DNA of 64,000 nucleotides from Cryptosporangium arvum DSM 44712 (GTDB lineage: Bacteria > Actinomycetota > Actinomycetes > Mycobacteriales > Cryptosporangiaceae): positions 2,294,001 to 2,358,000 of the forward strand of contig NZ_KK073874.1 in NCBI RefSeq assembly GCF_000585375.1, in the 5' to 3' direction. Numbering within the stretch: position 1 is the stretch's first letter; every line of letters starts with the position of its first letter. The notes under the pieces are model-generated. The model was not told the origin of the DNA and searched no databases. It saw only the letters and a program-made list of their open reading frames with translations. Of the stretch, positions 1-64,000 are shown piece after piece. Both the position numbers and the translations under genes were made by a program.

Positions 1-862
1 CCGGGGCGAGCCACCCCGACGGCTTGCCGTCGGCGTCCACCAGCAGCCGCCACGAGTCGGCGACCCCGCCCGAGGTCACGACCCGCTCCGTGTCCAGCGA
101 CAGACCGTCCGACCCGACGAACGACAGCCGCCGCACCCCGCGGTCGTCGCCGAGGAACTCCTCGACGAACCGGTCCGACGGGGAGGCCAGCAGGCGCTCC
201 GGGGTGTCGAACTGGCCGATGCGGCCGCCGACCTCCAGGACGCACACCAGGTCTCCGAGCTTCACGGCCTCGTCGATGTCGTGCGTGACCAGCACGATCG
301 TCTTGTGCAGCTCGGTCTGCAGCCGCAGGAACTCCTCCTGCAGCTGCTTGCGGACGACGGGGTCGACGGCGCTGAACGGCTCGTCCATCAGCATCACCGG
401 CGGATCCGCGGCGAGCGCGCGCGCCACTCCGACGCGCTGCTGCTGACCACCGGAGAGCTGGTGCGGGTAGCGCTTGGCGAACGACGCCGGCAGGCCGACG
501 CGCTCCAGCAGCTCCATCGCGTGGGCCCTGGCCTGCTTCTTGTCCTGTCCGAGCAGGAACGGCACGGTCGCGATGTTGTCGACGATCGTCCGGTGCGGGA
601 GCAGCCCGCCGGCCTGGATCACGTAGCCGATGCGGCGGCGGAGCGTCGGGGGGTCCACGCTCCGCACGTCCTGCCCGTCCACGGTGATCGTTCCCGACGT
701 GGCGTCGATCATCCGGTTGATCATCCGCAGGGTCGTCGTCTTGCCGCAGCCGGACGGCCCCACCAGCACGGTGATCTTCCCGGCGGGGATCTCGAGGCTG
801 AGATCGTCGACGGCGACCGTCCCGTCGGGAAACTGCTTGGTCACGCTCTCGAAGGTGATCAC
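1..862 (-). CDS. ABC transporter ATP-binding protein, quaternary-amine (OpuCA/ProV) type, partial
   Basis: This is the ATPase subunit of an importer of the glycine betaine/carnitine/choline/ergothioneine class, acting at the inner face of the membrane. The start is GTG at 862-860; the C-terminus runs off the window. Reading the minus strand gives a Walker A GPSGCGKTT near residue 37, a Q-loop (YVIQAGGLLPHRT), the signature LSGGQQQRVGVARAL, Walker B VMLMDEPFSAVDP and the switch His in LVTHDID. The IQAGGLLPH wording and the extension after the ATPase core are typical of the OpuCA/ProV branch. The permease and binding-protein genes would lie beyond the left edge. It is divergent from the lyase gene at 988, with 125 bp for both promoters, so the solute may be the lyase substrate (inference). 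Confidence 0.9.
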   Translation of the reverse strand, partial: MITFESVTKQFPDGTVAVDDLSLEIPAGKITVLVGPSGCGKTTTLRMINRMIDATSGTITVDGQDVRSVDPPTLRRRIGYVIQAGGLLPHRTIVDNIATVPFLLGQDKKQARAHAMELLERVGLPASFAKRYPHQLSGGQQQRVGVARALAADPPVMLMDEPFSAVDPVVRKQLQEEFLRLQTELHKTIVLVTHDIDEAVKLGDLVCVLEVGGRIGQFDTPERLLASPSDRFVEEFLGDDRGVRRLSFVGSDGLSLDTERVVTSGGVADSWRLLVDADGKPSGWLAP

Positions 863-987
863 CCGGTAATCAGCGCTCCCGCCCCGTTGTGAATGGAGTT
901 CTTCATGCTTCTGTTGCGTGAAGATAGTGTCAAGATAGGTTCCGCGTAGCCGCTGTTAACTCGGTATGTAGCGTTGAAGGGGCATCG

Positions 988-2505
988 ATGTCGGAGGTGT
1001 TGCTCGACGGCGCCGCGCTGACCGCCGAGCAAGTGCGCAGCGTGGCGAGGCACGGCGCCCGCGTGATCGTGCACGAGGACGGTCTGATCCGCGCGAGCGC
1101 GGCCCACGAGTCGATCCGGGCGCTGAGCGCCGCCCGGCCGGTGTACGGCCGGACGACCGGCGTCGGGGCGAACCGGCTGGTCGCCGTGGAGTACGAGAGT
1201 TCGGCCGGACCGGTCGTGCTCGGCCCCGAGGGCAGCGTCGTGCCCGGCGACGCCGCGCCCGAGCCGATCGTGCGGCACGAACCCCACGGTCTGCGCCTGC
1301 TGCGCAGCCACGCCGGTGGCGCCGGTCCGCTGCTCGACCCGGTGAGCGTGCGGGCGATGCTCACGGTGCGGGCCAACCAGCTGGCCGCGGGCGGGTCCGG
1401 GGTCGCGCCGCACCTGCTCACCGCGCTCGCCGAAGCCCTCAACCGCGGCGCCATCCCGCCCGTGCACGCGTTCGGCGGCATCGGCACCGGTGACCTGCCC
1501 GCACTTGCCGTCACCGCGCTCTGCCTGCTCGGCGAGGTGCCGTGGCGCGGTGGGGCGATGGAGGCGGTGCCGTTCGACCCGGCCGACGCGCTGTCGTTCA
1601 TCAGCTCGAACGCCGGCTCGATCGGCGAGGCCGCACTGGCCTGCGCCGACCTGTCGGAACTGCTGCGCGCCAGCACCGTGATCACCGCGCTGGCGTTCCT
1701 GGCCTGCGACGGAAACAGCGAAGCGTACGAGGCCGTCGTCCACCTGGCGCGGCCGCACCCCGGCCAGCAGACCGTCGCGGCCCGGCTGCGTGACCTGCTC
1801 GCCGGCCAGCCGGTCAAGGCGGCGCGGATCCAGGACCCGTACAGCTACCGCGCGGTGCCCCAGGTGCACGGCCCGGCGCTGGACGCCGTCGTCGCGCTGG
1901 AACGGACGATGAGTATCGAGCTCAACGCCGCCGCGGAGAACCCACTCGTCGACTCGGTCGGGCGCCGGGTGCTGCACAACGCGAACTTCCACACCGCGTA
2001 CCTCGGGCTGTCCCTCGACGCGATGCGTAACGCGCTGTACCAGACCGCCGCGCTCTCGGTCGCCCGGCTGAGCCTGCTGCTGGAACCCGCGTTCACCGGG
2101 CTCGCGCCGTTCCTCGCCGCCGGACCGCCCGGATCGTCGGGGCTGATGATCCTGGAGTACGTCGCGCATTCCGCGCTCGGCGCGCTGCGCCTGCACGCGA
2201 CCCCGACGTCGCTGGCGACCGCGGTGGTCAGCCGCGGGGTCGAGGAGCACGCTCCGTTCTCCTCGCAGGCCGCACGCAACTCGCTCGACGCGGTCGGCAG
2301 CTACCGGATCGTGCTGGCCGCGGAACTCGTGGCGGCCGTACGGGCGCTGCGGATGCGGGGGACGCCGCCGGTCGACGGCCCGCTGGCCGAGGCCTTCGCG
2401 TACGCGGCGGAGCGGTTGCCCGATCGTCTCGACGACCGTCCGCTCGATCAGGACGTGGAGGATGCCGCCGGCCTGCTCCCGGCGCTGGCCGGTTTCGAGG
2501 GGTGA
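988..2505 (+). CDS. aromatic amino acid lyase (HAL/PAL) family protein with degenerate MIO triad
   Basis: A 505-residue homologue of histidine/phenylalanine ammonia-lyases, the usual family length. Family landmarks present are the inner-loop Tyr53 in PVYGRTTGVG, LRSHAGG near 105-111, the QDPYSYR motif and the ENPLV motif. The Ala-Ser-Gly triad that cyclises into the MIO electrophile is not there: the segment reads FGGIGTGDLPAL, i.e. Gly166-Thr167-Gly168 before the conserved Asp-Leu. A standard MIO is therefore doubtful. The enzyme may eliminate a better leaving group than ammonia; as I recall, ergothionase, which releases trimethylamine, is a HAL-like enzyme lacking MIO. The divergent quaternary-amine-type ABC ATPase fits that idea. 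The ATG has a GAAGGGG Shine-Dalgarno at 976-982. Family assignment is firm; substrate unknown. Confidence 0.88.
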   Translation: MSEVLLDGAALTAEQVRSVARHGARVIVHEDGLIRASAAHESIRALSAARPVYGRTTGVGANRLVAVEYESSAGPVVLGPEGSVVPGDAAPEPIVRHEPHGLRLLRSHAGGAGPLLDPVSVRAMLTVRANQLAAGGSGVAPHLLTALAEALNRGAIPPVHAFGGIGTGDLPALAVTALCLLGEVPWRGGAMEAVPFDPADALSFISSNAGSIGEAALACADLSELLRASTVITALAFLACDGNSEAYEAVVHLARPHPGQQTVAARLRDLLAGQPVKAARIQDPYSYRAVPQVHGPALDAVVALERTMSIELNAAAENPLVDSVGRRVLHNANFHTAYLGLSLDAMRNALYQTAALSVARLSLLLEPAFTGLAPFLAAGPPGSSGLMILEYVAHSALGALRLHATPTSLATAVVSRGVEEHAPFSSQAARNSLDAVGSYRIVLAAELVAAVRALRMRGTPPVDGPLAEAFAYAAERLPDRLDDRPLDQDVEDAAGLLPALAGFEG

Positions 2506-2533
2506 TCCCGGGGCCCGCGCGCGACCGGAGCGT

Positions 2534-2570
2534 GCGCGTGCGGATGCTCGCGCATCCACGCGCACTCTTT
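2534..2570 (+). terminator. predicted terminator after the lyase gene
   Basis: GCGCGTG (2534-2540) pairs with CACGCGC (2557-2563), and inside it GATGC (2543-2547) pairs with GCATC (2552-2556) over a TCGC loop; two bases (2541-2542) bulge. The hairpin is followed by ACTCTTT. It lies 29 bp after the lyase stop codon. The T tract is short, so efficiency is uncertain. Confidence 0.5.
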
Positions 2571-2674
2571 CGCTTCCGTCCACGGGCCCCATCCTCTGTC
2601 GCTCAGCGCCGGGTGCGCATCTTTTGACGTCGAATCGTGACCCACTCAACCCATCAACACGCTGGGATTAGAAC

Positions 2675-3529
2675 CTACCGGTCGGTGAAATAGCCGGCTC
2701 GTTCGGCCATCCCCTCGTACGCCTCCAGCCGCGCCTGGGTGCGCGCCGGGTCGGCGTCGGCCATGGCTTGCAGAACCACCGCGGCCAGCGCCACCGGCCC
2801 CGCGTAGGAGTCGAAGACCAGGCGGGTCCCGACGCCGGCGGCGAGCAACACGTCGACGTCGTCGGCGAACGGCGCGATCGGGGCGTCGGTGACCACCGCG
2901 CTGCGGAAGCCGAGCTCACGCGCGAAGCGCAGCGCGGCGATCGTCTCCTCGGCGTAGCGGGGCAGCGCGAACGCGAACACCCAGCGGCCACCGGCCTCCT
3001 GCGACTGCAGCAACGCGTCGTACACCGCGCTGCCCCCCGAGGTCACCACGCGCACGTCCGGGTGGATGCGCCTCGCCGCGTAGCCGAAGTAGTCGGCCAG
3101 CGGCGCCGAGATCCGGGCTCCGAGCACGGTCAGCGGCATCGACGCCGCCAGGTCCCGGCCCAGCGCGACGACCCGCGAGGGGTCGACCAGACTCTGGCGC
3201 AGCGCCTCCAGGTTGCGGATCTCCGCGTCGACCGCCGACTGCAGCTCGTTGCGGCGCACGGTCTCGGGGTCGGGCCGGTCGGCCAGCGCGCGCATCGCGA
3301 TCGGCCGCAGCGCCTTCTGCAGGTCGGGATAACCGGCGAAGCCGAGCGCGACCGCGAACCGCGTCACCGACGGCTGGCTCACGCCGACACGGCCGGCCAG
3401 GTCGACGCTGGAGAGGAACGCGGCCTCGGCGAGGTGGTCGAGCAGGTGCTGGGCGATGCGCCGCTGGGTGGGGGAGAGCCGGTGCGGCTCGAACAGCGCG
3501 AGCAGCTGCTCAGTCGGAGTTCGTCCCAC
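2675..3529 (-). CDS. RpiR/MurR-family transcriptional regulator (HTH-SIS)
   Basis: 284 residues. The N-terminal RpiR helix-turn-helix (about 1-80) reads LSPTQRRIAQHLLDH then VGVSQPSVTRFAVALGFAGYPDLQKAL, the family hallmark. The C-terminal half (about 120-260) is a SIS domain with the ALPRYAEETIAAL segment; SIS domains of this family bind phosphosugars or other small effectors. It is convergent with the lyase gene and 9 bp downstream of the LacI gene on the same strand, so the two regulators may be co-transcribed. Targets are not evident; the lyase/ABC pair is the nearest candidate. Confidence 0.9.
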   Translation of the reverse strand: MGRTPTEQLLALFEPHRLSPTQRRIAQHLLDHLAEAAFLSSVDLAGRVGVSQPSVTRFAVALGFAGYPDLQKALRPIAMRALADRPDPETVRRNELQSAVDAEIRNLEALRQSLVDPSRVVALGRDLAASMPLTVLGARISAPLADYFGYAARRIHPDVRVVTSGGSAVYDALLQSQEAGGRWVFAFALPRYAEETIAALRFARELGFRSAVVTDAPIAPFADDVDVLLAAGVGTRLVFDSYAGPVALAAVVLQAMADADPARTQARLEAYEGMAERAGYFTDR

Positions 3530-3538
3530 GCGACGAGC

Positions 3539-4525
3539 TTAAGGGGAGGTGGACTCACGCACCCAAAGACGGGGGGACCGGACGAATCGACGATGTTCGG
3601 TGCGGCCCTCGACGGCCAGGCCGGCCGCCTGCCGCACGATGCCGTCCAGGTCCCAGTCGACGGTCGTCAACGCCGGGCTGAGCAGAGCGGACATCGGGTG
3701 CGAGTCGTAGCCCATCACCGACACGTCACGCGGGACGTCGAGCCCGAGCTGTCGCGCCGCCGCGTAGACGCCGTAGGCGATCGAGTCGGCGAAGCAGAAC
3801 ACGGCGCTGGGTCTCTCGGCGGCCTCCAGGACGGCGACCGCGCAGGCGGTGGCACCGGCGAGCGCGTGGGGCGAGGTGACCAGGCGGACGTCGAGCCCGA
3901 GCCGCGCGGCCTCCACGCCCACGTGCACCTCCGCCGGCCGGTCGGGCGTGCTCGGGCGGTTGGGCGTCAGCACCGCGATGTGCCGGTGGCCGAGCCCGGC
4001 CAGGTGCTCGAGCGCGAGCGTCACGCCGGTGCGGTTGTCGAAGAGCACCTCCCCGCCCTCGACGCCACGCAGCGGATCGCCGATCGAGACGATCGGCAAC
4101 GAGGTGGCCAGCGCGGCCCAGTCCGGCGCCGACGGGTCGATCGGTTGCACGACGAGCGCGTCCACCCGCTGGTCGCGGAGCTGGCGGGCGAGGATCGCCT
4201 CGCGGGCCGGGTCGCCGGCCGCGTCCAGGATCAGCGCGTACCGGTCCTGGCCGAGCAGTTCGCGCCCCATCGCGACGGCCAGCGACTGCTGCCAGAGGTC
4301 CTCCAGCGACCCGCAGAGCAGCCCGACCGTGCCGGTGCGGCCGCTGGCCAGCGCGCGGGCGATCGGGTCGGCCTCGTAGCCGAGCTCGGCGGCGGCCGCG
4401 CGGACCCGACGCTGCGTCTCCTCGGACGTCTGCAGGCCGCGCAAGGCGTAGGAGACCGCGGCGGTGGACAGCCCGGTCGCCTCGGCCACGTGGCGGATCG
4501 TGGCGCGTTTCCGTTGTTGCGGCAC
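3539..4525 (-). CDS. LacI-family transcriptional regulator
   Basis: 328 residues from a GTG at 4525; the reading frame stays open further upstream, but that part lacks homology and overlaps the divergent gene at 4602. The N-terminal HTH reads RATIRHVAEATGLSTAAVSYALRG, followed by the hinge-helix region (IARALASGRTGTVGLL) and a periplasmic-binding-protein-like effector domain ending at SVMGYDSHPMSALLSPALTTVDWD. The two perfect palindromes at 4899 and 4922 have the symmetric CG-centred form typical of LacI-family operators, so this protein is the best candidate to control the amidohydrolase/cupin operon (inference from proximity). Confidence 0.9.
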   Translation of the reverse strand: MPQQRKRATIRHVAEATGLSTAAVSYALRGLQTSEETQRRVRAAAAELGYEADPIARALASGRTGTVGLLCGSLEDLWQQSLAVAMGRELLGQDRYALILDAAGDPAREAILARQLRDQRVDALVVQPIDPSAPDWAALATSLPIVSIGDPLRGVEGGEVLFDNRTGVTLALEHLAGLGHRHIAVLTPNRPSTPDRPAEVHVGVEAARLGLDVRLVTSPHALAGATACAVAVLEAAERPSAVFCFADSIAYGVYAAARQLGLDVPRDVSVMGYDSHPMSALLSPALTTVDWDLDGIVRQAAGLAVEGRTEHRRFVRSPRLWVRESTSP

Positions 4526-4601
4526 GGTTTCCAGCGTAGTGAGGCGCGCTGTCCGGCGTGGCGTGCGCGGCGTTGCTCCCGTACGCGGTTTTTCTAGGGA
4601 T

Positions 4602-4886
4602 ATGACGGAACCCGAGAAGACCCCGCGCATCGTCCGTGTCATCACGCCCGAGGACCACCACGCCGTCGAGACGACGCACGCGCGGACCGCGTCGCCGGCC
4701 GAGCTCCTGGCCGGGAAGGTCCGCGGCGGCGAAGCCGAGCACGTGGAAGTCGTCGTCGAGTACTGCGAAGGACCGACCGGCACCCACCAGTTCACCGTCG
4801 ACCTCGGTGACGGTGCCCCGCTGGTGATCCCGGCCGAGCCGCCGGTGGAGGAATGGCTGTTGGCGCACGGCGTCTCGACCTCTTGA
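4602..4886 (+). CDS. small hypothetical protein, 94 residues
   Basis: The ATG at 4602 follows an AGGGA Shine-Dalgarno at 4596-4600. The product is acidic and soluble with no signal peptide or membrane segment; it contains VVVEYCEGPTGTHQFTVDLGDG and ends at EEWLLAHGVSTS. G/C at third positions is high, supporting a real gene. I do not recognise a family. It is divergent from the LacI regulator (76 bp between starts) and 13 bp upstream of the first LacI-type palindrome, which may also lie in its 3' flank. Confidence 0.6.
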   Translation: MTEPEKTPRIVRVITPEDHHAVETTHARTASPAELLAGKVRGGEAEHVEVVVEYCEGPTGTHQFTVDLGDGAPLVIPAEPPVEEWLLAHGVSTS

Positions 4887-4898
4887 CGAGGGGGGAGG

Positions 4899-4912
4899 TT
4901 AACCGGTTAACT
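4899..4912. promoter_or_regulatory. LacI-type operator, copy 1
   Basis: Perfect 14-bp palindrome GTTAACCGGTTAAC with a central CG, the shape LacI-family dimers recognise. It is the upstream copy of two identical sites whose centres are 23 bp apart (about two helical turns), in the 80 bp before the amidohydrolase gene. Confidence 0.75.
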
Positions 4913-4921
4913 TCCGAGTGA

Positions 4922-4935
4922 GTTAACCGGTTAAC
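4922..4935. promoter_or_regulatory. LacI-type operator, copy 2
   Basis: Second identical GTTAACCGGTTAAC palindrome, 31 bp before the amidohydrolase ATG at 4966, positioned to block RNA polymerase. Binding by the LacI regulator at 3539-4525 is inferred from proximity. Confidence 0.75.
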
Positions 4936-4965
4936 CCTCTAAGTCGGTAGGAATACCCTTCTGAC

Positions 4966-5859
4966 ATGCGTATCGACGTTCACCAGCACCTGTGGCCCCA
5001 GCCGCTGATCGAGGCCCTGCGGGCGCGGACGACGCCGCCCCGGCTCGACGGCTGGACGCTGCACACCGCGAGCGCACCGCCGTTCGACGTCGATCCGGCC
5101 GACCACGACGTCGCCGCCCGGATCGCGCTCATCGACGCGGACGGGCTCGACCGGGCCCTGATCTCGCTCTCCAGCCCGCTGGGGATCGAGTGGCTGCCCG
5201 ACGCCGGCGACCTGCTCGATGCCTATCACGAGGGCGTCACGGCGCTGCCGGGACGCTTCGGGGCCTGGGCCGCGGCCGGGCTGCTCCCGGTCGACCCCGG
5301 GGCGCTCGAGCGTGCACTCGACGCCGGCTGCGTCGGACTCCAGCTGCCGGCGAACGCGCTGCTGGACCCGGCCGGGTACGCGCACTGCGCCCCCCTGCTC
5401 GACGTGCTCGAACGCCGCAGCGCGCCGCTGCTCGTGCATCCCGGGCCGCACCCCGCCCCGCCCGACGGCGCGCCCGGCTGGTGGCCGGCGCTGAGCCCCT
5501 ACGTCCACCAGATGCACGACGCGTGGCACGCGTTCCTCGCGTTCGGCCGGGCCGCTCATCCCACGCTGCGCGTCTGCTTCGCGTTGCTCGCCGGACTGGG
5601 TCCGTTGCACGGGGAACGGCTCGCGGCCCGGGGCGGCCCGGCCCGCCGTCCGGTCGACATGGACGCGTTCGTGGACACGTCGTCGTACGGGCCGCGCGCG
5701 GTCGACGCGATCACCCGGGTGCTCGGCGTCGATCTGGTGGTCCTCGGCTCCGACCGGCCCTACGCGACCGTGCCCGACTTCGGCCTGGGCGACGCGTTCG
5801 ACCACGCGCTCGCCGTCTCCAATCCCGCGCGTCTGCTGTACGGAAAGGGAAAGAAGTGA
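4966..5859 (+). CDS. amidohydrolase-family (TIM-barrel) protein
   Basis: 297 residues of the amidohydrolase-2 type, metal-dependent hydrolases or decarboxylases acting on C-N or C-C bonds. Visible features are the N-terminal metal motif DVHQHL (His-x-His), the strand-5 LLVHPGPHP segment and the C-terminal metal Asp in VVLGSDRPYATV. There is no signal peptide, so it is cytoplasmic. The start is ATG at 4966 with a weak AGGAAT upstream. It overlaps the cupin gene by 4 bp (GTGA), implying translational coupling. Both are preceded by two LacI-type operators. Substrate unknown. Confidence 0.85.
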   Translation: MRIDVHQHLWPQPLIEALRARTTPPRLDGWTLHTASAPPFDVDPADHDVAARIALIDADGLDRALISLSSPLGIEWLPDAGDLLDAYHEGVTALPGRFGAWAAAGLLPVDPGALERALDAGCVGLQLPANALLDPAGYAHCAPLLDVLERRSAPLLVHPGPHPAPPDGAPGWWPALSPYVHQMHDAWHAFLAFGRAAHPTLRVCFALLAGLGPLHGERLAARGGPARRPVDMDAFVDTSSYGPRAVDAITRVLGVDLVVLGSDRPYATVPDFGLGDAFDHALAVSNPARLLYGKGKK

Positions 5860-6341
5860 ACTTACCGGCACGCGACCTGACGAAGCGCGAGCTGAAAGAG
5901 CTTGTCGACGACCTGGCCGGCCATCCCGAGCGATGGCGCGAGCACATCGCGTTCTCCGACACCGAGCGGCACTACGTCTCGCTATACCGCGACGACCACG
6001 TCGACGTGTGGCTGCTCTGCTGGACCCCGCAGAACGACACCGGCTGGCACGACCATGACATCTCGTCCGGCGCGGTGGCCGTCGTCCAGGGCGCGGTGCA
6101 CGAGAACAACCCGCGGATCGGCGGCGAACACGTCGACGTCGTCGTGCGCGAGGGCGAGTCGTTCTGCTTCGGGCCGGACCACATCCACCGGATGGCGGGC
6201 GCCGACCCGGAGAGCGTCTCGATCCACGCCTACTCGCCGCCGCTCTGGCGGCTGGGCACCTACCTGATCACCGACGACGGGGTGATGCGCCGCACGTCGG
6301 TGAGCTACGCCGACGAGTTGCGCCCCCTCGAGGTGGCGTAG
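5856..6341 (+). CDS. cysteine dioxygenase-like cupin
   Basis: 161 residues from a GTG at 5856 that overlaps the preceding stop codon. It is a type I cysteine dioxygenase-like cupin: the WHDHDISSGAVAVVQG segment supplies the two iron-binding histidines of cupin motif 1, and FGPDHIHRM gives the third His. Thiol dioxygenases of this family oxidise cysteine, 3-mercaptopropionate or related thiols to sulfinates. Partnership with the amidohydrolase suggests breakdown of a thiol-containing compound (inference). The native thiol is not predictable from sequence. Confidence 0.85.
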   Translation: MNLPARDLTKRELKELVDDLAGHPERWREHIAFSDTERHYVSLYRDDHVDVWLLCWTPQNDTGWHDHDISSGAVAVVQGAVHENNPRIGGEHVDVVVREGESFCFGPDHIHRMAGADPESVSIHAYSPPLWRLGTYLITDDGVMRRTSVSYADELRPLEVA

Positions 6342-6359
6342 CCGAGGCACTCTGACCTG

Positions 6360-7184
6360 GTGCGAAGACTCCTGCCGGCGCTGCTCCTGCTCCTGGTCGC
6401 CGGCTGTTCCCGGCCGGATCCGGACGTGCACACGCTGGGTGAACGGACCTATCGGACGCACGGCTCCGGCGGGACGGCCGTGATCGTGCTGCACGGCGGC
6501 GGCGGCAACGGCGCCCAGATCGCCGAGCAGACCGGCTTCGACGCGCTGGCCGACCGCGAGGGCTTCCGCGCGGTGTACCCGGACGGGTCCGGCCGCACGG
6601 ACCTGCGCACCTGGAACGCGGGCAGCTGCTGCGCGTACGCCCACGACCAGGGCGTCGACGACGTCGGGTTCATCCGCGCGCTGATCGCCGAGCTCGACGC
6701 CGACCGGGTCTTCGTCACCGGCTTCTCCAACGGCGCCATGCTCACCTACCGGCTCGGTTGCGAACTCGCCGACGAGATCACCGCGATCGCCCCGGTCTCC
6801 GGCTCGCTGGGCGTCCCGTCCTGCGAGCCGTCCCGCCCGCTCCCGGTGTACGTCATCCACGGCGACGCCGATCAGGTCGTGCCGTACGCCGGGGGGAAGT
6901 CGGCGAAACGCGTCGCGGGGTCGCACCCGTCGGTCGGGTACGCCGTCGGCGTCTGGACCGGCGTGGACCGGTGCACCGGCGCGCCGGTCCGCTCGGTCTC
7001 GGGCGTGGTCGTGTCCGACCGGTACACCTCGTGCGCGTCCGGGACCGAGGTGCGGCTCGACACGATCACCGGCGGCGGGCACGCGTGGCCGGGCGGTGTC
7101 CCGGGGCGGCGCGGCGCCGATCAACCGGCCGATTTTGACGCCTCGGCCGCGATCTGGGCGTTCTTCACGACCCACGGCGGTTAG
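6360..7184 (+). CDS. lipoprotein esterase, polyhydroxybutyrate-depolymerase/LpqC type
   Basis: 274 residues from a GTG at 6360. The N-terminus is a lipoprotein signal (MRRLLPALLLLL, lipobox LVAGC, Cys16), so the enzyme is anchored outside the membrane. The alpha/beta-hydrolase body has the VIVLHGGGGNG oxyanion-hole strand, the nucleophile elbow GFSNGAM and the catalytic His in GGGHAWPGG; Asp is probably in VIHGDADQVVPY. Members hydrolyse polyhydroxyalkanoates, feruloyl or acetyl esters. It starts 18 bp after the cupin and may be read through from that operon, although function differs. Confidence 0.85.
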   Translation: MRRLLPALLLLLVAGCSRPDPDVHTLGERTYRTHGSGGTAVIVLHGGGGNGAQIAEQTGFDALADREGFRAVYPDGSGRTDLRTWNAGSCCAYAHDQGVDDVGFIRALIAELDADRVFVTGFSNGAMLTYRLGCELADEITAIAPVSGSLGVPSCEPSRPLPVYVIHGDADQVVPYAGGKSAKRVAGSHPSVGYAVGVWTGVDRCTGAPVRSVSGVVVSDRYTSCASGTEVRLDTITGGGHAWPGGVPGRRGADQPADFDASAAIWAFFTTHGG

Positions 7185-7231
7185 TTGTCGGGGGCGGCTG
7201 GTAAATCTCTTCGCGAAGAAGGGAGCCGCGA

Positions 7232-8089
7232 ATGTCGGCGTTAGCGACCGTGCTGGTCGGATTGGCCGTGGTGGTGGTGATCGCGGCCGGTGTCGGGATC
7301 GCGGCCCATGTCCGTCACCGCCGCTGGGGCGCGTTGACCGGTGGTCACGCGCACAACGACTACCGGCATTCCCGCCCGCTGCTCGCGGCGCTCGACCAGG
7401 GCTTCACCAGCGTCGAGGTCGACATCTGGCCCCACCAGGACGAGCGCGGCGTCCCCCGGCTGCTGGTCGGGCACGACGCGGAGGACCTCGAGTACTGGCG
7501 CACGCTGCGCGGCCTGTACCTCGATCCGCTCGCGCGCCGGGTGGCCGAGCACGGCGGTGTGCTGCCCGGGTACGACCGGCCGTTCCAGTTGCTGGTCGAG
7601 ATCAAGAACGACCCGGAGTGGTGCTGGGAGCTGCTCGCGGCCGAGCTCGACAACTACACCGACATGCTGACCCGCTTCGAGGGCGACGAGATCCACGCCG
7701 GCGCGGTCACCGTGGTCATCACCGGTAAGCCGCCGAAGAAGGAGCTCGCCGCCGCACCCGTGCGCTACGCCGCGTGTGACGGTTCGCTCGCCGCGGTGGG
7801 GAGCGATTCGCCGGCCTCGCTGGTGCCGTTGTGCAGCGAGAAGTGGGACTGGAAGTTCACCTGGGACGGCCACGGCGCGATGCCCGACGCCGAGCGCGAG
7901 TTGCTCCGTGAGTGGGTCGCGAAGGCGCACGCCGAGGGCCGCACCGTGCGCTTCTGGGGCGTGCCCGCCCACTCCCGGCGGCAGCGCCGTGCCTTCTGGC
8001 GGGAGATGCGCGACGCCGAGGTCGACTACCTCGGCACCGACGACCTGTCCGCGCTCCGGGCGTTCCTGCACGTGCCCTCGGGGCGTTAG
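7232..8089 (+). CDS. membrane-anchored PI-PLC-like phosphodiesterase (Aim6 type)
   Basis: 285 residues. One N-terminal membrane segment (about 3-27) is followed by the GGHAHNDYRHSRPLLAAL motif characteristic of Aim6-like members of the PI-PLC/GDPD TIM-barrel superfamily. SVEVDIWP supplies the Glu and Asp metal ligands, and LLVGHD contributes the second His. The C-terminal VDYLGTDDL is a superfamily feature. Probably an extracytoplasmic phosphodiesterase; substrate unknown. AAGGGAG Shine-Dalgarno upstream of ATG 7232. Its stop overlaps the convergent azoreductase stop by 4 bp. Confidence 0.75.
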   Translation: MSALATVLVGLAVVVVIAAGVGIAAHVRHRRWGALTGGHAHNDYRHSRPLLAALDQGFTSVEVDIWPHQDERGVPRLLVGHDAEDLEYWRTLRGLYLDPLARRVAEHGGVLPGYDRPFQLLVEIKNDPEWCWELLAAELDNYTDMLTRFEGDEIHAGAVTVVITGKPPKKELAAAPVRYAACDGSLAAVGSDSPASLVPLCSEKWDWKFTWDGHGAMPDAERELLREWVAKAHAEGRTVRFWGVPAHSRRQRRAFWREMRDAEVDYLGTDDLSALRAFLHVPSGR

Positions 8090-8727
8090 AGCGTGGCGCC
8101 CAGCGCGGTGGCGCGGTCGAGGGCGGCGGCGAAGAGGGCCTCGCTGTGCGGCACCTGGGGCGCCAGGTCGGGAATGCGGGGCGCGAGCGTCAGCTCGGTG
8201 GCGACGACGGTGACCGTCATGCCGAGCGCGTCGCCGAGGATGATCCGCAGCACCGGCGTCAGGTGGTCCCACCCGGCGGTCGGCGAGCCCTCGGCGTACG
8301 AACCACCGGCGCTCGTCACCACCACGGCCGGCCGCCCGGCCAGCGGCTGGCTCGGGGTGTCGTCGAGCGTCGTCGTGACGCCCGGCACGTGCACGTGGTC
8401 CACCCACGTCTTCAGCGTCGAGGGCAGCGAGTAGTTGTACATCGGCGCGCCCACCAGCAGCACGTCCGCCGCGAGCAGTTCGTCGAGCACCATCCGCTGC
8501 CTGGCCTCGTCCTCGGCCGGTGCGGTCTCACCCTCCGCGCGCAGCCGAGGGGCCCAGTGCAGTGCCGTCGCCGAGAGCCGGGGGAGCGGGTCGGTGTGCA
8601 GATCCCGGTAGGTGATCGTGTGGTCGGCGCCGCGATCGGCCCAGGCCTTCGCGAACGCGGCCGTGATCGCGCGCGAGCGGGAGCCGGTGAGGTCGGCGGA
8701 CGAGTCCAGGTGCAGCAGGTGAGGCAT
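8086..8727 (-). CDS. azoR: FMN-dependent NADH-azoreductase
   Basis: 213 residues of the AzoR flavodoxin-like fold. The family features are LLHLDSSADLTGSRSRAITAAF for the FMN phosphate, the PMYNYSLPSTLKTWVDHV flavin motif at about 90-107, and TSAGGSY. The enzyme reduces quinones and azo compounds by two-electron hydride transfer from NAD(P)H. A TATAAC box within the palindrome GGTTATAACC (8733-8742) lies just upstream of the ATG, so the transcript may be leaderless and controlled by a regulator binding there. Confidence 0.92.
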   Translation of the reverse strand: MPHLLHLDSSADLTGSRSRAITAAFAKAWADRGADHTITYRDLHTDPLPRLSATALHWAPRLRAEGETAPAEDEARQRMVLDELLAADVLLVGAPMYNYSLPSTLKTWVDHVHVPGVTTTLDDTPSQPLAGRPAVVVTSAGGSYAEGSPTAGWDHLTPVLRIILGDALGMTVTVVATELTLAPRIPDLAPQVPHSEALFAAALDRATALGATL

Positions 8728-8732
8728 CCCCC

Positions 8733-8742
8733 GGTTATAACC
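8733..8742. promoter_or_regulatory. palindrome overlapping a -10-like box of azoR
   Basis: GGTTATAACC is a perfect 10-bp palindrome containing TATAAC on the minus strand, 6-15 bases upstream of the azoR start codon. It could be a core promoter with an overlapping operator. No adjacent regulator is evident. Confidence 0.4.
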
Positions 8743-8838
8743 TTTCTCGATTCTGCCATGCGAGGATGGCGGAATCGCTGACGTCGGAGAGGCGTCGTTC
8801 CTACACTGAGCCGCCGGATGCTCACCGAGGAGGACGAC

Positions 8839-9819
8839 GTGTCGCGGTTACGTGTCTTGCTGCTCGTCGCCGTCCTGGTCGCGGCCGGGCTCACGGTCTC
8901 GGCGGCCCCCGCGTCGGCCGACGTCGGTGGCCTCTCGAACGGTGTCGCCGACGACGGCGCCCGGGTGATCAGCGAGACGTTCGTCGAGTGGCAGAAGCTC
9001 GACATCGTCATCGACTCGCCGGCGATGAAAGGCCAGACCCCGGTCCGGCTGCTGCTGCCGAAGGACTACTTCACCCAGCCCGACCGGAAGTGGCCGACGC
9101 TCTACCTGCTGCACGGCTGCTGCGAGCCGGCCGACTACCGGTCCTGGACGCAGTTCACCGACGTCTACGACTTCATGTACGACCGGAACGTGCTCGTCGT
9201 GATGCCCAGCGACGGCCTGGCCGGCTACTACAGCGACCCGCGGGGCAGCGGCCCGAAGTACGAGACCTACCACATCACCGAGCTGCAGCAGATCATCGAG
9301 CGCGGCTACCGGGGGTCGAGCACTCGGGCGATCGCGGGCCTCTCGGTCGGCGGCTTCGGGGCGTTCTCGTACGCGGCCCGCCACCCCGGTCGGTTCGCGG
9401 CGGCGGCGTCCTACAGCGGGCTGCTCGACACGCTCACCCCGGGCGCGCCGACCGCGATCGAGTGGATGCGCCGCCAGGCCAACGAGTCGCTCTTCTCGCT
9501 CTGGGGCGACCCGATCCTCAACCGCAGCACGTGGGCGGCCCACAACCCGGCGAGCAACCTGTCGGGTCTGCGCGGCACCCGGCTCTACCTCTCGTGCGGG
9601 GACGGGCGCGCCGCCGACCTGGACCAGAACGACGACTTCGTCTGGCAGGAGACCGCGGCTCTGCTGACCACGCAGAGCTTCGTCGCGAAGGCGCGCGCGG
9701 CCGGGTTGTCGCCGACCGTGCGGTTCTACGGCCGCGGCACCCACACGTGGCCGTACTGGCAGCGCGAGTTCAAGAACTCGTGGCCGATGCTCGCGTCCGC
9801 GCTCGGAGTGCCCGCGTAG
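8839..9819 (+). CDS. secreted esterase-like alpha/beta hydrolase (antigen 85/esterase D family)
   Basis: 326 residues from GTG 8839, preceded by an ideal GAGGAGG at 8826-8832; an upstream in-frame ATG (8818) lies before that ribosome site and is less likely. There is a Sec signal peptide (LLLVAVLVAAGLTVSAAPASA). The esterase body has LYLLHGCCEPADYRSW, the nucleophile motif AGLSVGGFGAFSYA, and a C-terminal catalytic His in GRGTHTWPYW. Related proteins include mycolyltransferases and S-formylglutathione hydrolases; for this secreted form a carboxylesterase or acyltransferase role is likely. Confidence 0.85.
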   Translation: MSRLRVLLLVAVLVAAGLTVSAAPASADVGGLSNGVADDGARVISETFVEWQKLDIVIDSPAMKGQTPVRLLLPKDYFTQPDRKWPTLYLLHGCCEPADYRSWTQFTDVYDFMYDRNVLVVMPSDGLAGYYSDPRGSGPKYETYHITELQQIIERGYRGSSTRAIAGLSVGGFGAFSYAARHPGRFAAAASYSGLLDTLTPGAPTAIEWMRRQANESLFSLWGDPILNRSTWAAHNPASNLSGLRGTRLYLSCGDGRAADLDQNDDFVWQETAALLTTQSFVAKARAAGLSPTVRFYGRGTHTWPYWQREFKNSWPMLASALGVPA

Positions 9820-10058
9820 GGCTCCGTCGTCGCGGGTGAGAACCGATTCACTCCAGCGCATTCCCGGACCGTTCCGGAGGTGCGGGCGGGTGTCCGTTTG
9901 CCGAGGCGGGCCGGGGTTACTCCGGCGGTGGATACCCGTTCACCACCCCCTGAGTGACGTCCTCTATGGACGGCATTCATCAGGATTCACCCGTTTAGGG
10001 AAGGGCGGGGTGCGGCATCTCTGCGAGGCCAACCGGCGCTCGCGAGAGGAGCAACCCG

Positions 10059-10607
10059 ATGTTGACCCAGGAGCAGATTCCGACGCTGATGCAGTCGACC
10101 GCCTACGACCCGTCCGGCGACAAGATCGGTTCGATCAAGCAGGTGTACCTCGACGACCGCACCGATCGGCCGCAGTTCGCGACCGTCCACACCGGCCTGT
10201 TCGGGCTGAAGGAGTCGTTCGTGCCGCTGGACGGCGCCGAGCTGCACGGCGACCGGGTCGTCGTCCCGGTGGACAAGGCCCAGGTCAAAGACGCGCCGAG
10301 CATCGACCCGGAGGGCAGCGCCGGCTCGCTGACCCCGACCCAGGTCGCGGAGCTCCACCGGCACTACCACCTGCCGGCCCGTCCCGGCGGCACCCGGGAC
10401 GCCTACGCGGCCGACGTCGACAGCGGTTCCGGCGAGCACGGCCACGGGCAGCACTACGAGTCCGACCAGGGGAACGTGCGCTTCTCCGGACGCGAGACCC
10501 GGACCGACCGTGACGACACGCGGGACGAACGGCTCGCGACCGGCTCCGAGCGGCACGAGCCCGGCCCGGCGGGGCTGCGCAGGTACGTCGCGACCGACGA
10601 GCGCTGA
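10059..10607 (+). CDS. PRC-barrel domain protein
   Basis: 182 residues with GAGAGGAG upstream of the ATG. Residues about 10-85 form a PRC-barrel (TAYDPSGDKIGSIKQVYLDD ... FVPLDGAELHGDRVVVPVDK). The C-terminal 90 residues are hydrophilic, rich in Asp/Arg/Gly/His, and probably disordered. Actinobacterial members of this form are common stress-associated proteins of unknown mechanism. It has its own strong terminator. The 240-bp upstream region holds no other gene. Confidence 0.85.
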   Translation: MLTQEQIPTLMQSTAYDPSGDKIGSIKQVYLDDRTDRPQFATVHTGLFGLKESFVPLDGAELHGDRVVVPVDKAQVKDAPSIDPEGSAGSLTPTQVAELHRHYHLPARPGGTRDAYAADVDSGSGEHGHGQHYESDQGNVRFSGRETRTDRDDTRDERLATGSERHEPGPAGLRRYVATDER

Positions 10608-10613
10608 GTGATC

Positions 10614-10650
10614 GCCCCGGAGCGCCCGCACCCCGCGGGTGCTCCGGGGC
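10614..10650. terminator. strong bidirectional hairpin terminator
   Basis: GCCCCGGAGC (10614-10623) pairs with GCTCCGGGGC (10641-10650); an inner CCCGC/GCGGG stem continues it over an ACCCC loop, about 16 bp in all. It lies between the convergent PRC-barrel and ArsR-type genes and can serve both. No T tract. Confidence 0.65.
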
Positions 10651-10662
10651 CCGATCGTCGCG

Positions 10663-11658
10663 TCAGGGCAGCGGCGTGCTCTCGGCGCCGGCGCGCAGGG
10701 CGTCGCCCAGGGCGGTCCGGCGGTAGAGGACCGAACGGCCGGAACGGGCGCGATCGGCCAGGCCCGCGCGCCGCAGCACCGCGAGGTGGTCACCGACGGC
10801 GCCGACGGCCAGCCCCAGCGCGTGGGCGAGCTGAGTGGTGCTCGCCGGCTCGTCGAGCGCGGTGAGCACCCTCGCCCGGGACGGCCCGAGCAGATCCCCG
10901 AGCGCCCCCGGCCCGACCGGTGCCGACTGCCAGAGAGCAGCCGTACCCCGCGCCGGGTAGACCAGCGCACGCGGCCACGGATCGTCGGTGTGCACGGCCA
11001 CCGCCGGCCACACGAACACCGACGGCACCAGCAGCAGCCCCTGACCGTCGGCCCTGATCACCTCGCCGCGGCCCGGCCGGCTCAGCTCCAACGCGCCCTC
11101 GTGCCACCGCACGTGCTTGTGCAGGTCCTCGAACGCGGCCGCCCAACCGGCGCGCCCGAGCAATCCGGCCCGGTGCACGACGTCGCGCTCGCAGATCGCG
11201 CGGAGCCGCAGCCACTCGGCCGCCAGCAACTCCCGCCAGGCGCGGTCGAGAGTGGCGGCCAGCCGCTCGCACACGTCGTCGGCACGCAGCACCGCGAGCA
11301 CCGCCGGATCGTCGGTGGGGCGCTCGCGAAGGCAGTGCGCGATGTCCTTGCGCGCCTCGTCCAGCGGCACGGCACGCAGCGCCGCCAGCTCGTCGTCCCA
11401 CGACTGGGCCAGCGACGCCGGCGGCGGAACGAGAAAGCTGGCGCCGCCGCGCGGCCACTGCAGAGCCTGGACGGCGGCGAGGTCGGTCTCGGCGAGCAGC
11501 CGCCGGTAGACCGGGCGGCTCCGGGCGGCGAGCCCGCTCGGCAGCCGGTGGCGCGAGAGCCCCGAGAGCACCCGGAGCAGGCCGTTCAGCTCGAACAGAG
11601 GGGAGAGCGCGAACCGGCTGCGCAGCAGATCGTCGGCGGTGAGCTCGATCCGCAGCAT
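10663..11658 (-). CDS. ArsR-type winged-helix regulator with DUF5937-like N-terminus
   Basis: 331 residues. The N-terminal two thirds matches a recurring actinobacterial module (LRIELTADDLLRSRFALSPLFEL), and the C-terminal 90 residues are an ArsR-type winged helix (LLGPSRARVLTALDEPASTTQLAHALGLAVGAVGDHLAVLRRAGL). Such long proteins commonly neighbour and repress an MFS transporter, and here an MFS gene starts 66 bp away in the opposite direction. No Cys metal-binding motif is seen, so it is not an arsenic sensor. Confidence 0.85.
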   Translation of the reverse strand: MLRIELTADDLLRSRFALSPLFELNGLLRVLSGLSRHRLPSGLAARSRPVYRRLLAETDLAAVQALQWPRGGASFLVPPPASLAQSWDDELAALRAVPLDEARKDIAHCLRERPTDDPAVLAVLRADDVCERLAATLDRAWRELLAAEWLRLRAICERDVVHRAGLLGRAGWAAAFEDLHKHVRWHEGALELSRPGRGEVIRADGQGLLLVPSVFVWPAVAVHTDDPWPRALVYPARGTAALWQSAPVGPGALGDLLGPSRARVLTALDEPASTTQLAHALGLAVGAVGDHLAVLRRAGLADRARSGRSVLYRRTALGDALRAGAESTPLP

Positions 11659-11724
11659 GCGCCGACCTTACGCTCCGGGGCGTAACAATTGGCTGGTGCC
11701 GCCAGGGCTCGAAGACTTGTCGGC

Positions 11725-13041
11725 GTGACCCCGACCGAAGAGCGCGCCACCTACACGCAGGTGCTGGCCCAGCCGGTGTTCCGCACGGTTTTTGTCACGC
11801 GCACGCTCGGCATCACGGCCGACACCTTGCGCGTGGTGGCGCTCTCCACGCTGGTGTTCGCGTCGACCGGGTCGCCGTTGCTGGCCGCGGTCGCGTTCGG
11901 GGTCGGGTTCGTGCCGCAGGCCGTCGGGGCGGTCGGGCTCGGCGCGCTCGCCGACCGGGTGCCGGCCCGGGCGCTGATCGTGACCGGCTACCTGGTCGAG
12001 GCCGGCGCCGGCCTGGCGATCGCCCTCCTGCACCCACCGGTCGTGGTGATCCTGCTGCTCGTGGGCGGAGTCGCGCTGTTCACGCCGGTGTTCACCGGTG
12101 CGGGCAACCGCCTGATCGCCGACGTGCTCACCGGCGACGCCTACGTGCTCAGCCGCTCGCTGGCCGTGGTCGCGTCGTCGGTGGCACAGCTGGTCGGGTT
12201 GGCGGTGGGCGCCGCCACGGTCGCCGCCCTCAGCCCTACCGGCGCCCTGTTCGCCACCGCCGCCGCCCACGGCCTGGCCGCGGCCTGGTCGGCCCTGGGC
12301 CTACCCGCCCCGACCCCGCCGACCCCGGCTCCACCCCGGGCCGGTCCGGCCGCCACGACAACGGACGCCCCCGCCCCCGCCCCGGCTCCGCCGCCGACGG
12401 CGTCCGCCCCGAATGCGCCGGTGGGGGACTCCGGCCCGGGGTCGGGCGTGGGGGAGAGCTGGGCCGGAACCCGGGTGTTGCTCGCGGATAGGCGGGTCCG
12501 GACGTTGCTGCTCGCGCACTGGCTGCCGCCGGCCGTCACGACCGGGGCGGAGGCCCTGCTCATCCCGTACGCGGAACGGGCGCACTACCCGGCCGGCACC
12601 GGTGGGCTCCTGCTGGCCTGCAGTCCGATCGGGATGCTGCTCGGCAACCTCGCGGTCGGACGGTTGCTCGGCCCGGCGGCCCGGGAGCGGCTCGTCATCG
12701 CGTTGATCGGGCTGTCGGGTGCCCCGCTGCTGGTGTTCGCGGCCGACCCGCCGGTGCTCGTCGGCGCGCTGTGTCTCGTGCTGACCGGCGCGGGCTACGC
12801 GTACGCGCTCGGGCTGCAGCGCCGTTTTCTCGACGCGGTTCCGGAGATGCGCCGAGGGCAGGCGTTCGGGCTGCTGCACGCCGGGATGATGACCTGCCAG
12901 GGCCTCGGGCCCGCCCTGCTCGGGCTGCTCACCGAGTCCGTGGCGGTCGGCACCGCGATCGCCCTGGCCGGCGTGCTGACCCTGACCCTGGCGGCCGCCC
13001 TCACCCCCGCCGTCCGCCGCACCGCCCCGTCCCCGCTCTAA
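11725..13041 (+). CDS. MFS transporter
   Basis: About 438 residues from GTG 11725; an upstream in-frame TTG at 11689 is possible. Twelve membrane segments in two halves, joined by a long Pro/Ala-rich linker (about 200-260, encoded around 12300-12430). Substrate unknown. The divergent ArsR-type regulator suggests an induced efflux pump. The 3' end overlaps the convergent dehydrogenase stop by 4 bp. Confidence 0.85.
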   Translation: MTPTEERATYTQVLAQPVFRTVFVTRTLGITADTLRVVALSTLVFASTGSPLLAAVAFGVGFVPQAVGAVGLGALADRVPARALIVTGYLVEAGAGLAIALLHPPVVVILLLVGGVALFTPVFTGAGNRLIADVLTGDAYVLSRSLAVVASSVAQLVGLAVGAATVAALSPTGALFATAAAHGLAAAWSALGLPAPTPPTPAPPRAGPAATTTDAPAPAPAPPPTASAPNAPVGDSGPGSGVGESWAGTRVLLADRRVRTLLLAHWLPPAVTTGAEALLIPYAERAHYPAGTGGLLLACSPIGMLLGNLAVGRLLGPAARERLVIALIGLSGAPLLVFAADPPVLVGALCLVLTGAGYAYALGLQRRFLDAVPEMRRGQAFGLLHAGMMTCQGLGPALLGLLTESVAVGTAIALAGVLTLTLAAALTPAVRRTAPSPL

Positions 13042-14075
13042 TCCAGATCGGACAGATCCAGGACGAACCGGTACCGCACGTCACCGCGCGCGAGCCGATC
13101 AAAAGCCTCGTTCACCCGTGCCGACGGCAGCACCTCCACGTCCGCCGCCACCCCCGCCTGCGCGCAGAACCGCAGCATCTCGGCCGTCGCCGGTCGCCCT
13201 CCGCTCCCGGCCGAGCTCAGCTTCTTCCGCCCCACCAGCAGATCCATCGTCTCCACGGTCACCGGCCCGAGGTCCCCGAGCGAGCACAACGTGCCGTCCA
13301 TCGCCACCAACCGCAGGTACGGCCCGCGGTCGTGCGGGGCCGCGATCGTGTCGATCACCACGTCGAACGAGTCGCGCGCCGCCTCCAGCCGCGCCGGATC
13401 CGACGACACCACCACCCCCCGTGCCCCGAGCCGACGCGCGTCCGCCTCCTTGTCGGGCGACCGGCTGATCACCGACGTCGTGGCCCCGAGCGCCACCGCC
13501 AGCTTCACCGCGAGATGCCCGAGCCCGCCGAGTCCGGCCACCGCGACGCGGGTGTCCGGGCCGACGCCGAGCGCCCGCAGCGGCTCCCAGACCGTCACCC
13601 CGGCGCAGAGCAGCGGAGCGGCCGCCGCCGGATCGAGCCCGGGCGGAAGCGGATAGGCGAACGCTTCCCGGACGACGTACTCGCGGGAGTAGCCGCCCAG
13701 CGTGGTCGACCCGTCGTGCCGGTCGGTGCCGCCGTAGGTGAGCGTCGGGAAGGCCCGGCAGAAGTTCTCCTGGCCGGCCCGGCACATCGCGCACTCGCCG
13801 CACGAGTCGACGATGTTGCCGACCGCGACGGGGTCGCCGACCGCGAATGCGGTGACGTCCGGCCCGACCTCGGTGACCACGCCGGTGAACTCGTGCCCCG
13901 GCACTAAAGGGGTGGTCCCGGCGTGGCCGCGGCGGGCGTGCAGATCGGTGTGGCAGACACCGCAGTAGTCGATGCGTACCGCGATGTCGTCCGGCCGCAG
14001 GTCACGCCGTTCGACGCGCCCCCGGCGGAGCGGCGAAGCAGCACCCTCGACGTGCCATCCGGTCGTCGTCCGCAT
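13038..14075 (-). CDS. zinc-dependent alcohol dehydrogenase (YahK/cinnamyl-alcohol type)
   Basis: 345 residues of the MDR superfamily. The catalytic-zinc region IDYCGVCHTDLHARRGH, PGHEFTGVV, and the structural-zinc lobe DSCGECAMCRAGQENFC place it in the NADP-dependent CAD/YahK group. The Rossmann motif is VAVAGLGGLGHLAVKLA. Likely an aldehyde reductase. It is divergent from a TetR regulator with two related inverted repeats between the starts, a typical inducible detoxification pair. Confidence 0.92.
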   Translation of the reverse strand: MRTTTGWHVEGAASPLRRGRVERRDLRPDDIAVRIDYCGVCHTDLHARRGHAGTTPLVPGHEFTGVVTEVGPDVTAFAVGDPVAVGNIVDSCGECAMCRAGQENFCRAFPTLTYGGTDRHDGSTTLGGYSREYVVREAFAYPLPPGLDPAAAAPLLCAGVTVWEPLRALGVGPDTRVAVAGLGGLGHLAVKLAVALGATTSVISRSPDKEADARRLGARGVVVSSDPARLEAARDSFDVVIDTIAAPHDRGPYLRLVAMDGTLCSLGDLGPVTVETMDLLVGRKKLSSAGSGGRPATAEMLRFCAQAGVAADVEVLPSARVNEAFDRLARGDVRYRFVLDLSDLD

Positions 14076-14089
14076 GGTGGTTCTCCTTA

Positions 14090-14108
14090 AAACAGACCGT
14101 TCGGTTTG
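14090..14108. promoter_or_regulatory. degenerate TetR-type operator near the dehydrogenase start
   Basis: AACAGACCG followed by TT and CGGTTTGCC: the left half matches the perfect site at 14129, the right half only partly. It lies 15 bp upstream of the dehydrogenase ATG, so binding would shut that promoter. Confidence 0.5.
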
Positions 14109-14128
14109 CCAAGACCACCGTAGCGCAT

Positions 14129-14150
14129 AAACAGACCAACTGGTCTGTTT
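14129..14150. promoter_or_regulatory. TetR-type operator
   Basis: Perfect inverted repeat: AAACAGACCA (14129-14138), centre AC, TGGTCTGTTT (14141-14150). It ends 14 bp before the tetR ATG and so probably mediates autoregulation as well as control of the divergent dehydrogenase. Confidence 0.75.
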
Positions 14151-14164
14151 GCTAAGCTGACCCT

Positions 14165-14752
14165 ATGCCGGAGCAACCGTCGACACCGCGCGGTGCCGCC
14201 ACCTACCAGCGCATCCTCGACGTGGCGACTCAGGAGTTCGCCCGGCACGGCATCGCGGGGGCGCGGGTCGAGCGCATCGTCGCCGCCGCGCACACCAACA
14301 AGGCCCAGCTCTACGCGTACTTCGGCAACAAGGACGAGCTCTTCGACGCGATCTTCTTCGGGTCGCTGGAGCGGATCGTCAACGTCGTGCCGATCGGCGC
14401 CGCCGACCTCGCGGACTGGGCCGTCCGCCTCTACGACGAGTACCTCCGCCGCCCCGACCTGATCCGGCTGGCCACCTGGGCACGCCTGGAGCGCCGCCCC
14501 ACCGGGCACCTGGTCGAGAACCACGACGCCTACGAGGACGTCAAACTGCGCGCGATCGCCGAGGCGCAGGCCGCCGGGCGGGTGCGTCCGGGTGACCCGT
14601 TCGACGTGATGGCGATGGTGATCGCGATGTCGATGGCCTGGTCGCCGGTGAGCAACGTGTACGCGGCGACGGGTGACGAGCCCGCCGCCGCGCACGAGAA
14701 ACGCCGTGCCCTGCTCCGCGAGTGCGTCCAGCGGGCAGTCACCGTCGGCTAG
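14165..14752 (+). CDS. TetR-family regulator
   Basis: 195 residues. The HTH occupies about residues 14-60 (YQRILDVATQEFARHGIAGARVERIVAAAHTNKAQLYAYFGNKDELFDAI), followed by a helical ligand domain. It is divergent from the alcohol dehydrogenase with shared inverted repeats at 14090 and 14129, so it most likely represses that gene and itself and is released by an aldehyde or similar electrophile (inference). Tail-to-tail overlap of 4 bp with the serine hydrolase gene. Confidence 0.92.
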   Translation: MPEQPSTPRGAATYQRILDVATQEFARHGIAGARVERIVAAAHTNKAQLYAYFGNKDELFDAIFFGSLERIVNVVPIGAADLADWAVRLYDEYLRRPDLIRLATWARLERRPTGHLVENHDAYEDVKLRAIAEAQAAGRVRPGDPFDVMAMVIAMSMAWSPVSNVYAATGDEPAAAHEKRRALLRECVQRAVTVG

Positions 14753-16594
14753 AAGTGCCACCCGAGCACGTTCCACTGCCAGCAGAACCACACCAGCGAC
14801 GCCAGCGAACCGAGCAGCACCACCTGGTGCACCCGCGCCGCCGCTCCGGCGCCGCGCCACCCGGCCACCGCGGTACCCGCCGCCCCCGCGGCCAGACCCG
14901 TCATCAGGATCGGCGCCCCGAGCAGCACGCGGAACGACGTCGGCACGGCGTACAGGAACTCGCTGGTGTCGCCGAACAGGACCGCGGCCAGCCCCACCAG
15001 GAACCCCAGCCCCACGAACGCCGCCCCCGCGGCCAGCCCGCGCGACACCCGCCACGAGCGGCCCGGCTTCGCCCGCCGGCGTCGCAGCCCGGCGATCGGT
15101 ACCGCGAGCGCGCTCAGCGCCGCGACCGCGAACACCGCGAGCAGCCCGAGGTTGAACGGCAACGCCCAGGACCAGCTCAGCCGCTCGAACGTCGGCCCGT
15201 CGGTCGCCACGTACCGGGTTCCGTCGGCGCCGCGCACGGCGACCAGGTGATCGTCGCCTGCGACGTAGGAACCGTCGCGCTGGGGCGTCCACACCTGGCC
15301 TCGGAACCGGACCGACCCGGAGCCGGTCACGGTCAGGCGCGCCGGGCCCAGCAGCGTGAGCAGTTTCTCGACGCCCGTGGTGTTGCGCCGGGTCGGCGCG
15401 TAGAACCCGGGCTGCGGTGCGACCGGCAGCCGCGAACCCCTGGCCGCGGGCGCGGAGCCGGGTGCGAACCGGTCCAGGAAACCCTCCACGACCGCGGCCG
15501 TCGACTCGAAGCCGGCGGTCGAGTTCACCGAGACGAACACCCCGAGCCGGCAGTCGGGCACCAGCAGCAGCGCGCTGCCGAAGCCCTCCCAGCTGCCGTC
15601 GTGCATGAGCACGCGGTGCCCGTTCATCGTGCGGGTGATGAAGCCGTGCGAATACCCGGTCAGCCGCGGGTCGGCGGCGAACGAGCGGGTGTGCATCAGC
15701 GCGGCGGTCTCCGGCCGCAGGATGCCCGCGCCCTGGTCGAGGTGCGCGACCGCGAACTTCGCCAGATCGGACGCGGTGGCGCTGATCGACCCGTCCGGCG
15801 TCAGCGGGTCGAACGTGAACGGGATCGTCTCGCCGTTGTCGCGGTAACTGCGCGCGGGCTCGCCGAGGCCGGCGGGTACCGGCTCGGTGGCGGTGGTGTG
15901 CGTCATCCCCAGCGGGTCGAGGATGTCGCCGCTGCACGTACCGGTCGTACGGCTCACCGCTGACCAGCGTGACGAGATAGCCGGCCAGCGCCGCACCGTA
16001 GTTCGAGTAGGCCGACACCACACCCGGCGGACGGATCCGCTCCGGCATGTTCTCGGCCAGGTACCGGCCGAGCGGCACGACGCCGTCGGCGGTGCGCGCG
16101 CCGGTGCCGACGATCCGGTCCTCGAACCCGGCGGTGTGGGCGAGCAGCATCTGCAGCGTGATCGGCTGCGGGTAGGTGCGCGGGACCTTGAAGGCCCGCA
16201 GGTACGTGTTGACGTCCGCGTCCAGGTCGAGGCGACCGGCCTCCACCTGCTGCATCACCGCGGTCGCGGTGAACAGCTTGGTGATCGACGCGATGCGCAC
16301 GAGCGACCGGTCGGGGTCCATCGGCACGTTCCTCGCCACGTCGGCCCGGCCGAACCCGCGCGTGTAGACGGTGCGCGTGCCGGAGACGACGGACACCACC
16401 ATTCCGGGCGTGTGACGCAGCGCGCCGGGCGCCGCCGCGTCGAAGTACTTCGCCGCCGCGGCCGTGGTGGCGGGTGTGCAGGTAGGTGGCGCCGCCTGCG
16501 CGGGGGAGGTTCCGGTGACCACCGCACCGGCGGCGAGCGCCAGCGCGGCGACGGTGCTCGCCGCGCGTCGGTACGGGCGTGGGGAGGGCGGCAC
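14749..16594 (-). pseudogene. serine hydrolase (beta-lactamase/class C PBP-like), single frameshift
   Basis: Two reading frames together encode one protein of about 614 residues. The 5' frame starts at GTG 16594 (AAGGAG 7 bp upstream) with a signal peptide (STVAALALAAGAVVTGTSPAQA), the SxxK nucleophile in ASITKLF and the YSN motif in VSAYSNYG. After SGEPYDRYVQR the sequence continues in a second frame as DILDPLGMTHTTA, with the third motif HDGSWEGFG and four or five C-terminal membrane segments. The span of 1846 bases is one more than a multiple of three, consistent with a single extra base near 15925-15933 (minus-strand CGGCGACATC where CGGCACATC would restore frame). It is either a recent pseudogene or a sequencing error. 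Confidence 0.8.
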
Positions 16595-16758
16595 GGGGTG
16601 CTCCTTCGACGAGGTCGGAACGGACGCACCGAGCGTCGCGGTGGCGGGTGCCCCGGGACATCGCCGCGTGGTCGCTCGCCGTCTCCGACCAAAGTCGGAG
16701 AACACCGTCGACTCCGGGGGCAGGAGAACCCGGGTCCGGCGCCCCTACGCTGCGATCC

Positions 16759-17841
16759 ATGAGATCGGTCCAGCGGTGGCTCGGCGCGGACGCGGCGCTC
16801 GTCGCAGGCTGTCTGTTCCTCACCGTGCTGGCCGTGAAGACGCCCTGGTCGGACCTTCCGCCGGTGGTCGTAGCGGTTGCCGGGGCCCTGGCGAGCCTCG
16901 CGCAGTGGTGGCGACGCCGGTGGCCCGGGGCCGCCGCCGTGGCCGGGGCACTCGGGTACGCGCTGTCGGGCAACCCGGGCCCGCTGCTGGTGGGTCTCTA
17001 CGCCGCCGGTGCCTACGCGCCCCGCCGGCACGCGTGGTGGCTGGTGGCGGTGGGCTGGGCCGGCGCGACCGGTTGGAACTGGCTCGACGCCGGACGTCTG
17101 TCCTGGTGGGACGCCGCCTACGTGGCGGTGGCCGCGGCGGCGACGTTCGGGCTCGGCGCCTACGTCGCGACGCGCCGCGCCCTGCAGGACGCCTGGCGCG
17201 AGCGGGCCGAACGCGCCGACACCGAGCGCACGCTCCGCGACGAGCAGGCACGGATCGCCGAGCGCGCCCGGATCGCCCGCGAGATGCACGACGTGCTGGC
17301 CCACAAGGTGTCGCTGATCGCGCTGCACGCCGGAGCGCTCGAGCTCACCGCGGACGGCGGGGCGGAGCGGGTCCGGGAAGGCGCCGGAGTGATCCGGGTG
17401 ACCGCGCGGGAGGCGCTGGCCGAGCTCCGGACGGTGCTCGGCATCCTCGAGGCCGACGCGCAGCCCTACACCGACCTCGCGTCGGTGGTGGCGGACGCGA
17501 CGTCGGCCGGGCAGCGGGTGCAGCTGGCGAACACCGCGGGGGAGTTGCCTGCCTCGTCGGCGCGCGTGGTGCAGCGGGTCGTTCAGGAGGGGCTGACGAA
17601 CGCGCGCAAGCACGCTCCGGGGGAGACCGTGACGGTGTCCGTGGGCCGGGACGCGGACGTGGTGTCGGTCGTGGTGACCAACCCGGTGACCGGCGTCGGC
17701 CTCGAACTGCCCGGGTCCGGCGCCGGCCTGGTGGGCCTGGCCGAGCGACTGCGCCTGGTCGGCGGTGCGCTGGAGTCGGGCCCGACCCCGGACGGCTGGC
17801 ACCTGCGCGCCACGATCCCCTACCCGTCCCCGGAGGCGTGA
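16759..17841 (+). CDS. NarL-family sensor histidine kinase
   Basis: 360 residues from ATG 16759. Four or five N-terminal membrane segments (about 10-135) with little extracytoplasmic sequence suggest sensing within the membrane. A short coiled coil leads to the HisKA_3 dimerisation domain (ARIAREMHDVLAHKVSLIALHAGALEL, phospho-His in the MHD motif), then a HATPase domain with VQEGLTNARKHAPG (N box) and GSGAGLVGLAERL (G box). Its stop overlaps the response-regulator ATG (ATGA), so the pair is translationally coupled. Confidence 0.92.
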   Translation: MRSVQRWLGADAALVAGCLFLTVLAVKTPWSDLPPVVVAVAGALASLAQWWRRRWPGAAAVAGALGYALSGNPGPLLVGLYAAGAYAPRRHAWWLVAVGWAGATGWNWLDAGRLSWWDAAYVAVAAAATFGLGAYVATRRALQDAWRERAERADTERTLRDEQARIAERARIAREMHDVLAHKVSLIALHAGALELTADGGAERVREGAGVIRVTAREALAELRTVLGILEADAQPYTDLASVVADATSAGQRVQLANTAGELPASSARVVQRVVQEGLTNARKHAPGETVTVSVGRDADVVSVVVTNPVTGVGLELPGSGAGLVGLAERLRLVGGALESGPTPDGWHLRATIPYPSPEA

Positions 17842-18491
17842 TGATCTCGGTGCTGCTCGTCGACGACGAGGCCCTGGTCCGGGCCGGGCTGCGGCTGATC
17901 CTCCAGACCGCGAGCGACGTCACGGTGGTCGGCGACGCCGAGGACGGCCGGGCGGCGATCGAGGCGGTCCGCCGGCACCGGCCCGACGTCGTGCTGATGG
18001 ACGTCCGGATGCCGCACCTGGACGGGGTGGCCGCCACGGCCGCGCTCAAAGCCGAACCGCACCCACCGGCCGTCGTCGTGCTCACCACGTTCAACACCGA
18101 CGACGACGTGTTCCGCGCGCTCGCCGCCGGAGCGACCGGCTTCCTGCTGAAGGACACCCCGCCCACCGACCTGCTGCGTGCGGTGCGGCTGGCCGCCGCC
18201 GGCGACGCGATGCTCTCCCCGAGCGTCACCCGTCAGGTGATCACCCGCTTCACCGGCGACGACGGCTCCCGGCGCCGCGAGGCGCTGGCCGAGCTCGAGA
18301 GCCTCACCGGCCGCGAGCGCGAGGTGCTGGTGGAGATCGGGCGGGGCGCCGCCAACGCGGAGGTCGCCGCGCGCCTGCACATGAGCGAGGCGACCGTGAA
18401 GAGCCACGTCACGCACCTGTTCGAGAAGCTCGCGGCCACCAACCGCGTCCAGCTGGCGATCGCGGCTTTCCGCGCGGGCCTCGTCGACTGA
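17841..18491 (+). CDS. LuxR/NarL-type response regulator
   Basis: 216 residues: a receiver domain (VLLVDDEALVRAGL, phospho-acceptor Asp in VVLMDVRMP, Thr/Lys switch in LTTF and LLKDTPP) and a C-terminal LuxR HTH (LTGREREVLVEIGRGAANAEVAARLHMSEATVKSHVTHLFEKL). It is partner to the upstream kinase. Targets unknown; the four palindromes immediately downstream are possible but unproven sites. Confidence 0.93.
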   Translation: MISVLLVDDEALVRAGLRLILQTASDVTVVGDAEDGRAAIEAVRRHRPDVVLMDVRMPHLDGVAATAALKAEPHPPAVVVLTTFNTDDDVFRALAAGATGFLLKDTPPTDLLRAVRLAAAGDAMLSPSVTRQVITRFTGDDGSRRREALAELESLTGREREVLVEIGRGAANAEVAARLHMSEATVKSHVTHLFEKLAATNRVQLAIAAFRAGLVD

Positions 18492-18498
18492 CCAAGTT

Positions 18499-18574
18499 CT
18501 TTACCGGTACAGGCTTTACCGGTATAGAGCGCGAGTGCTATACCGGTAAAGAACCTGTTGCTTTACCGGTATAG
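18499..18574. promoter_or_regulatory. cluster of four ACCGGT-centred operators
   Basis: Four near-identical 14-bp sites: CTTTACCGGTACAG (18499-18512), CTTTACCGGTATAG (18514-18527), its reverse complement CTATACCGGTAAAG (18538-18551), and CTTTACCGGTATAG (18561-18574). Centre spacings are 15, 24 and 23 bp. The block fills the region between the response-regulator stop and the Shine-Dalgarno of the small gene at 18599. The ACCGGT core resembles LacI-family operators, and a LacI regulator is encoded at 18995; that link is an inference. Confidence 0.7.
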
Positions 18575-18598
18575 CACCGGACTGGTCGAGGAGTGATC

Positions 18599-18868
18599 AT
18601 GGAATACATCGCCGCGTACTTCATCGCCCGCGACGCCGACGGGCAGCGGATGTCCACCGGCCGCCTCGACGGCCGGGTGGAGGCTCCGCGGGCATCGCTG
18701 TGGCGCCGGGCCGCCCGCCTCGTCACCCGGGCGGTGGCCGCGCGCCGGGCTTCGGTCGGCACGGCGTCGGTCGGCACGGCGTCGGTCCCGAAGGTGCCGG
18801 CCACGAAGGCGTCGACCGCGAAGGCGTCGGCCGCGGCGGCCGGGCGGACCGGCTGCGCCACCGCCTGA
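18599..18868 (+). CDS. small hypothetical protein with repetitive Ala/Thr/Lys tail
   Basis: 89 residues from ATG 18599, 5 bp after GAGGAG (18588-18593). The N-terminus (MEYIAAYFIARDADGQRMS) is well ordered, the middle is Arg/Ala-rich, and the tail is low complexity (ASVGT twice, then KVPATKAST), encoded by imperfect 15-bp tandem repeats around 18750-18795. No signal peptide or known domain. The promoter region is packed with four operator-like palindromes, implying tight control. Function unknown. Confidence 0.5.
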   Translation: MEYIAAYFIARDADGQRMSTGRLDGRVEAPRASLWRRAARLVTRAVAARRASVGTASVGTASVPKVPATKASTAKASAAAAGRTGCATA

Positions 18869-18896
18869 GCGTGGAGCCTGAGGATGCTTCCGAACC

Positions 18897-18942
18897 ACCA
18901 CGGATCCGCCGTCACGGCGGTCCCTGACCGCGGATCCGTGGT
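18897..18942. repeat. 13-bp inverted repeat containing CGGATCCG (hairpin)
   Basis: ACCACGGATCCGC (18897-18909) and GCGGATCCGTGGT (18930-18942) are exact inverted copies separated by 20 bp; each arm contains the palindrome CGGATCCG. It lies between the small gene and the LacI gene and could be a terminator for the former (no T tract) or paired operators for the latter. Confidence 0.6.
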
Positions 18943-18994
18943 CCGGCGCCCCGCTCCCACCGGTTACGGTGGATCAGCGGAAGGCGGTGGCAGC

Positions 18995-20065
18995 GTGGCA
19001 CGGGTGACCTTGCAGACGATCGCGGACCAGGTCGGGGTCAGCCGGATGACCGTCTCCAACGCGTTCTCCCGGCCGAACCAGCTCTCGCCGACGCTGCGCG
19101 AGCGGATCCTGGCCGCGGCGCAGGAGCTCGGGTACGTCGGCCCCGACCCGTCGGCGCGCGCCCTCGCGAAGGGCACCACCGGCGCCGTCGGGTTCCTGCT
19201 CACCGAGTCGCTCGGCTTCGCGTTCACCGACCAGGTGTCCACGCAGCTGCTCGGCGCGATCGCCGAGGAGCTGAAGCCCACCGGCCTCGCGCTCACGCTG
19301 CTGAGCGCGCTCGGCACCGGTGACATCGTGCCGGCGCGTGACGTCGCGATGGACGGCGTGCTCGTCTACTCCTGCGACCCGCAGGCCCCCGCGGTCGGCT
19401 GGCTGCGTCGCCGTCGGCTGCCGATGGTGTTCATCGACCAGGATCCGGTCGACGAGATCCCGAGCGTCAACGTGGCCGACCGCGCCGGAGCCCGGGCGTC
19501 GGCGCAGCACCTGATCGACCTCGGTCACCGGCGGATCGGGTTCGCGATGTCCGGCCTGCGCGGCCCGCTGGGGCTGATCGGGAACATCGAGGTCGTCGCC
19601 GACCAGCTGGTGTCCGGGTACGCCTCGCGCGAGCGCCTCGCCGGGTGGATGGAGGCGTTGAACGGCGCCGGGCTGGAGTCGCCGCTCGTCGTGCGCCAGC
19701 TCGACGACGCGGTCGAGCACACGAGCGGGGCCGCGCGGCTGCTGCTCGACCGGGACGACCGGCCGACCGCCGTGCTGTGTTTCTCCGACGCGATCGCGTT
19801 CGGGGTGATCCGGGCCGCGAACGACCTCGGGCTGCGGGTTCCCGAGGACCTGTCGGTGATCGGGTTCGACGACCACCCGCTGGCCGGGACGTTCCGGCCG
19901 GCGCTGACGACCGTGCGGCAGGACGTCCGGGCGAAGGGCCGGGCCGCGGCCGAGGCGCTCGCCGCCGCCCTCGGCCGCGGTCCCGCCGGGCCGGTGCCGC
20001 ACGTGGTGCTCCCGACCGAGCTGGTCGTCCGCGACAGCACCGCCCCGCCGCCCGACAAGGCCTAA
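18995..20065 (+). CDS. LacI-family transcriptional regulator
   Basis: 356 residues from GTG 18995 (GGAAGG at 18979-18984); the frame is open upstream, but the HTH begins right after this GTG. HTH: VTLQTIADQVGVSRMTVSNAFSRPNQLS; hinge ARALAKGTTGAVGFLL; periplasmic-binding-protein-like core ending VIGFDDHPLAGTFRPALTTVRQD. No sugar-utilisation genes are adjacent, so the effector is unknown. Candidate sites are the inverted repeat at 18897 and the four-site cluster at 18499. Convergent (4-bp overlap) with the SRPBCC gene. Confidence 0.9.
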   Translation: MARVTLQTIADQVGVSRMTVSNAFSRPNQLSPTLRERILAAAQELGYVGPDPSARALAKGTTGAVGFLLTESLGFAFTDQVSTQLLGAIAEELKPTGLALTLLSALGTGDIVPARDVAMDGVLVYSCDPQAPAVGWLRRRRLPMVFIDQDPVDEIPSVNVADRAGARASAQHLIDLGHRRIGFAMSGLRGPLGLIGNIEVVADQLVSGYASRERLAGWMEALNGAGLESPLVVRQLDDAVEHTSGAARLLLDRDDRPTAVLCFSDAIAFGVIRAANDLGLRVPEDLSVIGFDDHPLAGTFRPALTTVRQDVRAKGRAAAEALAAALGRGPAGPVPHVVLPTELVVRDSTAPPPDKA

Positions 20066-20550
20066 GCGCTCGCGAGCAGGGCGTCGATCTGGCCGAACGA
20101 CAGCGTGATGCCCTCGGCCATGCCCATCGTCACGACCTGTTCGAGCTGCTCCGCGGTGTCGAAGCGGAAGACGATCGTCATCCGGGTGCCCGCCGGTGTC
20201 TCGTCGAGGTCGACGCGTGTCGCCGCCACCGGCAGCGCCGTGGACGGTTCGCCGTGCTGGTCGGCGAACCCTTCCTCGAACTCCAGCGACCGCGGCTCGT
20301 CCAGCGCGGTCAACCGCCAGAACCCGTTCGAGCGCGCGCCGTCGGGGCCGGTCATGTGGTATCTCGCCTCGCCGCCGACGACGAAGTCGTACTCCCGGAA
20401 CGTCGCCGGATAGGTGGGCGGCCCCCACCACCGCTCGAGCAGCCGCGGGTCGGCCCAGAGCTGCCAGACGGCCTTCGGCGGAGCCGTGAACTCCGCGACG
20501 AGCGTCAGCGTGTGGGCCGCCGGGTCGGGCGTCGTGCTGATGACGGTCAT
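20062..20550 (-). CDS. SRPBCC/AHSA1-domain protein
   Basis: 162 residues, an Activator-of-Hsp90-homologue-1-like START-fold protein. Key family segments are FTAPPKAVWQLWADPRLLERWWGPPTYPATF, a central GGEARYHM strand and the C-terminal helix MTIVFRFDTAEQLEQVVTMGMAEGITLSF. It is the second gene of an operon with an ArsR regulator (ATGA overlap at 20547-20550). Such pairs are widespread in actinobacteria and bind hydrophobic ligands; the ligand is unknown. Confidence 0.9.
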   Translation of the reverse strand: MTVISTTPDPAAHTLTLVAEFTAPPKAVWQLWADPRLLERWWGPPTYPATFREYDFVVGGEARYHMTGPDGARSNGFWRLTALDEPRSLEFEEGFADQHGEPSTALPVAATRVDLDETPAGTRMTIVFRFDTAEQLEQVVTMGMAEGITLSFGQIDALLASA

Positions 20551-20870
20551 GAGTCCTCCAAGAGTTCGTTCATCCGGTCGACGCGACCGCGCCAGATCTC
20601 CTCGTACCGGCGGAGCAGCTCGCGGGCCCGCCGGATCGTCTCGATGTCACCGCGCACCAGCTGCTCCCGTCCACTTCGCCGCTTCGTGACCAGACCGGCG
20701 CGCTCGAGCACCGCGACGTGCTTCTGCACGGCCGCGAAGCTCATCTCGTACTGCCGGGCCAACGCCGAGACCGACGCCTCCCGGGTGAGCACCCGGGTGA
20801 CGATGTCCCGCCGCGTCGCATCCGCGAGCGCGGCGAAGATCCGATCCGCGTCACCCTTATCTACAACCAC
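20547..20870 (-). CDS. ArsR-family regulator
   Basis: 107 residues from GTG 20870. Winged helix: ADRIFAALADATRRDIVTRVLTREASVSALARQYEMSFAAVQKHVAVLERAGLV, then a basic wing and helix. There is no metal-binding Cys pair; it belongs to the group paired with AHSA1-type proteins. The inverted repeat TACAACC-ACAA-GGTTGTA covers the proposed start codon, suggesting autorepression and a start region tightly overlapping the operator. The frame is open further upstream, but a longer start would have to cross the operator. Confidence 0.85.
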   Translation of the reverse strand: MVVDKGDADRIFAALADATRRDIVTRVLTREASVSALARQYEMSFAAVQKHVAVLERAGLVTKRRSGREQLVRGDIETIRRARELLRRYEEIWRGRVDRMNELLEDS

Positions 20871-20879
20871 AAGGTTGTA
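20862..20879. promoter_or_regulatory. ArsR-type operator overlapping the start codon
   Basis: TACAACC (20862-20868), loop ACAA, GGTTGTA (20873-20879) form a perfect inverted repeat spanning the GTG at 20870-20868 of the ArsR gene and 38 bp from the decarboxylase start. It may control both divergent operons. Confidence 0.7.
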
Positions 20880-20917
20880 CGTTACTGTCGAGGGTAGGAG
20901 CCGGCAAGGGGGCACAC

Positions 20918-22255
20918 GTGAAGGAACTGCTGGACGCGACCACCACCCTCGCGGCGGACTACCTGGCGCGGGTGGGAACCCGTCCGGTGGCCCGGCCGAC
21001 GACGCTCGACGCGCTGGCCGACACGATCGGCGCCGAGCTGCCCGACGACGGCGTCGATCCGCGGACGGTCGTCGAGGATCTCGCGCGCGGCGTCGAGGAG
21101 GGCCTGGTCGTCACCAACGGCGGCCGGTTCTTCGGCTTCGTCGAAGGCGGCGTGCTCCCGGCCGCGCTCGCCGCCGACTGGCTCACGTCCACCTGGGACC
21201 AGAACCCCGGCTTCTACGCGCTCTCCCCGGCCGCCGCCGCGGTCGAGGAGATCTGCCGGCGCTGGCTCTGCGACCTGTTCCATCTGTCGGAGACCTGGTC
21301 CGCGGGCTTCACGACCGGTGCGCAGCTCGCGAACTTCGCCGGCCTCGCGGCCGCGCGCCACCACGTGCTCACGAACGCCGGCTGGGACCTCGAGCGGGAC
21401 GGCCTCTTCGGCGCGCCGCCGATCACCGTCGTCGTCGGCCGGGAACGCCACGCCACGATCGACCGCGCGCTGCGTTTCCTCGGCATCGGCCAGGCCCAGC
21501 TCGCGATCGTCGACGTCGACGACCAGGGCCGCCTGCGCCCCGACCGCCTTCCCACGATCGACGGCCCGGCGATCGTCTGCACCCAGGCCGGCAACGTGAA
21601 CACCGGCGCGATCGACCCGGTCGGCGCGATCGTCGACCGCGCGAACGGCGCCTGGGTCCACGTCGACGGCGCGTTCGGGCTCTGGGCGGCCGCGTCGCCG
21701 GCGCTGCGCCACCTCACCGACGGCGTCGAACGCGCCGACTCGATCGCCACCGACGGTCACAAGTGGCTCAACGTCCCCTACGACAGCGGAATCGTCCTCT
21801 GCGCGCGGCCCGAGGCGCACCGCGCGGCGCTGCGGCTGTCCGCCGACTACCTGGTGCGCCACGGCGAGCGCCAGGGCTCGGACTGGACCCCGGAGAGCTC
21901 CCGGCGGGCGCGTGCGTTCGCGGTCTACGCCGCGCTGCGCAGCCTCGGTCGCCGCGGTGTCGCCGAGCTGATCGAACGCTCCTGCGCGCAGGCCCGGCGC
22001 ATCGCCGAGCGGCTCGACGGCGACTTCGCGGTGCTCAACGACGTCACGCTGAACCAGGTCCTGGTCCGGGTCGGCGACGACGACGAGCGCACCCGTCGTG
22101 TCGCCGCGGAGATCCAGCGTGGCGGCGACACCTGGCTCGGCACCACGGTGTGGCAGGGCCGGACCGCGATCCGGATCAGCGTCTCCGACCACGCGATCGA
22201 CGAGGCCGCGATCGATACGCTGATCCGGGCCCTACGGACCGCCGCGGAGGCATGA
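20918..22255 (+). CDS. PLP-dependent group II decarboxylase
   Basis: 445 residues from GTG 20918 (AAGGGGG at 20906-20912). Group II (aromatic-L-amino-acid/glutamate decarboxylase-like) fold. Landmarks are SAGFTTGAQLANFAGLAAAR for phosphate binding, HVDGAFGLWAAAS with the cofactor Asp, and the Schiff-base Lys282 in TDGHKWLNVPYD. It could decarboxylate an aromatic amino acid or act as an aldolase-type relative. It is followed directly (zero spacing) by a 2-hydroxyacid dehydrogenase, suggesting amino-acid-derived metabolite turnover. Confidence 0.88.
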   Translation: MKELLDATTTLAADYLARVGTRPVARPTTLDALADTIGAELPDDGVDPRTVVEDLARGVEEGLVVTNGGRFFGFVEGGVLPAALAADWLTSTWDQNPGFYALSPAAAAVEEICRRWLCDLFHLSETWSAGFTTGAQLANFAGLAAARHHVLTNAGWDLERDGLFGAPPITVVVGRERHATIDRALRFLGIGQAQLAIVDVDDQGRLRPDRLPTIDGPAIVCTQAGNVNTGAIDPVGAIVDRANGAWVHVDGAFGLWAAASPALRHLTDGVERADSIATDGHKWLNVPYDSGIVLCARPEAHRAALRLSADYLVRHGERQGSDWTPESSRRARAFAVYAALRSLGRRGVAELIERSCAQARRIAERLDGDFAVLNDVTLNQVLVRVGDDDERTRRVAAEIQRGGDTWLGTTVWQGRTAIRISVSDHAIDEAAIDTLIRALRTAAEA

Positions 22256-23209
22256 GTGCGCATCGTCGTACTTGACGACCATCAGGACGTCGCGCGGACC
22301 TTCGGTCCGTTCGATCGGCTCGCCGCCGAGATCGTCGTCCGTCACGAGCACGTGTCCGACGTCGAGGAGCTGACCGCCGTACTGCGCGGTGCGAACGTCG
22401 TCGTGGCGATGCGCGAGCGCACCCCGTTCGGGGCGGCCGAGTTCGCGCGCCTGCCCGACCTCAAGTTGCTCGTCACCACCGGCATGGTGAACGCGTCGAT
22501 CGACCTGGCCGCGGCCGCCGCGCACGGGGTCACGGTGTGCGGCACCGAGTCCGCGCCCGGCCCGGCGAAGGCCACCGCCGAGCTGACCTGGGCGTTGATC
22601 CTGGCCGTGCTGCGCAACGTCCCGGCCGAGGACCGCGCGCTGCGCTCCGGGCAGTGGCAGACCACCGTGGGCACCGGGCTCGCCGGGGCGACGCTCGGCC
22701 TGCTCGGGCTCGGCCGGCTGGGGTCGCAGGTCGCGAAGGTCGGCCGGGCGTTCGGCATGAACCTGATCGCCTGGAGCGAGAACCTCACCGCCGCGCGGGC
22801 GGCGGAGGTCGGCGCCCTGGCCGTCACCAAAGACCAACTGCTCACCCGGTCCGACGTGATGAGCGTCCATCTCCGGCTCAGCGACCGCACCGCCGGGCTC
22901 ATCGGGGCGGCCGAACTGGCCCGGATGAAGCCGACCGCGGTACTCGTCAACACCTCGCGCGGCCCGATCGTCGACGAGGGCGCGCTGGTCGCCGCACTGC
23001 ACGCCGGGGCGCTCGGCGGCGCCGGGCTCGACGTCTACGACACCGAGCCGCTCCCCGCCCACCATCCGCTGCTGACCGCGCCGCGTACCGTGCTGCTGCC
23101 GCACCTCGGCTACGTGACCCGCGAGACCTACGCGCTCTGGTACCCGCAGATCGTCGAGAACATCGAAGCCTGGTCCGCGGGCGCCCCGATCCGCGTCCTG
23201 ACGGGCTGA
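22256..23209 (+). CDS. D-2-hydroxyacid dehydrogenase family protein
   Basis: 317 residues from GTG 22256, immediately after the decarboxylase TGA. NAD-binding motif LGLLGLGRLGSQVAKVG; substrate-binding Arg in NTSRGPIVDEGAL; the Glu/His catalytic pair in DTEPLPAHHPLL and LPHLGYVTRETY. The family reduces 2-oxoacids or oxidises D-2-hydroxyacids, and includes phosphoglycerate dehydrogenase-like enzymes. Co-transcription with the decarboxylase is very likely; the joint pathway is not identified. Confidence 0.9.
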   Translation: MRIVVLDDHQDVARTFGPFDRLAAEIVVRHEHVSDVEELTAVLRGANVVVAMRERTPFGAAEFARLPDLKLLVTTGMVNASIDLAAAAAHGVTVCGTESAPGPAKATAELTWALILAVLRNVPAEDRALRSGQWQTTVGTGLAGATLGLLGLGRLGSQVAKVGRAFGMNLIAWSENLTAARAAEVGALAVTKDQLLTRSDVMSVHLRLSDRTAGLIGAAELARMKPTAVLVNTSRGPIVDEGALVAALHAGALGGAGLDVYDTEPLPAHHPLLTAPRTVLLPHLGYVTRETYALWYPQIVENIEAWSAGAPIRVLTG

Positions 23210-23214
23210 CCGGC

Positions 23215-24411
23215 TCAGTCGTCGAAGACCAGGCGGAGCAGGCGCTGCTGGTAGGTGGAGGCCTGGTAGTAGCTGAGGTACTGCACGAGCCCGTCGTCCT
23301 CGGCGTACTCGGGGTGGGCGAAGCCGGCGTAGTTCGTGCCCGAACCAGCGTTGTCGGTGGCGGCCAGCGCGAACGCCCGCGACCACGGGCCCGCCGGGGA
23401 GGATCCGATCTGGGCGGTGAGCGTGTTGCTCAACGGCGGCAGGTAGACGTTGAGCCACGCGTTCAGCGCCGGCACCCGGATCACCGAGTTGCCCGCCGAA
23501 CCGGCGCTCAGATTCGTGGTGGCGTCGTCGTAGTCCTTCGACCACTCCGCGGCGCCGCTCGCCGCGCGTCCGGAGAAGAATTCCCATCGCGAGCGGTCGG
23601 AGACCGCACCGATCGGCACCCGGGCCAGGTGGCAGCGGCTGTTGCAGTCGCCGTAGACGTAGAGCTGGTCGCCGACGAGCGTCGCCGCCGCCGTGTACGC
23701 GGTGCGGTAGGGGAAGAACAGCGTCGGGTCCGCGTCGGTCTCGACGCTCGGTAACGGCGACGCGCCGCCCGCGGTGAGGCGGGTGACCTTCCGCGTCGTC
23801 ATGTCGAGCGACGCGATGCCGGTGCCGAGTCCGTGCCCGAGCGGGCCGGAACAGCGGGAGTTCTCCGGACCGCCGCGACACAGCTTGGCGTAGAACACGA
23901 GGACACGATCGCGCCCCGGGTCGGCCACGATCGCACCGGGCCACAAGCCGATCTGCGCGCCGCAGTTCGTGTCCTTCTCCGGCGTGCAGCGGCTCTTCTC
24001 GTGCTTCGCGGTGAACGCTTTCTCGGCCGCGGTGTACGGGATCATGTTCGTCGGCACCGGGCCCGTCGTGCCGAACACGTCGGTGCTGGTGATCGTGATG
24101 CCGTCGGACGCCAGGAGGTCCGTGGTCGACGCCCCGGTGCTGGAGATGAACGCCCACGGCTCGCGGGTAACGGTGTCGCCGAACACCCAGATCGAGCGCG
24201 AGCCGAAACCGGCGCTCTGGCCGTTGTCGCGCCCGTTGACCCGGGGGTGTTGTCGCAGCGGACCGAGTTCGGTGACGCTCTCGACCCGCGGGACCGGCGG
24301 CAGCCCGTCGTCGTCCGGCTTGATCACCAGCCACGTGACGACGGCGGCCACGACCGCGGCGACGACGAACGCGGCGAGCGCCTGGGCGGCAGCCCCTCGC
24401 CCCGACGCCAT
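23215..24411 (-). CDS. membrane-anchored DUF4185 domain protein
   Basis: 398 residues from ATG 24411; the frame is open upstream but overlaps the next gene. One N-terminal membrane helix (AAAQALAAFVVAAVVAAVVTWLVI) leads to an extracytoplasmic domain beginning SIWVFGDTVTREPWAF, a DUF4185 (five-bladed propeller, glycosidase-like) pattern, with paired Cys (CTPEKDTNC, CRGGPENSRC, GDCNSRCH) suited to disulfides outside the cell. Function is unknown; related propellers bind or cleave glycans. Confidence 0.8.
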   Translation of the reverse strand: MASGRGAAAQALAAFVVAAVVAAVVTWLVIKPDDDGLPPVPRVESVTELGPLRQHPRVNGRDNGQSAGFGSRSIWVFGDTVTREPWAFISSTGASTTDLLASDGITITSTDVFGTTGPVPTNMIPYTAAEKAFTAKHEKSRCTPEKDTNCGAQIGLWPGAIVADPGRDRVLVFYAKLCRGGPENSRCSGPLGHGLGTGIASLDMTTRKVTRLTAGGASPLPSVETDADPTLFFPYRTAYTAAATLVGDQLYVYGDCNSRCHLARVPIGAVSDRSRWEFFSGRAASGAAEWSKDYDDATTNLSAGSAGNSVIRVPALNAWLNVYLPPLSNTLTAQIGSSPAGPWSRAFALAATDNAGSGTNYAGFAHPEYAEDDGLVQYLSYYQASTYQQRLLRLVFDD

Positions 24412-24443
24412 AGGCGCGGAGATTACACGAGGCGCGGACGCGG

Positions 24444-25208
24444 TCAGCGGGCGAACGACTCGGCGTACCGGCCGAAGGCGTAGGTGGTGTCGAGGCTTCC
24501 GGGACGGGGCCCGGCCTCGGGATCCCAGCCGAGGGCGCGGTCCTCGCGTACCTGCGTCAGCAGCGGACGCCAGGCCGGGTCGAGGGTGGCGAGGGCCCAG
24601 TCGAGCGCGCCGCGCTTCGAGGCGACCCGCGCGGTGCTCAGCGTGTAGAGCAGGCGGCAGTACGTGGTGACCAGGTACCGCTGGGTCCAGGCGACGTCGA
24701 ACGGCGCCCAGGTGCGGGTCTCGGCCACGAGGTGGGGCAGCGCGGCACGGGCCTCGTCGCGCAGCGCGCCCGGCGGGGGAGCGTCGACCAGGCTCGCGGC
24801 GGGTGGACCGGCGAGCGTGATGCCGTGGTTGTGCAGGATCCAGCGGGTGTGCGCGGAGTTGCAATGGGTGTCCCAGGCCAGCGTGCGGTGCCCGTGGTCG
24901 TTGTACAGCCAGCGGGTGCCGAGGCCGCGGACGGAGCGCAGCGTCTCGACGTCGGCGTAGGACGCTTCGAGGTGGGTGGACCAGAACCCCGGCCGATCGG
25001 GGACCACGGCGTGGAGCCGGCGGAGGCCGGTCTCGATCGGGCCGGTCGGCAGCGTGGTCGTGGCGACGACGACGTCGCAGTCGCTGTGGAGGTCTCCGGC
25101 GCCGAGCGCGAACGAGCCCTGCACGTAGGCGCCGACGAACGTGCCGCCGAGGATGCCGCGGACGTCGGCGACGAGCTCGGTCAGGAACGTGGTGAGCTCG
25201 GTGTCCAT
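24444..25208 (-). CDS. nucleotidyltransferase, aminoglycoside adenylyltransferase-like
   Basis: 254 residues from ATG 25208. The nucleotidyltransferase motif GSFALGAGDLHSDCDVVV (GS...DxD) is followed by a helical C-terminal domain like that of ANT(3'')/(9)-type enzymes (AWTQRYLVTTYCRLLYTLSTARVASKRGALDWA). Such proteins adenylylate aminoglycosides or other hydroxyls; housekeeping homologues exist, so resistance cannot be assumed. Its start overlaps the stop of the VOC gene, indicating an operon. Confidence 0.85.
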   Translation of the reverse strand: MDTELTTFLTELVADVRGILGGTFVGAYVQGSFALGAGDLHSDCDVVVATTTLPTGPIETGLRRLHAVVPDRPGFWSTHLEASYADVETLRSVRGLGTRWLYNDHGHRTLAWDTHCNSAHTRWILHNHGITLAGPPAASLVDAPPPGALRDEARAALPHLVAETRTWAPFDVAWTQRYLVTTYCRLLYTLSTARVASKRGALDWALATLDPAWRPLLTQVREDRALGWDPEAGPRPGSLDTTYAFGRYAESFAR

Positions 25209-25624
25209 CACCGGGCGAAGACCTGCGTCTCGTCGAGGAACGCCTTGAACTCGAGCGCGTTGCCGGCCGGGTCGCGCAGGAACATCGTCCACTGCGCGCC
25301 GGGCCGGTTGGGAAAACGCAGGTAGGGCTCGATGACGAACGGGGTGCCGTCGAGCCGGGCGGCGAGTTCGTGGAACGCCTCTACGCCCAGGAGCAGGCCG
25401 TAGTGGGGGATCGGCACCTCGTGCCCGTCGACCTCGCTGAGGCCGGCGGGCGTGACGGGGCCAGGGACGAGATGCGTGACGAGCTGGTGGCCGTGGAGGT
25501 CCCAGTCGACCCAGTGATCGCTGGACCGGCCCTCCGGAAGCCCCAGCACCTGCCCGTAGAAGACGCGCGCGGCGGCCAGGTCGTCGACCGGGATCGCGAG
25601 GTGAACGGCCGGTCGATCGGTCAT
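25208..25624 (-). CDS. VOC-family (glyoxalase-like) protein
   Basis: 138 residues, two beta-alpha-beta-beta-beta modules: VHLAIPVDDLAAARVFYGQVLGLPEGR ... HYGLLLGVEAFHELAARL and FLRDPAGNALEFKAF. The His and Glu spacing suits a metal site. Close relatives are annotated as extradiol-dioxygenase-like or resistance proteins. Upstream gene of a two-gene operon with the nucleotidyltransferase. Confidence 0.88.
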   Translation of the reverse strand: MTDRPAVHLAIPVDDLAAARVFYGQVLGLPEGRSSDHWVDWDLHGHQLVTHLVPGPVTPAGLSEVDGHEVPIPHYGLLLGVEAFHELAARLDGTPFVIEPYLRFPNRPGAQWTMFLRDPAGNALEFKAFLDETQVFAR

Positions 25625-25656
25625 CGCGGCCTCCCTCGCCGTGCCCAGCGCTCCGG

Positions 25657-26187
25657 TCAGCCTACCGCCGCCGATGCCGTGCCCCCGGCGTCGTCCACAG
25701 CGGTCTTCGTCCGCCCGGTGCGGCGGTGGTAGTCCAGGGCGACGGCGATGACCAGCGGGCCCCAGGCGACGAGCGGGGCGTAGTAACGCAGGACGCTCCA
25801 TCCGGGCGGCGCGTGGACCGGCTCGTCGCGCCCGATCCCGACCCAGCCACGGTCGACGACATGGAGGGCGTGGTTCAGGGCGAGGTAGACGCAGAGCGCG
25901 ACGAGGATCGACCCGCCGATCAGCGCGGTGGCCACCACCGGCCGGGACGGGATCGCGCGTCCGGCCTTCCCGGGTACCCAGTCCGGGAAGCGCAGGCCCC
26001 GGTCGTGCACCAGCCCGAGGGTCAGCAGCGCCAGGGTCAGCGACAGCGCGGACAGGAACGTCGGGTACCAGTGGAACTGCCCATCGGTGACCGTCAGCGA
26101 CAAACGCCAGATCGCCGACGGCAGGACACACAGCGGGACGGCGTACGCGGCCAGGACGGCCCAGCGGCGCGGTGCGGGAACGCTCAT
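25657..26187 (-). CDS. four-helix membrane protein, unknown
   Basis: 176 residues with about four hydrophobic segments (AVLAAYAVPLCVLPSAIW, FLSALSLTLALLTLGLV, VVATALIGGSILVALCVYLAL, YAPLVAWGPLVIAVAL) and a small loop rich in Trp/His. No known domain recognised; actinobacterial homologues of this kind are conserved hypotheticals. It is divergent from another membrane protein gene (26350) and may be part of the same sensing unit with the downstream two-component system (weak inference). Confidence 0.7.
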   Translation of the reverse strand: MSVPAPRRWAVLAAYAVPLCVLPSAIWRLSLTVTDGQFHWYPTFLSALSLTLALLTLGLVHDRGLRFPDWVPGKAGRAIPSRPVVATALIGGSILVALCVYLALNHALHVVDRGWVGIGRDEPVHAPPGWSVLRYYAPLVAWGPLVIAVALDYHRRTGRTKTAVDDAGGTASAAVG

Positions 26188-26349
26188 GCGGGTGCTCCGA
26201 TCTCGAGTGGTGGTCCCAGGCTGGCCGGGGCGGCCCGCGGCGAACTCCCTCCTGCGAGGGATCCGGCTGGCTCGCGGGCGGGATCCTGCGGCGTCCGGCC
26301 CCGGTGATGCTCGATCCGGTCGGGATCACCGAGGACGTCAGGAGCGGCA

Positions 26350-27471
26350 ATGTCGAGGTGGAGGACCGGAACCGGCGGCGGGTGGTGGCGTCTGCTCACC
26401 CGGTGGCCGAGCTGGGCGGGGTACGCGGCGGCCGGTTGGTCGCTGGCGTACGGACTGCTCGGGGTGTGGTGGACGGTCGGCGGGGACGGCTTCCCGTTCG
26501 GCCCGGTCGACGAGGATCACCGTACGGGCTCGATCCTGGAGGGCAGCAGCGCCGGGGTCGTCGCCCCGATCATGGCCGTGGTGGGGCTGGCCGGTGCGGT
26601 CGCCGCGCTGCTGATGGCCCGGGGCCTGCTCGCGGGTCGCTGGGCGTTCGGGCTGGTCGCCGCGGGTTGGTCGATCGCCGTCGCGCTGACCCTGGTGATC
26701 CCCGACTACACGATGCTCGCGCTGCTGGCGTTCTCGCCGCTGCTCCTGGTCTTCGCGTTCACCGGGGTACCCGGCGAGCAGGAGGGCCTCGGGGACATCC
26801 TCTACTGGCACCGGACGAACCTGGTTCTCCTGTTCGTCTGCGGCCTGCTGTGGGCCGCGACCACCCTCGCCTACCAGCGGCGGGTCCGCGCGGCCTGCCC
26901 GCACTGCGGCCGCGGCCGCGGTGCCGCTGACCCCGGGCCGTCCCGGGAGACGCTGCTGCGCTGGGGCCACCGGGCGGTCCTGGTCGCCTGGCTGGCGCCG
27001 CTGCCGTACGAGGTGACCAGGGTGGCCTGGTACCTCGGTTTCCCGCTCGGGATCACCGAGGACTTCCTGCGGATGATGCAGGACACCCCGGGCATGCTCG
27101 AGGTCGGACTGGGGTGCGCGGTCGCGTCCACAGTGGGCGGGGCGCTCACCAACGGCCTGGTCAGCCGCTGGGGGGAGGTCTACCCCCGCTGGATCTGGTT
27201 CAAGGCCGGCCGGCCGGTGCCACCCGCGCTCGCGGTCGTGCCGGCGTCCGTCGTCGCGATCGTCCTGATCCCGGCCGGGCTGATGGTCGTCTGGACGCCG
27301 GAGCTGCGGGGCGGCGGCTGGGCGATGTCCGTCCCGGCCCTCCTGTGGATCGTCTGGGGCGTCGCGCTCGGCGCCGCGACGATCGCCTACCACCGGCGTC
27401 GGCGCGGGACTTGCACACACTGCTCATCCGGTGACGACGTGCCCGGTCGCGTCGTCACAATGAGCGGGTGA
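26350..27471 (+). CDS. multi-spanning membrane protein upstream of a two-component system
   Basis: 373 residues, about eight membrane helices. Two short cytosolic loops carry CPHCGRGRG (about 184-192) and TCTHCSSGD near the C-terminus: two CxxC pairs that could bind zinc or form redox disulfides. It overlaps the histidine kinase start by 4 bp (GTGA), so it is translationally coupled to the kinase and response regulator and may be an accessory sensor. No family recognised. Confidence 0.75.
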   Translation: MSRWRTGTGGGWWRLLTRWPSWAGYAAAGWSLAYGLLGVWWTVGGDGFPFGPVDEDHRTGSILEGSSAGVVAPIMAVVGLAGAVAALLMARGLLAGRWAFGLVAAGWSIAVALTLVIPDYTMLALLAFSPLLLVFAFTGVPGEQEGLGDILYWHRTNLVLLFVCGLLWAATTLAYQRRVRAACPHCGRGRGAADPGPSRETLLRWGHRAVLVAWLAPLPYEVTRVAWYLGFPLGITEDFLRMMQDTPGMLEVGLGCAVASTVGGALTNGLVSRWGEVYPRWIWFKAGRPVPPALAVVPASVVAIVLIPAGLMVVWTPELRGGGWAMSVPALLWIVWGVALGAATIAYHRRRRGTCTHCSSGDDVPGRVVTMSG

Positions 27472-28736
27472 CACCTCCGCGGTACGTGGCCCCGCTGATC
27501 AGCGGCACCACGTACCGGCGCGGGGTGCACCTGCTGCTCGGTGCCGTGATCGCGTTGCCGTACCTCGTCCTGGCCCGGGCGGTGCTGACGCTCGGCGACG
27601 ATCGGGCCACCCGCCCGGCGCTGCTGCTGACCGGCGTCGCCGCCGCGGCCATCGCCGCGGCACCGGCGTTCCTCAACGGCACCCGCGGCCTGGAGATCGC
27701 GGCGGCCCGGTCCCTGCTCGGGGTGGACCTCCCGGATCCGGTGCCGGGCACCCGGCCGGAGCTGGAGACCCGGGTCCGGTGCGCGCTCTGGTTCGGGCTG
27801 CACCTGGTGCTGGGCGCGGTGATCGCGTCGCTGCTGCTGGTCGCCGTACCGATCGCCGTGCTGGTGCTCAGCCAGCAGTTCGGCGTGCTCGACGCCGACC
27901 AGGCGGGGCTGAGCGGCGCGCCGGTCGGGCGGGGCGCGGCGGCGTGGCTGCTGTTCGCGGTCGTCGTGCTGGTGGTGACCGGATACGTGACGGCCGGGTT
28001 CGGGGCGCTCGCGGCGTTGATGGCCCCGGTGCTGCTCGGCCCGTCGGCCACCGAACGCGAGCAGGCGCTGGAGATCGCGGCGCGGCGGCTGGCCGAGCGT
28101 CACCGGCTGGCCCGGGACCTGCACGACTCGATCGGGCACGCGTTGACGCTCGCGACCGTGCAGGCGAGCGCGGCGGGGCAGGTGTTCGACGACGACCCGC
28201 AGTTCGTCCGGAGGGCCCTTTTGGTCATCGAGGAGACGAGCCGGACCGCGATGGACGACCTCGACCACGTGCTCGGCGTCCTCCGCGACCGGGACGTCCG
28301 GGGAGATGAAACCGACCGGGACCACGACGGCGGGACACGCGGGCCGCAGCCGACGCTGGCGCGGCTCGACCGGCTGTGCGACGACTCACTGGCCCGGGGA
28401 GTGCCGGTGGAGGTCACGGTGACCGGGGCGGTGACGGCGGTACCGGCGGTGGTGTCCCGGGAGGGCTACCGGATCGTGCAGGAGGCGCTGACGAACGTCG
28501 CGCGACACGCCGGGCGGGTACCGGCGACACTGCGGGTCACGGTCACCGACGCCGAACTGGGCATCGAGGTCGTCAACCCGCTGCCGGAGCGGGCGTCCGC
28601 CGCCGGGTCGCGGGCCGGACGCGGGCTCGACGGCATGCGCGAGCGGGTCGCCCTGTTACGGGGCACGCTGAGCACCGGCCGGTCCGCCGTCGGCTGGCAG
28701 GTGTCGGCCCGGTTGCCGCTGGCCGGTGACCGGTGA
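27468..28736 (+). CDS. NarL-family sensor histidine kinase
   Basis: 422 residues from GTG 27468. Four membrane segments lie within the first 190 residues. The HisKA_3 domain (ERHRLARDLHDSIGHALTLATVQASAAG) holds the phospho-His, and the HATPase domain has YRIVQEALTNVARHAG and SRAGRGLDGMRERVALLRG. It sits between a coupled membrane protein and its response regulator, with both junctions overlapping by 4 bp, so all three form one translational unit. Confidence 0.92.
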   Translation: MTPPRYVAPLISGTTYRRGVHLLLGAVIALPYLVLARAVLTLGDDRATRPALLLTGVAAAAIAAAPAFLNGTRGLEIAAARSLLGVDLPDPVPGTRPELETRVRCALWFGLHLVLGAVIASLLLVAVPIAVLVLSQQFGVLDADQAGLSGAPVGRGAAAWLLFAVVVLVVTGYVTAGFGALAALMAPVLLGPSATEREQALEIAARRLAERHRLARDLHDSIGHALTLATVQASAAGQVFDDDPQFVRRALLVIEETSRTAMDDLDHVLGVLRDRDVRGDETDRDHDGGTRGPQPTLARLDRLCDDSLARGVPVEVTVTGAVTAVPAVVSREGYRIVQEALTNVARHAGRVPATLRVTVTDAELGIEVVNPLPERASAAGSRAGRGLDGMRERVALLRGTLSTGRSAVGWQVSARLPLAGDR

Positions 28737-29386
28737 GCGACGTGACGACGGTGCTGCTCGTCGACGACGAGGAACTGGTCCGGATGGGGCTCCGGGCGGT
28801 CCTCGACGCCCAGCCCGACCTGCGGGTGGTCGGCGAGGCCGCCGACGGGGCCGAGGTACCACCGCTCGTCGCCCGGCTCCGGCCGGACGTCGTGCTGATG
28901 GACGTGCGGATGCCCGCGGTCGACGGGATCCAGGCCACCCGGCAGCTGATGGCCTCCGGCGACTCCCCGCCCCGGGTGCTGGTGATCACGACGTTCGAGA
29001 ACGACGACTACGTGTACGCGGCGCTGCGGGCCGGTGCCAGCGGGTTCGTCCTCAAACGCGCCCGCCCGGCGCAGCTGGTCGACGCGGTCCGGGTCGTCGC
29101 CCGAGGCGACTCGCTGCTGTTCCCGGCCGCGATCCGGCGGCTCGCCGGCGCGTACGGCGTCGGTGCGGCCCTGCTCGCGGACGCTCGGCTGACCGCGCGT
29201 GAGCTGGACGTGCTGCGCCGGATGGCGGCCGGGCGTTCCAACGCGGAGATCGCCGGCGACCTGGTGCTGAGCGTGGAGACGGTGAAGACCCACGTGGGCA
29301 ACGTGCTGGGGAAGCTGGGTGCCCGCGACCGCACACAGGCCGTCATCGTGGCCTACGAGTCGGGGCTGATCACACCGGCGGGGTAG
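28733..29386 (+). CDS. LuxR/NarL-type response regulator
   Basis: 217 residues from GTG 28733. Receiver domain with VLLVDDEELVRMGL, phospho-acceptor in VVLMDVRMP and TTFEND; C-terminal LuxR HTH LTARELDVLRRMAAGRSNAEIAGDLVLSVETVKTHVGNVLGKLGA. Cognate regulator of the upstream kinase; target genes unknown. A hairpin 20 bp after the stop ends the operon. Confidence 0.93.
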   Translation: MSDVTTVLLVDDEELVRMGLRAVLDAQPDLRVVGEAADGAEVPPLVARLRPDVVLMDVRMPAVDGIQATRQLMASGDSPPRVLVITTFENDDYVYAALRAGASGFVLKRARPAQLVDAVRVVARGDSLLFPAAIRRLAGAYGVGAALLADARLTARELDVLRRMAAGRSNAEIAGDLVLSVETVKTHVGNVLGKLGARDRTQAVIVAYESGLITPAG

Positions 29387-29405
29387 GCCGCGCGGGTCGA
29401 GACAG

Positions 29406-29426
29406 CGGCGTGTTCCCGACACGCCG
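29406..29426 (+). terminator. hairpin after the second two-component operon
   Basis: CGGCGTGT (29406-29413), loop TCCCG, ACACGCCG (29419-29426): a perfect 8-bp stem 20 bp after the response-regulator stop, without a T tract. Confidence 0.5.
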
Positions 29427-29446
29427 GCCGGGTCGGCGACCGCCGC

Positions 29447-29656
29447 TCAGGAGTCGCGGCGGGCCTTCAATCGCGGTCCGATGAAGACGGCCCAGGCGGC
29501 CACACCCAGACTCGGACCTAGCGCGACGCCGAGACCGACATTGTCAAAAAAGCCCCCGACGACTACGCCGAAGAGCGCGCCGAAAGCGATCCAGATCCCG
29601 AGGTTTCCCCAGATCCCGGGACCGGCTGCGCCCGCGGGCGCGTCGTGGCTCGTCAT
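29447..29656 (-). CDS. small two-helix membrane protein
   Basis: 69 residues from ATG 29656 with GGGAGAG upstream. Two membrane helices, LGIWIAFGALFGVVVGGFF and LGVALGPSLGVAAWAVFIG, with Gly-rich faces (GxxxG-like), and a basic tail KARRDS. Similar Gly-rich small proteins occur widely in actinobacteria, without assigned function. Confidence 0.7.
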   Translation of the reverse strand: MTSHDAPAGAAGPGIWGNLGIWIAFGALFGVVVGGFFDNVGLGVALGPSLGVAAWAVFIGPRLKARRDS

Positions 29657-29876
29657 GGCATCTCTCCCGGGAGACGGGTGGAGGGCTGACGATGTGTCGG
29701 TCCACCACGGCGGATGCTTAATCCACACTTGGCACGATATCAACTGATAGCAAGGTTTCGAGCGGCTGTCGCAAGCCAATGCGCAAACGTCATGTCAGTA
29801 GTCGCGGCGTCGGGCATGCCGGTCATGATGTGCCCGGCCAGGCGGGAGCAGTCGGCGACGCGCCGCGCGGGTGTGG

Positions 29877-29949
29877 TGGCGGAGGCGGGATTCGAACCCG
29901 CGGCTTATGGGTTATGGGCCCGGCGCTAACCGAACTGCGCTACTCCGCT
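29877..29949 (-). tRNA. tRNA-Met-like gene (CAT), degenerate anticodon arm
   Basis: The D arm (GCGC/GCGC), T arm (GCGGG, TTCGAAT loop, CCCGC) and six of seven acceptor pairs are intact, and CCA is encoded at 29876-29874. Position 1:72 is A-C, unpaired. The anticodon region reads GGG-CCCATAA-CCC: only three G-C pairs, then C and T/A mismatches, two bases fewer between the D arm and the anticodon stem than usual, and C instead of U at position 33. The unpaired 1:72 and GGG/CCC stem resemble initiator tRNA. It may be a decayed tRNA or an unusual one; automated tools may call it tRNA-Met. Confidence 0.6.
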
Positions 29950-30181
29950 ATGGGACCCGCTCGGCCGGGCTGCTTGGGCTCGGCCGGCGGGGTGGTGCTT
30001 CTCGTGGGCGGGTGGCGCTTACCCGAGCACAGCCCTCGTGCTCACTCCTGGACCGGCGAACCGGTGGCCACCCTGTGGAAAATCGGTTGGGCGCGTCGCT
30101 CGGCGAGCTGAAGTCTTGAGGCCCTGGCCGGCCGTGTCCCCAGGACCACCCGACCGGCCTCCGAGCCGCCATCCCGCAGGG

Positions 30182-30556
30182 TCAGCAGGGGAAGCCGACG
30201 CTCGCGGCCCAGTGGTTCAGCTGTTTCCACGTGTTCGGCCCGACAATGCCGTCGACGGGAAGCCCGATGCAGCTTTGGAAGCGGCGGACGTAGTTATCGG
30301 TGATAGGGCCGAAGCTGCCGTCCACGGCGATGTCTGCGACGCCTGTCATCGCATAGTTGAGTTCGCACTGCACCTGCCGGACCGCGGTACCGGAACTGCC
30401 GCTCCGGAGGACCGGTTCACTGCTGGTGTAGGTACACCTGCCGGTGATGTTCCCCGCACTGGCCGGAGTGGCGACGACACCGCCCGTGGCCAAGGCGGCG
30501 ACAGTGGCGATGAGCAAAGCTAGAGTTCGTCCGACGATCTTTCGTTTCACTGTCAT
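30182..30556 (-). CDS. secreted peptidoglycan-binding-domain protein
   Basis: 124 residues. Sec signal peptide (VGRTLALLIATVAALATGGVVATPASA), then a single PGB-1 domain: EPVLRSGSSGTAVRQVQCELNYAM ... VDGSFGPITDNYVRRFQSCIGLPVDGIVGPNTWKQLN. Four Cys suggest disulfides. No catalytic domain is attached, so it is a wall-binding protein or inhibitor. It lies in the accessory stretch between tRNA genes. Confidence 0.85.
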   Translation of the reverse strand: MTVKRKIVGRTLALLIATVAALATGGVVATPASAGNITGRCTYTSSEPVLRSGSSGTAVRQVQCELNYAMTGVADIAVDGSFGPITDNYVRRFQSCIGLPVDGIVGPNTWKQLNHWAASVGFPC

Positions 30557-31250
30557 GCGTGTCTCCGTGAGAGGCGGATGGTCAGCGACCGTGCACCGCC
30601 ATCAAACGGACTCCTCTGCGGACAGTGTCAGTGCACCCCCGCAGGGTCTGGAGAGATCTAGACCTCTGTCGCTCGGGCACCAGGGCCGATGGAGGTCCCG
30701 ACGACCGCCCGGCGGTAAAGCCACTGTGGTACGAGGGGCACCGGAGGGACGTCGGCGAGCGGGGCGGCCCAGAGAGTAGGCACGGGATCACCCCGTTCCG
30801 GGCATGCGTCACGCGGGCCGCACAACGATCGATCGTCAGTTAGCGGCACGCTCTGTCGATGACTCGATCCCGGCGGAGACCGCGTGCCGCATCGTCCGCT
30901 CGGTCCCGAAGAACACGACGGCCGCTTAGCGAACGACCTCGGCTCGTTCGGACGCTGGTGCACACTCACCGGCCGGACGCCGCTTCCGGCGACACTCCTA
31001 CGGACCAGTGATGCGGTTCCGCCTGGAGCCCTGCGATGCCCCCGCTGCGAAGCCCGACTCGGCCGGCTAAAGCTGTGCAAGGGGGTCGGATCTCGGTACA
31101 GCTTCTGGCGTCTGCGGGTAACGCAGCGGCGATTTCGCGCCGCCACCAGGGGCTCGATCGGCGAGCGATGTTGCTCGCGGAGCTCTAGTCACTGTTCCGC
31201 CTTCTCCGTAGGCTCGCTGCGGGGGCTTCTCCACGTTCCAGGGGTGGGCG
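30557..31250. other. 694-bp region without a supported gene
   Basis: Several short open frames exist on both strands, but none has a good ribosome site, recognisable protein features or the local codon bias. The only structure seen is a small hairpin (GCGAGC/GCTCGC around 31158-31175). It presumably contains the promoters of the flanking divergent genes and decayed sequence. Confidence 0.5.
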
Positions 31251-34200
31251 ATGGCGGACGACATCGATTTCAGAGCGGTCTGCGACGAACTCGCTGTGCG
31301 CACCAACGGTTACCGGAACGACGGCGAGGCGCAGCCGCTCTTGGCCCCAGAAGCCGCAGCGGCCGCTGAAATGATCCTGGCGCGTAGGGCAGAAGCCGGG
31401 GACTTCGAACTCGTCGTCGTTGCAGTAGTCGCGTGGTTCCACTGGCAGCGCTCCCTCGCGTTACCAGACGGCGAAGGAGATCCGGACTGGGGCATCGCGC
31501 GTGATCTGTTTGCCGAGCTGGCGCCGCTGCTGCCCGACTTCGTGCCGGACGAATTCCGGGGAGTGGGGCGCGTCATCAACAGTCGACCGCAACTGGCGTT
31601 GCTGGACCGCGCGCTGAGGCGCTTGCCGAACGCCATCGATGCGGGAGGCTCAAGTCTTGACGAGGTCATCGATCTGCTCGCGCGCGGAACTCCCGAATTG
31701 ACCAGCGACTCGCCCGGTTATCCCGCGGTGATGTCCAACTATGGCGTAGCCCTACGCACACGTTTTGAGCAGAGCGGCTCTACTGCCGACTTGGACGAGG
31801 CGATCCGGGTCAGCCGCGATGCCGCGAACCGCGCGTCCGACGATCATCCTGACCGTGCTGCTTTGCACGCCAATCTCGCCTTGGCGCTTCTCGGACGGTT
31901 CACGATCGCCGAGGACCGCGCCGACTTGGACGAGGCGATCGGCGCTCAGGACCAAGCGGTCGACGGCTCGTCCGGCGATCGCCATCGTCTGGTGCTCGCG
32001 CAGTTGCTGAGCACGCGCTTCCGCCTCCTCGGTTTGAGGGACGACATTGACCGGGCGGTACGCGTTGCCCGTGATGCTGTGAGCGGTGCGCCGAGTTCGT
32101 CGTCGTGGGCGGTCCTCGGGCAGACGCTGGCCGACCGTTTCGACATCAGCAACGACCTCGTGGATCTGGACGAAGGGTTGCGCCTGCTGCGCGAAGCTGC
32201 TCGCGCGATGGGCAGCGACGATCCGGACCTCGCCGGCGTGCTCACGAGCCGCGTCGACGCTCTGCGCACGCGGTTCGAGCGCTGCGGCCGTTCCGAAGAT
32301 CTCGACGAAGCCGTGCGTATTGCCGGGGAGGCCGTTGATGCATCCGCGTCGGACGATGCTCGTCGCGGCGCGAGCCTGAGCTGCCTGGCCCGAGTACTGC
32401 TTCGCCGGTTCGAGGTTCGCGGGCTCTCCGATGACCTCGACACGGCGGTGGAGTGCGGTCGAGCAGCAGTTACCATCACCCCCTTCGCCAGCGTCAATCG
32501 TGCTCCCCGGCTGTCCACGCTGGCCGCTTCGCTGTTGAGCCGATACGACCAGAGCGGCGCCGGCGATGACCTGGCAGCAGCGCTCGAGGCAGCCCGAGAA
32601 GCACTCGACGCCTGCCCGCCTGACAGTCCTCACCGGGCCGATTACCTGTCGGAACTCGCCATCGCGTGGCAAGCGAGTCACGAGCAGACCGGTCTCGCCA
32701 GCGATCTCGACGAGGCGGTGCGGCTGGGCCGTCTCTCCGTCTTGGAGGACGTCGGCGGTGGCGCTGAGGGGGCACGTCGCCGGTCCAATCTCGCAACGAT
32801 CCTCCTGTCACGGTTCATGTCCAGCGGATCACTCGACGACCTGGATAGAACCATCGAACTCGCGGAGCTGGCTTCCCGCGCGTGCGTGCCGGGGAATCCG
32901 GCCCGGGGAACGTATCTGAACAACTGGGCCAGTGGGCTGCTGCTCCGCGCGATCGGCACCGGCGCCCGAGCGGACCTCGACGAGGCGGTCCGGGTTGCAC
33001 GAGAGGCGGTTGCCGCTACGGCGGACGGGCACGTGGAACACGCTAAGCACTGGGCCACTCTGGGCGCGGCGCTGCAGCACCAGTTCCGCCGAACAGACAA
33101 TTTCGGCGATCTTGAGGACGCACTAGCAGCGTGTCGGCAGGCGGCCGATTCGGTGGGTTCCCGACGTCCCGACCGCATCCGGTACTGGTCGAACCTCGCG
33201 GCGGCGCTGCGCGCGCGCTTCGACCACACCGAGGATCGGCGCGACATCGATGAAGCGATCGCTCTGGGGCGTCGGTGTCTGGACACGTTCGTCCCAGGCG
33301 GGCTCGGCACGATCGCGCTCGGGGCCAACCTCGCGAGCGCACTCCTCACTCGATACCGCGAGTTCGGAGACGAGCGCGACGTTGACCACGCGGTACAGGC
33401 CGCACGACAGGCCGCCGATGTGGGTCCGCCTGACCATCCCGACCGTGGGATCGCGCTCCTCAACTTGGGCAACGCGCTGCACACTCGGCGCGAAGCCGGG
33501 GACCGTGAGGCGGCGTACGAAGCCTGGCGGGCCGCTGCAGCTCTACGGGCGACCGCGACGCAGTACCGCTTTTCAGCCGCCATCGCATGGGGTCTGGCGG
33601 CCGCCGAAGATGGTTCGTGGACGTTGGCCGCGGACGGTTACGGCGAGGCCGTCGGCCTGCTTCCTCTGCTCGCTTGGCAGGGCGCTCGTCGGACGGACGC
33701 TGAGGAGAGCCTGACGCGAGCTGCTGGAATGGTCAGCGACGCCGCTTCCTGTGCTGTGGCTGCCGGGGATCCGGATAGAGCACTCGAAATCATCGAAGCC
33801 GGACGCGGAGTGCTCTGGTCGCATCAACTCGACAGCCGAACCGACCTCGGCGAGGTCCGAGCCGTAGCTCCCGAACTCGCCGCTGAGCTCGCCGACGTTC
33901 GAGCCGCCCTGGATGAACTCGGAGACGATCTCGTCACACTGCTCCCGGCGGTTGCTGGCGACGCCGGCCGGAGGGCCGCGCTCAGCCGCCGGTGGGACGA
34001 ACTCGTTGCCCGAGTCCGCGAACTGCCCGGTCTCGCTGGCTTCCTGCGGGCGCCCTCCGCCGAGCAGTTGCGCCAAAGAACCGTGGGCGGCACGGCAGCG
34101 ATTCCGATCGTGAGCCGGTGGCGTTGCGACGCGCTTCTGGTCACCCCTGATGCTGTGAAAGCCCTTCCGCTACCCGGCCTGACCAAGGAGACGGTCACCG

Positions 34201-35153
34201 AACATATCGACGACTATCTGCTGGCCATCCAGCGTTTCGAGAGCGGCCCACGCTCGCCGAGAGACCGCACGATGTTCGAAGCGGCGATCAGCCGATCTCT
34301 CGAGTGGTTGTGGGATGCCATCGCCGAGCCGATTCTCAGCGCCGCAGGGTTAGGTCGGCATGTGGACGGGTCAGACTGGCCCCGGGTGTGGTGGTGTCCG
34401 ACCGGGCCGCTGAGCTTGCTCCCGATCCATGCCGCGGGTCGTCACCGAGACGGCGTCGCCGGATACGCGGTGCTCGACTGCGCCATCTCGTCCTACACCC
34501 CGACCTTGCGGATACTGGATCCAGACCTACGGGAGAACGTGCTGGCTGACTCGGATGGGACCGCCCGGCGGCTGCTCGTCGTCGGAATGCCCTCGACTCC
34601 GGGAGCATCCGAACTACCTACCTTCGCCGTCGAGCGTGACCTCCTGACCCGGCTGATGCCCGGCCGAACAACCGTGCTGGAGGGACCAGCCGCCACGCGG
34701 TCGGCAGTGAATTCACTGCTCGACGGACACCGTTGGGCGCATTTCACCTGTCATGGGACTCAAGACCTGGCACAGCCGGGGCGAGGTGGGCTCGTCTTGC
34801 ACGACGGACGACTCACGGTGACCGAGATGCGCCGTTCGGCGGCACAGGCCGGCGAGGTCGTCGTGCTCGCCGCGTGTAAAACCGCGACCGGTGGCCTCCG
34901 ACTGTCAGATGAGGCGATCACGCTGGCCGCAGCGTTTCGCTACCACGGATGGCGGCACGTGGTGGGCACCCTCTGGTCTGTCTGGGACGTGAGCACGGCG
35001 ATGGTGACGACTGACATGTGGACCCGACTACAGACGGTCAACGAGGGCTCGGAGGACACAGCCGGAGCACTTCATCACGCTGTCCGAGCCCTCCGGGAGA
35101 AGCAGGCGGGGAACCCCAGCCTCTGGGCGCTTATTGCCCACTACGGTCACTGA
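31251..35153 (+). CDS. TPR-CHAT protein (caspase-like putative protease)
   Basis: 1300 residues. About residues 100-830 are a solenoid of TPR-like repeats of some 45 residues with the consensus DLDEAVRxAREAV ... DHPDRAxxLSNLAxALLxRFE, at least a dozen units. After a helical linker, residues about 1010-1300 form a CHAT domain with the catalytic dyad His1168 (AHFTCHGTQD) and Cys1209 (VVLAACKTATGG), so it is predicted to be an active cysteine protease. No signal peptide. Codon choice is visibly less G/C-biased than the flanks (frequent GAT, GCT, CGT), suggesting transfer. CHAT-TPR proteins act in bacterial conflict and signalling; here the partner may be the membrane protein encoded opposite at 35166. 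Confidence 0.88.
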   Translation: MADDIDFRAVCDELAVRTNGYRNDGEAQPLLAPEAAAAAEMILARRAEAGDFELVVVAVVAWFHWQRSLALPDGEGDPDWGIARDLFAELAPLLPDFVPDEFRGVGRVINSRPQLALLDRALRRLPNAIDAGGSSLDEVIDLLARGTPELTSDSPGYPAVMSNYGVALRTRFEQSGSTADLDEAIRVSRDAANRASDDHPDRAALHANLALALLGRFTIAEDRADLDEAIGAQDQAVDGSSGDRHRLVLAQLLSTRFRLLGLRDDIDRAVRVARDAVSGAPSSSSWAVLGQTLADRFDISNDLVDLDEGLRLLREAARAMGSDDPDLAGVLTSRVDALRTRFERCGRSEDLDEAVRIAGEAVDASASDDARRGASLSCLARVLLRRFEVRGLSDDLDTAVECGRAAVTITPFASVNRAPRLSTLAASLLSRYDQSGAGDDLAAALEAAREALDACPPDSPHRADYLSELAIAWQASHEQTGLASDLDEAVRLGRLSVLEDVGGGAEGARRRSNLATILLSRFMSSGSLDDLDRTIELAELASRACVPGNPARGTYLNNWASGLLLRAIGTGARADLDEAVRVAREAVAATADGHVEHAKHWATLGAALQHQFRRTDNFGDLEDALAACRQAADSVGSRRPDRIRYWSNLAAALRARFDHTEDRRDIDEAIALGRRCLDTFVPGGLGTIALGANLASALLTRYREFGDERDVDHAVQAARQAADVGPPDHPDRGIALLNLGNALHTRREAGDREAAYEAWRAAAALRATATQYRFSAAIAWGLAAAEDGSWTLAADGYGEAVGLLPLLAWQGARRTDAEESLTRAAGMVSDAASCAVAAGDPDRALEIIEAGRGVLWSHQLDSRTDLGEVRAVAPELAAELADVRAALDELGDDLVTLLPAVAGDAGRRAALSRRWDELVARVRELPGLAGFLRAPSAEQLRQRTVGGTAAIPIVSRWRCDALLVTPDAVKALPLPGLTKETVTEHIDDYLLAIQRFESGPRSPRDRTMFEAAISRSLEWLWDAIAEPILSAAGLGRHVDGSDWPRVWWCPTGPLSLLPIHAAGRHRDGVAGYAVLDCAISSYTPTLRILDPDLRENVLADSDGTARRLLVVGMPSTPGASELPTFAVERDLLTRLMPGRTTVLEGPAATRSAVNSLLDGHRWAHFTCHGTQDLAQPGRGGLVLHDGRLTVTEMRRSAAQAGEVVVLAACKTATGGLRLSDEAITLAAAFRYHGWRHVVGTLWSVWDVSTAMVTTDMWTRLQTVNEGSEDTAGALHHAVRALREKQAGNPSLWALIAHYGH

Positions 35154-35165
35154 GTTGCGCATCGG

Positions 35166-35672
35166 CTACTTCAAGCCGAGCAGCACCACGCACACCGCGC
35201 CGGCGAGTGCCGCTGCCCCTGCGACCTCGCTCGTCAGACCAGCGAGGAGAAACATGCTCCGCCGGTGGTTGGCCCGGCGAAGCCCGACGAGCAGGCCTGC
35301 TCGAGTAGCCGTGACGCGGGCCCGCGCGCGCGATTCGTCGTCCGACCACCGGTCACGCATCATCTGGAGCATCGCGGCCGGAGCAGCAGCAGGGTGTCGC
35401 ATCGGAAGGTTGGTGACCAACGCCAGGACCGCGGCGAGTAGCAGGGCGGAAGCGCCGCCGACGATCAACGGTGCCGCAGCGCCGGGCAGTCGAACCGAGT
35501 CGCCACGCTTAGCCAACGCTAAGGCTCCGAACGCGAGCGTGGCTAACACCCCGCTGGACGTGATGACGGCCAGCCCGCGCTGTTCAAGCGACAGCTTTCG
35601 CGTTTCTTCAGAACTCAGCTGCTCCTGCATGAACTCGGCGTACAGGGCTGAGCCCGGCTTCCCCTGGTCCAA
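35166..35672 (-). CDS. small membrane protein, SLATT/Pycsar-effector-like architecture
   Basis: 168 residues. An N-terminal amphipathic stretch (SSEETRKLSLEQRGLAVIT) runs into TM1 (SSGVLATLAFGALAL), then TM2 (PLIVGGASALLLAAVLALVT), a charged cytosolic helix (MMRDRWSDDESRARARVTATRAGLLVGLRRANHRR) and TM3 (SMFLLAGLTSEVAGAAALAGAVCVVLLGL). This layout is that of small pore- or membrane-disrupting effectors in defence systems. The family match is by architecture only. It is convergent (12 bp) with the TPR-CHAT gene and 3 bp after the acidic small gene. Confidence 0.7.
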   Translation of the reverse strand: MDQGKPGSALYAEFMQEQLSSEETRKLSLEQRGLAVITSSGVLATLAFGALALAKRGDSVRLPGAAAPLIVGGASALLLAAVLALVTNLPMRHPAAAPAAMLQMMRDRWSDDESRARARVTATRAGLLVGLRRANHRRSMFLLAGLTSEVAGAAALAGAVCVVLLGLK

Positions 35673-35675
35673 GCT

Positions 35676-35831
35676 CTAGCGCCGTTCAGTGTCGTCGGTG
35701 CCGGAACCCCGATAACTCGACTCCGTAAGCGGAAAGCCGGCCCATGGATCATCCGGCACAGGCTGCTGGGCAGCCGGCCCTTCCGCAGGGGACCAGTCGT
35801 CCTGCTCGTGCGTCTTCGGTTCGTCGCCCAT
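35676..35831 (-). CDS. 51-residue acidic protein preceding the membrane effector-like gene
   Basis: ATG 35831 with GGGGAGG upstream. The product is 51 residues, Asp/Glu/Pro-rich (MGDEPKTHEQDDWSPAEG ... DDPWAGFPLTESSYRG), unstructured, without membrane segment. The stop is 3 bp before the ATG of the membrane protein, so the two are co-translated. It could be a chaperone-like or immunity partner; nothing in the sequence proves it. Confidence 0.6.
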   Translation of the reverse strand: MGDEPKTHEQDDWSPAEGPAAQQPVPDDPWAGFPLTESSYRGSGTDDTERR

Positions 35832-36214
35832 GCTGCCTCCCCAACCCTGCACAGCGTCGCTACACCGTAAGCCACCAGTGTGGGTAGAGGGATAGCAGTT
35901 GAGCCGTCGGAGTGATGCCGCATCGGCCAGGAGAAAGCTCGTTCGCTGCAATCGACGCCGCCGACTGATGTAAGCGGCTCTAGCGTCCGAGGTAGGCCCG
36001 CGGCACGGCGTGACGCGTGTGCCAAGTGTCGAAGAAGTCTGTGGCACTTCCCCGCGCCCTGACGGCGCCGTTGGATGGTGTCGGCCGGCTGCCGATTAGG
36101 TCGGCGAAGGACGTGGGTCGCAGCGAGCGCGAAGTCCGTGCTTTGCCACGGAGGTGCACAGGCGTCCAGCCAGGTCCACTAACAAATCTCGAACACGAAG
36201 TCCCTACAAAGCAA
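35832..36214. other. 383-bp region without a supported gene
   Basis: Upstream region of the acidic/membrane protein pair, extending to the terminator of the tRNA cluster. Contains several stop codons in all frames and a lower-G/C stretch near 35860-36010; no convincing gene or repeat. Confidence 0.5.
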
Positions 36215-36245
36215 CCAGGTCAGAGCCTGTGTGGCTCTGACCTGG
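36215..36245 (-). terminator. rho-independent terminator of the tRNA cluster
   Basis: On the minus strand CCAGGTCAGAGCC pairs perfectly with GGCTCTGACCTGG (13 bp) over a 5-nt loop and is followed by TTGCTTTGT. It lies 7 bases after the tRNA-Val CCA end. Confidence 0.85.
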
Positions 36246-36255
36246 GTAAACGTGG

Positions 36256-36327
36256 TGGGCGATACTGGGATTGAACCAGTGGCCTCTTCCGTGTCAAGGA
36301 AGCGCTCTCCCACTGAGCTAATCGCCC
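36256..36327 (-). tRNA. tRNA-Val (GAC)
   Basis: 72-nt cloverleaf on the minus strand: acceptor GGGCGAT/ATCGCCC, D arm GCTC/GAGC, anticodon arm CTTCC-TTGACAC-GGAAG, T arm with GTTCAAT-type loop; CCA is encoded at 36255-36253. Anticodon GAC reads GUC/GUU. First position is 2 bp from the tRNA-Cys 3' end, so the genes are co-transcribed. Confidence 0.95.
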
Positions 36328-36328
36328 G

Positions 36329-36400
36329 AGGCGGCGGCGGGAATCGAACCCGCGTACAGGGCTTTGCAGGCCCTTGCCTAAGCCACTCGGCCACGCCGCC
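36329..36400 (-). tRNA. tRNA-Cys (GCA)
   Basis: 72-nt cloverleaf: acceptor GGCGGCG/CGCCGCC, anticodon arm AGGGC-CTGCAAA-GCCCT, T arm GCGGG-TTCGATT-CCCGC, and U at discriminator position 73 as required for cysteine identity. CCA is not encoded. Middle gene of the Gly-Cys-Val cluster. Confidence 0.95.
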
Positions 36401-36457
36401 GGAGTTACCGCTGGGGCCAAGCTACGACACCAGCGCTACGCCCGAGGGCGTCTACCG

Positions 36458-36530
36458 AGCGGACGACGGGATTCGAACCCGCGACCCTCACCTTGGCAAG
36501 GTGATGCTCTACCAGCTGAGCCACGTCCGC
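36458..36530 (-). tRNA. tRNA-Gly (GCC)
   Basis: 73-nt cloverleaf: acceptor GCGGACG/CGTCCGC, anticodon arm TCACC-TTGCCAA-GGTGA, T arm GCGGG-TTCGAAT-CCCGT, discriminator U. CCA is not encoded. First gene of the cluster; a 57-bp spacer separates it from tRNA-Cys. Confidence 0.95.
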
Positions 36531-36852
36531 GTGTTAGCTCGACCGGGTTTTTCGACCCGCTCGCTGCTGACAGGGAGAACTGTAGCCGAGTCACGCGCCA
36601 AGGTTCAAACCCGGGGGACGTGTCGCCGACCACGCACGGTCATCGGGATGCCACCACCGCCTCATGAGGGGCGGGTAAGGCTCTGGTAAAGAGCGGGTTA
36701 CAGCGGGGTTGTCGCCGATGTCCGAGTCGCCGCGCGCCGTGCACACAAACGCGCTGCTCAGAGCGTCAATGGAGAATTGCAACACGCCGGGTTGCGGGGT
36801 AGGTGCGCGCAAAACGGTCACTACCGCATACGATGCGCAGCGATGGGATCAC
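36531..36852. other. 322-bp region without a supported gene
   Basis: Holds the promoter region of the tRNA cluster (minus strand) and the downstream flank of the SsgA-like gene. A small hairpin CGGGT/ACCCG lies at 36544-36558. No coding frame has a credible start. Confidence 0.5.
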
Positions 36853-36894
36853 AAAAAGTGAGTGCCGCCGCGCCTCAGGCGCGGCGGCACTCAC
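36853..36894 (-). terminator. rho-independent terminator of the SsgA-like gene
   Basis: A perfect 17-bp stem (36858-36874 with 36878-36894, 3-nt loop) followed on the minus strand by TTTTT (36857-36853). It starts 11 bases after the stop codon. This is the strongest terminator in the window. Confidence 0.92.
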
Positions 36895-36905
36895 GTGGAA
36901 TCAGT

Positions 36906-37355
36906 TCAGCGAGGTTCGCTGCCGTACGAGCCGAGGAGGGCCGCCAGAGCGCCATCGATGTCCAGGTGGACGCTCTCCGCGCCCTCCGGCACCTGGCGGT
37001 ACGTACGCCCGAGGAAATCGCCGAGCGCGAGGCGCGGCACCTCGAACAGCGCGTGACCGTCGGGGGAGGAGAGGGCGAGGGCGACGGACGGCCCGTTCGC
37101 CGCCTGCCAGGGCCAAACCCGGACGTCGCCGATGCCGGTCGGCTCGCTCATGCCGTCGGCGAGGAGCTGACGCGCGAACGACCACGACACCTCGCCGCTG
37201 GCCTCCGTGCTGCCGGCATGGAATATGACGTGGACCGCGTACGGATCCTCGGGCTCGTACCGGAGACTCGCCTTGACTGGCAGGGAGGACCCCTCCGGAA
37301 CAACTAGACGCAATGACACGTCCACCTGTACCCGAGTCGGTTGTGCGATCCCCAT
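36906..37355 (-). CDS. SsgA-family sporulation/cell-division regulator
   Basis: 149 residues from ATG 37355. The family signature is clear: VDVSLRLVVPEGSSLPVKASLRYEPEDPYAVHVIFHAG, SWSFARQLLADGM, GDVRVWPW and LEVP-like ALFEVPRLALGDFLGRTY. SsgA-like proteins occur in morphologically complex actinomycetes and recruit or control FtsZ and peptidoglycan enzymes at sporulation septa. It stands alone with its own strong terminator. Length (about 137-150) matches SsgB-like members, but the paralogue cannot be told apart here. Confidence 0.92.
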   Translation of the reverse strand: MGIAQPTRVQVDVSLRLVVPEGSSLPVKASLRYEPEDPYAVHVIFHAGSTEASGEVSWSFARQLLADGMSEPTGIGDVRVWPWQAANGPSVALALSSPDGHALFEVPRLALGDFLGRTYRQVPEGAESVHLDIDGALAALLGSYGSEPR

Positions 37356-37668
37356 CGGTGGCACCTTTCTGCACGTCCGCACGCGTCGAACGCGGGCGCG
37401 AACCCATACCCGTTCTTCCCGGTCTGACCACTACGCAAACTCAGCGCTGCGTGGCTCAAGAACCACAACGAGTGAGGTTGCGGAGAGATGCGGGCGACGG
37501 TCGAGGATCGTTCGGCCGGCGTCCATCAACTGTCTTTCCCGGTGAACCCGCTGGTCATGCCACCCGTATTGGGCTCAGGACGTCGGCGTGTCCGCCGAAG
37601 GAGTCGCGGGGCCTGGTCCAGGTCGCCAGTGTGAGAGACGATGGGTCTGTGAGCGGACGGGGAAATCG
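37356..37668. other. 313-bp intergenic region
   Basis: Divergent promoter region between the SsgA-like gene and the PGPGW protein gene. No coding frame or clear repeat is supported. Confidence 0.5.
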
Positions 37669-38127
37669 GTGATCGACACCCAGGAGCGGCCTCCCGAGGC
37701 CGAGCCGACGCTCGTCGACCGGCTGCGCGCCCACCCGCTGGCGCTGCGCTTCGTCGCGTGGGGCGTCTTCTTCCGCGACCGGATGCACCACCCGATGCGC
37801 TCCCACCCGGTCTTCGGCTTCCCGTACCGGGCAGCGATCACGGTGGTCGGCGTCGTCGTGGTGATCCTGGGCCTGATCATGGTGCCGGCACCCGGCCCGG
37901 GCTGGCTCGTGGTGATCGCCGGTCTGGGGATCCTCTCCACCGAGTACTCGTGGGCGCGGCGGCTGCTGCACTTCACGCGAGGCGCGGTGGCGGCGTGGAC
38001 CAGGTGGGTGCTGCGACAGCCGCTGGTGGTGCGGATGGCCGTGGGGTTTGCAGGCTTTTTGCTGCTGGTGGGGTGTTTGTTGGTGTCGCTTCGGCTGAGT
38101 GGGTGGACCGGATTCCCCTTCAGCTGA
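37669..38127 (+). CDS. PGPGW-motif transmembrane protein (TIGR02611-like)
   Basis: 152 residues from GTG 37669 (GGGGAAA just upstream). After a conserved amphipathic N-terminus (LRFVAWGVFFRDRMHHPMRSHPVFGFPYR) come TM1 (AAITVVGVVVVILGLIMV), the hallmark PAPGPGWLVVIAGLGILSTEYSWA and TM3 (VVRMAVGFAGFLLLVGCLLVSL). Conserved in actinobacteria, function unknown. Located between SsgA-like and tRNA-Val genes. Confidence 0.85.
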   Translation: MIDTQERPPEAEPTLVDRLRAHPLALRFVAWGVFFRDRMHHPMRSHPVFGFPYRAAITVVGVVVVILGLIMVPAPGPGWLVVIAGLGILSTEYSWARRLLHFTRGAVAAWTRWVLRQPLVVRMAVGFAGFLLLVGCLLVSLRLSGWTGFPFS

Positions 38128-38157
38128 CGGGATCTAGTATGGTGTGAGCGTCCCTGA

Positions 38158-38229
38158 GGGCGATTAGCTCAGGGGGAGAGCGCTTCGTTCACACCGAAGA
38201 GGTCACTGGTTCGATCCCAGTATCGCCCA
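38158..38229 (+). tRNA. tRNA-Val (CAC)
   Basis: 72-nt cloverleaf: acceptor GGGCGAT/ATCGCCC, D arm GCTC/GAGC, anticodon arm CTTCG-TTCACAC-CGAAG, T arm with GTTCGAT loop, discriminator A. It differs from tRNA-Val(GAC) at 36256 mainly in the anticodon arm; the two genes share acceptor and D-arm sequences, indicating duplication. Full CCA is not encoded (CCG). Confidence 0.95.
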
Positions 38230-38268
38230 CCGTAGTTGTCAGTGCGCGAACCGGTTTTCCGCCGGTCG

Positions 38269-38296
38269 GGGCTGGTCCGTCGAGGGCCAGCCCTTT
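38269..38296 (+). terminator. terminator of tRNA-Val (CAC)
   Basis: GGGCTGGTCC (38269-38278) pairs with GGGCCAGCCC (38284-38293) with one G-U pair, followed by TTT. It lies 40 bases after the tRNA. Confidence 0.65.
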
Positions 38297-38980
38297 GTCG
38301 TTGGCGGTCGGGGCGGGTTGAAACGGGCCGGACCGCGTTGTCGGACACGATCCATCGAGCGAGCCGATCGGCTCGCTCACCCTGTTTGATCCCGGTCCGA
38401 GGACGAACTCATCGGTCGACGGCCGGTAGGTTCGACGCCCTCAGGCGGGATCACCGCGACGTCGCCGTCGACCGAAAGCCGCTCGCGTCGATGCGCGGGG
38501 CGTCGCAACGTGATTGGTGGTCCTCGGCCGAGACGCGGTGATCACTGCTCCGGCTCGGCGGGGGTGGTCGGATGGGAGCCGGGTCGGAACGACCGGTCGG
38601 GATGCGGTGACCAGGCGAGCTCTCGCATTCCGAGCATGGTGGGCGCGATCCGGGTTTCGGCGCCGGCGATGCCGATCGCGCGGACCGGCGCGACCGGCAG
38701 CTGTGGTTCCCGGTGGCTCGACGGCGGGGCGGGCGGTGGTGAGTTCTCGACGGCGGCGGGGTGGTCGTCCGAGGAACGAATCAGGGTGAGGAGTGGTCTG
38801 CGCCGGATGGCACGGGTGCGGATCCAGGTGAGCGCAGCCGTCACGCGCCCGCGCCGGCCGGGGCCGCGGTTGGAGACGACGGTGAGCGGTGTTGTACGAG
38901 GGTGAAGCTGTGGGAATCGGGGCACACCAGGTGTTCGGATCTGCTCGGGGTAAGGATTGGTTCGCACTCGCCGGCCTGAG
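38297..38980. other. 684-bp region without a supported gene
   Basis: Open frames on both strands (for example minus strand 38542-38967) encode Arg/Pro-rich sequence without domains or ribosome sites. It may hold decayed coding sequence. Nothing else is seen. Confidence 0.45.
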
Positions 38981-39709
38981 TCAGGTCAGCGGAAGGACCG
39001 CATGGACCTTGGTCGGGACCGGTGCGCCGCCGGCGTTCTCGATGCTGACCGCGATCTGGTCAGTGCCGTTGAGATCGTGGACGATCAGACTTCCTCGGCG
39101 CGTGCCTTCCGGGAGAGCGCCGAGCGATCGAGGGTTCTGGCCGATCAGACGCCAGAACTGATAAGTCTTGCCCGCCGGGACGTCACCGAGGTCGGCAAAG
39201 GTGACGACGGCGGCTCGATGGGACGATGAGTACACAGCGGCCAGGTGCCCGGACGGCAGATTGGCGGCGACCCGGAATTCGGCGTCGGATGCGGTCAGCA
39301 CCGCCCGTATGTCTGCGCTTTCCTGCTCGGCCGCGATCACCCGTGCGCGTTCGTGCGTGATCCGGTTTTCCTGCGCCCACCAGGTGCCGCCGACCGAACT
39401 GACGAGAACGACCGCCGCGGCCGCGGCCGCCGCTCCGCGTCTCCGGCGCGGGGCCGGCCTCCGTGCTGCTCGGTGGTGTTGCGCCGTGCGCTGGGCGGCG
39501 CCCAGCACCCGCGCGCGGAGGTGCGGGGGCGGCGTGGTCACGGCGGCGGCGCCGAGCCGGGCGGTGGTCGCGGTCAGCTCGGCGGCTTCCGCGGCGCAGG
39601 TCGGGCAGGTGCGCAGATGTCGCTCCACCGCGGCGCGTTCGACGTCGTCCATAGCGTCGAGGGCGTACGCGCCGAGCAGCTGGTCGACGTGGTTGGTGGC
39701 TGAGGTCAT
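38981..39709 (-). CDS. rskA: anti-sigma-K factor
   Basis: 242 residues. The cytoplasmic zinc-binding anti-sigma motif is His31-x3-Cys35-x2-Cys38 (ERHLRTCPTC). A single membrane helix (GAAAAAAAVVLVSSVGGTWWA, about 91-111) leads to the extracytoplasmic RskA domain ending FWRLIGQNPRSLGALPEGTRRGSLIV. RskA holds SigK at the membrane until regulated proteolysis. The ATG overlaps the sigma remnant stop (ATGA), the normal sigK-rskA coupling, but the sigma gene is truncated. Confidence 0.92.
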   Translation of the reverse strand: MTSATNHVDQLLGAYALDAMDDVERAAVERHLRTCPTCAAEAAELTATTARLGAAAVTTPPPHLRARVLGAAQRTAQHHRAARRPAPRRRRGAAAAAAAVVLVSSVGGTWWAQENRITHERARVIAAEQESADIRAVLTASDAEFRVAANLPSGHLAAVYSSSHRAAVVTFADLGDVPAGKTYQFWRLIGQNPRSLGALPEGTRRGSLIVHDLNGTDQIAVSIENAGGAPVPTKVHAVLPLT

Positions 39710-39819
39710 CGGGTCACTCCGAGGCAGTCGCGCAGTCGGATGAGTCCGTCGCGCATCCGGGTCTTGACGGTGGGTCGGGGCAGGCCGAGGTGTTCGGCCA
39801 CCTCGCGGCTGCCGTCTGC
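39706..39819 (-). pseudogene. truncated sigma factor (SigK-type) region 4 remnant
   Basis: The frame ending at the TGA 39708-39706 reads ADGSREVAEHLGLPRPTV then KTRMRDGLIRLRDCLGVTR: the C-terminal helix-turn-helix of sigma region 4.2 in the SigK branch. Upstream of about 39819 the similarity stops, and the frame meets TGA at 39870-39868. Regions 2 and most of 4.1 are missing, so no functional sigma factor can be made from this locus. Confidence 0.85.
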
Positions 39820-40325
39820 CTTCTCCGTCGGTCCGTCAACGGTGCCTCCGGGCGTTGAACAGCGTGGTCAGACGTTGTTCGGAGCCGTTATGCCGGTGGA
39901 TTGGTCATCGAGGCAGGGAGCCGACATTCCGGCTAACCCGTCAAAGAATTTCCCGGATCGACCAATCCGCTCGGAGCGTGGCTCCGAAGAGCTGAGGTGA
40001 CACGGACTCAGCGACTCGCCACCGACGCCTCGATCAGGCTCGCGGCGATCGCCCTGGTTTCGCCCGGTCAAGGGTTTCGCGACCCGGACGTTCGGTCACG
40101 CCGGGTGTTCGAGTGTCGGCTCCGTGCTCCGGTGCCGACGTTGCCGACGGCGGCGCTGCAGGCAGGAACCGACCTAGGGGTCTCCGCGTCGGGCGCGGGG
40201 ACTCGGACGCCAGTCGGCCGTCGCACGCTCGAAGGCCGGGAGAAACCGTTCCCCGACGGCCGCGAGCGGCCGGCACTCAGCCGTCGTCGCCGTCCCATAG
40301 CCCGAAACAACTGAAGGAGATTGCC
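39820..40325. other. 506-bp region without a supported gene
   Basis: Sequence between the sigma remnant and the fasciclin gene. It probably replaced the missing 5' part of the sigma gene. Short frames on the plus strand (40113 onward) are 5' extensions of the fasciclin frame without a ribosome site. Confidence 0.45.
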
Positions 40326-40973
40326 GTGGCGCACATCCGTACCCGGCTATTCGGAGTAACCGCTGCCTCGCTTCTCGCGCTCAGCTTGGCTGCGTGCGGA
40401 GGTTCGGACTCCTCGAACTCTTCGAATTCCTCCGACACCGCGGCTGCTCCTGCGCCGTCGGCCAGTGAGATGACCTCTTCCGGCACCTCGGGCATGGACC
40501 AGCCGTTCGGGGCCGCCTGCTCGGCCGTGCCGGCCTCCGGCGCCGGCAGCTTCAGCGGGATGGCTCAGGACCCGGTCGCGACCGCCGCGAGCAACAACCC
40601 GGTGCTTTCGACGTTGGTCACGGCTGTGAAGACCGCCGGGCTCGTCGACACGCTCAACGGGGCCAAGGACGTCACGGTGTTCGCGCCGACCAACGATGCG
40701 TTCGCGAAGATCCCGGAGGCGCAGCTCAAGGCCGTGCTCGCCGACAAGGACATGTTGACGAAAATTCTCACCTACCACGTGATCGGGCAGAAGGTCACCC
40801 CCGAGCAACTCGGCACGGCCGGGCCGTTCAAGTCGCTGCAGGGCGGCGAGGTCACGGTCAGCGGTAGCGGCGAGGACTTCACTGTGAACGGCGACTCGAA
40901 GGTCGTCTGCGGCAACGTCCAGACCGCCAACGCCACCGTCTACCTGGTCGACACCGTCCTCATGCCGAAGTGA
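40326..40973 (+). CDS. fasciclin-domain lipoprotein (MPT83/MPT70-like), copy 1
   Basis: 215 residues from GTG 40326 (GAAGGAGA 5 bp upstream). Lipoprotein signal with lipobox LAAC, Cys24; a Ser/Asn/Ala-rich linker (SSNSSNSSDTAAAPAPSAS); then one FAS1 domain (DPVATAASNNPVLSTLVTAVKTAGL, VTVFAPTNDAFAKIP, ILTYHVIGQKV) ending VYLVDTVLMPK. FAS1 lipoproteins mediate surface adhesion; in mycobacteria the homologues MPT83/MPT70 belong to the SigK regulon. Nearly identical in its FAS1 domain to the protein at 45668. Confidence 0.93.
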   Translation: MAHIRTRLFGVTAASLLALSLAACGGSDSSNSSNSSDTAAAPAPSASEMTSSGTSGMDQPFGAACSAVPASGAGSFSGMAQDPVATAASNNPVLSTLVTAVKTAGLVDTLNGAKDVTVFAPTNDAFAKIPEAQLKAVLADKDMLTKILTYHVIGQKVTPEQLGTAGPFKSLQGGEVTVSGSGEDFTVNGDSKVVCGNVQTANATVYLVDTVLMPK

Positions 40974-41032
40974 CGTCGGCGGTGACGCTGGTGGTCCCGT
41001 TCGGGCGGTGAGCTCGAGAGCCCTGGGCGGCA

Positions 41033-41061
41033 GGGTCGGATCCGTGGAGTGGATCCGACCC
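41033..41061. terminator. bidirectional terminator hairpin
   Basis: GGGTCGGATCC (41033-41043), 7-nt loop, GGATCCGACCC (41051-41061): perfect 11-bp stem between the convergent fasciclin and DUF4331 genes. Confidence 0.75.
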
Positions 41062-41073
41062 TCCCGCACCGGT

Positions 41074-42471
41074 CTAGTTCTGGTTGACGCTGGCCTGGTT
41101 CGGCAGGGCGACGTAGGGGAAGCTGTGCCGGAAGCCGACGTTGTTGCTGTCGACGCCATCACCGAGCGTCTTGACCGCCGCGGGTGGGTTCGGTAGCAGA
41201 ATGCCTTCCGCGGCTTGCAGCGTCACGTCGATGACGTCGTCGGCGAGCCGGCGTCCGTTCGGGAAGCCGGCGAGGTCGCCGCCGACCACGCCGAGCCGGT
41301 TCGGGTTGTCGGCCGGCGGCACGGCCATGTTCAACCGGAGCTGCTCGCTGGGGACGAACGACTTCTTGGCGACGTCCTTGTTGAGCTGTTGCGAGTTGAG
41401 ATTCGCCTTCACCGGTCCGCAGGCCTCGCAGACGCCGGTCAGGAACACCTCGACCAGGTCGGTACGCGGTGTGGCCGGCGCCGGGATCTTGTAGAGGGCC
41501 TGGATCAGCTTCGGAACCTCGGGATTGGTGACGTACGGGGCGAACTTCCCGTCGTCAGTGGGCTTGGTGGCGTTGAACTCGTTCTTCTTCCCCAGCGGGA
41601 TGACGACCTCGTTCACCAGTGGCATGCCCAGCCGCGACACCTGCTGCATCGCCCCTGGCTTGCCGCGCATGCTCGCGCCGACGCGTGACGTGGTCGTCCA
41701 GATGCCGACGACCGGGTTGCGGGTGGCGTTGCCCTTGAGGGCCAGGTCGGACTTGGGCACCTGCAGGGCGATGGTGTTGACGTTGTAGCCCTTGAGCGTG
41801 TCGTGCCCCACCTTGCTGAGGTCGCCGCCGTAGAGCAGGTCGAAGACCCGGAGGTCGGCGAAGAACGCGTCGTCGGACTGGCCCGCGAACGAGCGGGTGT
41901 CCGCACCGGCGGACGTGACCGCCTGGTTGGACAGCCACCCGTAATTCGGCATCGACGCTTCGCCGGTGAACGACGGTGCGACCTGCGCGGTCCGCAGGAT
42001 CGACTTGGTGCCTGAGGGAGTGATCCGCTGCAACGTGTAGAACTGGCGGATGTTCAGGTCGGGGTCACCCAGCGAGGTGACCTGGCCGGTGTTGTAGAGG
42101 AACGTGTTGGGATTCCGGTAGGTCGTTCGGAACATCCACCGGTAGATGACGTCCGGCTTGGCGTCACCGTTGTTGTCGATGTTGATGTCGTGCGCGGTGT
42201 TCTCGGCGAACGGGTAGAAGTTCGGCCCTCCGTTCGGTTCCTCGAACGGCTGCCAGTTCGCCACCACGGTCACGGTGTCGGATGCGTCCGGGCTGACGAA
42301 GGCGTAGAGGTCGGTGTTGTCCAGGCTGGGAGTGCTCGCGATCAGGGGTGCCTCCCGGTGCGAGGAAGCCGTGCTCGGGGCTGGTGCGAGCGTGGCCAGG
42401 CACATCGCCGAGATGCCGAGCGAGGCGGCGGAGAGCAGCCTTCGGTACGGATCGGACTGGGCAGATCTCAT
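41074..42471 (-). CDS. DUF4331 domain secreted protein
   Basis: 465 residues with a signal peptide (LLSAASLGISAMCLATLAPAPSTA). The mature start SSHREAPLIASTPSLDNTDLYAFVSPD is the hallmark of DUF4331. The family is extracytoplasmic and often encoded beside TPR proteins, metal exporters and fasciclins, as here; biochemical role unknown. One Cys pair (GVCEACGPV). It is divergent from the TPR/NicO operon with 149 bp between starts and has a stable hairpin in its leader (42494-42519). Confidence 0.88.
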   Translation of the reverse strand: MRSAQSDPYRRLLSAASLGISAMCLATLAPAPSTASSHREAPLIASTPSLDNTDLYAFVSPDASDTVTVVANWQPFEEPNGGPNFYPFAENTAHDINIDNNGDAKPDVIYRWMFRTTYRNPNTFLYNTGQVTSLGDPDLNIRQFYTLQRITPSGTKSILRTAQVAPSFTGEASMPNYGWLSNQAVTSAGADTRSFAGQSDDAFFADLRVFDLLYGGDLSKVGHDTLKGYNVNTIALQVPKSDLALKGNATRNPVVGIWTTTSRVGASMRGKPGAMQQVSRLGMPLVNEVVIPLGKKNEFNATKPTDDGKFAPYVTNPEVPKLIQALYKIPAPATPRTDLVEVFLTGVCEACGPVKANLNSQQLNKDVAKKSFVPSEQLRLNMAVPPADNPNRLGVVGGDLAGFPNGRRLADDVIDVTLQAAEGILLPNPPAAVKTLGDGVDSNNVGFRHSFPYVALPNQASVNQN

Positions 42472-42493
42472 TCTTCCCCCGTAGGCAGATGGA

Positions 42494-42519
42494 CGATAGC
42501 GGCGGCGTCGCCGCTATCG
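42494..42519 (-). promoter_or_regulatory. leader hairpin of the DUF4331 gene
   Basis: CGATAGCGGCG (42494-42504), loop GCGT, CGCCGCTATCG (42509-42519): perfect 11-bp stem 22 bases upstream of the DUF4331 ATG. It could stabilise the message or attenuate it; alternatively it is a paired operator in the divergent promoter region. Confidence 0.5.
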
Positions 42520-42620
42520 CCTCTCCTTCGTAGCCCCATTTAGAGGGGTTTGGTTGATAAACGGCTTTAAACCTTCGTGTCGTCTTTACCTGGATCGTCG
42601 GCTAGCGCACGATCGGAGTC

Positions 42621-43937
42621 ATGCGACGACGGTGGACGCGGCCGCTGCTGGTCACCGTGTTGACCGCGGTGGTTCTGCTCGGTGCCGGCGTCGCCCTGGG
42701 GCCGTGGCACCGGCTTGCCCCTGAGCGCGCCGCACCGGCCACCGCCGTCAGATCGCCGACGCAGGAGCTGGACGCTTATGTGGGACGCGTGCAGGCGCAC
42801 CTCGCCGCGGTGCCCGGCGACTGGCAGGGGTGGGCTGCGCTCGGCCTGGCCCGCATCCAGCTCGGCCGTATCACCTACGACCCGGCGCACTACCAAGCGG
42901 CCGAGACCGCGTTGCGCCGCTCGCGCCAGGTGCGCCCGCAGGACAACGCGGCCGCGCTGACCGGGCTCGGCGCACTCGCGGCGGCCCGGCACGACTTCCG
43001 CGCGGCGCTGCGCTACGCGCGACTGGCAGTCGCCGCCGACAGCTACTCCGCCGACGCGTACGGGGTGCTCACCGACGCGAACATCGAGCTCGGCCGCTAC
43101 CCCGAGGCCACCGCGGCGGTCCAGCGGATGCTCGACCTCCGCCCGGACACCGGGTCGTTCGCTCGCGCCTCCTACCTGTTCGAGCTGCGCGGCGACCAAC
43201 GCCGGGCGGTCGAGCTGATGACCCGGGCCCGCGAGGTCGCCACCACGCTCGACGAGATCACGTTCGCGCTGACCCACCTGGGCGAACTGGCCTTCGGGGC
43301 CGGGGACACGGACACGGCCGCGGCCTACTTCGCCGAAGGGCTGGCACGCGTGCCCGGGCAGCCTGCCCTGCTCGCCGATCGGGCCAAAGTGTCCGCCGCC
43401 CGCGGCGACCTGACCGCGGCGATCAGCGACCTCCGTGCCGCCACCGCAACGCTCCCGACGGTGGATCACCTGATGACGCTCGCCGACACGCTGAACGCGG
43501 CCGGTCAGGCGGGCGCGGCCGGTCAGACCGACGACCTCATCCGCCTCAGCGCCCGACTACCCGCCGCGACCCCGGCGACCACCGACATCGACCTGATCCT
43601 GTTCGCCGCCGACCACGGCGACGCGCGGATGGCAGTCACCCGGGGCAAGGCGCTGCTCGCCGCCCGGCCCGGCATCAAAGTCGAGACCGCGTACGCCTGG
43701 GCGCTGCACGCCGCCGGCGACGACCGTGCCGCCCTCCACCACGCCGACCGGGGCCTGCGGCTGGGCACCAGAGACGCTCAGGCGCACTACTACCGGGCCA
43801 TGATCCGCCTGGCCCTGCACGACCGCGCCGGAGCCCGCGCCGACCTGAGCCGGGCGCTGAGCATCAACCCGCACTTCTCGCTCCGTTACGGCCCCAGCGC
43901 CCGCGCCACCCTCGCCGATCTCGGAGGCCCCGCATGA
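42621..43937 (+). CDS. membrane-anchored TPR protein
   Basis: 438 residues. One N-terminal helix (PLLVTVLTAVVLLGAGVALG) and then TPR repeats: AALGLARIQLGRITYDPAHYQAAETALRRS, ALTGLGALAAARHDFRAALRYARLAV, a unit ending in the C-terminal DAQAHYYRAMIRLALHDRAGARADLSRALSINP. It probably scaffolds a partner at the outer face. The stop overlaps the NicO gene start (ATGA). Confidence 0.85.
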   Translation: MRRRWTRPLLVTVLTAVVLLGAGVALGPWHRLAPERAAPATAVRSPTQELDAYVGRVQAHLAAVPGDWQGWAALGLARIQLGRITYDPAHYQAAETALRRSRQVRPQDNAAALTGLGALAAARHDFRAALRYARLAVAADSYSADAYGVLTDANIELGRYPEATAAVQRMLDLRPDTGSFARASYLFELRGDQRRAVELMTRAREVATTLDEITFALTHLGELAFGAGDTDTAAAYFAEGLARVPGQPALLADRAKVSAARGDLTAAISDLRAATATLPTVDHLMTLADTLNAAGQAGAAGQTDDLIRLSARLPAATPATTDIDLILFAADHGDARMAVTRGKALLAARPGIKVETAYAWALHAAGDDRAALHHADRGLRLGTRDAQAHYYRAMIRLALHDRAGARADLSRALSINPHFSLRYGPSARATLADLGGPA

Positions 43938-45451
43938 TCGGCCGAATCCTCGCCGTCCTGGTCATTGCCCTGGTGGGCGTGCTGATGCCGGGCACCCCGG
44001 CACAAGCCCACCCCCTCGGCAACTTCACCACCAACCAGTACGCCGGGCTGCGGATCAGCAGCACCGGCGTGGACGTCGACTTCGTGCTCGATCTCGCCGA
44101 GCTGCCCGCCTACCAGGCACGCACCATCGACATCGACACCGACCGGGACGGAACCGCGTCCTCGGCCGAGAACGACACCTACGCCGAACACACCTGTGCA
44201 GCCGCGGCCGCGGCCGCGGCAGTGACCGTCGGCGGCCGGAACGTGCGCCTTACCGCAGAGCCCGCCGGGTTGACCTTTCCCGCCGGCGCAGGCGGGCTCA
44301 CCACCCTCCGCCTGCACTGCACCCTGCGCGCCGACGCGAGGATCACCACCACAACGGCGATCGGCTACCGCACGACGCTCTTCGCCGACCGGATCGGCTG
44401 GCGCGAAATCACCGCCCTCGGGGACCGCTACACCATCACCCGCTCCGACGTGCCCGCCGCCAGCGTCAGCAAGCGACTCACGGCTTACCCCACCGGGGCG
44501 GTCTCCGACGTGCGCTCGGCCACGCTCGCCGTCCGCCCGGGCGGCCCGGCCGCCGTCGATTCGCTCGCCCCTACCGGCGCGACGCAGGCCCGCGGCGTCG
44601 ACCGGTTCACCACCTGGTTCACCAGCCTGATCGGGCACCCGCAGCTCACCCTGGGCGTCGGCGTACTCGCCTTTCTGATCGCCCTGGTGCTCGGCGGAGC
44701 GCACGCCGTCGCCCCCGGGCACGGCAAGACGATCATGGCGGCGTACCTCGTCGGCTCTCGAGGACGCGCGCGAGAGGCGCTGACGGTGGCCGGCGCGGTG
44801 GCCGCCACCCACACCCTCGGGGTGCTCGCCTTGGGAGTCCTGTTCGCCACCTCCCTGCAACTCGCCCCCGACGCCACATACGGGTGGCTTCGGCTGATCA
44901 GCGGCATCCTCGTCACGCTTGTCGGCGCGCACTTGCTCCACCAAGCCCTCCGCCGGAGGCGCGTCGTCGCAGTCACGCACGATCACCACACCGACGAACT
45001 CGTGCCGGCAGGTCACCTCGCCGCGCACCCGCACTCGCATGCCCCGCACTCGCATGCCCCGCGCACGTCCCATGTGCACAGCCACGGCGGGAGTCCGCAC
45101 ACCCATCACCTGCCCGGGCCCGGCGAGTCGCCGAACGTGCGGAGCCTGCTGGCCATGGGCTTCGCCGGCGGCCTGTCGCCGAGCCCGTCCGCGGTAGTGG
45201 TCCTGCTCGGCGCCGCCGCACTGGGCCGGGCCTGGTACGGCGTGCTGCTGGTACTCGCCTACGGGATCGGCCTGGCGGCCACTCTCACCGGCATCGGCTT
45301 CGCACTGGCCCACTGGAGTGAACGTCTGTACCGGTTCGGCACCGGCCGCCGGGGGACCCTGCTGACCCGGCGGCTACCCACCGCCACCGCAACCCTCATC
45401 GTGCTCGTCGGCCTCGGCATGACGTTTCTGGCGGTACCACAGCTCTTTTAG
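43934..45451 (+). CDS. NicO/RcnA-type nickel-cobalt exporter with N-terminal extracytoplasmic domain
   Basis: 505 residues from ATG 43934. Signal helix, then an extracytoplasmic region beginning HPLGNFTTNQYAGLRIS (about 26-215), then six membrane helices. The transport core has the ALVLGGAHAVAPGHGKTIMAAYLVGSRG motif of the HoxN/NicO superfamily. A long His-rich loop (HDHHTDELVPAGHLAAHPHSH, HSHGGSPHTHH, about 350-395) is a metal-binding feature of this family. Likely effluxes Ni/Co or another divalent metal; coupled to the TPR gene. Confidence 0.88.
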   Translation: MIGRILAVLVIALVGVLMPGTPAQAHPLGNFTTNQYAGLRISSTGVDVDFVLDLAELPAYQARTIDIDTDRDGTASSAENDTYAEHTCAAAAAAAAVTVGGRNVRLTAEPAGLTFPAGAGGLTTLRLHCTLRADARITTTTAIGYRTTLFADRIGWREITALGDRYTITRSDVPAASVSKRLTAYPTGAVSDVRSATLAVRPGGPAAVDSLAPTGATQARGVDRFTTWFTSLIGHPQLTLGVGVLAFLIALVLGGAHAVAPGHGKTIMAAYLVGSRGRAREALTVAGAVAATHTLGVLALGVLFATSLQLAPDATYGWLRLISGILVTLVGAHLLHQALRRRRVVAVTHDHHTDELVPAGHLAAHPHSHAPHSHAPRTSHVHSHGGSPHTHHLPGPGESPNVRSLLAMGFAGGLSPSPSAVVVLLGAAALGRAWYGVLLVLAYGIGLAATLTGIGFALAHWSERLYRFGTGRRGTLLTRRLPTATATLIVLVGLGMTFLAVPQLF

Positions 45452-45620
45452 ACGGCGGGGTACCGGTCTCCGTCCAGGGGCTCACGGTGGCAACGATCAC
45501 GGTGCCGCGAACGCAGCCTCCGGGAGACCAGCGGGCCGGCGCCCGGTCGAGGATCGCGTCGCGCAGAGTGGGTTCGCCGTCCAGGGCGCGCTGCCGTCGT
45601 CGTCGACCTCCCCGGATACG

Positions 45621-45654
45621 CGACGGTGGTGACCCTGAGGGGTCACCACCGTCG
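45621..45654. terminator. strong hairpin terminator
   Basis: CGACGGTGGTGACCC (45621-45635), loop TGAG, GGGTCACCACCGTCG (45640-45654): perfect 15-bp stem between the convergent NicO and second fasciclin genes. Confidence 0.8.
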
Positions 45655-45667
45655 AATGGGAATGGGG

Positions 45668-46309
45668 TTACTTCGGCATCAGCACCGTGTCGATGAGGTA
45701 GACGGTGGCGTTGGCGGTCTGGACGTTGCCGCAGACGACCTTGGCGGTGCCGTTCACGGTGAAGTCTTCGCCGCTGCCGGTGGCGGTGACGTCCTGGCCC
45801 TGGAGCGACTTGAAGGGCCCGGCGGTGCCGAGCTGGTCGGGCGTGATCTTCTGGCCGACCACGTGGTAGGTCAGGATCTTGGTCAGCGTGGCCTTGTCGG
45901 CCAGCACCTTCTTCAGGTCGGCTTCCGGGATCTTGGCGAACGCGTCGTTGGTGGGCGCGAACACGGTGACGTCCTTGGCGCTGTTGAGCGTGTCGACGAG
46001 CCCCGCGGTCTTGACCGCGGTGACGAGTGTCGAGAGCACCGGGTTGTTGCTGGCCGCGGTGGCGACCGGGTCCTGAGCCATGCCGGAGAAGGACCCGGAG
46101 CCGGAGGCGGGAACCGCGGAGCAGGCGGCGCCGAAGGGCGCGTCAGCCGACATGGCCGATTCGGACGGAGAGGCCATCGCGGTAGCGCTGGTGCTGTCGC
46201 TGGAGGTGGTGGCGGTGTCGGAGGAATCGTCGCTGCTGCAGGCCGCCATCGACAGGGCGAGGAGAGCCGCGGTAGTGACACCGAGAAGGCGAGTGCGAAC
46301 GCGAGTCAT
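45668..46309 (-). CDS. fasciclin-domain lipoprotein (MPT83/MPT70-like), copy 2
   Basis: 213 residues from ATG 46309 (GAAAGGA upstream). Lipobox MAAC, Cys24; Ser/Thr-rich linker; one FAS1 domain that is almost identical to that of copy 1 (same APTNDAFAKIPEA, TAGPFKSLQG and CGNVQTANATVYL segments), while the linkers differ. The two copies face each other around the DUF4331-TPR-NicO genes, so they arose by a recent local inverted duplication or are kept alike by gene conversion. Probably surface adhesion. Confidence 0.93.
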   Translation of the reverse strand: MTRVRTRLLGVTTAALLALSMAACSSDDSSDTATTSSDSTSATAMASPSESAMSADAPFGAACSAVPASGSGSFSGMAQDPVATAASNNPVLSTLVTAVKTAGLVDTLNSAKDVTVFAPTNDAFAKIPEADLKKVLADKATLTKILTYHVVGQKITPDQLGTAGPFKSLQGQDVTATGSGEDFTVNGTAKVVCGNVQTANATVYLIDTVLMPK

Positions 46310-46367
46310 GACGAAGGTCCTTTCGTTGGATCAACCGTGGTGTGCGAAAACGGACATCGGGTGGTCG

Positions 46368-48044
46368 TCACTCGACGGTGACGACCACCGAGTGCCAGCC
46401 GGTGGCGCCGTCAGGGAACGGTTTGGCGCGTTGTTCGGGTTGGGTGGCTCCGGTTCGGTCGGTCGCGCGGACCGCGAGGGTGTGCTGGCCGGGTGCGACC
46501 TTCGTGGCGTCCCAGTCCCAGCGCCATTGCCGCCAGGTGTCCGCGGACGGAACCGGGGCCAGCGTCGCGACGTTCCACTCGCCGCCGTCGACGCGGACTT
46601 CCACCCGCTCGACGCCGCGGTGCTGCGCCCAGGCGACCCCGGCGACCGTGACCGTTCCGGCTTTGGAGTTGGCCAGCGGGCGTGGGGTGTCGATCCGGGA
46701 GAAGGTTTTGATCGGGGCCTGGGCTTTCCAGCCGCGCTTGACCCAGTAGGGGTCGAAGTCGGAGAAGGACGTGAGTTCGATGTCGACCAGCCACTTGGTG
46801 GCCGACACGTAGCCGTAGAGACCGGGGACGAGCATGCGGACGGGGTAACCGCGTTCGATCGGCAGCGGTTTGCCGTTCATGCCGACGACGATCAACGCGT
46901 CGCGACCGTCGCGGACCACGGAGGTCGGGGTTCCGCACGTCCAGCCGTCGACCGATCTGGTGACGATCTGGTCCGCCCCGCCCTCGGGTTGCACCTCGTC
47001 CAGGAGCGCCTTCAGGGGGACGCCGAGCCAGCGGGCGGTGCCGGCCAGCGTCCCACCGACCTCGTTGGAGACGCACGACAGCGTGATCACCCGTTCGACG
47101 AGCTCACGGTCGAGAAGGTCCTGGTAAGTGAGTGTCATCGGGCTGCGCACCCGGCCGTGGATCTTCAGGCGGTACTCGTCGGTGGACAACTGCGGCACCG
47201 CCAGAGCCGTGTCGACCCGGTAGAAGTCCTTCTCCGGCGTCACGAACGGTGTGAGGTCGGGCAGCTTCAAGTCCACACCGGCGGGCAACGGCGGAGCGGG
47301 GTCGGCGGCGGCCGGCAGGGCCAGCTTGAGCCGCTCAGCGGCAACGTCGCGCAGACTGCTCAGGTAACGTCCGGCCACACCGAGCCCGGCCGAGACCACC
47401 AGCGCCGAACCTGCGAGCGACAGAAACCTCCGCCGTGAGGTCGCCGTCACGCCGTTGGGGGTTTTGGTGCGCATGGCGTCGGCGGCGCCGCTCGCGCCCT
47501 CGTCGGTGCGCATGGCGTCGGCGCGGCCGCTCGTGCGTTCGTCGTCCGGCGTCGGTTCGGCCGGGATCTCGGGTTTCGGCGATCCGGCGGGCGGTTGGGC
47601 GGACACCACTGCGGCCGCGCGGGGGGCGAGGAACAGCAACACGCCGACGCCGATCGCGGCTCCCACCAGCGCGGGCAGCGACGCCACCGGGCCGGCGCCG
47701 GGCCGGGTGACCGCCGCGACGACTCCCGCCACGCCGAACAGAGCGACGCCGGCCGCACCCAGCAACCGGTGGCGCAGTGACACCACGCCGCACACCACCG
47801 CGAACACCGCGAGGATGACGAACACCCCGGCGAGCAGCGCGACCTTGTCGTTCTGCCCGAACGTCTCGATGCCGAAGTCCTTGATCGGCCGTGGCACCAG
47901 ATCGATGAACGCCAGACCGACCGCGACGACGGGCGACGAACCGCGTCCGACCGCCGCGGCCACCGGCTCAGCTACCCCGAGGGCAGCGCCGGCGGCGGCG
48001 ACCCCCGTCAGGGCTCCGAACCCCAGCGTTCTCATCCGTGTCAT
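46368..48044 (-). CDS. membrane-anchored sulfite-oxidase-like molybdopterin oxidoreductase
   Basis: 558 residues. Four N-terminal membrane helices (about 8-148), an acidic linker containing a duplicated ADAMRT motif (175-192), a twin-arginine-like TSRRRFLSLAG (202-212), then the catalytic Moco domain. The Mo ligand is Cys324 in ITLSCVSNEVGG; GYPVRMLVPGLYGY and the C-terminal Mo-co dimerisation domain (GVAWAQHRGVERVEVRVDGGEW) complete the family. The active site faces outward. In mycobacteria a similar oxidoreductase gene neighbours fasciclins and SigK. A SigK-like promoter precedes it. Confidence 0.9.
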   Translation of the reverse strand: MTRMRTLGFGALTGVAAAGAALGVAEPVAAAVGRGSSPVVAVGLAFIDLVPRPIKDFGIETFGQNDKVALLAGVFVILAVFAVVCGVVSLRHRLLGAAGVALFGVAGVVAAVTRPGAGPVASLPALVGAAIGVGVLLFLAPRAAAVVSAQPPAGSPKPEIPAEPTPDDERTSGRADAMRTDEGASGAADAMRTKTPNGVTATSRRRFLSLAGSALVVSAGLGVAGRYLSSLRDVAAERLKLALPAAADPAPPLPAGVDLKLPDLTPFVTPEKDFYRVDTALAVPQLSTDEYRLKIHGRVRSPMTLTYQDLLDRELVERVITLSCVSNEVGGTLAGTARWLGVPLKALLDEVQPEGGADQIVTRSVDGWTCGTPTSVVRDGRDALIVVGMNGKPLPIERGYPVRMLVPGLYGYVSATKWLVDIELTSFSDFDPYWVKRGWKAQAPIKTFSRIDTPRPLANSKAGTVTVAGVAWAQHRGVERVEVRVDGGEWNVATLAPVPSADTWRQWRWDWDATKVAPGQHTLAVRATDRTGATQPEQRAKPFPDGATGWHSVVVTVE

Positions 48045-48051
48045 GTGAGGT

Positions 48052-48078
48052 ATTCGGAATCCGGCGCCGCCGGGATGG
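48052..48078 (-). promoter_or_regulatory. SigK-like promoter of the molybdoenzyme gene
   Basis: On the minus strand CCATCC (48078-48073) and CCGAAT (48057-48052) are separated by 15 bases. As I recall, the mycobacterial SigK consensus is CCATCC-N16/17-CCGAAT. The -10 lies 8 bases upstream of the ATG, so the mRNA would be nearly leaderless. Spacing is one base short. Confidence 0.5.
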
Positions 48079-48842
48079 GTGTCACTTCTAGGTCGCCTGA
48101 TGAGAACGCCCAGAGAATCGGTTCATGAAAATGATCTAACAGGACGAAATGGGATTTAGCTTGATAAAAATTTCTTATCGGACGTGAGTCAGCGTGTCGC
48201 GCGCCGGTTCGCGCAGGTGTCCGCCCCCATCTCCGGGCAGGTACGCAGTTGTCCGATCCGACGCCGGTGAGCGGCTCGATCGTGAGGAGACGCACCCTTC
48301 CGGGCCTACGACACCTTCTCGGCCCTACCGAGACGCGCAGAGGGTGCGGCCGGAGGTGGTCGACGCTCCGGGGGCTCACGCAACCGGCGCCGGTGTCTCA
48401 GTTCCGCGATGCTGACGCTATCGACGGAGTGGCCTGTGCTCGGCTCGGAGCGTTACCAGGCGAGCGCCGTCCAGCCCGTCCGATGACGCCTACTGCCACG
48501 GATCGCCGGACGAGGTGCCGCTCGCGTCAGAACAGCGCATCCGGTGCGATTGGCTGCGGCGACCGGCCTGCGTTGACGAGCGTGCTGAACGCGTCGGCCA
48601 CTGTCGGCACGCCGTCAGCGAAGGGACGCGACAGCCGCCGGGGAGGCTTGTTCCCCACCGGCAGGCGGCGACGTCGGAGTCCGGCCCTGTGGATCGCGAC
48701 AACTGATCGGATCGTGAAGGCGGAGCAGTACGCGACGGCTGGGATCTTCTATTACTGGCGGGTAGAGCAACCTCCGGCCGGTGGCTGGTCGGACCCGGAG
48801 GTGTACTCGACGTCGATCGATCGCAGCGCCCACTCGTGGACG
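48079..48842. other. 764-bp region without a supported gene
   Basis: Begins with an A/T-rich stretch (48115-48180), unusual here, upstream of the molybdoenzyme gene. The rest has open frames without domains or ribosome sites and probably contains decayed sequence next to the truncated genes that follow. Confidence 0.45.
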
Positions 48843-49155
48843 TCATTGCGCGGCCCGGTTGTGGGCGGCGACCTCGCGGACCGCGTCGGCGATGGCAGCG
48901 GAGTCCTTCTTCAGCACCGCGCCATGGTTGCTGGCGACCTTGGCGCTGATCCGGATGTGAGGGTTCCGTGCGACGACCGCGTCGAGGCCGGCGCGGATCC
49001 GTTCCTGCTCGTCGCCCTTGCTTCCGAGAGACGTCCCGGACGGGACGACGTACCGGACCGGCACGGTGAGGGAGTCCAGCACGGGGCCGAGTTCCCGTTC
49101 GCGGGAGAGCTTGCCGAGCTCGATGTTGCTGTCGGCCATCTGGTCAGGGGACAGT
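48843..49155 (-). pseudogene. alpha/beta hydrolase, C-terminal remnant
   Basis: About 104 codons on the minus strand, from LSPDQMADSNIELGKLS through VPVRYVVPSGTSLGSKGDEQERIRAGLDAVVARNPHIRI to KVASNHGAVLKKDSAAIADAVREVAAHNRAAQ. The ending has the catalytic-His segment (SNHGAVLKKD) and last helix of alpha/beta hydrolases; the nucleophile half is missing. The similarity stops at about 49155, exactly where an unrelated gene fragment on the other strand begins. Confidence 0.7.
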
Positions 49156-49693
49156 TCCACATCGTTCCGGCCGGGATCGCGGTACCTTACGTCGCGGCTC
49201 TCGGCGGCACGCGGCTCGGGGTGGGAATTGTGCTGGCGGCCACCGCGACGGGCGCTGGGCTGTCCATGGCCTTCCTCGGCCGGTAGGTCCACCCGGGCGA
49301 AGGTTGCGGCTGCTCCACCCGCTGGCGTTGCTGGCGGCGGCTCCGCTGGCGGCGTGCGCGTTCCGGCCCGGTCTTGCGGTCACCGCGTTGCTGTGGCTGG
49401 CCGCGGGCGCCGGCGCGGGATACCAGTTGATCGCCAATGTCGCCTTCACCAGTGCGGTGCCGGACCAGTGGCGTGCGCAAGCGTTCGGCGTCGTCGGCAC
49501 CGGGCTGGTGACCGGGCAGAGCGTCGGCGTGATCGGTGGTGGCGCGCTGGCCGAGGTCGTCGCCCCGCACGTCGTGGTGGCGATCGCGGGGATGACCGGG
49601 CTGCTCGGCGCGGGCATCCTGTCGTGCTCGAATCGGCGCTCCGCGATCGGCTCCGCGGAGGGGCAGCGGAGTGACCTCCGCGGCGCGGCGTAG
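49156..49693 (+). pseudogene. MFS transporter, C-terminal half remnant
   Basis: From 49156 the plus strand reads FHIVPAGIAVPYVAALGG ... LSMAFLGR then TAG (49284), then in another frame RLRLLHPLALLAAAPLAAC ... GAGYQLIANVAFTSAVPDQWRAQAFGVVGTGLVTGQ. This aligns along its length with the intact MFS at 54094 (FHTVPAGVVAPYAAGFGG, AAYQLAANVAFVRTVPDDSRAQAFALVAAGLVAGQ). The break is explained by one Trp-to-TAG change plus a one-base deletion before 49301. The N-terminal half is absent. Confidence 0.8.
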
Positions 49694-49763
49694 GCGGACG
49701 CAGCCGGCACGATTCTGTGGGACGCCCGGCCGTACCGCGACACCTGCGCCAGGTGAGACCTGC

Positions 49764-50117
49764 CTACAGCGGGGTCGGATCGGCGGGCGACGAGTCGCCC
49801 CCGGTGGCGGCCAGGACGGAGGCCAGCAGGCCCGGGAAGCGTGCTTCCAGCTCGTCGACGCGCAGGCTGACCAGGCGTTCCCGGCCGTGCGCCACGTTCC
49901 GGATGATGCCGGCCTCGCGCAGCGTCTTGAGGTAGTGCGAGCGCGTGGACTTCGGGATCTCCCCGCCGAGCGTCTGGCAGCCCACGGTCTCCACCGGCCC
50001 GTCGGCGAGCTGCCGGACGATCGCCAGCCGCGACGGGTCGCTCAACGCGAACAGCACGTCGGTGAGGACGAAGTCGGCCGGCTCCGGGTGCGCCAGCTCA
50101 CGCGTGGACTCAGGCAT
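49764..50117 (-). CDS. ArsR-family regulator
   Basis: 117 residues from ATG 50117. Winged helix: FALSDPSRLAIVRQLADGPVETVGCQTLGGEIPKSTRSHYLKTLREAGIIRN with basic wing VAHGRERLVSLR. It is divergent from the MFS gene at 50198 (80 bp), a usual repressor-exporter pair. There is one Cys only (VGCQT), so no ArsR-type metal site. Confidence 0.88.
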   Translation of the reverse strand: MPESTRELAHPEPADFVLTDVLFALSDPSRLAIVRQLADGPVETVGCQTLGGEIPKSTRSHYLKTLREAGIIRNVAHGRERLVSLRVDELEARFPGLLASVLAATGGDSSPADPTPL

Positions 50118-50197
50118 GGTTCCAGGATACTTGAACAGTCGCCGAGTGCGGCGTACGGTTCGATTCGTTCGAGAAAAGTGGAACCGTTGGAGGAACC

Positions 50198-51403
50198 GTG
50201 CGTTCGACACGGCACACGCTGGGCTTCTGGCTGGTCGCCGCGACCCTGTTCATGATCATGGTCGCCGCCAGCGCTCCGTCGCCGCTGTACGTCGTCTACC
50301 AGGCACGATGGCATTTCTCGACGCTGATGCTGACGGTGGTCTTCGCCGTCTACGTGGGGGCGCTGCTGGCCGCTCTGATCACGGTCGGGCGGCTCTCCGA
50401 CCACCTCGGGCGCCGACCGGTGCTGCTGGCGAGTCTGGTGGTCGAAGCAGTCGGGATGGCGGTGTTCCTCTCCGCCGACGGGCTCGGCGGCCTGGTGCTC
50501 GCGCGCGTGATCCAGGGCCTGGCCACCGGGGCCGCCACCGGGACGATCAGCGCCGCGCTCGTCGACCTGCTACCACCGGGTCGGGCCCGGCTCGGCGCGA
50601 TCCTGAACAGCGCGGCGCCGCTCACCGGCTTGGCCTTCGGCGCGTTGGCCTCCGGGTTGCTGGTGCAGTACGTGTCCGCGCCGGAGACCGTGGTGTTCGC
50701 CGGGCTGACGATCGCGTTCGTCCTGCTGGCGGTCCTCGTCGTCGCGCTTCCGGAGACGATCGAACGGCGTCCGGGAGCGCTCACCGCCCTGCGGCCGCGG
50801 CTCGGTGTGCCGCGCGAGGCCAGGGCGACGTTCGTCGCGACCTCGCCGGTGCTGCTCGCGACCTGGGCGATGGGTGGCCTCTACCTCTCACTCGGAGCCT
50901 CGCTGACGTCGGGCGTCCTCGGGGTGGAGAACCACGTCGTCGCCGGACTCGTCGTCTCGGTGCTCGCGGGAGCGGGCGCGGTCGCGGGCGTCGTCGCCAG
51001 TGACCGTGCGCCCGCGCGGGTGATGACGGTCGGGGCCGCGCTGCTCGCGATCGGCACGATCGGCTCGCTGATCGCGCTGGTCGACGGGTCGACGGTCGGG
51101 TTCTTCGCCGGGTCCGCGGTCGCTGGGCTGGGCTTCGGCTCCGGCTTCCTGGGCGCGCTGCGGTCGCTGGCTCCGCTGGCGGCACCGGCCGAGCGCGGTG
51201 GCCTGTTCGGCGCGATCTACACCGTGTCGTACCTGGGGTTCAGCGTGCCCGCGGTGATCGCCGGTGTGCTCGTGCCCCGGGTCGGTCTGCGCGAGACCGC
51301 AGTCGGCTACGGCCTGGTCGTGATCGCGCTCGCCCTGAGCGTCGTCGTTCCCCGCGTGTTCCGGATCCGACGCCCGGTCCGCGCCACCCCGGCCGCCGAC
51401 TAG
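50198..51403 (+). CDS. MFS transporter
   Basis: 401 residues from GTG 50198 with GGAGGAA just upstream. Twelve membrane helices; the loop 2-3 motif GRLSDHLGRRPVLL is the MFS motif A, and RVIQGLATGAATGTISAALVDLLPPGRA resembles sugar/drug exporters of the DHA1 group. Likely efflux, repressed by the divergent ArsR protein. It overlaps the convergent STAND gene by 4 bp. Confidence 0.88.
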   Translation: MRSTRHTLGFWLVAATLFMIMVAASAPSPLYVVYQARWHFSTLMLTVVFAVYVGALLAALITVGRLSDHLGRRPVLLASLVVEAVGMAVFLSADGLGGLVLARVIQGLATGAATGTISAALVDLLPPGRARLGAILNSAAPLTGLAFGALASGLLVQYVSAPETVVFAGLTIAFVLLAVLVVALPETIERRPGALTALRPRLGVPREARATFVATSPVLLATWAMGGLYLSLGASLTSGVLGVENHVVAGLVVSVLAGAGAVAGVVASDRAPARVMTVGAALLAIGTIGSLIALVDGSTVGFFAGSAVAGLGFGSGFLGALRSLAPLAAPAERGGLFGAIYTVSYLGFSVPAVIAGVLVPRVGLRETAVGYGLVVIALALSVVVPRVFRIRRPVRATPAAD

Positions 51404-53766
51404 GGCCCCGTCCCGCGGCTTCGACAGCCGCCGATCGGGTCGTGGTCCCCGGTCGTGACCAGGTGAGCCAGCGCGGTGGTCGCCCGCTGCTGTTCGTCCG
51501 GGTTGTCGATCTCGAGCGCCAGCGCCAGCGCGGCCCGGTGGCACTCGGCTGCCTCGTCGCCGCGCCGCAGGCCGGCGAGTGCCCGGCCGAGGCCGTTGAG
51601 GGCGCAGCACTCGCCGTAACGCTCGCCCAGGTCGCGGAAGATCGTGAGGGCCTGCCGGTACCACTCGACCGAGGTTTCGCACTCGTCCAGGGCGAGATGG
51701 CCGTCGCCGAGGTTGGTCAGCGCGGTGGCCTCCCCGCCGCGGTGCCGCAGGTCCCGGAAGAGGACCAGCCCTTGCCTGCTGTACTCGATCGCCTCGGCCG
51801 GGTGTCCCAGCTGGGCGTGCGCGGCGGCCAGATTCGTCACCGTGTTGGCCTCGCCGACCCGGTCGCCGACCTGCCGGAACACCTCGAGTGCTCGGCGCTG
51901 GTACTCGGCGGCGAGGTCGCCGCGTCCGCTCGTGCTGTAGACGACGCCCAGGTTGCCGAGCGCGCGGGCCTCCCCGCGGAGGTCACCGGCCGTTCGGTGC
52001 ACGGCGAGGGCCTGCCGGAGGTGGGAGACCGCGGTGGCGTAGTCGCCGAGCTGCCACCACGCCATCCCCAGGTTCGTCAGCGCGACCGCTTCGGCGACGT
52101 CGTCGCCGAGCTGCCGCGCGGCGTCCCGGGCCCGGGTGTGGACGGTCACGGCGTCCGCCGGGTATCCGCCGTTGTCGAGATAGGTGTAGATCGTTCCGGC
52201 CATCCGCACGACGTACTCCGCGCGACCGGCGCCGGCGGCCTCCGCACAGGCCGCGATCAGCGTCGTGCGCTCGCCGTCCAGCCACGCCCGCGCGTCAGTG
52301 GCGTCGGTGAACTCGAGGTGGGTCGCGGACGGCTGCGGCAGCTCCGGACGGCGGTGCCGCTCCGCGGGCGACAACGTGTTCATCGCCGCGGCTGCGGCGT
52401 GCAGGAGGTGGTCGAGGAGACGTGTCAGCGCGTCGCGCCGGTCGGACGGGCGCTCGTCGTCGCGGGCCCGCTCGGCCGCGTACGCCCCGACGAGGTCGTG
52501 CAGCACGTACCGCTCGGCGTCGGACCGCTGCACCAGGTGCTCGTCGACGAGGCCACGCAGCGCCGCGCCGGCCTCGTCCGGGCCGACGCCGAGCAGCGCC
52601 GCGCAGGCGTGGACGTCGAAATCCGGTCCGGGGTGGGCGGCCAGGCGCCGCAGCAGCGTCTGCCGGGGCGTCGGAAGGTGTTGGTACGACAGGTGCAACG
52701 CGAGTTCGACGCCGGTCTCCAGCCGCCGGTCGCGGGACCGTTCGTCGAGCCGGTCGGCGTGATCGGTCACGGTCCAGCCGGGCCTCCCCACCAACTGCCC
52801 GGCGACGACGCTGAGCGCGAGCGGCAGCCGCCCGCACCGGGTCGTGAGCCGCCGGTACGCGGTGGCGTCGGCGCCGATCGCGAGGCCTGGTGCCGCCGCG
52901 ACCAGCAGGGCTTCGGCTTCCCCGGCGCTGAGCACGTCGAGGTCGAGCCGGACGTCCGCGTCGAGCCGCGGGAGCGCACGCCGGGAGGTGACGACGGTGA
53001 CGGCGTCGCCACCCGCGGGGAGCAGGGGGCGGAGCTGCTCCTCGTCGGCGGCGTTGTCGAGCACCAGCAGCGTCCGGGTGCCGGCGAGGAGCTCGGTGAA
53101 GAGCGCGACCTTCGCGGGCAGGCCAGGGGGGATGCGGTGGCCGGGGCGGCCGAGCAGGCGCAGGAACGCGTCGAGAACGGCCCCCGGGTCCGCCGGAGGC
53201 TGCGCCGGATCCGGGTGGAAACCACGGAGGTCGACGAAGAGCGTCGTCTCGAACCGCTGCTCCGCGGCGAGCAGGTGGCCGGCGTGGATCGCGAGCTGGG
53301 TCTTGCCGACCCCGGCCATTCCGGTGATCAGGGCGACGAGCGACCCGTGGGCGGTGAGCCGCGCCAGCTCGGCGTCTCGGCCGACGAAGCCCGGTACGTC
53401 GTCGGGTAGCCGGTCGAGGACCCGCACCTGCGCCGCTGCCCGCGCCCCCGCGACCGCGGCGCGCAACGCCTGCTGCCAGTGCACGAGGTAGCCGGGCTCC
53501 GCGTGCAGCGCCTCGACGACCTCGAGGACCAGTTCCTCGTCGACGCGGCGCCGGCCGGCCTTGAAGCAGTCCACGACGGTGCCGCGCCGGGCGCGCTCGT
53601 GCTCCGGACGCCCGGTGGTCCGCCGGCGGCCGTTGATCCGCCGGGTGATCGTCTCGTACGAGGGGTCCCCGGCCCAGACCTTGAGTGCGCGCAGACACCC
53701 CGCCAGATCGTCGAGGCTGCGGGCGCGCCCGGGGTCGGGCAGCCCGCCGGTTTCCGCGACGGCCAT
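51400..53766 (-). CDS. STAND (NB-ARC)-TPR regulator
   Basis: 788 residues from ATG 53766 (AGGGGA upstream; the frame is open further but without a ribosome site). The N-terminal region (about 15-100, LDDLAGCLRALKVWAGDPSYETITRRING) is a helical module seen at the start of many actinobacterial STAND proteins. The NB-ARC has a P-loop GMAGVGKT (149-156), Walker B TLLVLDNAAD, sensor TSRRALPRL and the GLPL-like GRLPLAL. From about 560 come TPR repeats of 40 residues (EAVALTNLGMAWWQLGDYATAVSHLRQAL and five more), a likely ligand-sensing arm. It is divergent from three micro-ORFs; short peptides are plausible ligands for its TPRs (inference). Confidence 0.88.
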   Translation of the reverse strand: MAVAETGGLPDPGRARSLDDLAGCLRALKVWAGDPSYETITRRINGRRRTTGRPEHERARRGTVVDCFKAGRRRVDEELVLEVVEALHAEPGYLVHWQQALRAAVAGARAAAQVRVLDRLPDDVPGFVGRDAELARLTAHGSLVALITGMAGVGKTQLAIHAGHLLAAEQRFETTLFVDLRGFHPDPAQPPADPGAVLDAFLRLLGRPGHRIPPGLPAKVALFTELLAGTRTLLVLDNAADEEQLRPLLPAGGDAVTVVTSRRALPRLDADVRLDLDVLSAGEAEALLVAAAPGLAIGADATAYRRLTTRCGRLPLALSVVAGQLVGRPGWTVTDHADRLDERSRDRRLETGVELALHLSYQHLPTPRQTLLRRLAAHPGPDFDVHACAALLGVGPDEAGAALRGLVDEHLVQRSDAERYVLHDLVGAYAAERARDDERPSDRRDALTRLLDHLLHAAAAAMNTLSPAERHRRPELPQPSATHLEFTDATDARAWLDGERTTLIAACAEAAGAGRAEYVVRMAGTIYTYLDNGGYPADAVTVHTRARDAARQLGDDVAEAVALTNLGMAWWQLGDYATAVSHLRQALAVHRTAGDLRGEARALGNLGVVYSTSGRGDLAAEYQRRALEVFRQVGDRVGEANTVTNLAAAHAQLGHPAEAIEYSRQGLVLFRDLRHRGGEATALTNLGDGHLALDECETSVEWYRQALTIFRDLGERYGECCALNGLGRALAGLRRGDEAAECHRAALALALEIDNPDEQQRATTALAHLVTTGDHDPIGGCRSRGTGP

Positions 53767-53891
53767 GTGTCCCCTCCCCTGTGGACGGTGCGACGCCACC
53801 ACTCTGTACGGACTCGTTTGGATTCCGCCACCCGGACGGGTGAACCGGGTCGGATAGCTCCTGCCTGCCGATCGCACGGGAGGAGATCGCC

Positions 53892-53915
53892 ATGCGCGGC
53901 ACCGATTGGGAGTGA
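53892..53915 (+). CDS. micro-ORF 1, 7-residue peptide MRGTDWE
   Basis: ATG 53892 to TGA 53915. GGGAGGAG (53878-53885) lies 6 bases upstream of the ATG, an ideal Shine-Dalgarno. It is the first of three tandem units of about 60 bp that share the pattern M-x-x-Thr-acid-Trp-acid-stop. Codons for the shared residues differ between copies (GAT/GAG/GAC), while the linkers between units are unrelated, which points to selection on the peptide. Function is unknown: signalling peptide, tiny RiPP precursor or regulatory leader peptide. Confidence 0.6.
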   Translation: MRGTDWE

Positions 53916-53951
53916 CGTGTCCTTCGCACGCTTCACGGGAGGAGGTCTGGC

Positions 53952-53975
53952 ATGCGGATCACCGAGTGGGACTGA
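53952..53975 (+). CDS. micro-ORF 2, 7-residue peptide MRITEWD
   Basis: ATG 53952 to TGA 53975, with GGGAGGAGG (53937-53945) 6 bases upstream. Starts 60 bp after micro-ORF 1. Keeps Thr4 and Trp6 and the acidic residues at 5 and 7 while position 3 changes to Ile. Confidence 0.6.
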   Translation: MRITEWD

Positions 53976-54010
53976 CCGGTAGTTCGTTCCGGCCCGGAAG
54001 GAGATCGCCC

Positions 54011-54034
54011 ATGCACGGCACCGACTGGGACTGA
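54011..54034 (+). CDS. micro-ORF 3, 7-residue peptide MHGTDWD
   Basis: ATG 54011 to TGA 54034, with GGAAGGAG (53996-54003) 7 bases upstream. Starts 59 bp after micro-ORF 2. It is followed by a strong stem-loop (54042-54071) and then the MFS gene, so all three micro-ORFs sit in the leader of that exporter transcript. Confidence 0.6.
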   Translation: MHGTDWD

Positions 54035-54041
54035 CACCGAC

Positions 54042-54071
54042 CCGGGTGGCGGAGTGGCCTCCGCCGCCCGG
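54042..54071 (+). promoter_or_regulatory. stem-loop between micro-ORFs and MFS gene (possible attenuator)
   Basis: CCGGGTGGCGGAG (54042-54054), loop TGGC, CTCCGCCGCCCGG (54059-54071): 13-bp stem with one G-U pair. It starts 7 bases after the stop of micro-ORF 3 and ends 11 bases before the exporter Shine-Dalgarno (GAAAGG, 54083-54088). No T tract. It could end the micro-ORF transcript or gate the exporter gene. Confidence 0.6.
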
Positions 54072-54093
54072 CCATCACTCGCGAAAGGTGACG

Positions 54094-55305
54094 ATGCCCG
54101 GCGACCGGCGGACCACGGTCCTGCGCGACCGGGAGTTCCGGGGCCTCTGGCTGGCCCAGACGCTCTCGCGCCTGGGCGACCAGCTCGCCCGCGTCGCGCT
54201 CACCGTGCTGGTGTTCCAGACGACCGGGTCCGCACCGGCGGCAGCCGCGGCCTACGCGGTGACGATGCTGCCCTGGCTGATCGGCGGCCCGTTGCTGGGC
54301 TGGATCGGCGACCGGTACCCGCGTCGCGCGGTGCTGATCACCTGCGATCTCGCCGGCGCCGCACTGATCGCGCTGATGGCACTGCCCGGCCTCCCGCTGC
54401 CCGCGCTCTACCTCCTGCTGTTCGTGGCCACGCTGCTCGGGGTGCCGTTCTCCGCGGCCCGCTCGGCGTTGGTGCGCGACGTCTTCCCGGACGACGACCG
54501 CTACGCGTCCGCGACCGCGATCGGCGCGGTGACCGGGCAGTTCGCCCAGGTAGCCGGCTTCGCGGCCGGCGGGCTCCTCGCCGCAGCGACCACGCCGCGC
54601 CAGGCCCTGCTGTTCGACGCGTTGACGTTCCTCGTCTCGGCCGTGCTCGTCCGCCGAACCGTGGCCGATCGGCCGGCTGCCGCCGCGGGCCCATCGCGAC
54701 CGGGGGAGCGCCACGCGCTCGCCGGAGTCCGGCTGGTGTTCGGCGACCGGCGCCTGCGTCGGCTGACCGGCTACGCCTGGCTGGCGACGTTCCACACGGT
54801 GCCGGCCGGTGTCGTCGCCCCGTACGCCGCGGGCTTCGGCGGCGGTGCCCGCACGATCGGCTTCCTCCTCGCCTGTACCGCGTCGGGGACCGCGCTCGCG
54901 ATGGTCGGGCTGAGCCGGTGGGTCTCCGCCGACCGTCGGCTACTGCTGCTGGAGCCGCTGGCGGTGCTGGCCGGGGTGCCCTTGGCGCTCTGCGTCCTCG
55001 CGCCGGGCCCGGTGCTCACCGGCTTTCTCTGGGCGGTCTCCGGTGCCGGCGCCGCCTACCAGCTCGCGGCGAACGTCGCTTTCGTCCGTACGGTGCCCGA
55101 CGACTCCCGCGCACAGGCGTTCGCGCTCGTCGCCGCCGGTCTGGTCGCCGGTCAGGGCGCCGGGGTGCTGCTCGCCGGCGCCCTCACCGTGGTCGTGCCC
55201 AGCCACCTGGTGGTCGCCGGTGCCGGCCTGCTCGCGACGCTCGGGGCGCTGGCACTCTGGTCCGCGAAGCAGCCGGCCGGCGTGACGATTACGTCCGCGG
55301 CGTGA
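54094..55305 (+). CDS. MFS transporter downstream of micro-ORFs
   Basis: 403 residues from ATG 54094 (GAAAGG 5 bases upstream). MFS drug-exporter type: TVLRDREFRGLWLAQTLSRLGDQLARVALTVLVFQTTGS, motif A variant GWIGDRYPRRAVL, and the second half FHTVPAGVVAPYAAGFGGGARTIGF. Ten to twelve membrane helices. Paralogue of the remnant at 49156. Its position behind three micro-ORFs and a stem-loop suggests it exports the peptides or a product connected to them, or that its expression is controlled by their translation. Confidence 0.88.
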   Translation: MPGDRRTTVLRDREFRGLWLAQTLSRLGDQLARVALTVLVFQTTGSAPAAAAAYAVTMLPWLIGGPLLGWIGDRYPRRAVLITCDLAGAALIALMALPGLPLPALYLLLFVATLLGVPFSAARSALVRDVFPDDDRYASATAIGAVTGQFAQVAGFAAGGLLAAATTPRQALLFDALTFLVSAVLVRRTVADRPAAAAGPSRPGERHALAGVRLVFGDRRLRRLTGYAWLATFHTVPAGVVAPYAAGFGGGARTIGFLLACTASGTALAMVGLSRWVSADRRLLLLEPLAVLAGVPLALCVLAPGPVLTGFLWAVSGAGAAYQLAANVAFVRTVPDDSRAQAFALVAAGLVAGQGAGVLLAGALTVVVPSHLVVAGAGLLATLGALALWSAKQPAGVTITSAA

Positions 55306-55491
55306 TCGACAGCGATCCGACCTCGGTAGGTTCTGCTCGTGGAGCGCGTTCGGCCGGCCGAGTCGCCGGGCGCCGATCCGCCTGCGGGAGTAGCGGACGG
55401 TTGTCCCCTGGATCCGCACGCCGTTGTGCGATCCCGCAGACGGGGGCCGGACCGTGCTCACCCGCGACGAGCGGTGTCCGCCCGGCGGTGC

Positions 55492-56040
55492 TCAGGCCGT
55501 TAGGTAGCGCGCGATGGTCGGCCCGAGCCAGTCGGCGAGTGTCGCGTCGTCCATGTCGACGAGGGCAGGCAGCCCGATGATGTGTCGGGCGACGGCGACA
55601 CCGACGACCTGGGAGCCGATCATCGCGGCCCGCTCCTCCGGGCGGTCCACGGCGAGGGCGCCCAGCGCGGGCGCCACGTACTCGGTGAACATCTCGACAA
55701 GCGTGTCGGCGGCCGCGCGGTTGGACGCCGCCGCGCGGAGCAACGGCAGCAGACGGCCGTCGGGCCCCCAGTCGGCGACGAAGAACGGCACGAGCACGGA
55801 GGCCAGCCGCTCGGGTGGCACCCCCGACAGGTCGGGGATCCGCACGTCCACGCGGGACGCCTCGGCGAACAGGCCCGCTTTGTTGCGGAAGTAGTGCATG
55901 ACGAGCGCCGGATCCACGCCGGCCGCGGTGGCCACCGACCGGATCGTCGTCCGGTCGAAGCCCCGCTCTCCGAACTGGAGGCGTGCGACGCCGAGAATCG
56001 CGGCTCGGGTGGCTTCGGGGTCAGAGCTTCGTGCGGCCAC
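55492..56040 (-). CDS. TetR-family regulator
   Basis: 182 residues from GTG 56040. HTH: TRAAILGVARLQFGERGFDRTTIRSVATAAGVDPALVMHYFRNKAGLFAEA; the C-terminal domain resembles the TetR_C group with LIGxxxxGVAVARHIIGLPALVDMD, found in regulators of antibiotic-related genes. It is divergent from a flavin monooxygenase, with two TCAAC-N4-GTTGA repeats in between. Confidence 0.92.
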   Translation of the reverse strand: MAARSSDPEATRAAILGVARLQFGERGFDRTTIRSVATAAGVDPALVMHYFRNKAGLFAEASRVDVRIPDLSGVPPERLASVLVPFFVADWGPDGRLLPLLRAAASNRAAADTLVEMFTEYVAPALGALAVDRPEERAAMIGSQVVGVAVARHIIGLPALVDMDDATLADWLGPTIARYLTA

Positions 56041-56085
56041 CGAACGAGCTTAAGCCCCACCCGGTCCGGTCCGGGCAACGGCAGT

Positions 56086-56099
56086 TCAACGGTTGTTGA
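56086..56099. promoter_or_regulatory. TetR-type operator, copy 1
   Basis: Inverted repeat TCAAC-GGTT-GTTGA, 46 bp upstream of the TetR start. Same arms and spacing as the copy at 56120; centres 34 bp apart. Confidence 0.65.
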
Positions 56100-56119
56100 C
56101 CACGAATGCTAACCTCAGA

Positions 56120-56133
56120 TCAACACGCGTTGA
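56120..56133. promoter_or_regulatory. TetR-type operator, copy 2
   Basis: Inverted repeat TCAAC-ACGC-GTTGA, 21 bp upstream of the monooxygenase GTG, placed to block that promoter. Confidence 0.65.
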
Positions 56134-56154
56134 ACAGCGGGCGGGAGGCGAACC

Positions 56155-57621
56155 GTGCGACCCGACGACGTCGACGTGCTGGTCGTCGGCGGAGGACCGG
56201 TGGGGCTCACGGTCGCCGGAGACATGGCTCGGTCGGGTCGCTCGGTGACCCTGGTGGAGCGACGGCCCCGGAGCAGTTTCTCGCGCCCCGCCGTCGCAAC
56301 CCAGGCCCGCACGCTGGAACTTCTGGACAGTCGCGGGCTTGCCGACGCGTTACTCGAGACGGGTGATCCGATGCCCGCGGTCACCTTGTTCCGCGACGCC
56401 AGGCTCGAGCTCTCGCGCCTGCGGTCGCGGTATCCGTTCGTCCTGATCACGTCGCAGACCGACGTCGATCGGGTCCTCGGCCGCTACGCGTTCGAGCACG
56501 GCGCGACCATCCTCAATCGCGCGGAGGTGATCGCGGCCGAACAGGACGACGAGGGTGTCACCGCCACCGTGCGGCCGACGGACGGCGGTGAAGCCCGGAC
56601 GGTCCGCGCCCGCTATCTGGTCGCGGCCGACGGTGCGCACAGCACGATCCGCGACGTGCTCGGCGTCGGATTCCCAGGCCGTTCGGTTCTGTCGTCCCTC
56701 GTGTTGGCCGACGTCAAGCTGACCGACGGACCCACCGGCACCGGGTTGGTACTCGGGTCCGCCCCGGACTGCTTCGGCTTTCTGGTCCCGTACGGGCGCT
56801 GGGACGACGAGGGTGCCTGGTTCCGGGCGTCGACCTGGGATCGGAACCGTCAGCTGCCGGACTCCGCTCCGGTCGCGCGCGACGAGATCGCCTCGGTGCT
56901 CATCCGTGCGATGAAGCGCGACGTCGGTCTCGTCGACGTCGGCTGGCGGTCGCGTTTTCACTGCGACGAACGCCAGGTCGACGCGTATCGCGTCGGCCGG
57001 GTGTTCTTCGCCGGCGACGCCGCCCACGTGTGCTCGCCGATGGGTGGCCAGGGCATGAACACCGGCATCCAGGACGCGGCCAACCTGTCCTGGAAGCTCG
57101 ACGCCGTCCTCGGTGGCGCCGAGGACGAGGTGCTGGACTCCTACCACGACGAGCGGTACCCGGTGGGAAAGAGCGCGCTCCGGCGGTCCGGGGTGATGAT
57201 GCGCGGCGTCACGTTGGAACCCCGACTCGCTCGCGTTGCCCGCGATCTGATCGCGTCGCGACTACTCGGCCTGCGGCGCGTGAGCGACCTGCTGGCCGGG
57301 AACTTCGCCGGCACCGAGATCCGGTATGCGCGCCGCCGCGGTCAGCATCCGCTCGTCGGTACCCGCGCAACCGAGGTTCCGCTGGTCGGCAAACGCCTGA
57401 CGGAGGTGCAGCGCAGGCCCGGGTTCGTCCTGATCAGGCCGCGGAACTCCGGTCCGGTGGCGGCGGCGGAGGTCGTGCGGGTCGAGCGCACCGACGACGG
57501 TCCCGCCCTGCTGGTACGGCCGGACGGCTACATCGCCTGGGCCGGGACGCCGACCGACGGCGGCTGGGTGGAGGAGTTGCGCTGGTGGACCGGCGTCCGC
57601 GCAGCCGTGGTACCGCGGTAA
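56155..57621 (+). CDS. FAD-dependent aromatic-ring monooxygenase (PHBH/TetX superfamily)
   Basis: 488 residues from GTG 56155. The dinucleotide motif VLVVGGGPVGLTVAGDMARSG, the DG motif YLVAADGAHSTIRDVLGV and the second FAD motif VFFAGDAAHVCSPMGGQGMNTGIQDAANLSWKL are all intact. The C-terminal thioredoxin-like domain (GFVLIRPRNSG) is present, as in polyketide hydroxylases and rifampicin monooxygenases. It uses NAD(P)H and O2 to hydroxylate an aromatic. Control by the divergent TetR suggests induction by its substrate. It may be separate from the RiPP genes that follow 82 bp later. Confidence 0.92.
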   Translation: MRPDDVDVLVVGGGPVGLTVAGDMARSGRSVTLVERRPRSSFSRPAVATQARTLELLDSRGLADALLETGDPMPAVTLFRDARLELSRLRSRYPFVLITSQTDVDRVLGRYAFEHGATILNRAEVIAAEQDDEGVTATVRPTDGGEARTVRARYLVAADGAHSTIRDVLGVGFPGRSVLSSLVLADVKLTDGPTGTGLVLGSAPDCFGFLVPYGRWDDEGAWFRASTWDRNRQLPDSAPVARDEIASVLIRAMKRDVGLVDVGWRSRFHCDERQVDAYRVGRVFFAGDAAHVCSPMGGQGMNTGIQDAANLSWKLDAVLGGAEDEVLDSYHDERYPVGKSALRRSGVMMRGVTLEPRLARVARDLIASRLLGLRRVSDLLAGNFAGTEIRYARRRGQHPLVGTRATEVPLVGKRLTEVQRRPGFVLIRPRNSGPVAAAEVVRVERTDDGPALLVRPDGYIAWAGTPTDGGWVEELRWWTGVRAAVVPR

Positions 57622-57703
57622 AAGCGGTGTTACTTCCCTTGTGGACAAGTGGGGTACGGCTGATGCTGGTATGGACCCGTCCCCGTCCGAGGAAGGAATC
57701 GCC

Positions 57704-57853
57704 ATGTTCACGAAGACAGACGAGACACTGACCGCGGTCACGCCGGAATTGCTGCAGGAGCTCCTGGTGAACGGTGAAGGAGCGGCGACCGACGACGCGC
57801 TCGAGGGCGGGTTCGTTCCGATCTGCGTCCAGCCGCCGTCGGCCCGCCGTTGA
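57704..57853 (+). CDS. putative RiPP precursor peptide, 49 residues
   Basis: ATG 57704 with GGAAGGAA 5 bases upstream (57691-57698). The peptide has an acidic leader with an amphipathic helix (TPELLQELLVNG), a Gly-Gly at 35-36 (DDALEGG) and a short C-terminal segment FVPICVQPPSARR with a single Cys. The stop codon overlaps the TTG start of YcaO, so both are translated together. Size, leader character and coupling to YcaO-TfuA make it the likely thioamidation substrate. The cleavage site after Gly36 is a guess. Confidence 0.75.
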   Translation: MFTKTDETLTAVTPELLQELLVNGEGAATDDALEGGFVPICVQPPSARR

Positions 57854-59199
57854 CGGCATCGATCGCCGGTGGCGCGCCCGACGGGGCGCGCCACCATCCG
57901 GCCGCGAACCTGCGGACGCGGGTCCCGAAACACGAGGGCCGCGGACCGCACCGGGAGGTGCCGCCCGAGACCACCTGGTCGCGGGTCGAGCCCCACCTGC
58001 GCCGCGCCGGGGTGACCCGGCTGGCCGACGTCACCGGCCTCGACCGGGTCGGCCTCCCGGTCTACACCGCGGTGGTGCCCCGTTCGAACGACACCATCTC
58101 GGTGTACGCGGGCAAGGGCCCGACGCGGCTGTCCGCGAAGGTCTCCGCGGTCATGGAGGCGATGGAGCGCTTCGCCGCGTGGCTCCCGGTGCGCCCGGCG
58201 GTCGTGGCGTCCTACGCCGAGCTCGACGCCGCCGGCCGGGTGGCGGTCGATCCGCGGTCGGTGTGCGTGGAGACGACCGCGAGCTACCGACCGGACGGCC
58301 CGTTGTCCTGGGTCACCGGCTGGGACCTGCTGGCCGGCGAGCCCGTGCTCGTGCCGCAGGATGCCGCGGTCTACCAGCGGCGTCTGCACGAGCCGCCGAC
58401 CTACCGCATCGCCACGACCAACGGCCTGGCCTCGGGCAACAGCATCGAGGAAGCCGTCTGCCACGCGCTCTGCGAGGTGATCGAGCGGGACGCGCTGACG
58501 CTCGCCGACCTGGTCAGCGGCCGGCTGGTGCAGCTCGCCGGGCGGCGCGGCCTGGACGCCACGGCGCTCGAGGAGCGTCACCCGGTGGTCGGCACCGACT
58601 CGCTCACCGGGCGCGCCGCCGAGGTCGTCGCCGCCTACGAGCGGGCCGCGCTCCGCGTCCGGCTGATCGAGATCACCAGCGACCTGCGCGTGCCCACCTA
58701 CGTGGCGACCACCGAGGAGGACCTGGGGCCCGGCACGTCGCGGTGCCACTCGGGGTGGGGAACCCACCCGGACGCGGAGGTCGCGATCGTCCGGGCGCTC
58801 ACCGAGTGCGCGCAGAGCCGGGCGGTCGACGTCCAGGCGATGCGTGAGGACATCAGCGCGCCGGGGGAGGAGGTCTCCCGCTACGAGCGCCACACCCGCC
58901 GGGCCCAGGTGGTCCGGCGCGACGACTGGGTGCGCCGGACCACCGAACCGGTCTCCGCCGCCGCCCGGCCGTCGTATCCGAGCGGCGACGTCGCCGAGGA
59001 CATCCGGCTGATGCTCGGCCGCCTGCGCGACGCGGGGCTGCCCCGGGTCGTCGTCGTGGACCTGTCGCCGCCGGAGATCCCGGTGAGCGTGGTGCGTGTG
59101 CTGGTGCCCGGCCTCGAGTCGTGGGCGGTCGACCATTCGAAGGTCGGCGCGCGTGCCGCCGCGGTGTGGAACGCCGGGCTCGCCGAGGTGACGTCGTGA
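57850..59199 (+). CDS. YcaO-domain ATP-dependent modification enzyme
   Basis: 449 residues from TTG 57850, overlapping the precursor stop. The YcaO ATP/Mg site is visible: SAKVSAVMEAMERFAAW (Glu103, Glu106), ASGNSIEEAVCHALCEVIERDA (195-215) with Glu201, Glu209, Glu212 and Asp214, and TECAQSRA near 318. The C-terminus lacks the PxPxP of azoline-forming YcaO proteins. With TfuA next door the expected reaction is ATP-dependent backbone thioamide formation on the precursor; alternatives are azoline or amidine formation. Confidence 0.92.
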   Translation: MTASIAGGAPDGARHHPAANLRTRVPKHEGRGPHREVPPETTWSRVEPHLRRAGVTRLADVTGLDRVGLPVYTAVVPRSNDTISVYAGKGPTRLSAKVSAVMEAMERFAAWLPVRPAVVASYAELDAAGRVAVDPRSVCVETTASYRPDGPLSWVTGWDLLAGEPVLVPQDAAVYQRRLHEPPTYRIATTNGLASGNSIEEAVCHALCEVIERDALTLADLVSGRLVQLAGRRGLDATALEERHPVVGTDSLTGRAAEVVAAYERAALRVRLIEITSDLRVPTYVATTEEDLGPGTSRCHSGWGTHPDAEVAIVRALTECAQSRAVDVQAMREDISAPGEEVSRYERHTRRAQVVRRDDWVRRTTEPVSAAARPSYPSGDVAEDIRLMLGRLRDAGLPRVVVVDLSPPEIPVSVVRVLVPGLESWAVDHSKVGARAAAVWNAGLAEVTS

Positions 59200-59858
59200 G
59201 CGCGGTGGTGTTCCTCGGCCCGAGCGTCGACCGGCCCACCGCGGCGGGGGTGTGGGACGTCGAGTTCCGTCCGCCGATCGCCCGCGGTGACGTCGACGCG
59301 GTGCTCGCGCGTCCGGAGCCACCGGCCGCGATCGGGATCGTCGACGGGCGCTTCCTCTCCGCGTTCAGCATCTCGCCGAAGGAGGTGCTGCGCGCGCTCG
59401 ACGCCGGTGTCGCGGTCTACGGCGCCTCCAGCATGGGTGCGCTCCGCGCGGCCGAGTGCGCTCCGTACGGGATGATCGGGGTCGGCGCGATCTACGCCGA
59501 GTACGCGTCCGGACGCCTGGACGCCGACGACGAGGTCGCGCTCACCTACGATCCGGACAGCGGTCGGGCCCTGTCCGAGCCGCTCGTCAACTGGCGGCTC
59601 GCGCTCGCGCCGGCGGTCACGTCCGGCCGGGTGGACGCGGAGCTCGCCGCGCGGTTCCTCGCGACGGCGAAGGCACTGTACTTCCCCGAGCGGACGCTCC
59701 CGGCGGTGCTGGCCCGGATGACCGGCGCCGACCCCACCGGGCTCGCGGCGCTCGCCCACTACTTGAAGACCGACGCTCCCGACGCCAAGCGCGACGACGC
59801 GCTCGCGCTGCTGCACCGGATGGCGGCGGACCTGGGTCAGGCGGCACGGGCCACGTAG
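59196..59858 (+). CDS. tfuA: TfuA-like protein
   Basis: 220 residues from GTG 59196, overlapping the YcaO stop by 4 bp. TfuA core: VVFLGPSVDRPTAAGVWDVEFRPPIARGDV, GIVDGRFLSAFSISPKEVLRALDAGVAVYGASSMGALRAAECAPYGMIGVG. TfuA partners YcaO, recruiting or delivering sulfur, in thioamide formation in archaeal methyl-CoM reductase and in thioamitide RiPPs. Co-translated with YcaO. It overlaps the convergent methyltransferase by 22 bp. Confidence 0.92.
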   Translation: MSAVVFLGPSVDRPTAAGVWDVEFRPPIARGDVDAVLARPEPPAAIGIVDGRFLSAFSISPKEVLRALDAGVAVYGASSMGALRAAECAPYGMIGVGAIYAEYASGRLDADDEVALTYDPDSGRALSEPLVNWRLALAPAVTSGRVDAELAARFLATAKALYFPERTLPAVLARMTGADPTGLAALAHYLKTDAPDAKRDDALALLHRMAADLGQAARAT

Positions 59859-60595
59859 ACGATCTTCACGTGCTCGTCCTCGCTGGCCGGAGCGACGAGC
59901 CGCGCGTCACGCCGCGACCAGCCGAGCGCGACCGCCAGCTCGAACCCGGCCCGGCGCAGCGCGTCCGCGATCTCGTCGCCGGAGTAGTAGCGCTCGTGGA
60001 CGACCGCCTCGGAACGCGTCCAGGCGGTGCCGTCGCGGACGAACCCGACGACGCGGAGCTGCGCCGGACCGTCGGTGCCGGCGTCCGCGGGGCGGCCGAG
60101 CAGCGTGAAGAACGAGTCGGGGTGCTCGACGACGATCGCACCGCCGAACAGCGCCCCGAACGTGCTCCGGCTGTTCGTGTCGATCACCAGCACGCCGCCG
60201 GGCCGCAGCCGCTCCCGGCTGCTGCGCAGCGCGGTGACCAGGTCGTCCGGGCCGAGCAGGTGGTTCGCGACGTCGTCGATCCAGGTGACGACGTCGAACT
60301 CGCCCAGCTCCGCGGGCAGCAGGCGCATGTCGGCGACGACGAACTCGACCGGCAGGTCCTTGGCCCTGGCAACGTCGATCATCTCCGGGGCGAGGTCGCA
60401 GCCGGTGACGTCGTAGCCCTGCTGCTGGAAGGCGGCGCTGCTCACACCGGTGCCGCAGCCGACGTCGAGCAGCCGGTTACCGCCGGTACCCCGGGCCTCG
60501 ATCTGCTCGGCGAGAGCCGCGGCCCACGCGTCGTAGTTGTCGCCCGCTTTCAGGACGTCGTAGAAGCGGGCCATCGCCGCGTAGTCGCTCGCCAC
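59837..60595 (-). CDS. class I SAM-dependent methyltransferase
   Basis: 252 residues from GTG 60595 (an internal ATG seven codons later is possible; neither has a clear ribosome site). Motif I LLDVGCGTGVSSAAF, acidic GCDLAPEMIDVAR, motif post-I VVADMRLLP and motif IV WIDDVANHLL. The C-terminal beta-rich part (RVVGFVRDGTAWTRSEAVVHERYYSGDEI) matches small-molecule methyltransferases. It is convergent with TfuA and may be a tailoring enzyme of the RiPP or unrelated. Confidence 0.9.
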   Translation of the reverse strand: MASDYAAMARFYDVLKAGDNYDAWAAALAEQIEARGTGGNRLLDVGCGTGVSSAAFQQQGYDVTGCDLAPEMIDVARAKDLPVEFVVADMRLLPAELGEFDVVTWIDDVANHLLGPDDLVTALRSSRERLRPGGVLVIDTNSRSTFGALFGGAIVVEHPDSFFTLLGRPADAGTDGPAQLRVVGFVRDGTAWTRSEAVVHERYYSGDEIADALRRAGFELAVALGWSRRDARLVAPASEDEHVKIVYVARAA

Positions 60596-60722
60596 CAGGA
60601 AAGTCTAGAGTGGACCGGGCCTTGGCCGGGCCTCAGCGCTGCGGTGGTCCTGCCGGGCCGGCGATCGAGCGCCACAGCCACTAGCCGAACGTCGGGGGGA
60701 CAAAAACTGCGGCCGCTCGCAG

Positions 60723-60878
60723 GTGTGGTGGCACGCGGTGGAGAGCACCCTGCGCGCGGAACTGGTCCCGCCCATGCGGGACGTCATTCTGCGGCTATCG
60801 TCACTGGGCGGACACGCCCCACTCGCCGGCGCAGGACGCGCCGGATGGCGGATCGTCGATGAGGTGCAGCGCGCGTGA
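60723..60878 (+). pseudogene. C-terminal remnant of an unidentified gene before GntR
   Basis: The frame reads VWWHAVESTLRAELVPPMRDVILRLSSLGG then HAPLAGAGRAGWRIVDEVQRA and stops at TGA 60876-60878, overlapping the GTG of the GntR frame. The coupling suggests a real operon remnant. I do not recognise the family; the 5' part is not found upstream. Confidence 0.4.
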
Positions 60879-61512
60879 GCAAGGCGGAGAGCGCGATGGC
60901 CGGCAAGGCGATGAAGTACGACGTCATCGCCCGGGATCTGTCCGCTCTGATCGACACCGAGAAGCCGGCGACAAGCTGCCCAGCGAGGTGGAACTAGCCG
61001 CCACCTACGGGGTGTCGGCCATGACCGTGCGGCGCGCCATCCAGATTCTCACCCAGAGCGGCCGCATCGAAGGCGACACCGTCCGCGCCTCCCCGAGCAG
61101 CAAGCTGCTGTCCGCGTCCCTCGGCTGGCCACCCCGGAGGAGTTGCGGGCCTTCGAACTGCCGGACGAGTCCTCCGTCCTGCACATACCGCGGGTGCGCT
61201 TCGGCGACGACGTCCCCCTGTGCGTCGAGCACGCCACGCTGCCCGCCGAACGATTCCCCGGGCTCCTCGGCCACGACCTGCTGGCCTCGCTCTACGGCAT
61301 CCTGCGCGTCAAGTACGGCGTCGAGGTCACCTGGACCCGCTCCGAGGTGGAGGCCGCCACGACCCCGCCGGACGCCGCACGACACCTGGGCATCAGCAGC
61401 CGCACCCTGCCCGCGCACCCGCGACCAGGACGGCGTCGTCATCGAACGCACCACCTCGCTGTACCGCGGAGACTTCTACACGCCGACGCTGGAAGCCGGA
61501 CAACGTCCCTGA
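60875..61512 (+). pseudogene. GntR/HutC-family regulator, multiply frameshifted
   Basis: The pieces in order are AMAGKAMKYDVIARDLSALIDTEKP (frame 1), GDKLPSEVELAATYGVSAMTVRRAIQILTQSGRI (frame 2, the GntR winged helix), TPEELRAFELPDESSVLHIPRVRFGDDVPLCVEHATLP (frame 3, the UTRA ligand domain) and DQDGVVIERTTSLYRGDFYTP (back to frame 2). Shifts fall near 60966, 61125 and 61420. The gene is dead. It and the upstream fragment interrupt the RiPP region and may derive from an integrative element (KorSA-like regulators are of this type), which is speculation. Confidence 0.85.
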
Positions 61513-61630
61513 CGCCGGCGAATCAACCCCAATGGTTTACATCTGTACCAATCAGTCCGAAGTAGATTGACAGCGAAATAACTCTCCTTTCAGGATGGTG
61601 GCGCTAGTTGCCGGACTCCACGGGGGAGCC

Positions 61631-62755
61631 ATGCAGCGTCCACGCATCAAGCCGGAGCATGCCGCGAACCGGATCTCCGACGGTCGGATCCGGCTCGGTG
61701 GTCACATCTACGGCGTCGCGGCCGAGGTGGACGACCCGAGCGGTGCGGTCTGGACCCTGCTGGAGAGCATGGACGGCCACCGTGACGTCGAGCAGATCGT
61801 CAGCCGGGTCCGGGCCGCGCACCCCACCGAGTCCGAGGAGTCGGTCCGGGCGGGACTCGGGACCTTCGTCGGATCCGGGTACGTGGAGGACCTCGGCGCG
61901 CCCGACCCGCCCGAGCTGACCGAGCTCGACAAGGATCGCTACTCCCGCAGCCGGGCCTATTTCCGCTGGCTGGACACCACTCCCCGGGTGCGTAGCTGGG
62001 AACCGCAGGTGGCGCTGAGCCGGGCCCGGATCACGCTGATCGGTCTGGGCGGTACCGGTGGCACGGCGGCCATGGCGCTGGCCGCCAGCGGAGTGGCCCA
62101 GCTCCGCTGCGTCGACCCGGACGTGGTGGAGCTGTCGAACCTCAACCGCCAGGTGCTCTACGGCGAGGCGGACATCGGCCGGCCCAAGGTGGAGGCGGCG
62201 GCCGACCGGCTCGCGCAGCTGAACTCGGCCGTCGACGTGGTCACGTTCCAGGAGCGCGTCACCGGCTCGGCCGACGTCGAGCGGCTCGTCGCGGACTGCG
62301 ACGTGCTGGTGCTCTCGGCCGATCGGCCGACGGCCCTGCGCCGGTGGACGAACCGAGCCTGCCTGGCCACCGGAACCCCCTGGGTGGATGCCGGCTACCA
62401 CGGTCCGATGGTGCAGGTGGGGCGTTACGTACCGGGCGTCGGCGCGTGTTGGGAGTGCATCCGAACCGTCGACAACGACCACTACCGCGAGATCGACGTC
62501 AACCTGCGGGATGCCGAACCGCGGAACGAGGCGGTGGCCGACGCGGTCGCTGCACCCACCGCGGGCATCTCCGGGTATCTCGCGGCCCATCACGCGATGG
62601 CGCTGATCACGGGCGTCCCCTCGCTCCCCGCCGGCCGGATCGACGCACTGAACCTGCTCGCGCCGGAGGCGACGTTCGTCCGGGACGATCCGCGGCGGCC
62701 GGACTGTCCCGCCTGCGGGACCACCGACGCCGCCCGGACCGGGACCGAAGGATGA
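61631..62755 (+). CDS. ThiF/E1-like adenylyltransferase with PqqD-like N-terminus
   Basis: 374 residues from ATG 61631 (GGGGGAG close upstream; ATG 61595 would add 12 residues). Residues 1-90 resemble a PqqD-like RiPP recognition element (RPRIKPEHAANRISDGRIRLGG, WTLLESMDGHRDVEQIVSRV). Residues 115-370 are a ThiF/MoeB/MccB-type E1 domain: nucleotide loop IGLGGTGG (137-144), DxxxxxNLNRQ (DVVELSNLNRQVLYG), and zinc Cys pairs CWEC and CPAC. It should adenylate a peptide carboxylate or amide. The A/T-rich 61513-61594 presumably carries its promoter. Co-translated with the protease gene. Confidence 0.88.
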   Translation: MQRPRIKPEHAANRISDGRIRLGGHIYGVAAEVDDPSGAVWTLLESMDGHRDVEQIVSRVRAAHPTESEESVRAGLGTFVGSGYVEDLGAPDPPELTELDKDRYSRSRAYFRWLDTTPRVRSWEPQVALSRARITLIGLGGTGGTAAMALAASGVAQLRCVDPDVVELSNLNRQVLYGEADIGRPKVEAAADRLAQLNSAVDVVTFQERVTGSADVERLVADCDVLVLSADRPTALRRWTNRACLATGTPWVDAGYHGPMVQVGRYVPGVGACWECIRTVDNDHYREIDVNLRDAEPRNEAVADAVAAPTAGISGYLAAHHAMALITGVPSLPAGRIDALNLLAPEATFVRDDPRRPDCPACGTTDAARTGTEG

Positions 62756-63990
62756 GCGCGCCGTCGGTGGTGAGCAGCGCGTCGCGAGTCCGGCTGCACA
62801 GCCTCCACCTGCGTGAGGACGACGGATCGTGGATCGTCGGGCGGGTCGAGACCGGTGACTTCATCGCGATCCCGCCGGTCGGACGCCGCGCGCTGACGCT
62901 TCTTCCGGACCACACGGTCGCCGAGGTCCAGACCCGCCTCCGCGACGAGACCGGCGACGAGGTGGACGTCGTCGATTTTGTGTCGTCGCTGGTCGAGATC
63001 GGGTTCGTCGCCGAGGTCGACGGCCACGACGTGGAGTCGGGCCCGGTGCCCCGGTCGATGCTCGCCCGGCTGCGTCCGGAGCACGTCCGGTGGCTGCTGC
63101 ACCCGGCGACGGCGCTGGCCTGCGCTTTCGTGGTCCTGGTCGCGCTGGCCGCACTCGCGTTCGATCCCGGTCTGGTACCCGAGCCGCACGACCTGCTCTG
63201 GAGCACCCTCGGCTTCGCGGTCCTGCTCGGCAACCTGGCCATCGTCTGGACGCTGATCCTGCTCCACGAACTCGCGCACCTGTTCGTCGCCCGCGCGGCC
63301 GGCGCACCCGGACGGATGAGCCTGGGAACCAGGTTGCAGTTCCTCGCGGCCCAGACCGACGTCAGCGGGGTGTGGGCCGCGCCGCGCCGGGCCCGCTTCA
63401 GCGTCTATCTGGCCGGCATCGTCACGAACCTGGTCGTCGCCGCGGTCGCCGTGCTGGTGCGCGCGGCCGGCGTCGGAGGTCGTCCCGGTGAGGTGCTCGC
63501 CGCGGTGGCGTTGCTGTCGCTCAGCCTGATCCCGGCCCAGTTCCTGGTGTTCATGCGCACCGACCTCTACTTCGTCCTCCAGGACGTCGCCGGGTGCGCG
63601 AACCTGTACGCCGACGGTTCCGCCTACGCCCGCTTCCTGGTCGGCCGGCTGGTACGCCGGAGGACCGCGGAGGACGACCCGAGCCGCCGGCTGTCCGGTC
63701 GGGAGCGCACCGCCGTCCGGTCGTACACCGTGGTGCTGGTGGTCGGCACGATCGCCTGCCTCGCCATCGAGGTCCTGGTGACGCTGCCGGTGGCGATCGC
63801 CCTCTTCACCGCGGCCGTCGATACGGCACTGACCGGAGGAACGGCCACCCAGCTCCTCGATGCAGGCGCGGTGGCCTTCACCACCGTCCTCTTTGTCGTC
63901 CTGTGGACCCGCGCCTGGTGGCGACAACACGGGTCCCAGGTCCGCCGAGGGATGAGCCGCGTCCGCGGCTCCGGCACCGGAGGGAGGTGA
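62752..63990 (+). CDS. M50-type membrane metalloprotease with PqqD-like N-terminus
   Basis: 412 residues from ATG 62752, overlapping the ThiF stop (ATGA). Residues about 10-92 are PqqD-like (LREDDGSWIVGRVETGDFIAIPPVGRRAL, VAEVQTRL). Then six or so membrane helices with the zinc motif HELAH (172-176) in LILLHELAHLFVARAAGAPG and the third-ligand region VFMRTDLYFVLQDVAG. M50/site-2-protease-like proteins with a recognition-element domain accompany RiPP loci, where they may cut leaders or assist export. Confidence 0.85.
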   Translation: MSAPSVVSSASRVRLHSLHLREDDGSWIVGRVETGDFIAIPPVGRRALTLLPDHTVAEVQTRLRDETGDEVDVVDFVSSLVEIGFVAEVDGHDVESGPVPRSMLARLRPEHVRWLLHPATALACAFVVLVALAALAFDPGLVPEPHDLLWSTLGFAVLLGNLAIVWTLILLHELAHLFVARAAGAPGRMSLGTRLQFLAAQTDVSGVWAAPRRARFSVYLAGIVTNLVVAAVAVLVRAAGVGGRPGEVLAAVALLSLSLIPAQFLVFMRTDLYFVLQDVAGCANLYADGSAYARFLVGRLVRRRTAEDDPSRRLSGRERTAVRSYTVVLVVGTIACLAIEVLVTLPVAIALFTAAVDTALTGGTATQLLDAGAVAFTTVLFVVLWTRAWWRQHGSQVRRGMSRVRGSGTGGR

Positions 63991-63996
63991 ACGGCC

Positions 63997-64000
63997 ATGA
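63997..64000 (+). CDS. start of a further gene in the ThiF/M50 operon
   Basis: ATG at 63997-63999 follows GGAGGGAGG (63979-63987) by 9 bases and lies 6 bp after the protease stop. Only the start codon is inside the window. Confidence 0.5.

Follow-up and report, generated by a model that had tools for sequence, protein, structure and literature searches.

Three tandem ORFs of seven codons each stand in the genome of Cryptosporangium arvum DSM 44712 ahead of an MFS transporter gene and divergent from a gene for an NB-ARC/TPR (STAND-type) protein. The locus raises the question of whether such minute genes make a peptide that acts beyond its own message or act as leaders of the gene that follows them. 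The initial annotation of the window, meaning the whole 64,000-nucleotide stretch of DNA that was analysed, named both readings: a peptide signalling or export module, or a multi-leader switch controlling the exporter.

The window array

Three seven-codon micro-ORFs with strong ribosome sites are borne out in sequence and coordinates (Table 1), and their start-to-start distances are 60 and 59 bp, as the initial annotation had them. In a repeat search a 41-nt unit forms a three-copy repeat in the window, two copies being 63 and 76% identical to the one taken as reference, and the repeat stops short of the linkers. The stem-loop, the MFS gene behind it and the divergent STAND-TPR gene are also where they had been placed, and Pfam identifies the two proteins as MFS and NB-ARC/TPR. 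Four codons vary among the window copies, 0 of them synonymously and two by D/E swaps, and the three copies by themselves contribute no synonymous evidence for coding.

Table 1. Positions of the micro-ORF array and the adjoining features in the window
Feature	Position	Strand	Description
NB-ARC/TPR (STAND-type) protein	51400..53766	-	Divergent from array; Pfam, NB-ARC just under cut-off
Shine-Dalgarno site, micro-ORF 1	53878..53885	+	GGGAGGAG
Micro-ORF 1	53892..53915	+	MRGTDWE-stop (ATG CGC GGC ACC GAT TGG GAG TGA)
Shine-Dalgarno site, micro-ORF 2	53937..53944	+	GGGAGGAG
Micro-ORF 2	53952..53975	+	MRITEWD-stop (ATG CGG ATC ACC GAG TGG GAC TGA)
Shine-Dalgarno site, micro-ORF 3	53996..54003	+	GGAAGGAG
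Micro-ORF 3	54011..54034	+	MHGTDWD-stop (ATG CAC GGC ACC GAC TGG GAC TGA)
Hairpin	54042..54071	+	13 bp, 4-nt loop, without T-run; between array and MFS gene
MFS transporter	54094..55305	+	PF07690; TIGR00900 and EntS models below cut-off

In the 9.2-Mb genome, ATG-2 codons-T-[DE]-W-[DE]-TGA matches three times, each time at the window array, and the reversed-pattern control has 0 matches. The tight T-[DE]-W-[DE] motif is absent from four other genomes of the window's family that were examined. The initial annotation had proposed searching for ACN-GAN-TGG-GAN behind GGAGG, and the tight motif with GGAGG in front had no match among 84,980 named genomes, a set that possibly does not include the window's own genome. 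Uniqueness of the exact motif was dropped as a sign of non-conservation, and the looser patterns tandem W-[DE]-stop and then tandem MxxxxWx revealed a family. Conservation in relatives, on which the initial annotation had staked its proposal, has two sides: the exact peptides are unique to the window, but genes of this type recur elsewhere, again linked to an MFS gene.

A family of tandem micro-ORFs in actinobacterial genomes

By pattern search, 19 of 394 actinobacterial genomes have tandem arrays of ORFs of seven codons, for the most part of the form M-R-[G/D]-x-x-W-x-stop. The wide pattern, run on the 394 genomes of the class, consisted of two ORFs of the form ATGC/RTGC-11N-TGG-NNN-TGA spaced 30-60 nt apart. 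Its reversed control gave 0 matches in the 19 array genomes and, among the matches listed, three, all in one genome (G173) that had no forward match. Within arrays the repeats follow one another at intervals of mostly about 60-80 bp. Because of its spacing limit the wide pattern missed wider arrays such as MRGWKWS (L030/L181), which came from scanning the neighbourhoods of MFS homologues. The tandem W-[DE]-stop pattern matched in 10 of the 394 genomes, the window genome and nine with the family label f22, which is taken to be Jiangellaceae. One f22 match (G168) was a simple repeat and was dropped; eight f22 genomes carry arrays reading MRGNSWD or MRANSWD. Among 26 contigs from a scan of named genomes, four had arrays, from Jiangella and Phytoactinopolyspora, and in the other 22 the script found no SD-preceded pairs of similar ORFs. 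Species with arrays are Jiangella muralis, J. endophytica, Phytoactinopolyspora limicola and P. halophila.

MRDTTWS is encoded by a 13-ORF array (G138), and further array peptides are MRDNTWT, MRDNTWS, MRDNNWN, MRDSNWT, MRDVNWT and MRHTSWS. The window's genome contains a second array, MRGATWG, with seven copies of which the last ends in TAA (G000 contig 7918286-7918756). Five arrays with differing peptides occupy separate loci in the genome G013 (contigs C55, C93, C104, C137 and C407; L182 and L185-L188), as if several parallel specificities coexisted in one genome. The initial annotation had singled out Thr4, Trp6 and acidic residues 5 and 7 as kept; this holds within the window, but in the wider family Arg2 and Gly/Asp3 are frequent and only Trp is near-constant. 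Judged by its reading frames, the family encodes mostly peptides of 7-9 residues with Trp at or adjoining the penultimate position. A search for single micro-ORFs near MFS genes gave 11 matches in 49 loci, 7 of them known arrays, and an equal-size control gave 7. MRNKNW (L008, from a congener of the window genome) and MSKDWK (L045), both beside MFS genes, were rejected as indistinguishable from background.

Most arrays are paired with a membrane diguanylate cyclase

Gene context was compared for 31 fetched arrays of 2-13 copies each, the window included. Pattern searches that used neither the cyclase nor the MFS gene supplied 29 of them; L181 and L182 were noticed through the MFS gene, and L182 was also recovered by pattern alone. 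The first ORF is divergent from a gene with the membrane half of a diguanylate cyclase in 29 of the 31 arrays. The GGDEF half is visible in 28 of these 29, and at the other (L188) the contig ends before it. Six array-side cyclase proteins were typed as GGDEF (PF00990, Pfam). Five or six hydrophobic segments make up part of the N-terminal half of each of three proteins examined, and this half aligns across families; an AlphaFold model of the cyclase from a 4-row alignment has a mean pLDDT of 40. The window array has no adjacent cyclase, and, with seven candidates scored, its genome has no match to the cyclase N-terminal profile at E 1e-12. In that genome the second array precedes a GGDEF-EAL gene and is transcribed in the same direction.

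Homologues of the window MFS adjoin micro-ORF arrays in other families, and at 25 of the 31 loci the array is convergent with such a homologue at its far end (tblastn). The window is the array with a codirectional MFS gene. Five arrays lack an MFS gene at the far end (L185, L187, L188, L189 and L203), and at L187 a homologue sits across the cyclase, on its other side. Neighbours further out are also conserved at the MRD-array loci of Jiangellaceae (L190-L201), which may be plain synteny; at L196 these are a lactonase-type beta-propeller, a second MFS, a ThiF/nitroreductase-domain protein and a GAF-GGDEF-EAL protein.

The STAND-TPR gene of the window was examined for the same kind of linkage. 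At E <= 1e-120 in 394 genomes, with two candidates scored in each, it has a single further match, another copy within its own genome (L292), and the flanks examined of this copy contain no such micro-ORF. The idea of STAND-TPR proteins as recurrent array partners finds no support in this result from the best two candidates per genome, and the trio of array, MFS and STAND-TPR has no second example in the same search. The recurring partner of the arrays is the membrane diguanylate cyclase rather than the STAND-TPR protein.

Many related cyclases have micro-ORFs upstream

The cyclase N-terminal profile matched 84 of the 394 genomes in at least 105 places (seven candidates scored per genome), and 93 upstream regions were examined. 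The rule required an SD-like site and 6-9 codons with Trp in the penultimate or antepenultimate position, on the divergent strand and within up to 800 nt. It matched 62 of the 93 regions, compared to 0 on the other strand, 2 in reversed and 1 in complemented sequence. Without the 29 regions of known arrays, 33 of 64 match, against 0, 0 and 1 in the same controls. The contrast with the controls outweighs the raw count because the rule was developed on some of these regions and the genomes are related and not independent. Matches are spread over seven family labels (f9, f12, f19, f20, f22, f31 and f34) besides the window's own family. They include new single-copy forms (MLRGVTW[TI], MSSG[IV]QW[VI], MSKGVSWA, MYNGTVWV, MRNIIWG and others) and the new tandem forms MRDNKWSR, MRDNHWTP and MRDAHWES/NW. 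The remaining 31 of the 93 regions have no match, and three of them contain the near-forms MRNTHWTRA, MRENCW and MRNII, the last without Trp.

Sequence variation preserves the encoded peptides

Within the 31 arrays, the variable codon columns are synonymous in 41 cases and not in 8, the window accounting for 4 of these 8. Random changes made to the same extent gave a mean of 10.4 and a maximum of 21 synonymous columns in 2000 trials; the observed columns are not independent, owing to the common ancestry of Jiangella species. Differences within arrays are thus mostly synonymous, which indicates that selection maintains the peptide. In the MRGATWG array (six copies compared), four third positions vary and the first and second positions of codons 2-7 are invariant. 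Serine is encoded by either AGC or TCC among the copies of MRGNSWD arrays. The seven MLRGVTW[TI] loci are 0.95-0.96 identical over the SD and ORF compared to 0.52-0.61 outside, and the stop is TGA, TAG or TAA among the 26 single-copy members listed. The existence of a micro-ORF coding family is, on this comparison of sequences, near certain.

These data bear on a reading in which the arrays are direct repeats at the DNA level, either operators or recombination-prone elements, that merely resemble ORFs. Short tandem repeats at the observed spacing are what such elements would look like, but the mainly synonymous variation, the AGC/TCC switches and the changing stop codons of single-copy members already contradict it. 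The DNA-repeat reading was set aside as highly improbable.

The arrays as candidate leaders

A second alternative is a cis-acting leader in which ribosomes on the micro-ORFs would respond to Trp, to an antibiotic or to some other ligand, and a hairpin would relay the response to the gene that follows. The window has the parts for this. Its array is upstream of and codirectional with the MFS gene, as the second array of the same genome is with the GGDEF-EAL gene. The hairpin is stable at -29.4 kcal/mol (z -2.8 for a 55-nt piece), and a distant inverted repeat of 19 nt with 84% complementarity could compete with it. Over 53860-54110 the RNA is not unusual in structure (z -0.7), and Rfam gives nothing near thresholds. 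The hairpins behind other arrays share no pattern and are mostly unremarkable; a few, the window's included, beat shuffles in stability. No sigma-70-like promoter or T-run terminator is found at 53600-54300. Actinobacterial terminators can be without a T-run, and the window hairpin is probably a terminator or a structured spacer that may end the array transcript ahead of the MFS gene.

The orientation of the relatives weighs against a leader. An array convergent with the MFS gene cannot be its 5' leader, which applies to 25 of the 31 loci, and 29 of the 31 are transcribed away from the cyclase. The claim of a multi-leader switch controlling the exporter loses support on the first of these counts, and we consider a cis-acting leader improbable. 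The other half of the original proposal, a peptide module, gains from the multi-family set, the selection at the peptide level and the linkage to transporter and signalling genes.

Surroundings of the window array

The STAND-type protein of the window carries TPRs and may be a regulator or receptor; of the NCBIfam models, HaaT and AfsR match it best, and neither reaches its cut-off. At 49023-49627 lies what is left of a disrupted second MFS gene akin to that at 54094; its two matches are 37 and 55% identical, and an inner TAG interrupts the first. A tRNA-Pro call by ARAGORN at 51116-51211 sits within the MFS gene at 50198-51403 and is probably a false positive. Downstream, 55492-57621 encodes a regulator of TetR type and an FAD monooxygenase; the NCBIfam models that match the latter include that for rifampin monooxygenase, which stays below its cut-off. 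A YcaO-TfuA-ThiF-M50 peptidase gene group occupies 57641-62755 and runs on beyond 63990 (L090). A 70-codon ORF at 57641-57853, immediately before the YcaO gene, is a candidate precursor, and the group is probably a RiPP cluster with its own precursor.

The YcaO/TfuA pair, about 3.5 kb downstream of the array, is compatible with the micro-ORFs being minimal RiPP precursors whose Trp is modified by an enzyme encoded elsewhere and whose product is exported by the MFS. A near-constant Trp, multiple precursor copies and an exporter are also compatible with this, and passages of PMC13417212 on the biarylitides show that 18-bp precursor genes exist. Against it, the neighbours that recur beside arrays are a GGDEF protein and often an MFS, and no maturation enzyme recurs directly beside them. 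The ThiF and nitroreductase domains, typed in L196 with relatives at other MRD loci, occur only in Jiangellaceae and beyond the MFS gene. The window YcaO gene is preceded by its own candidate precursor, and there is no P450 among the eight window proteins typed (50198-60592). A RiPP origin of the micro-ORF peptides is unlikely.

Proposed working of the system

The arrays point away from the cyclase and towards the opposing MFS gene and have no downstream gene of their own, so that the product should be the peptide. Several ORFs per mRNA would raise the peptide dose, and since multiplied near-identical ORFs raise the yield, the arrangement fits an exported or diluted product. The MFS protein may carry the peptide through the membrane to be read by a sensor encoded nearby. 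In most relatives the GGDEF protein would sense it with its membrane half and give c-di-GMP as output. The window has a trio of the same kind with another third partner, the STAND-TPR protein, which could replace the cyclase as sensor. Peptide differences between loci would confer specificity. Against this reading stand the window genome, which is without this cyclase type, and the five arrays without a far-end MFS.

A peptide made and retained in the producing cell would also explain part of the layout. It would bind the cyclase or transporter from inside, like small regulatory proteins, and the divergent pairing with the membrane cyclase at 29 of 31 arrays fits this, as does the length of seven residues, too short for a secretion signal. 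Up to 13 copies and peptides that differ between loci would suit a signal better, and we rate the intracellular regulator as unlikely.

The signal reading is the one we prefer. A signal function of the micro-ORF peptides is plausible, with a chance only slightly short of even, and the same estimate is placed on the window micro-ORFs being a small tandem array for a leaderless heptapeptide that acts as a signal beyond its own message. More tentatively, and with appreciably less confidence, the family may represent a multi-family actinobacterial form of communication in which unprocessed peptides of 7-9 residues, an MFS transporter and a cyclase receptor give a direct readout into c-di-GMP. The receptor module would be exchangeable, to judge by the STAND-TPR protein of the window and by the GGDEF-EAL locus that its genome also has. 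Genes of 24 bp lie under the usual gene-calling thresholds, and conserved tandem genes of this size tied to second-messenger enzymes would add to actinobacterial biology a layer that has been overlooked. Should the peptides prove to be signals, cyclases of unknown input would gain a genetically encoded and readily synthesised ligand.

Comparison with known systems

Leader-peptide attenuation is known for resistance or exporter genes. The window resembles it in having short ORFs and a hairpin ahead of an MFS gene. Unlike attenuators, the arrays of the relatives run towards an opposing MFS gene and away from the cyclase and are the 5' leader of neither; upstream ORFs codirectional with the MFS gene are found in the window only.

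Biarylitides derive from a five-residue precursor encoded by an 18-bp gene, according to passages of PMC13417212 and PMC8708641, and share with the micro-ORFs a minimal ribosomal peptide gene that escapes gene callers. In the same passages a dedicated P450 forms the biaryl bridge, whereas most micro-ORF peptides have one aromatic residue. In place of a P450, the typed neighbours of the relatives are GGDEF, MFS and other proteins.

The leaderless communication peptides (LCPs) of Firmicutes are the nearest described analogue, by likeness of the proposed working and not by membership. An example is SIP-RopB of Streptococcus pyogenes, in which a 24-bp ORF for the mature octapeptide adjoins the gene for a TPR receptor, as described in parts of PMC10518010. 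Both systems have an ultrasmall ORF with a ribosome site and without leader or cleavage site, predicted for the micro-ORFs from their sequences; in both it lies beside a candidate receptor gene, is overlooked by annotation and encodes a peptide that varies between species. The window has in addition a TPR protein as neighbour. The micro-ORFs differ in belonging to actinobacteria and in being repeated in tandem, up to 13 times. The same parts of PMC10518010 describe LCPs of mostly 8-10 residues that are highly hydrophobic, whereas the micro-ORF peptides run mostly to 7-9 residues, chiefly 7 or 8 among those of the arrays and upstream regions, and contain Arg, often Asp and the near-constant Trp, and those of arrays have both charged and polar side chains. 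The LCP-RopB class is further defined by a peptide that leaves the cell, re-enters it and binds the receptor. LCPs are encoded beside receptors of the RopB family, in those accounts; no RopB/RRNPPA-family receptor takes this place here, where the neighbour is the membrane cyclase or, in the window, the NB-ARC/TPR protein, and often an MFS. A literature search by narrow terms, mostly in open-access papers, found no account of the micro-ORF family. None of the known kinds tested has its full defining set of features in this gene family and its layout, and their proposed working resembles that of the leaderless communication peptides.
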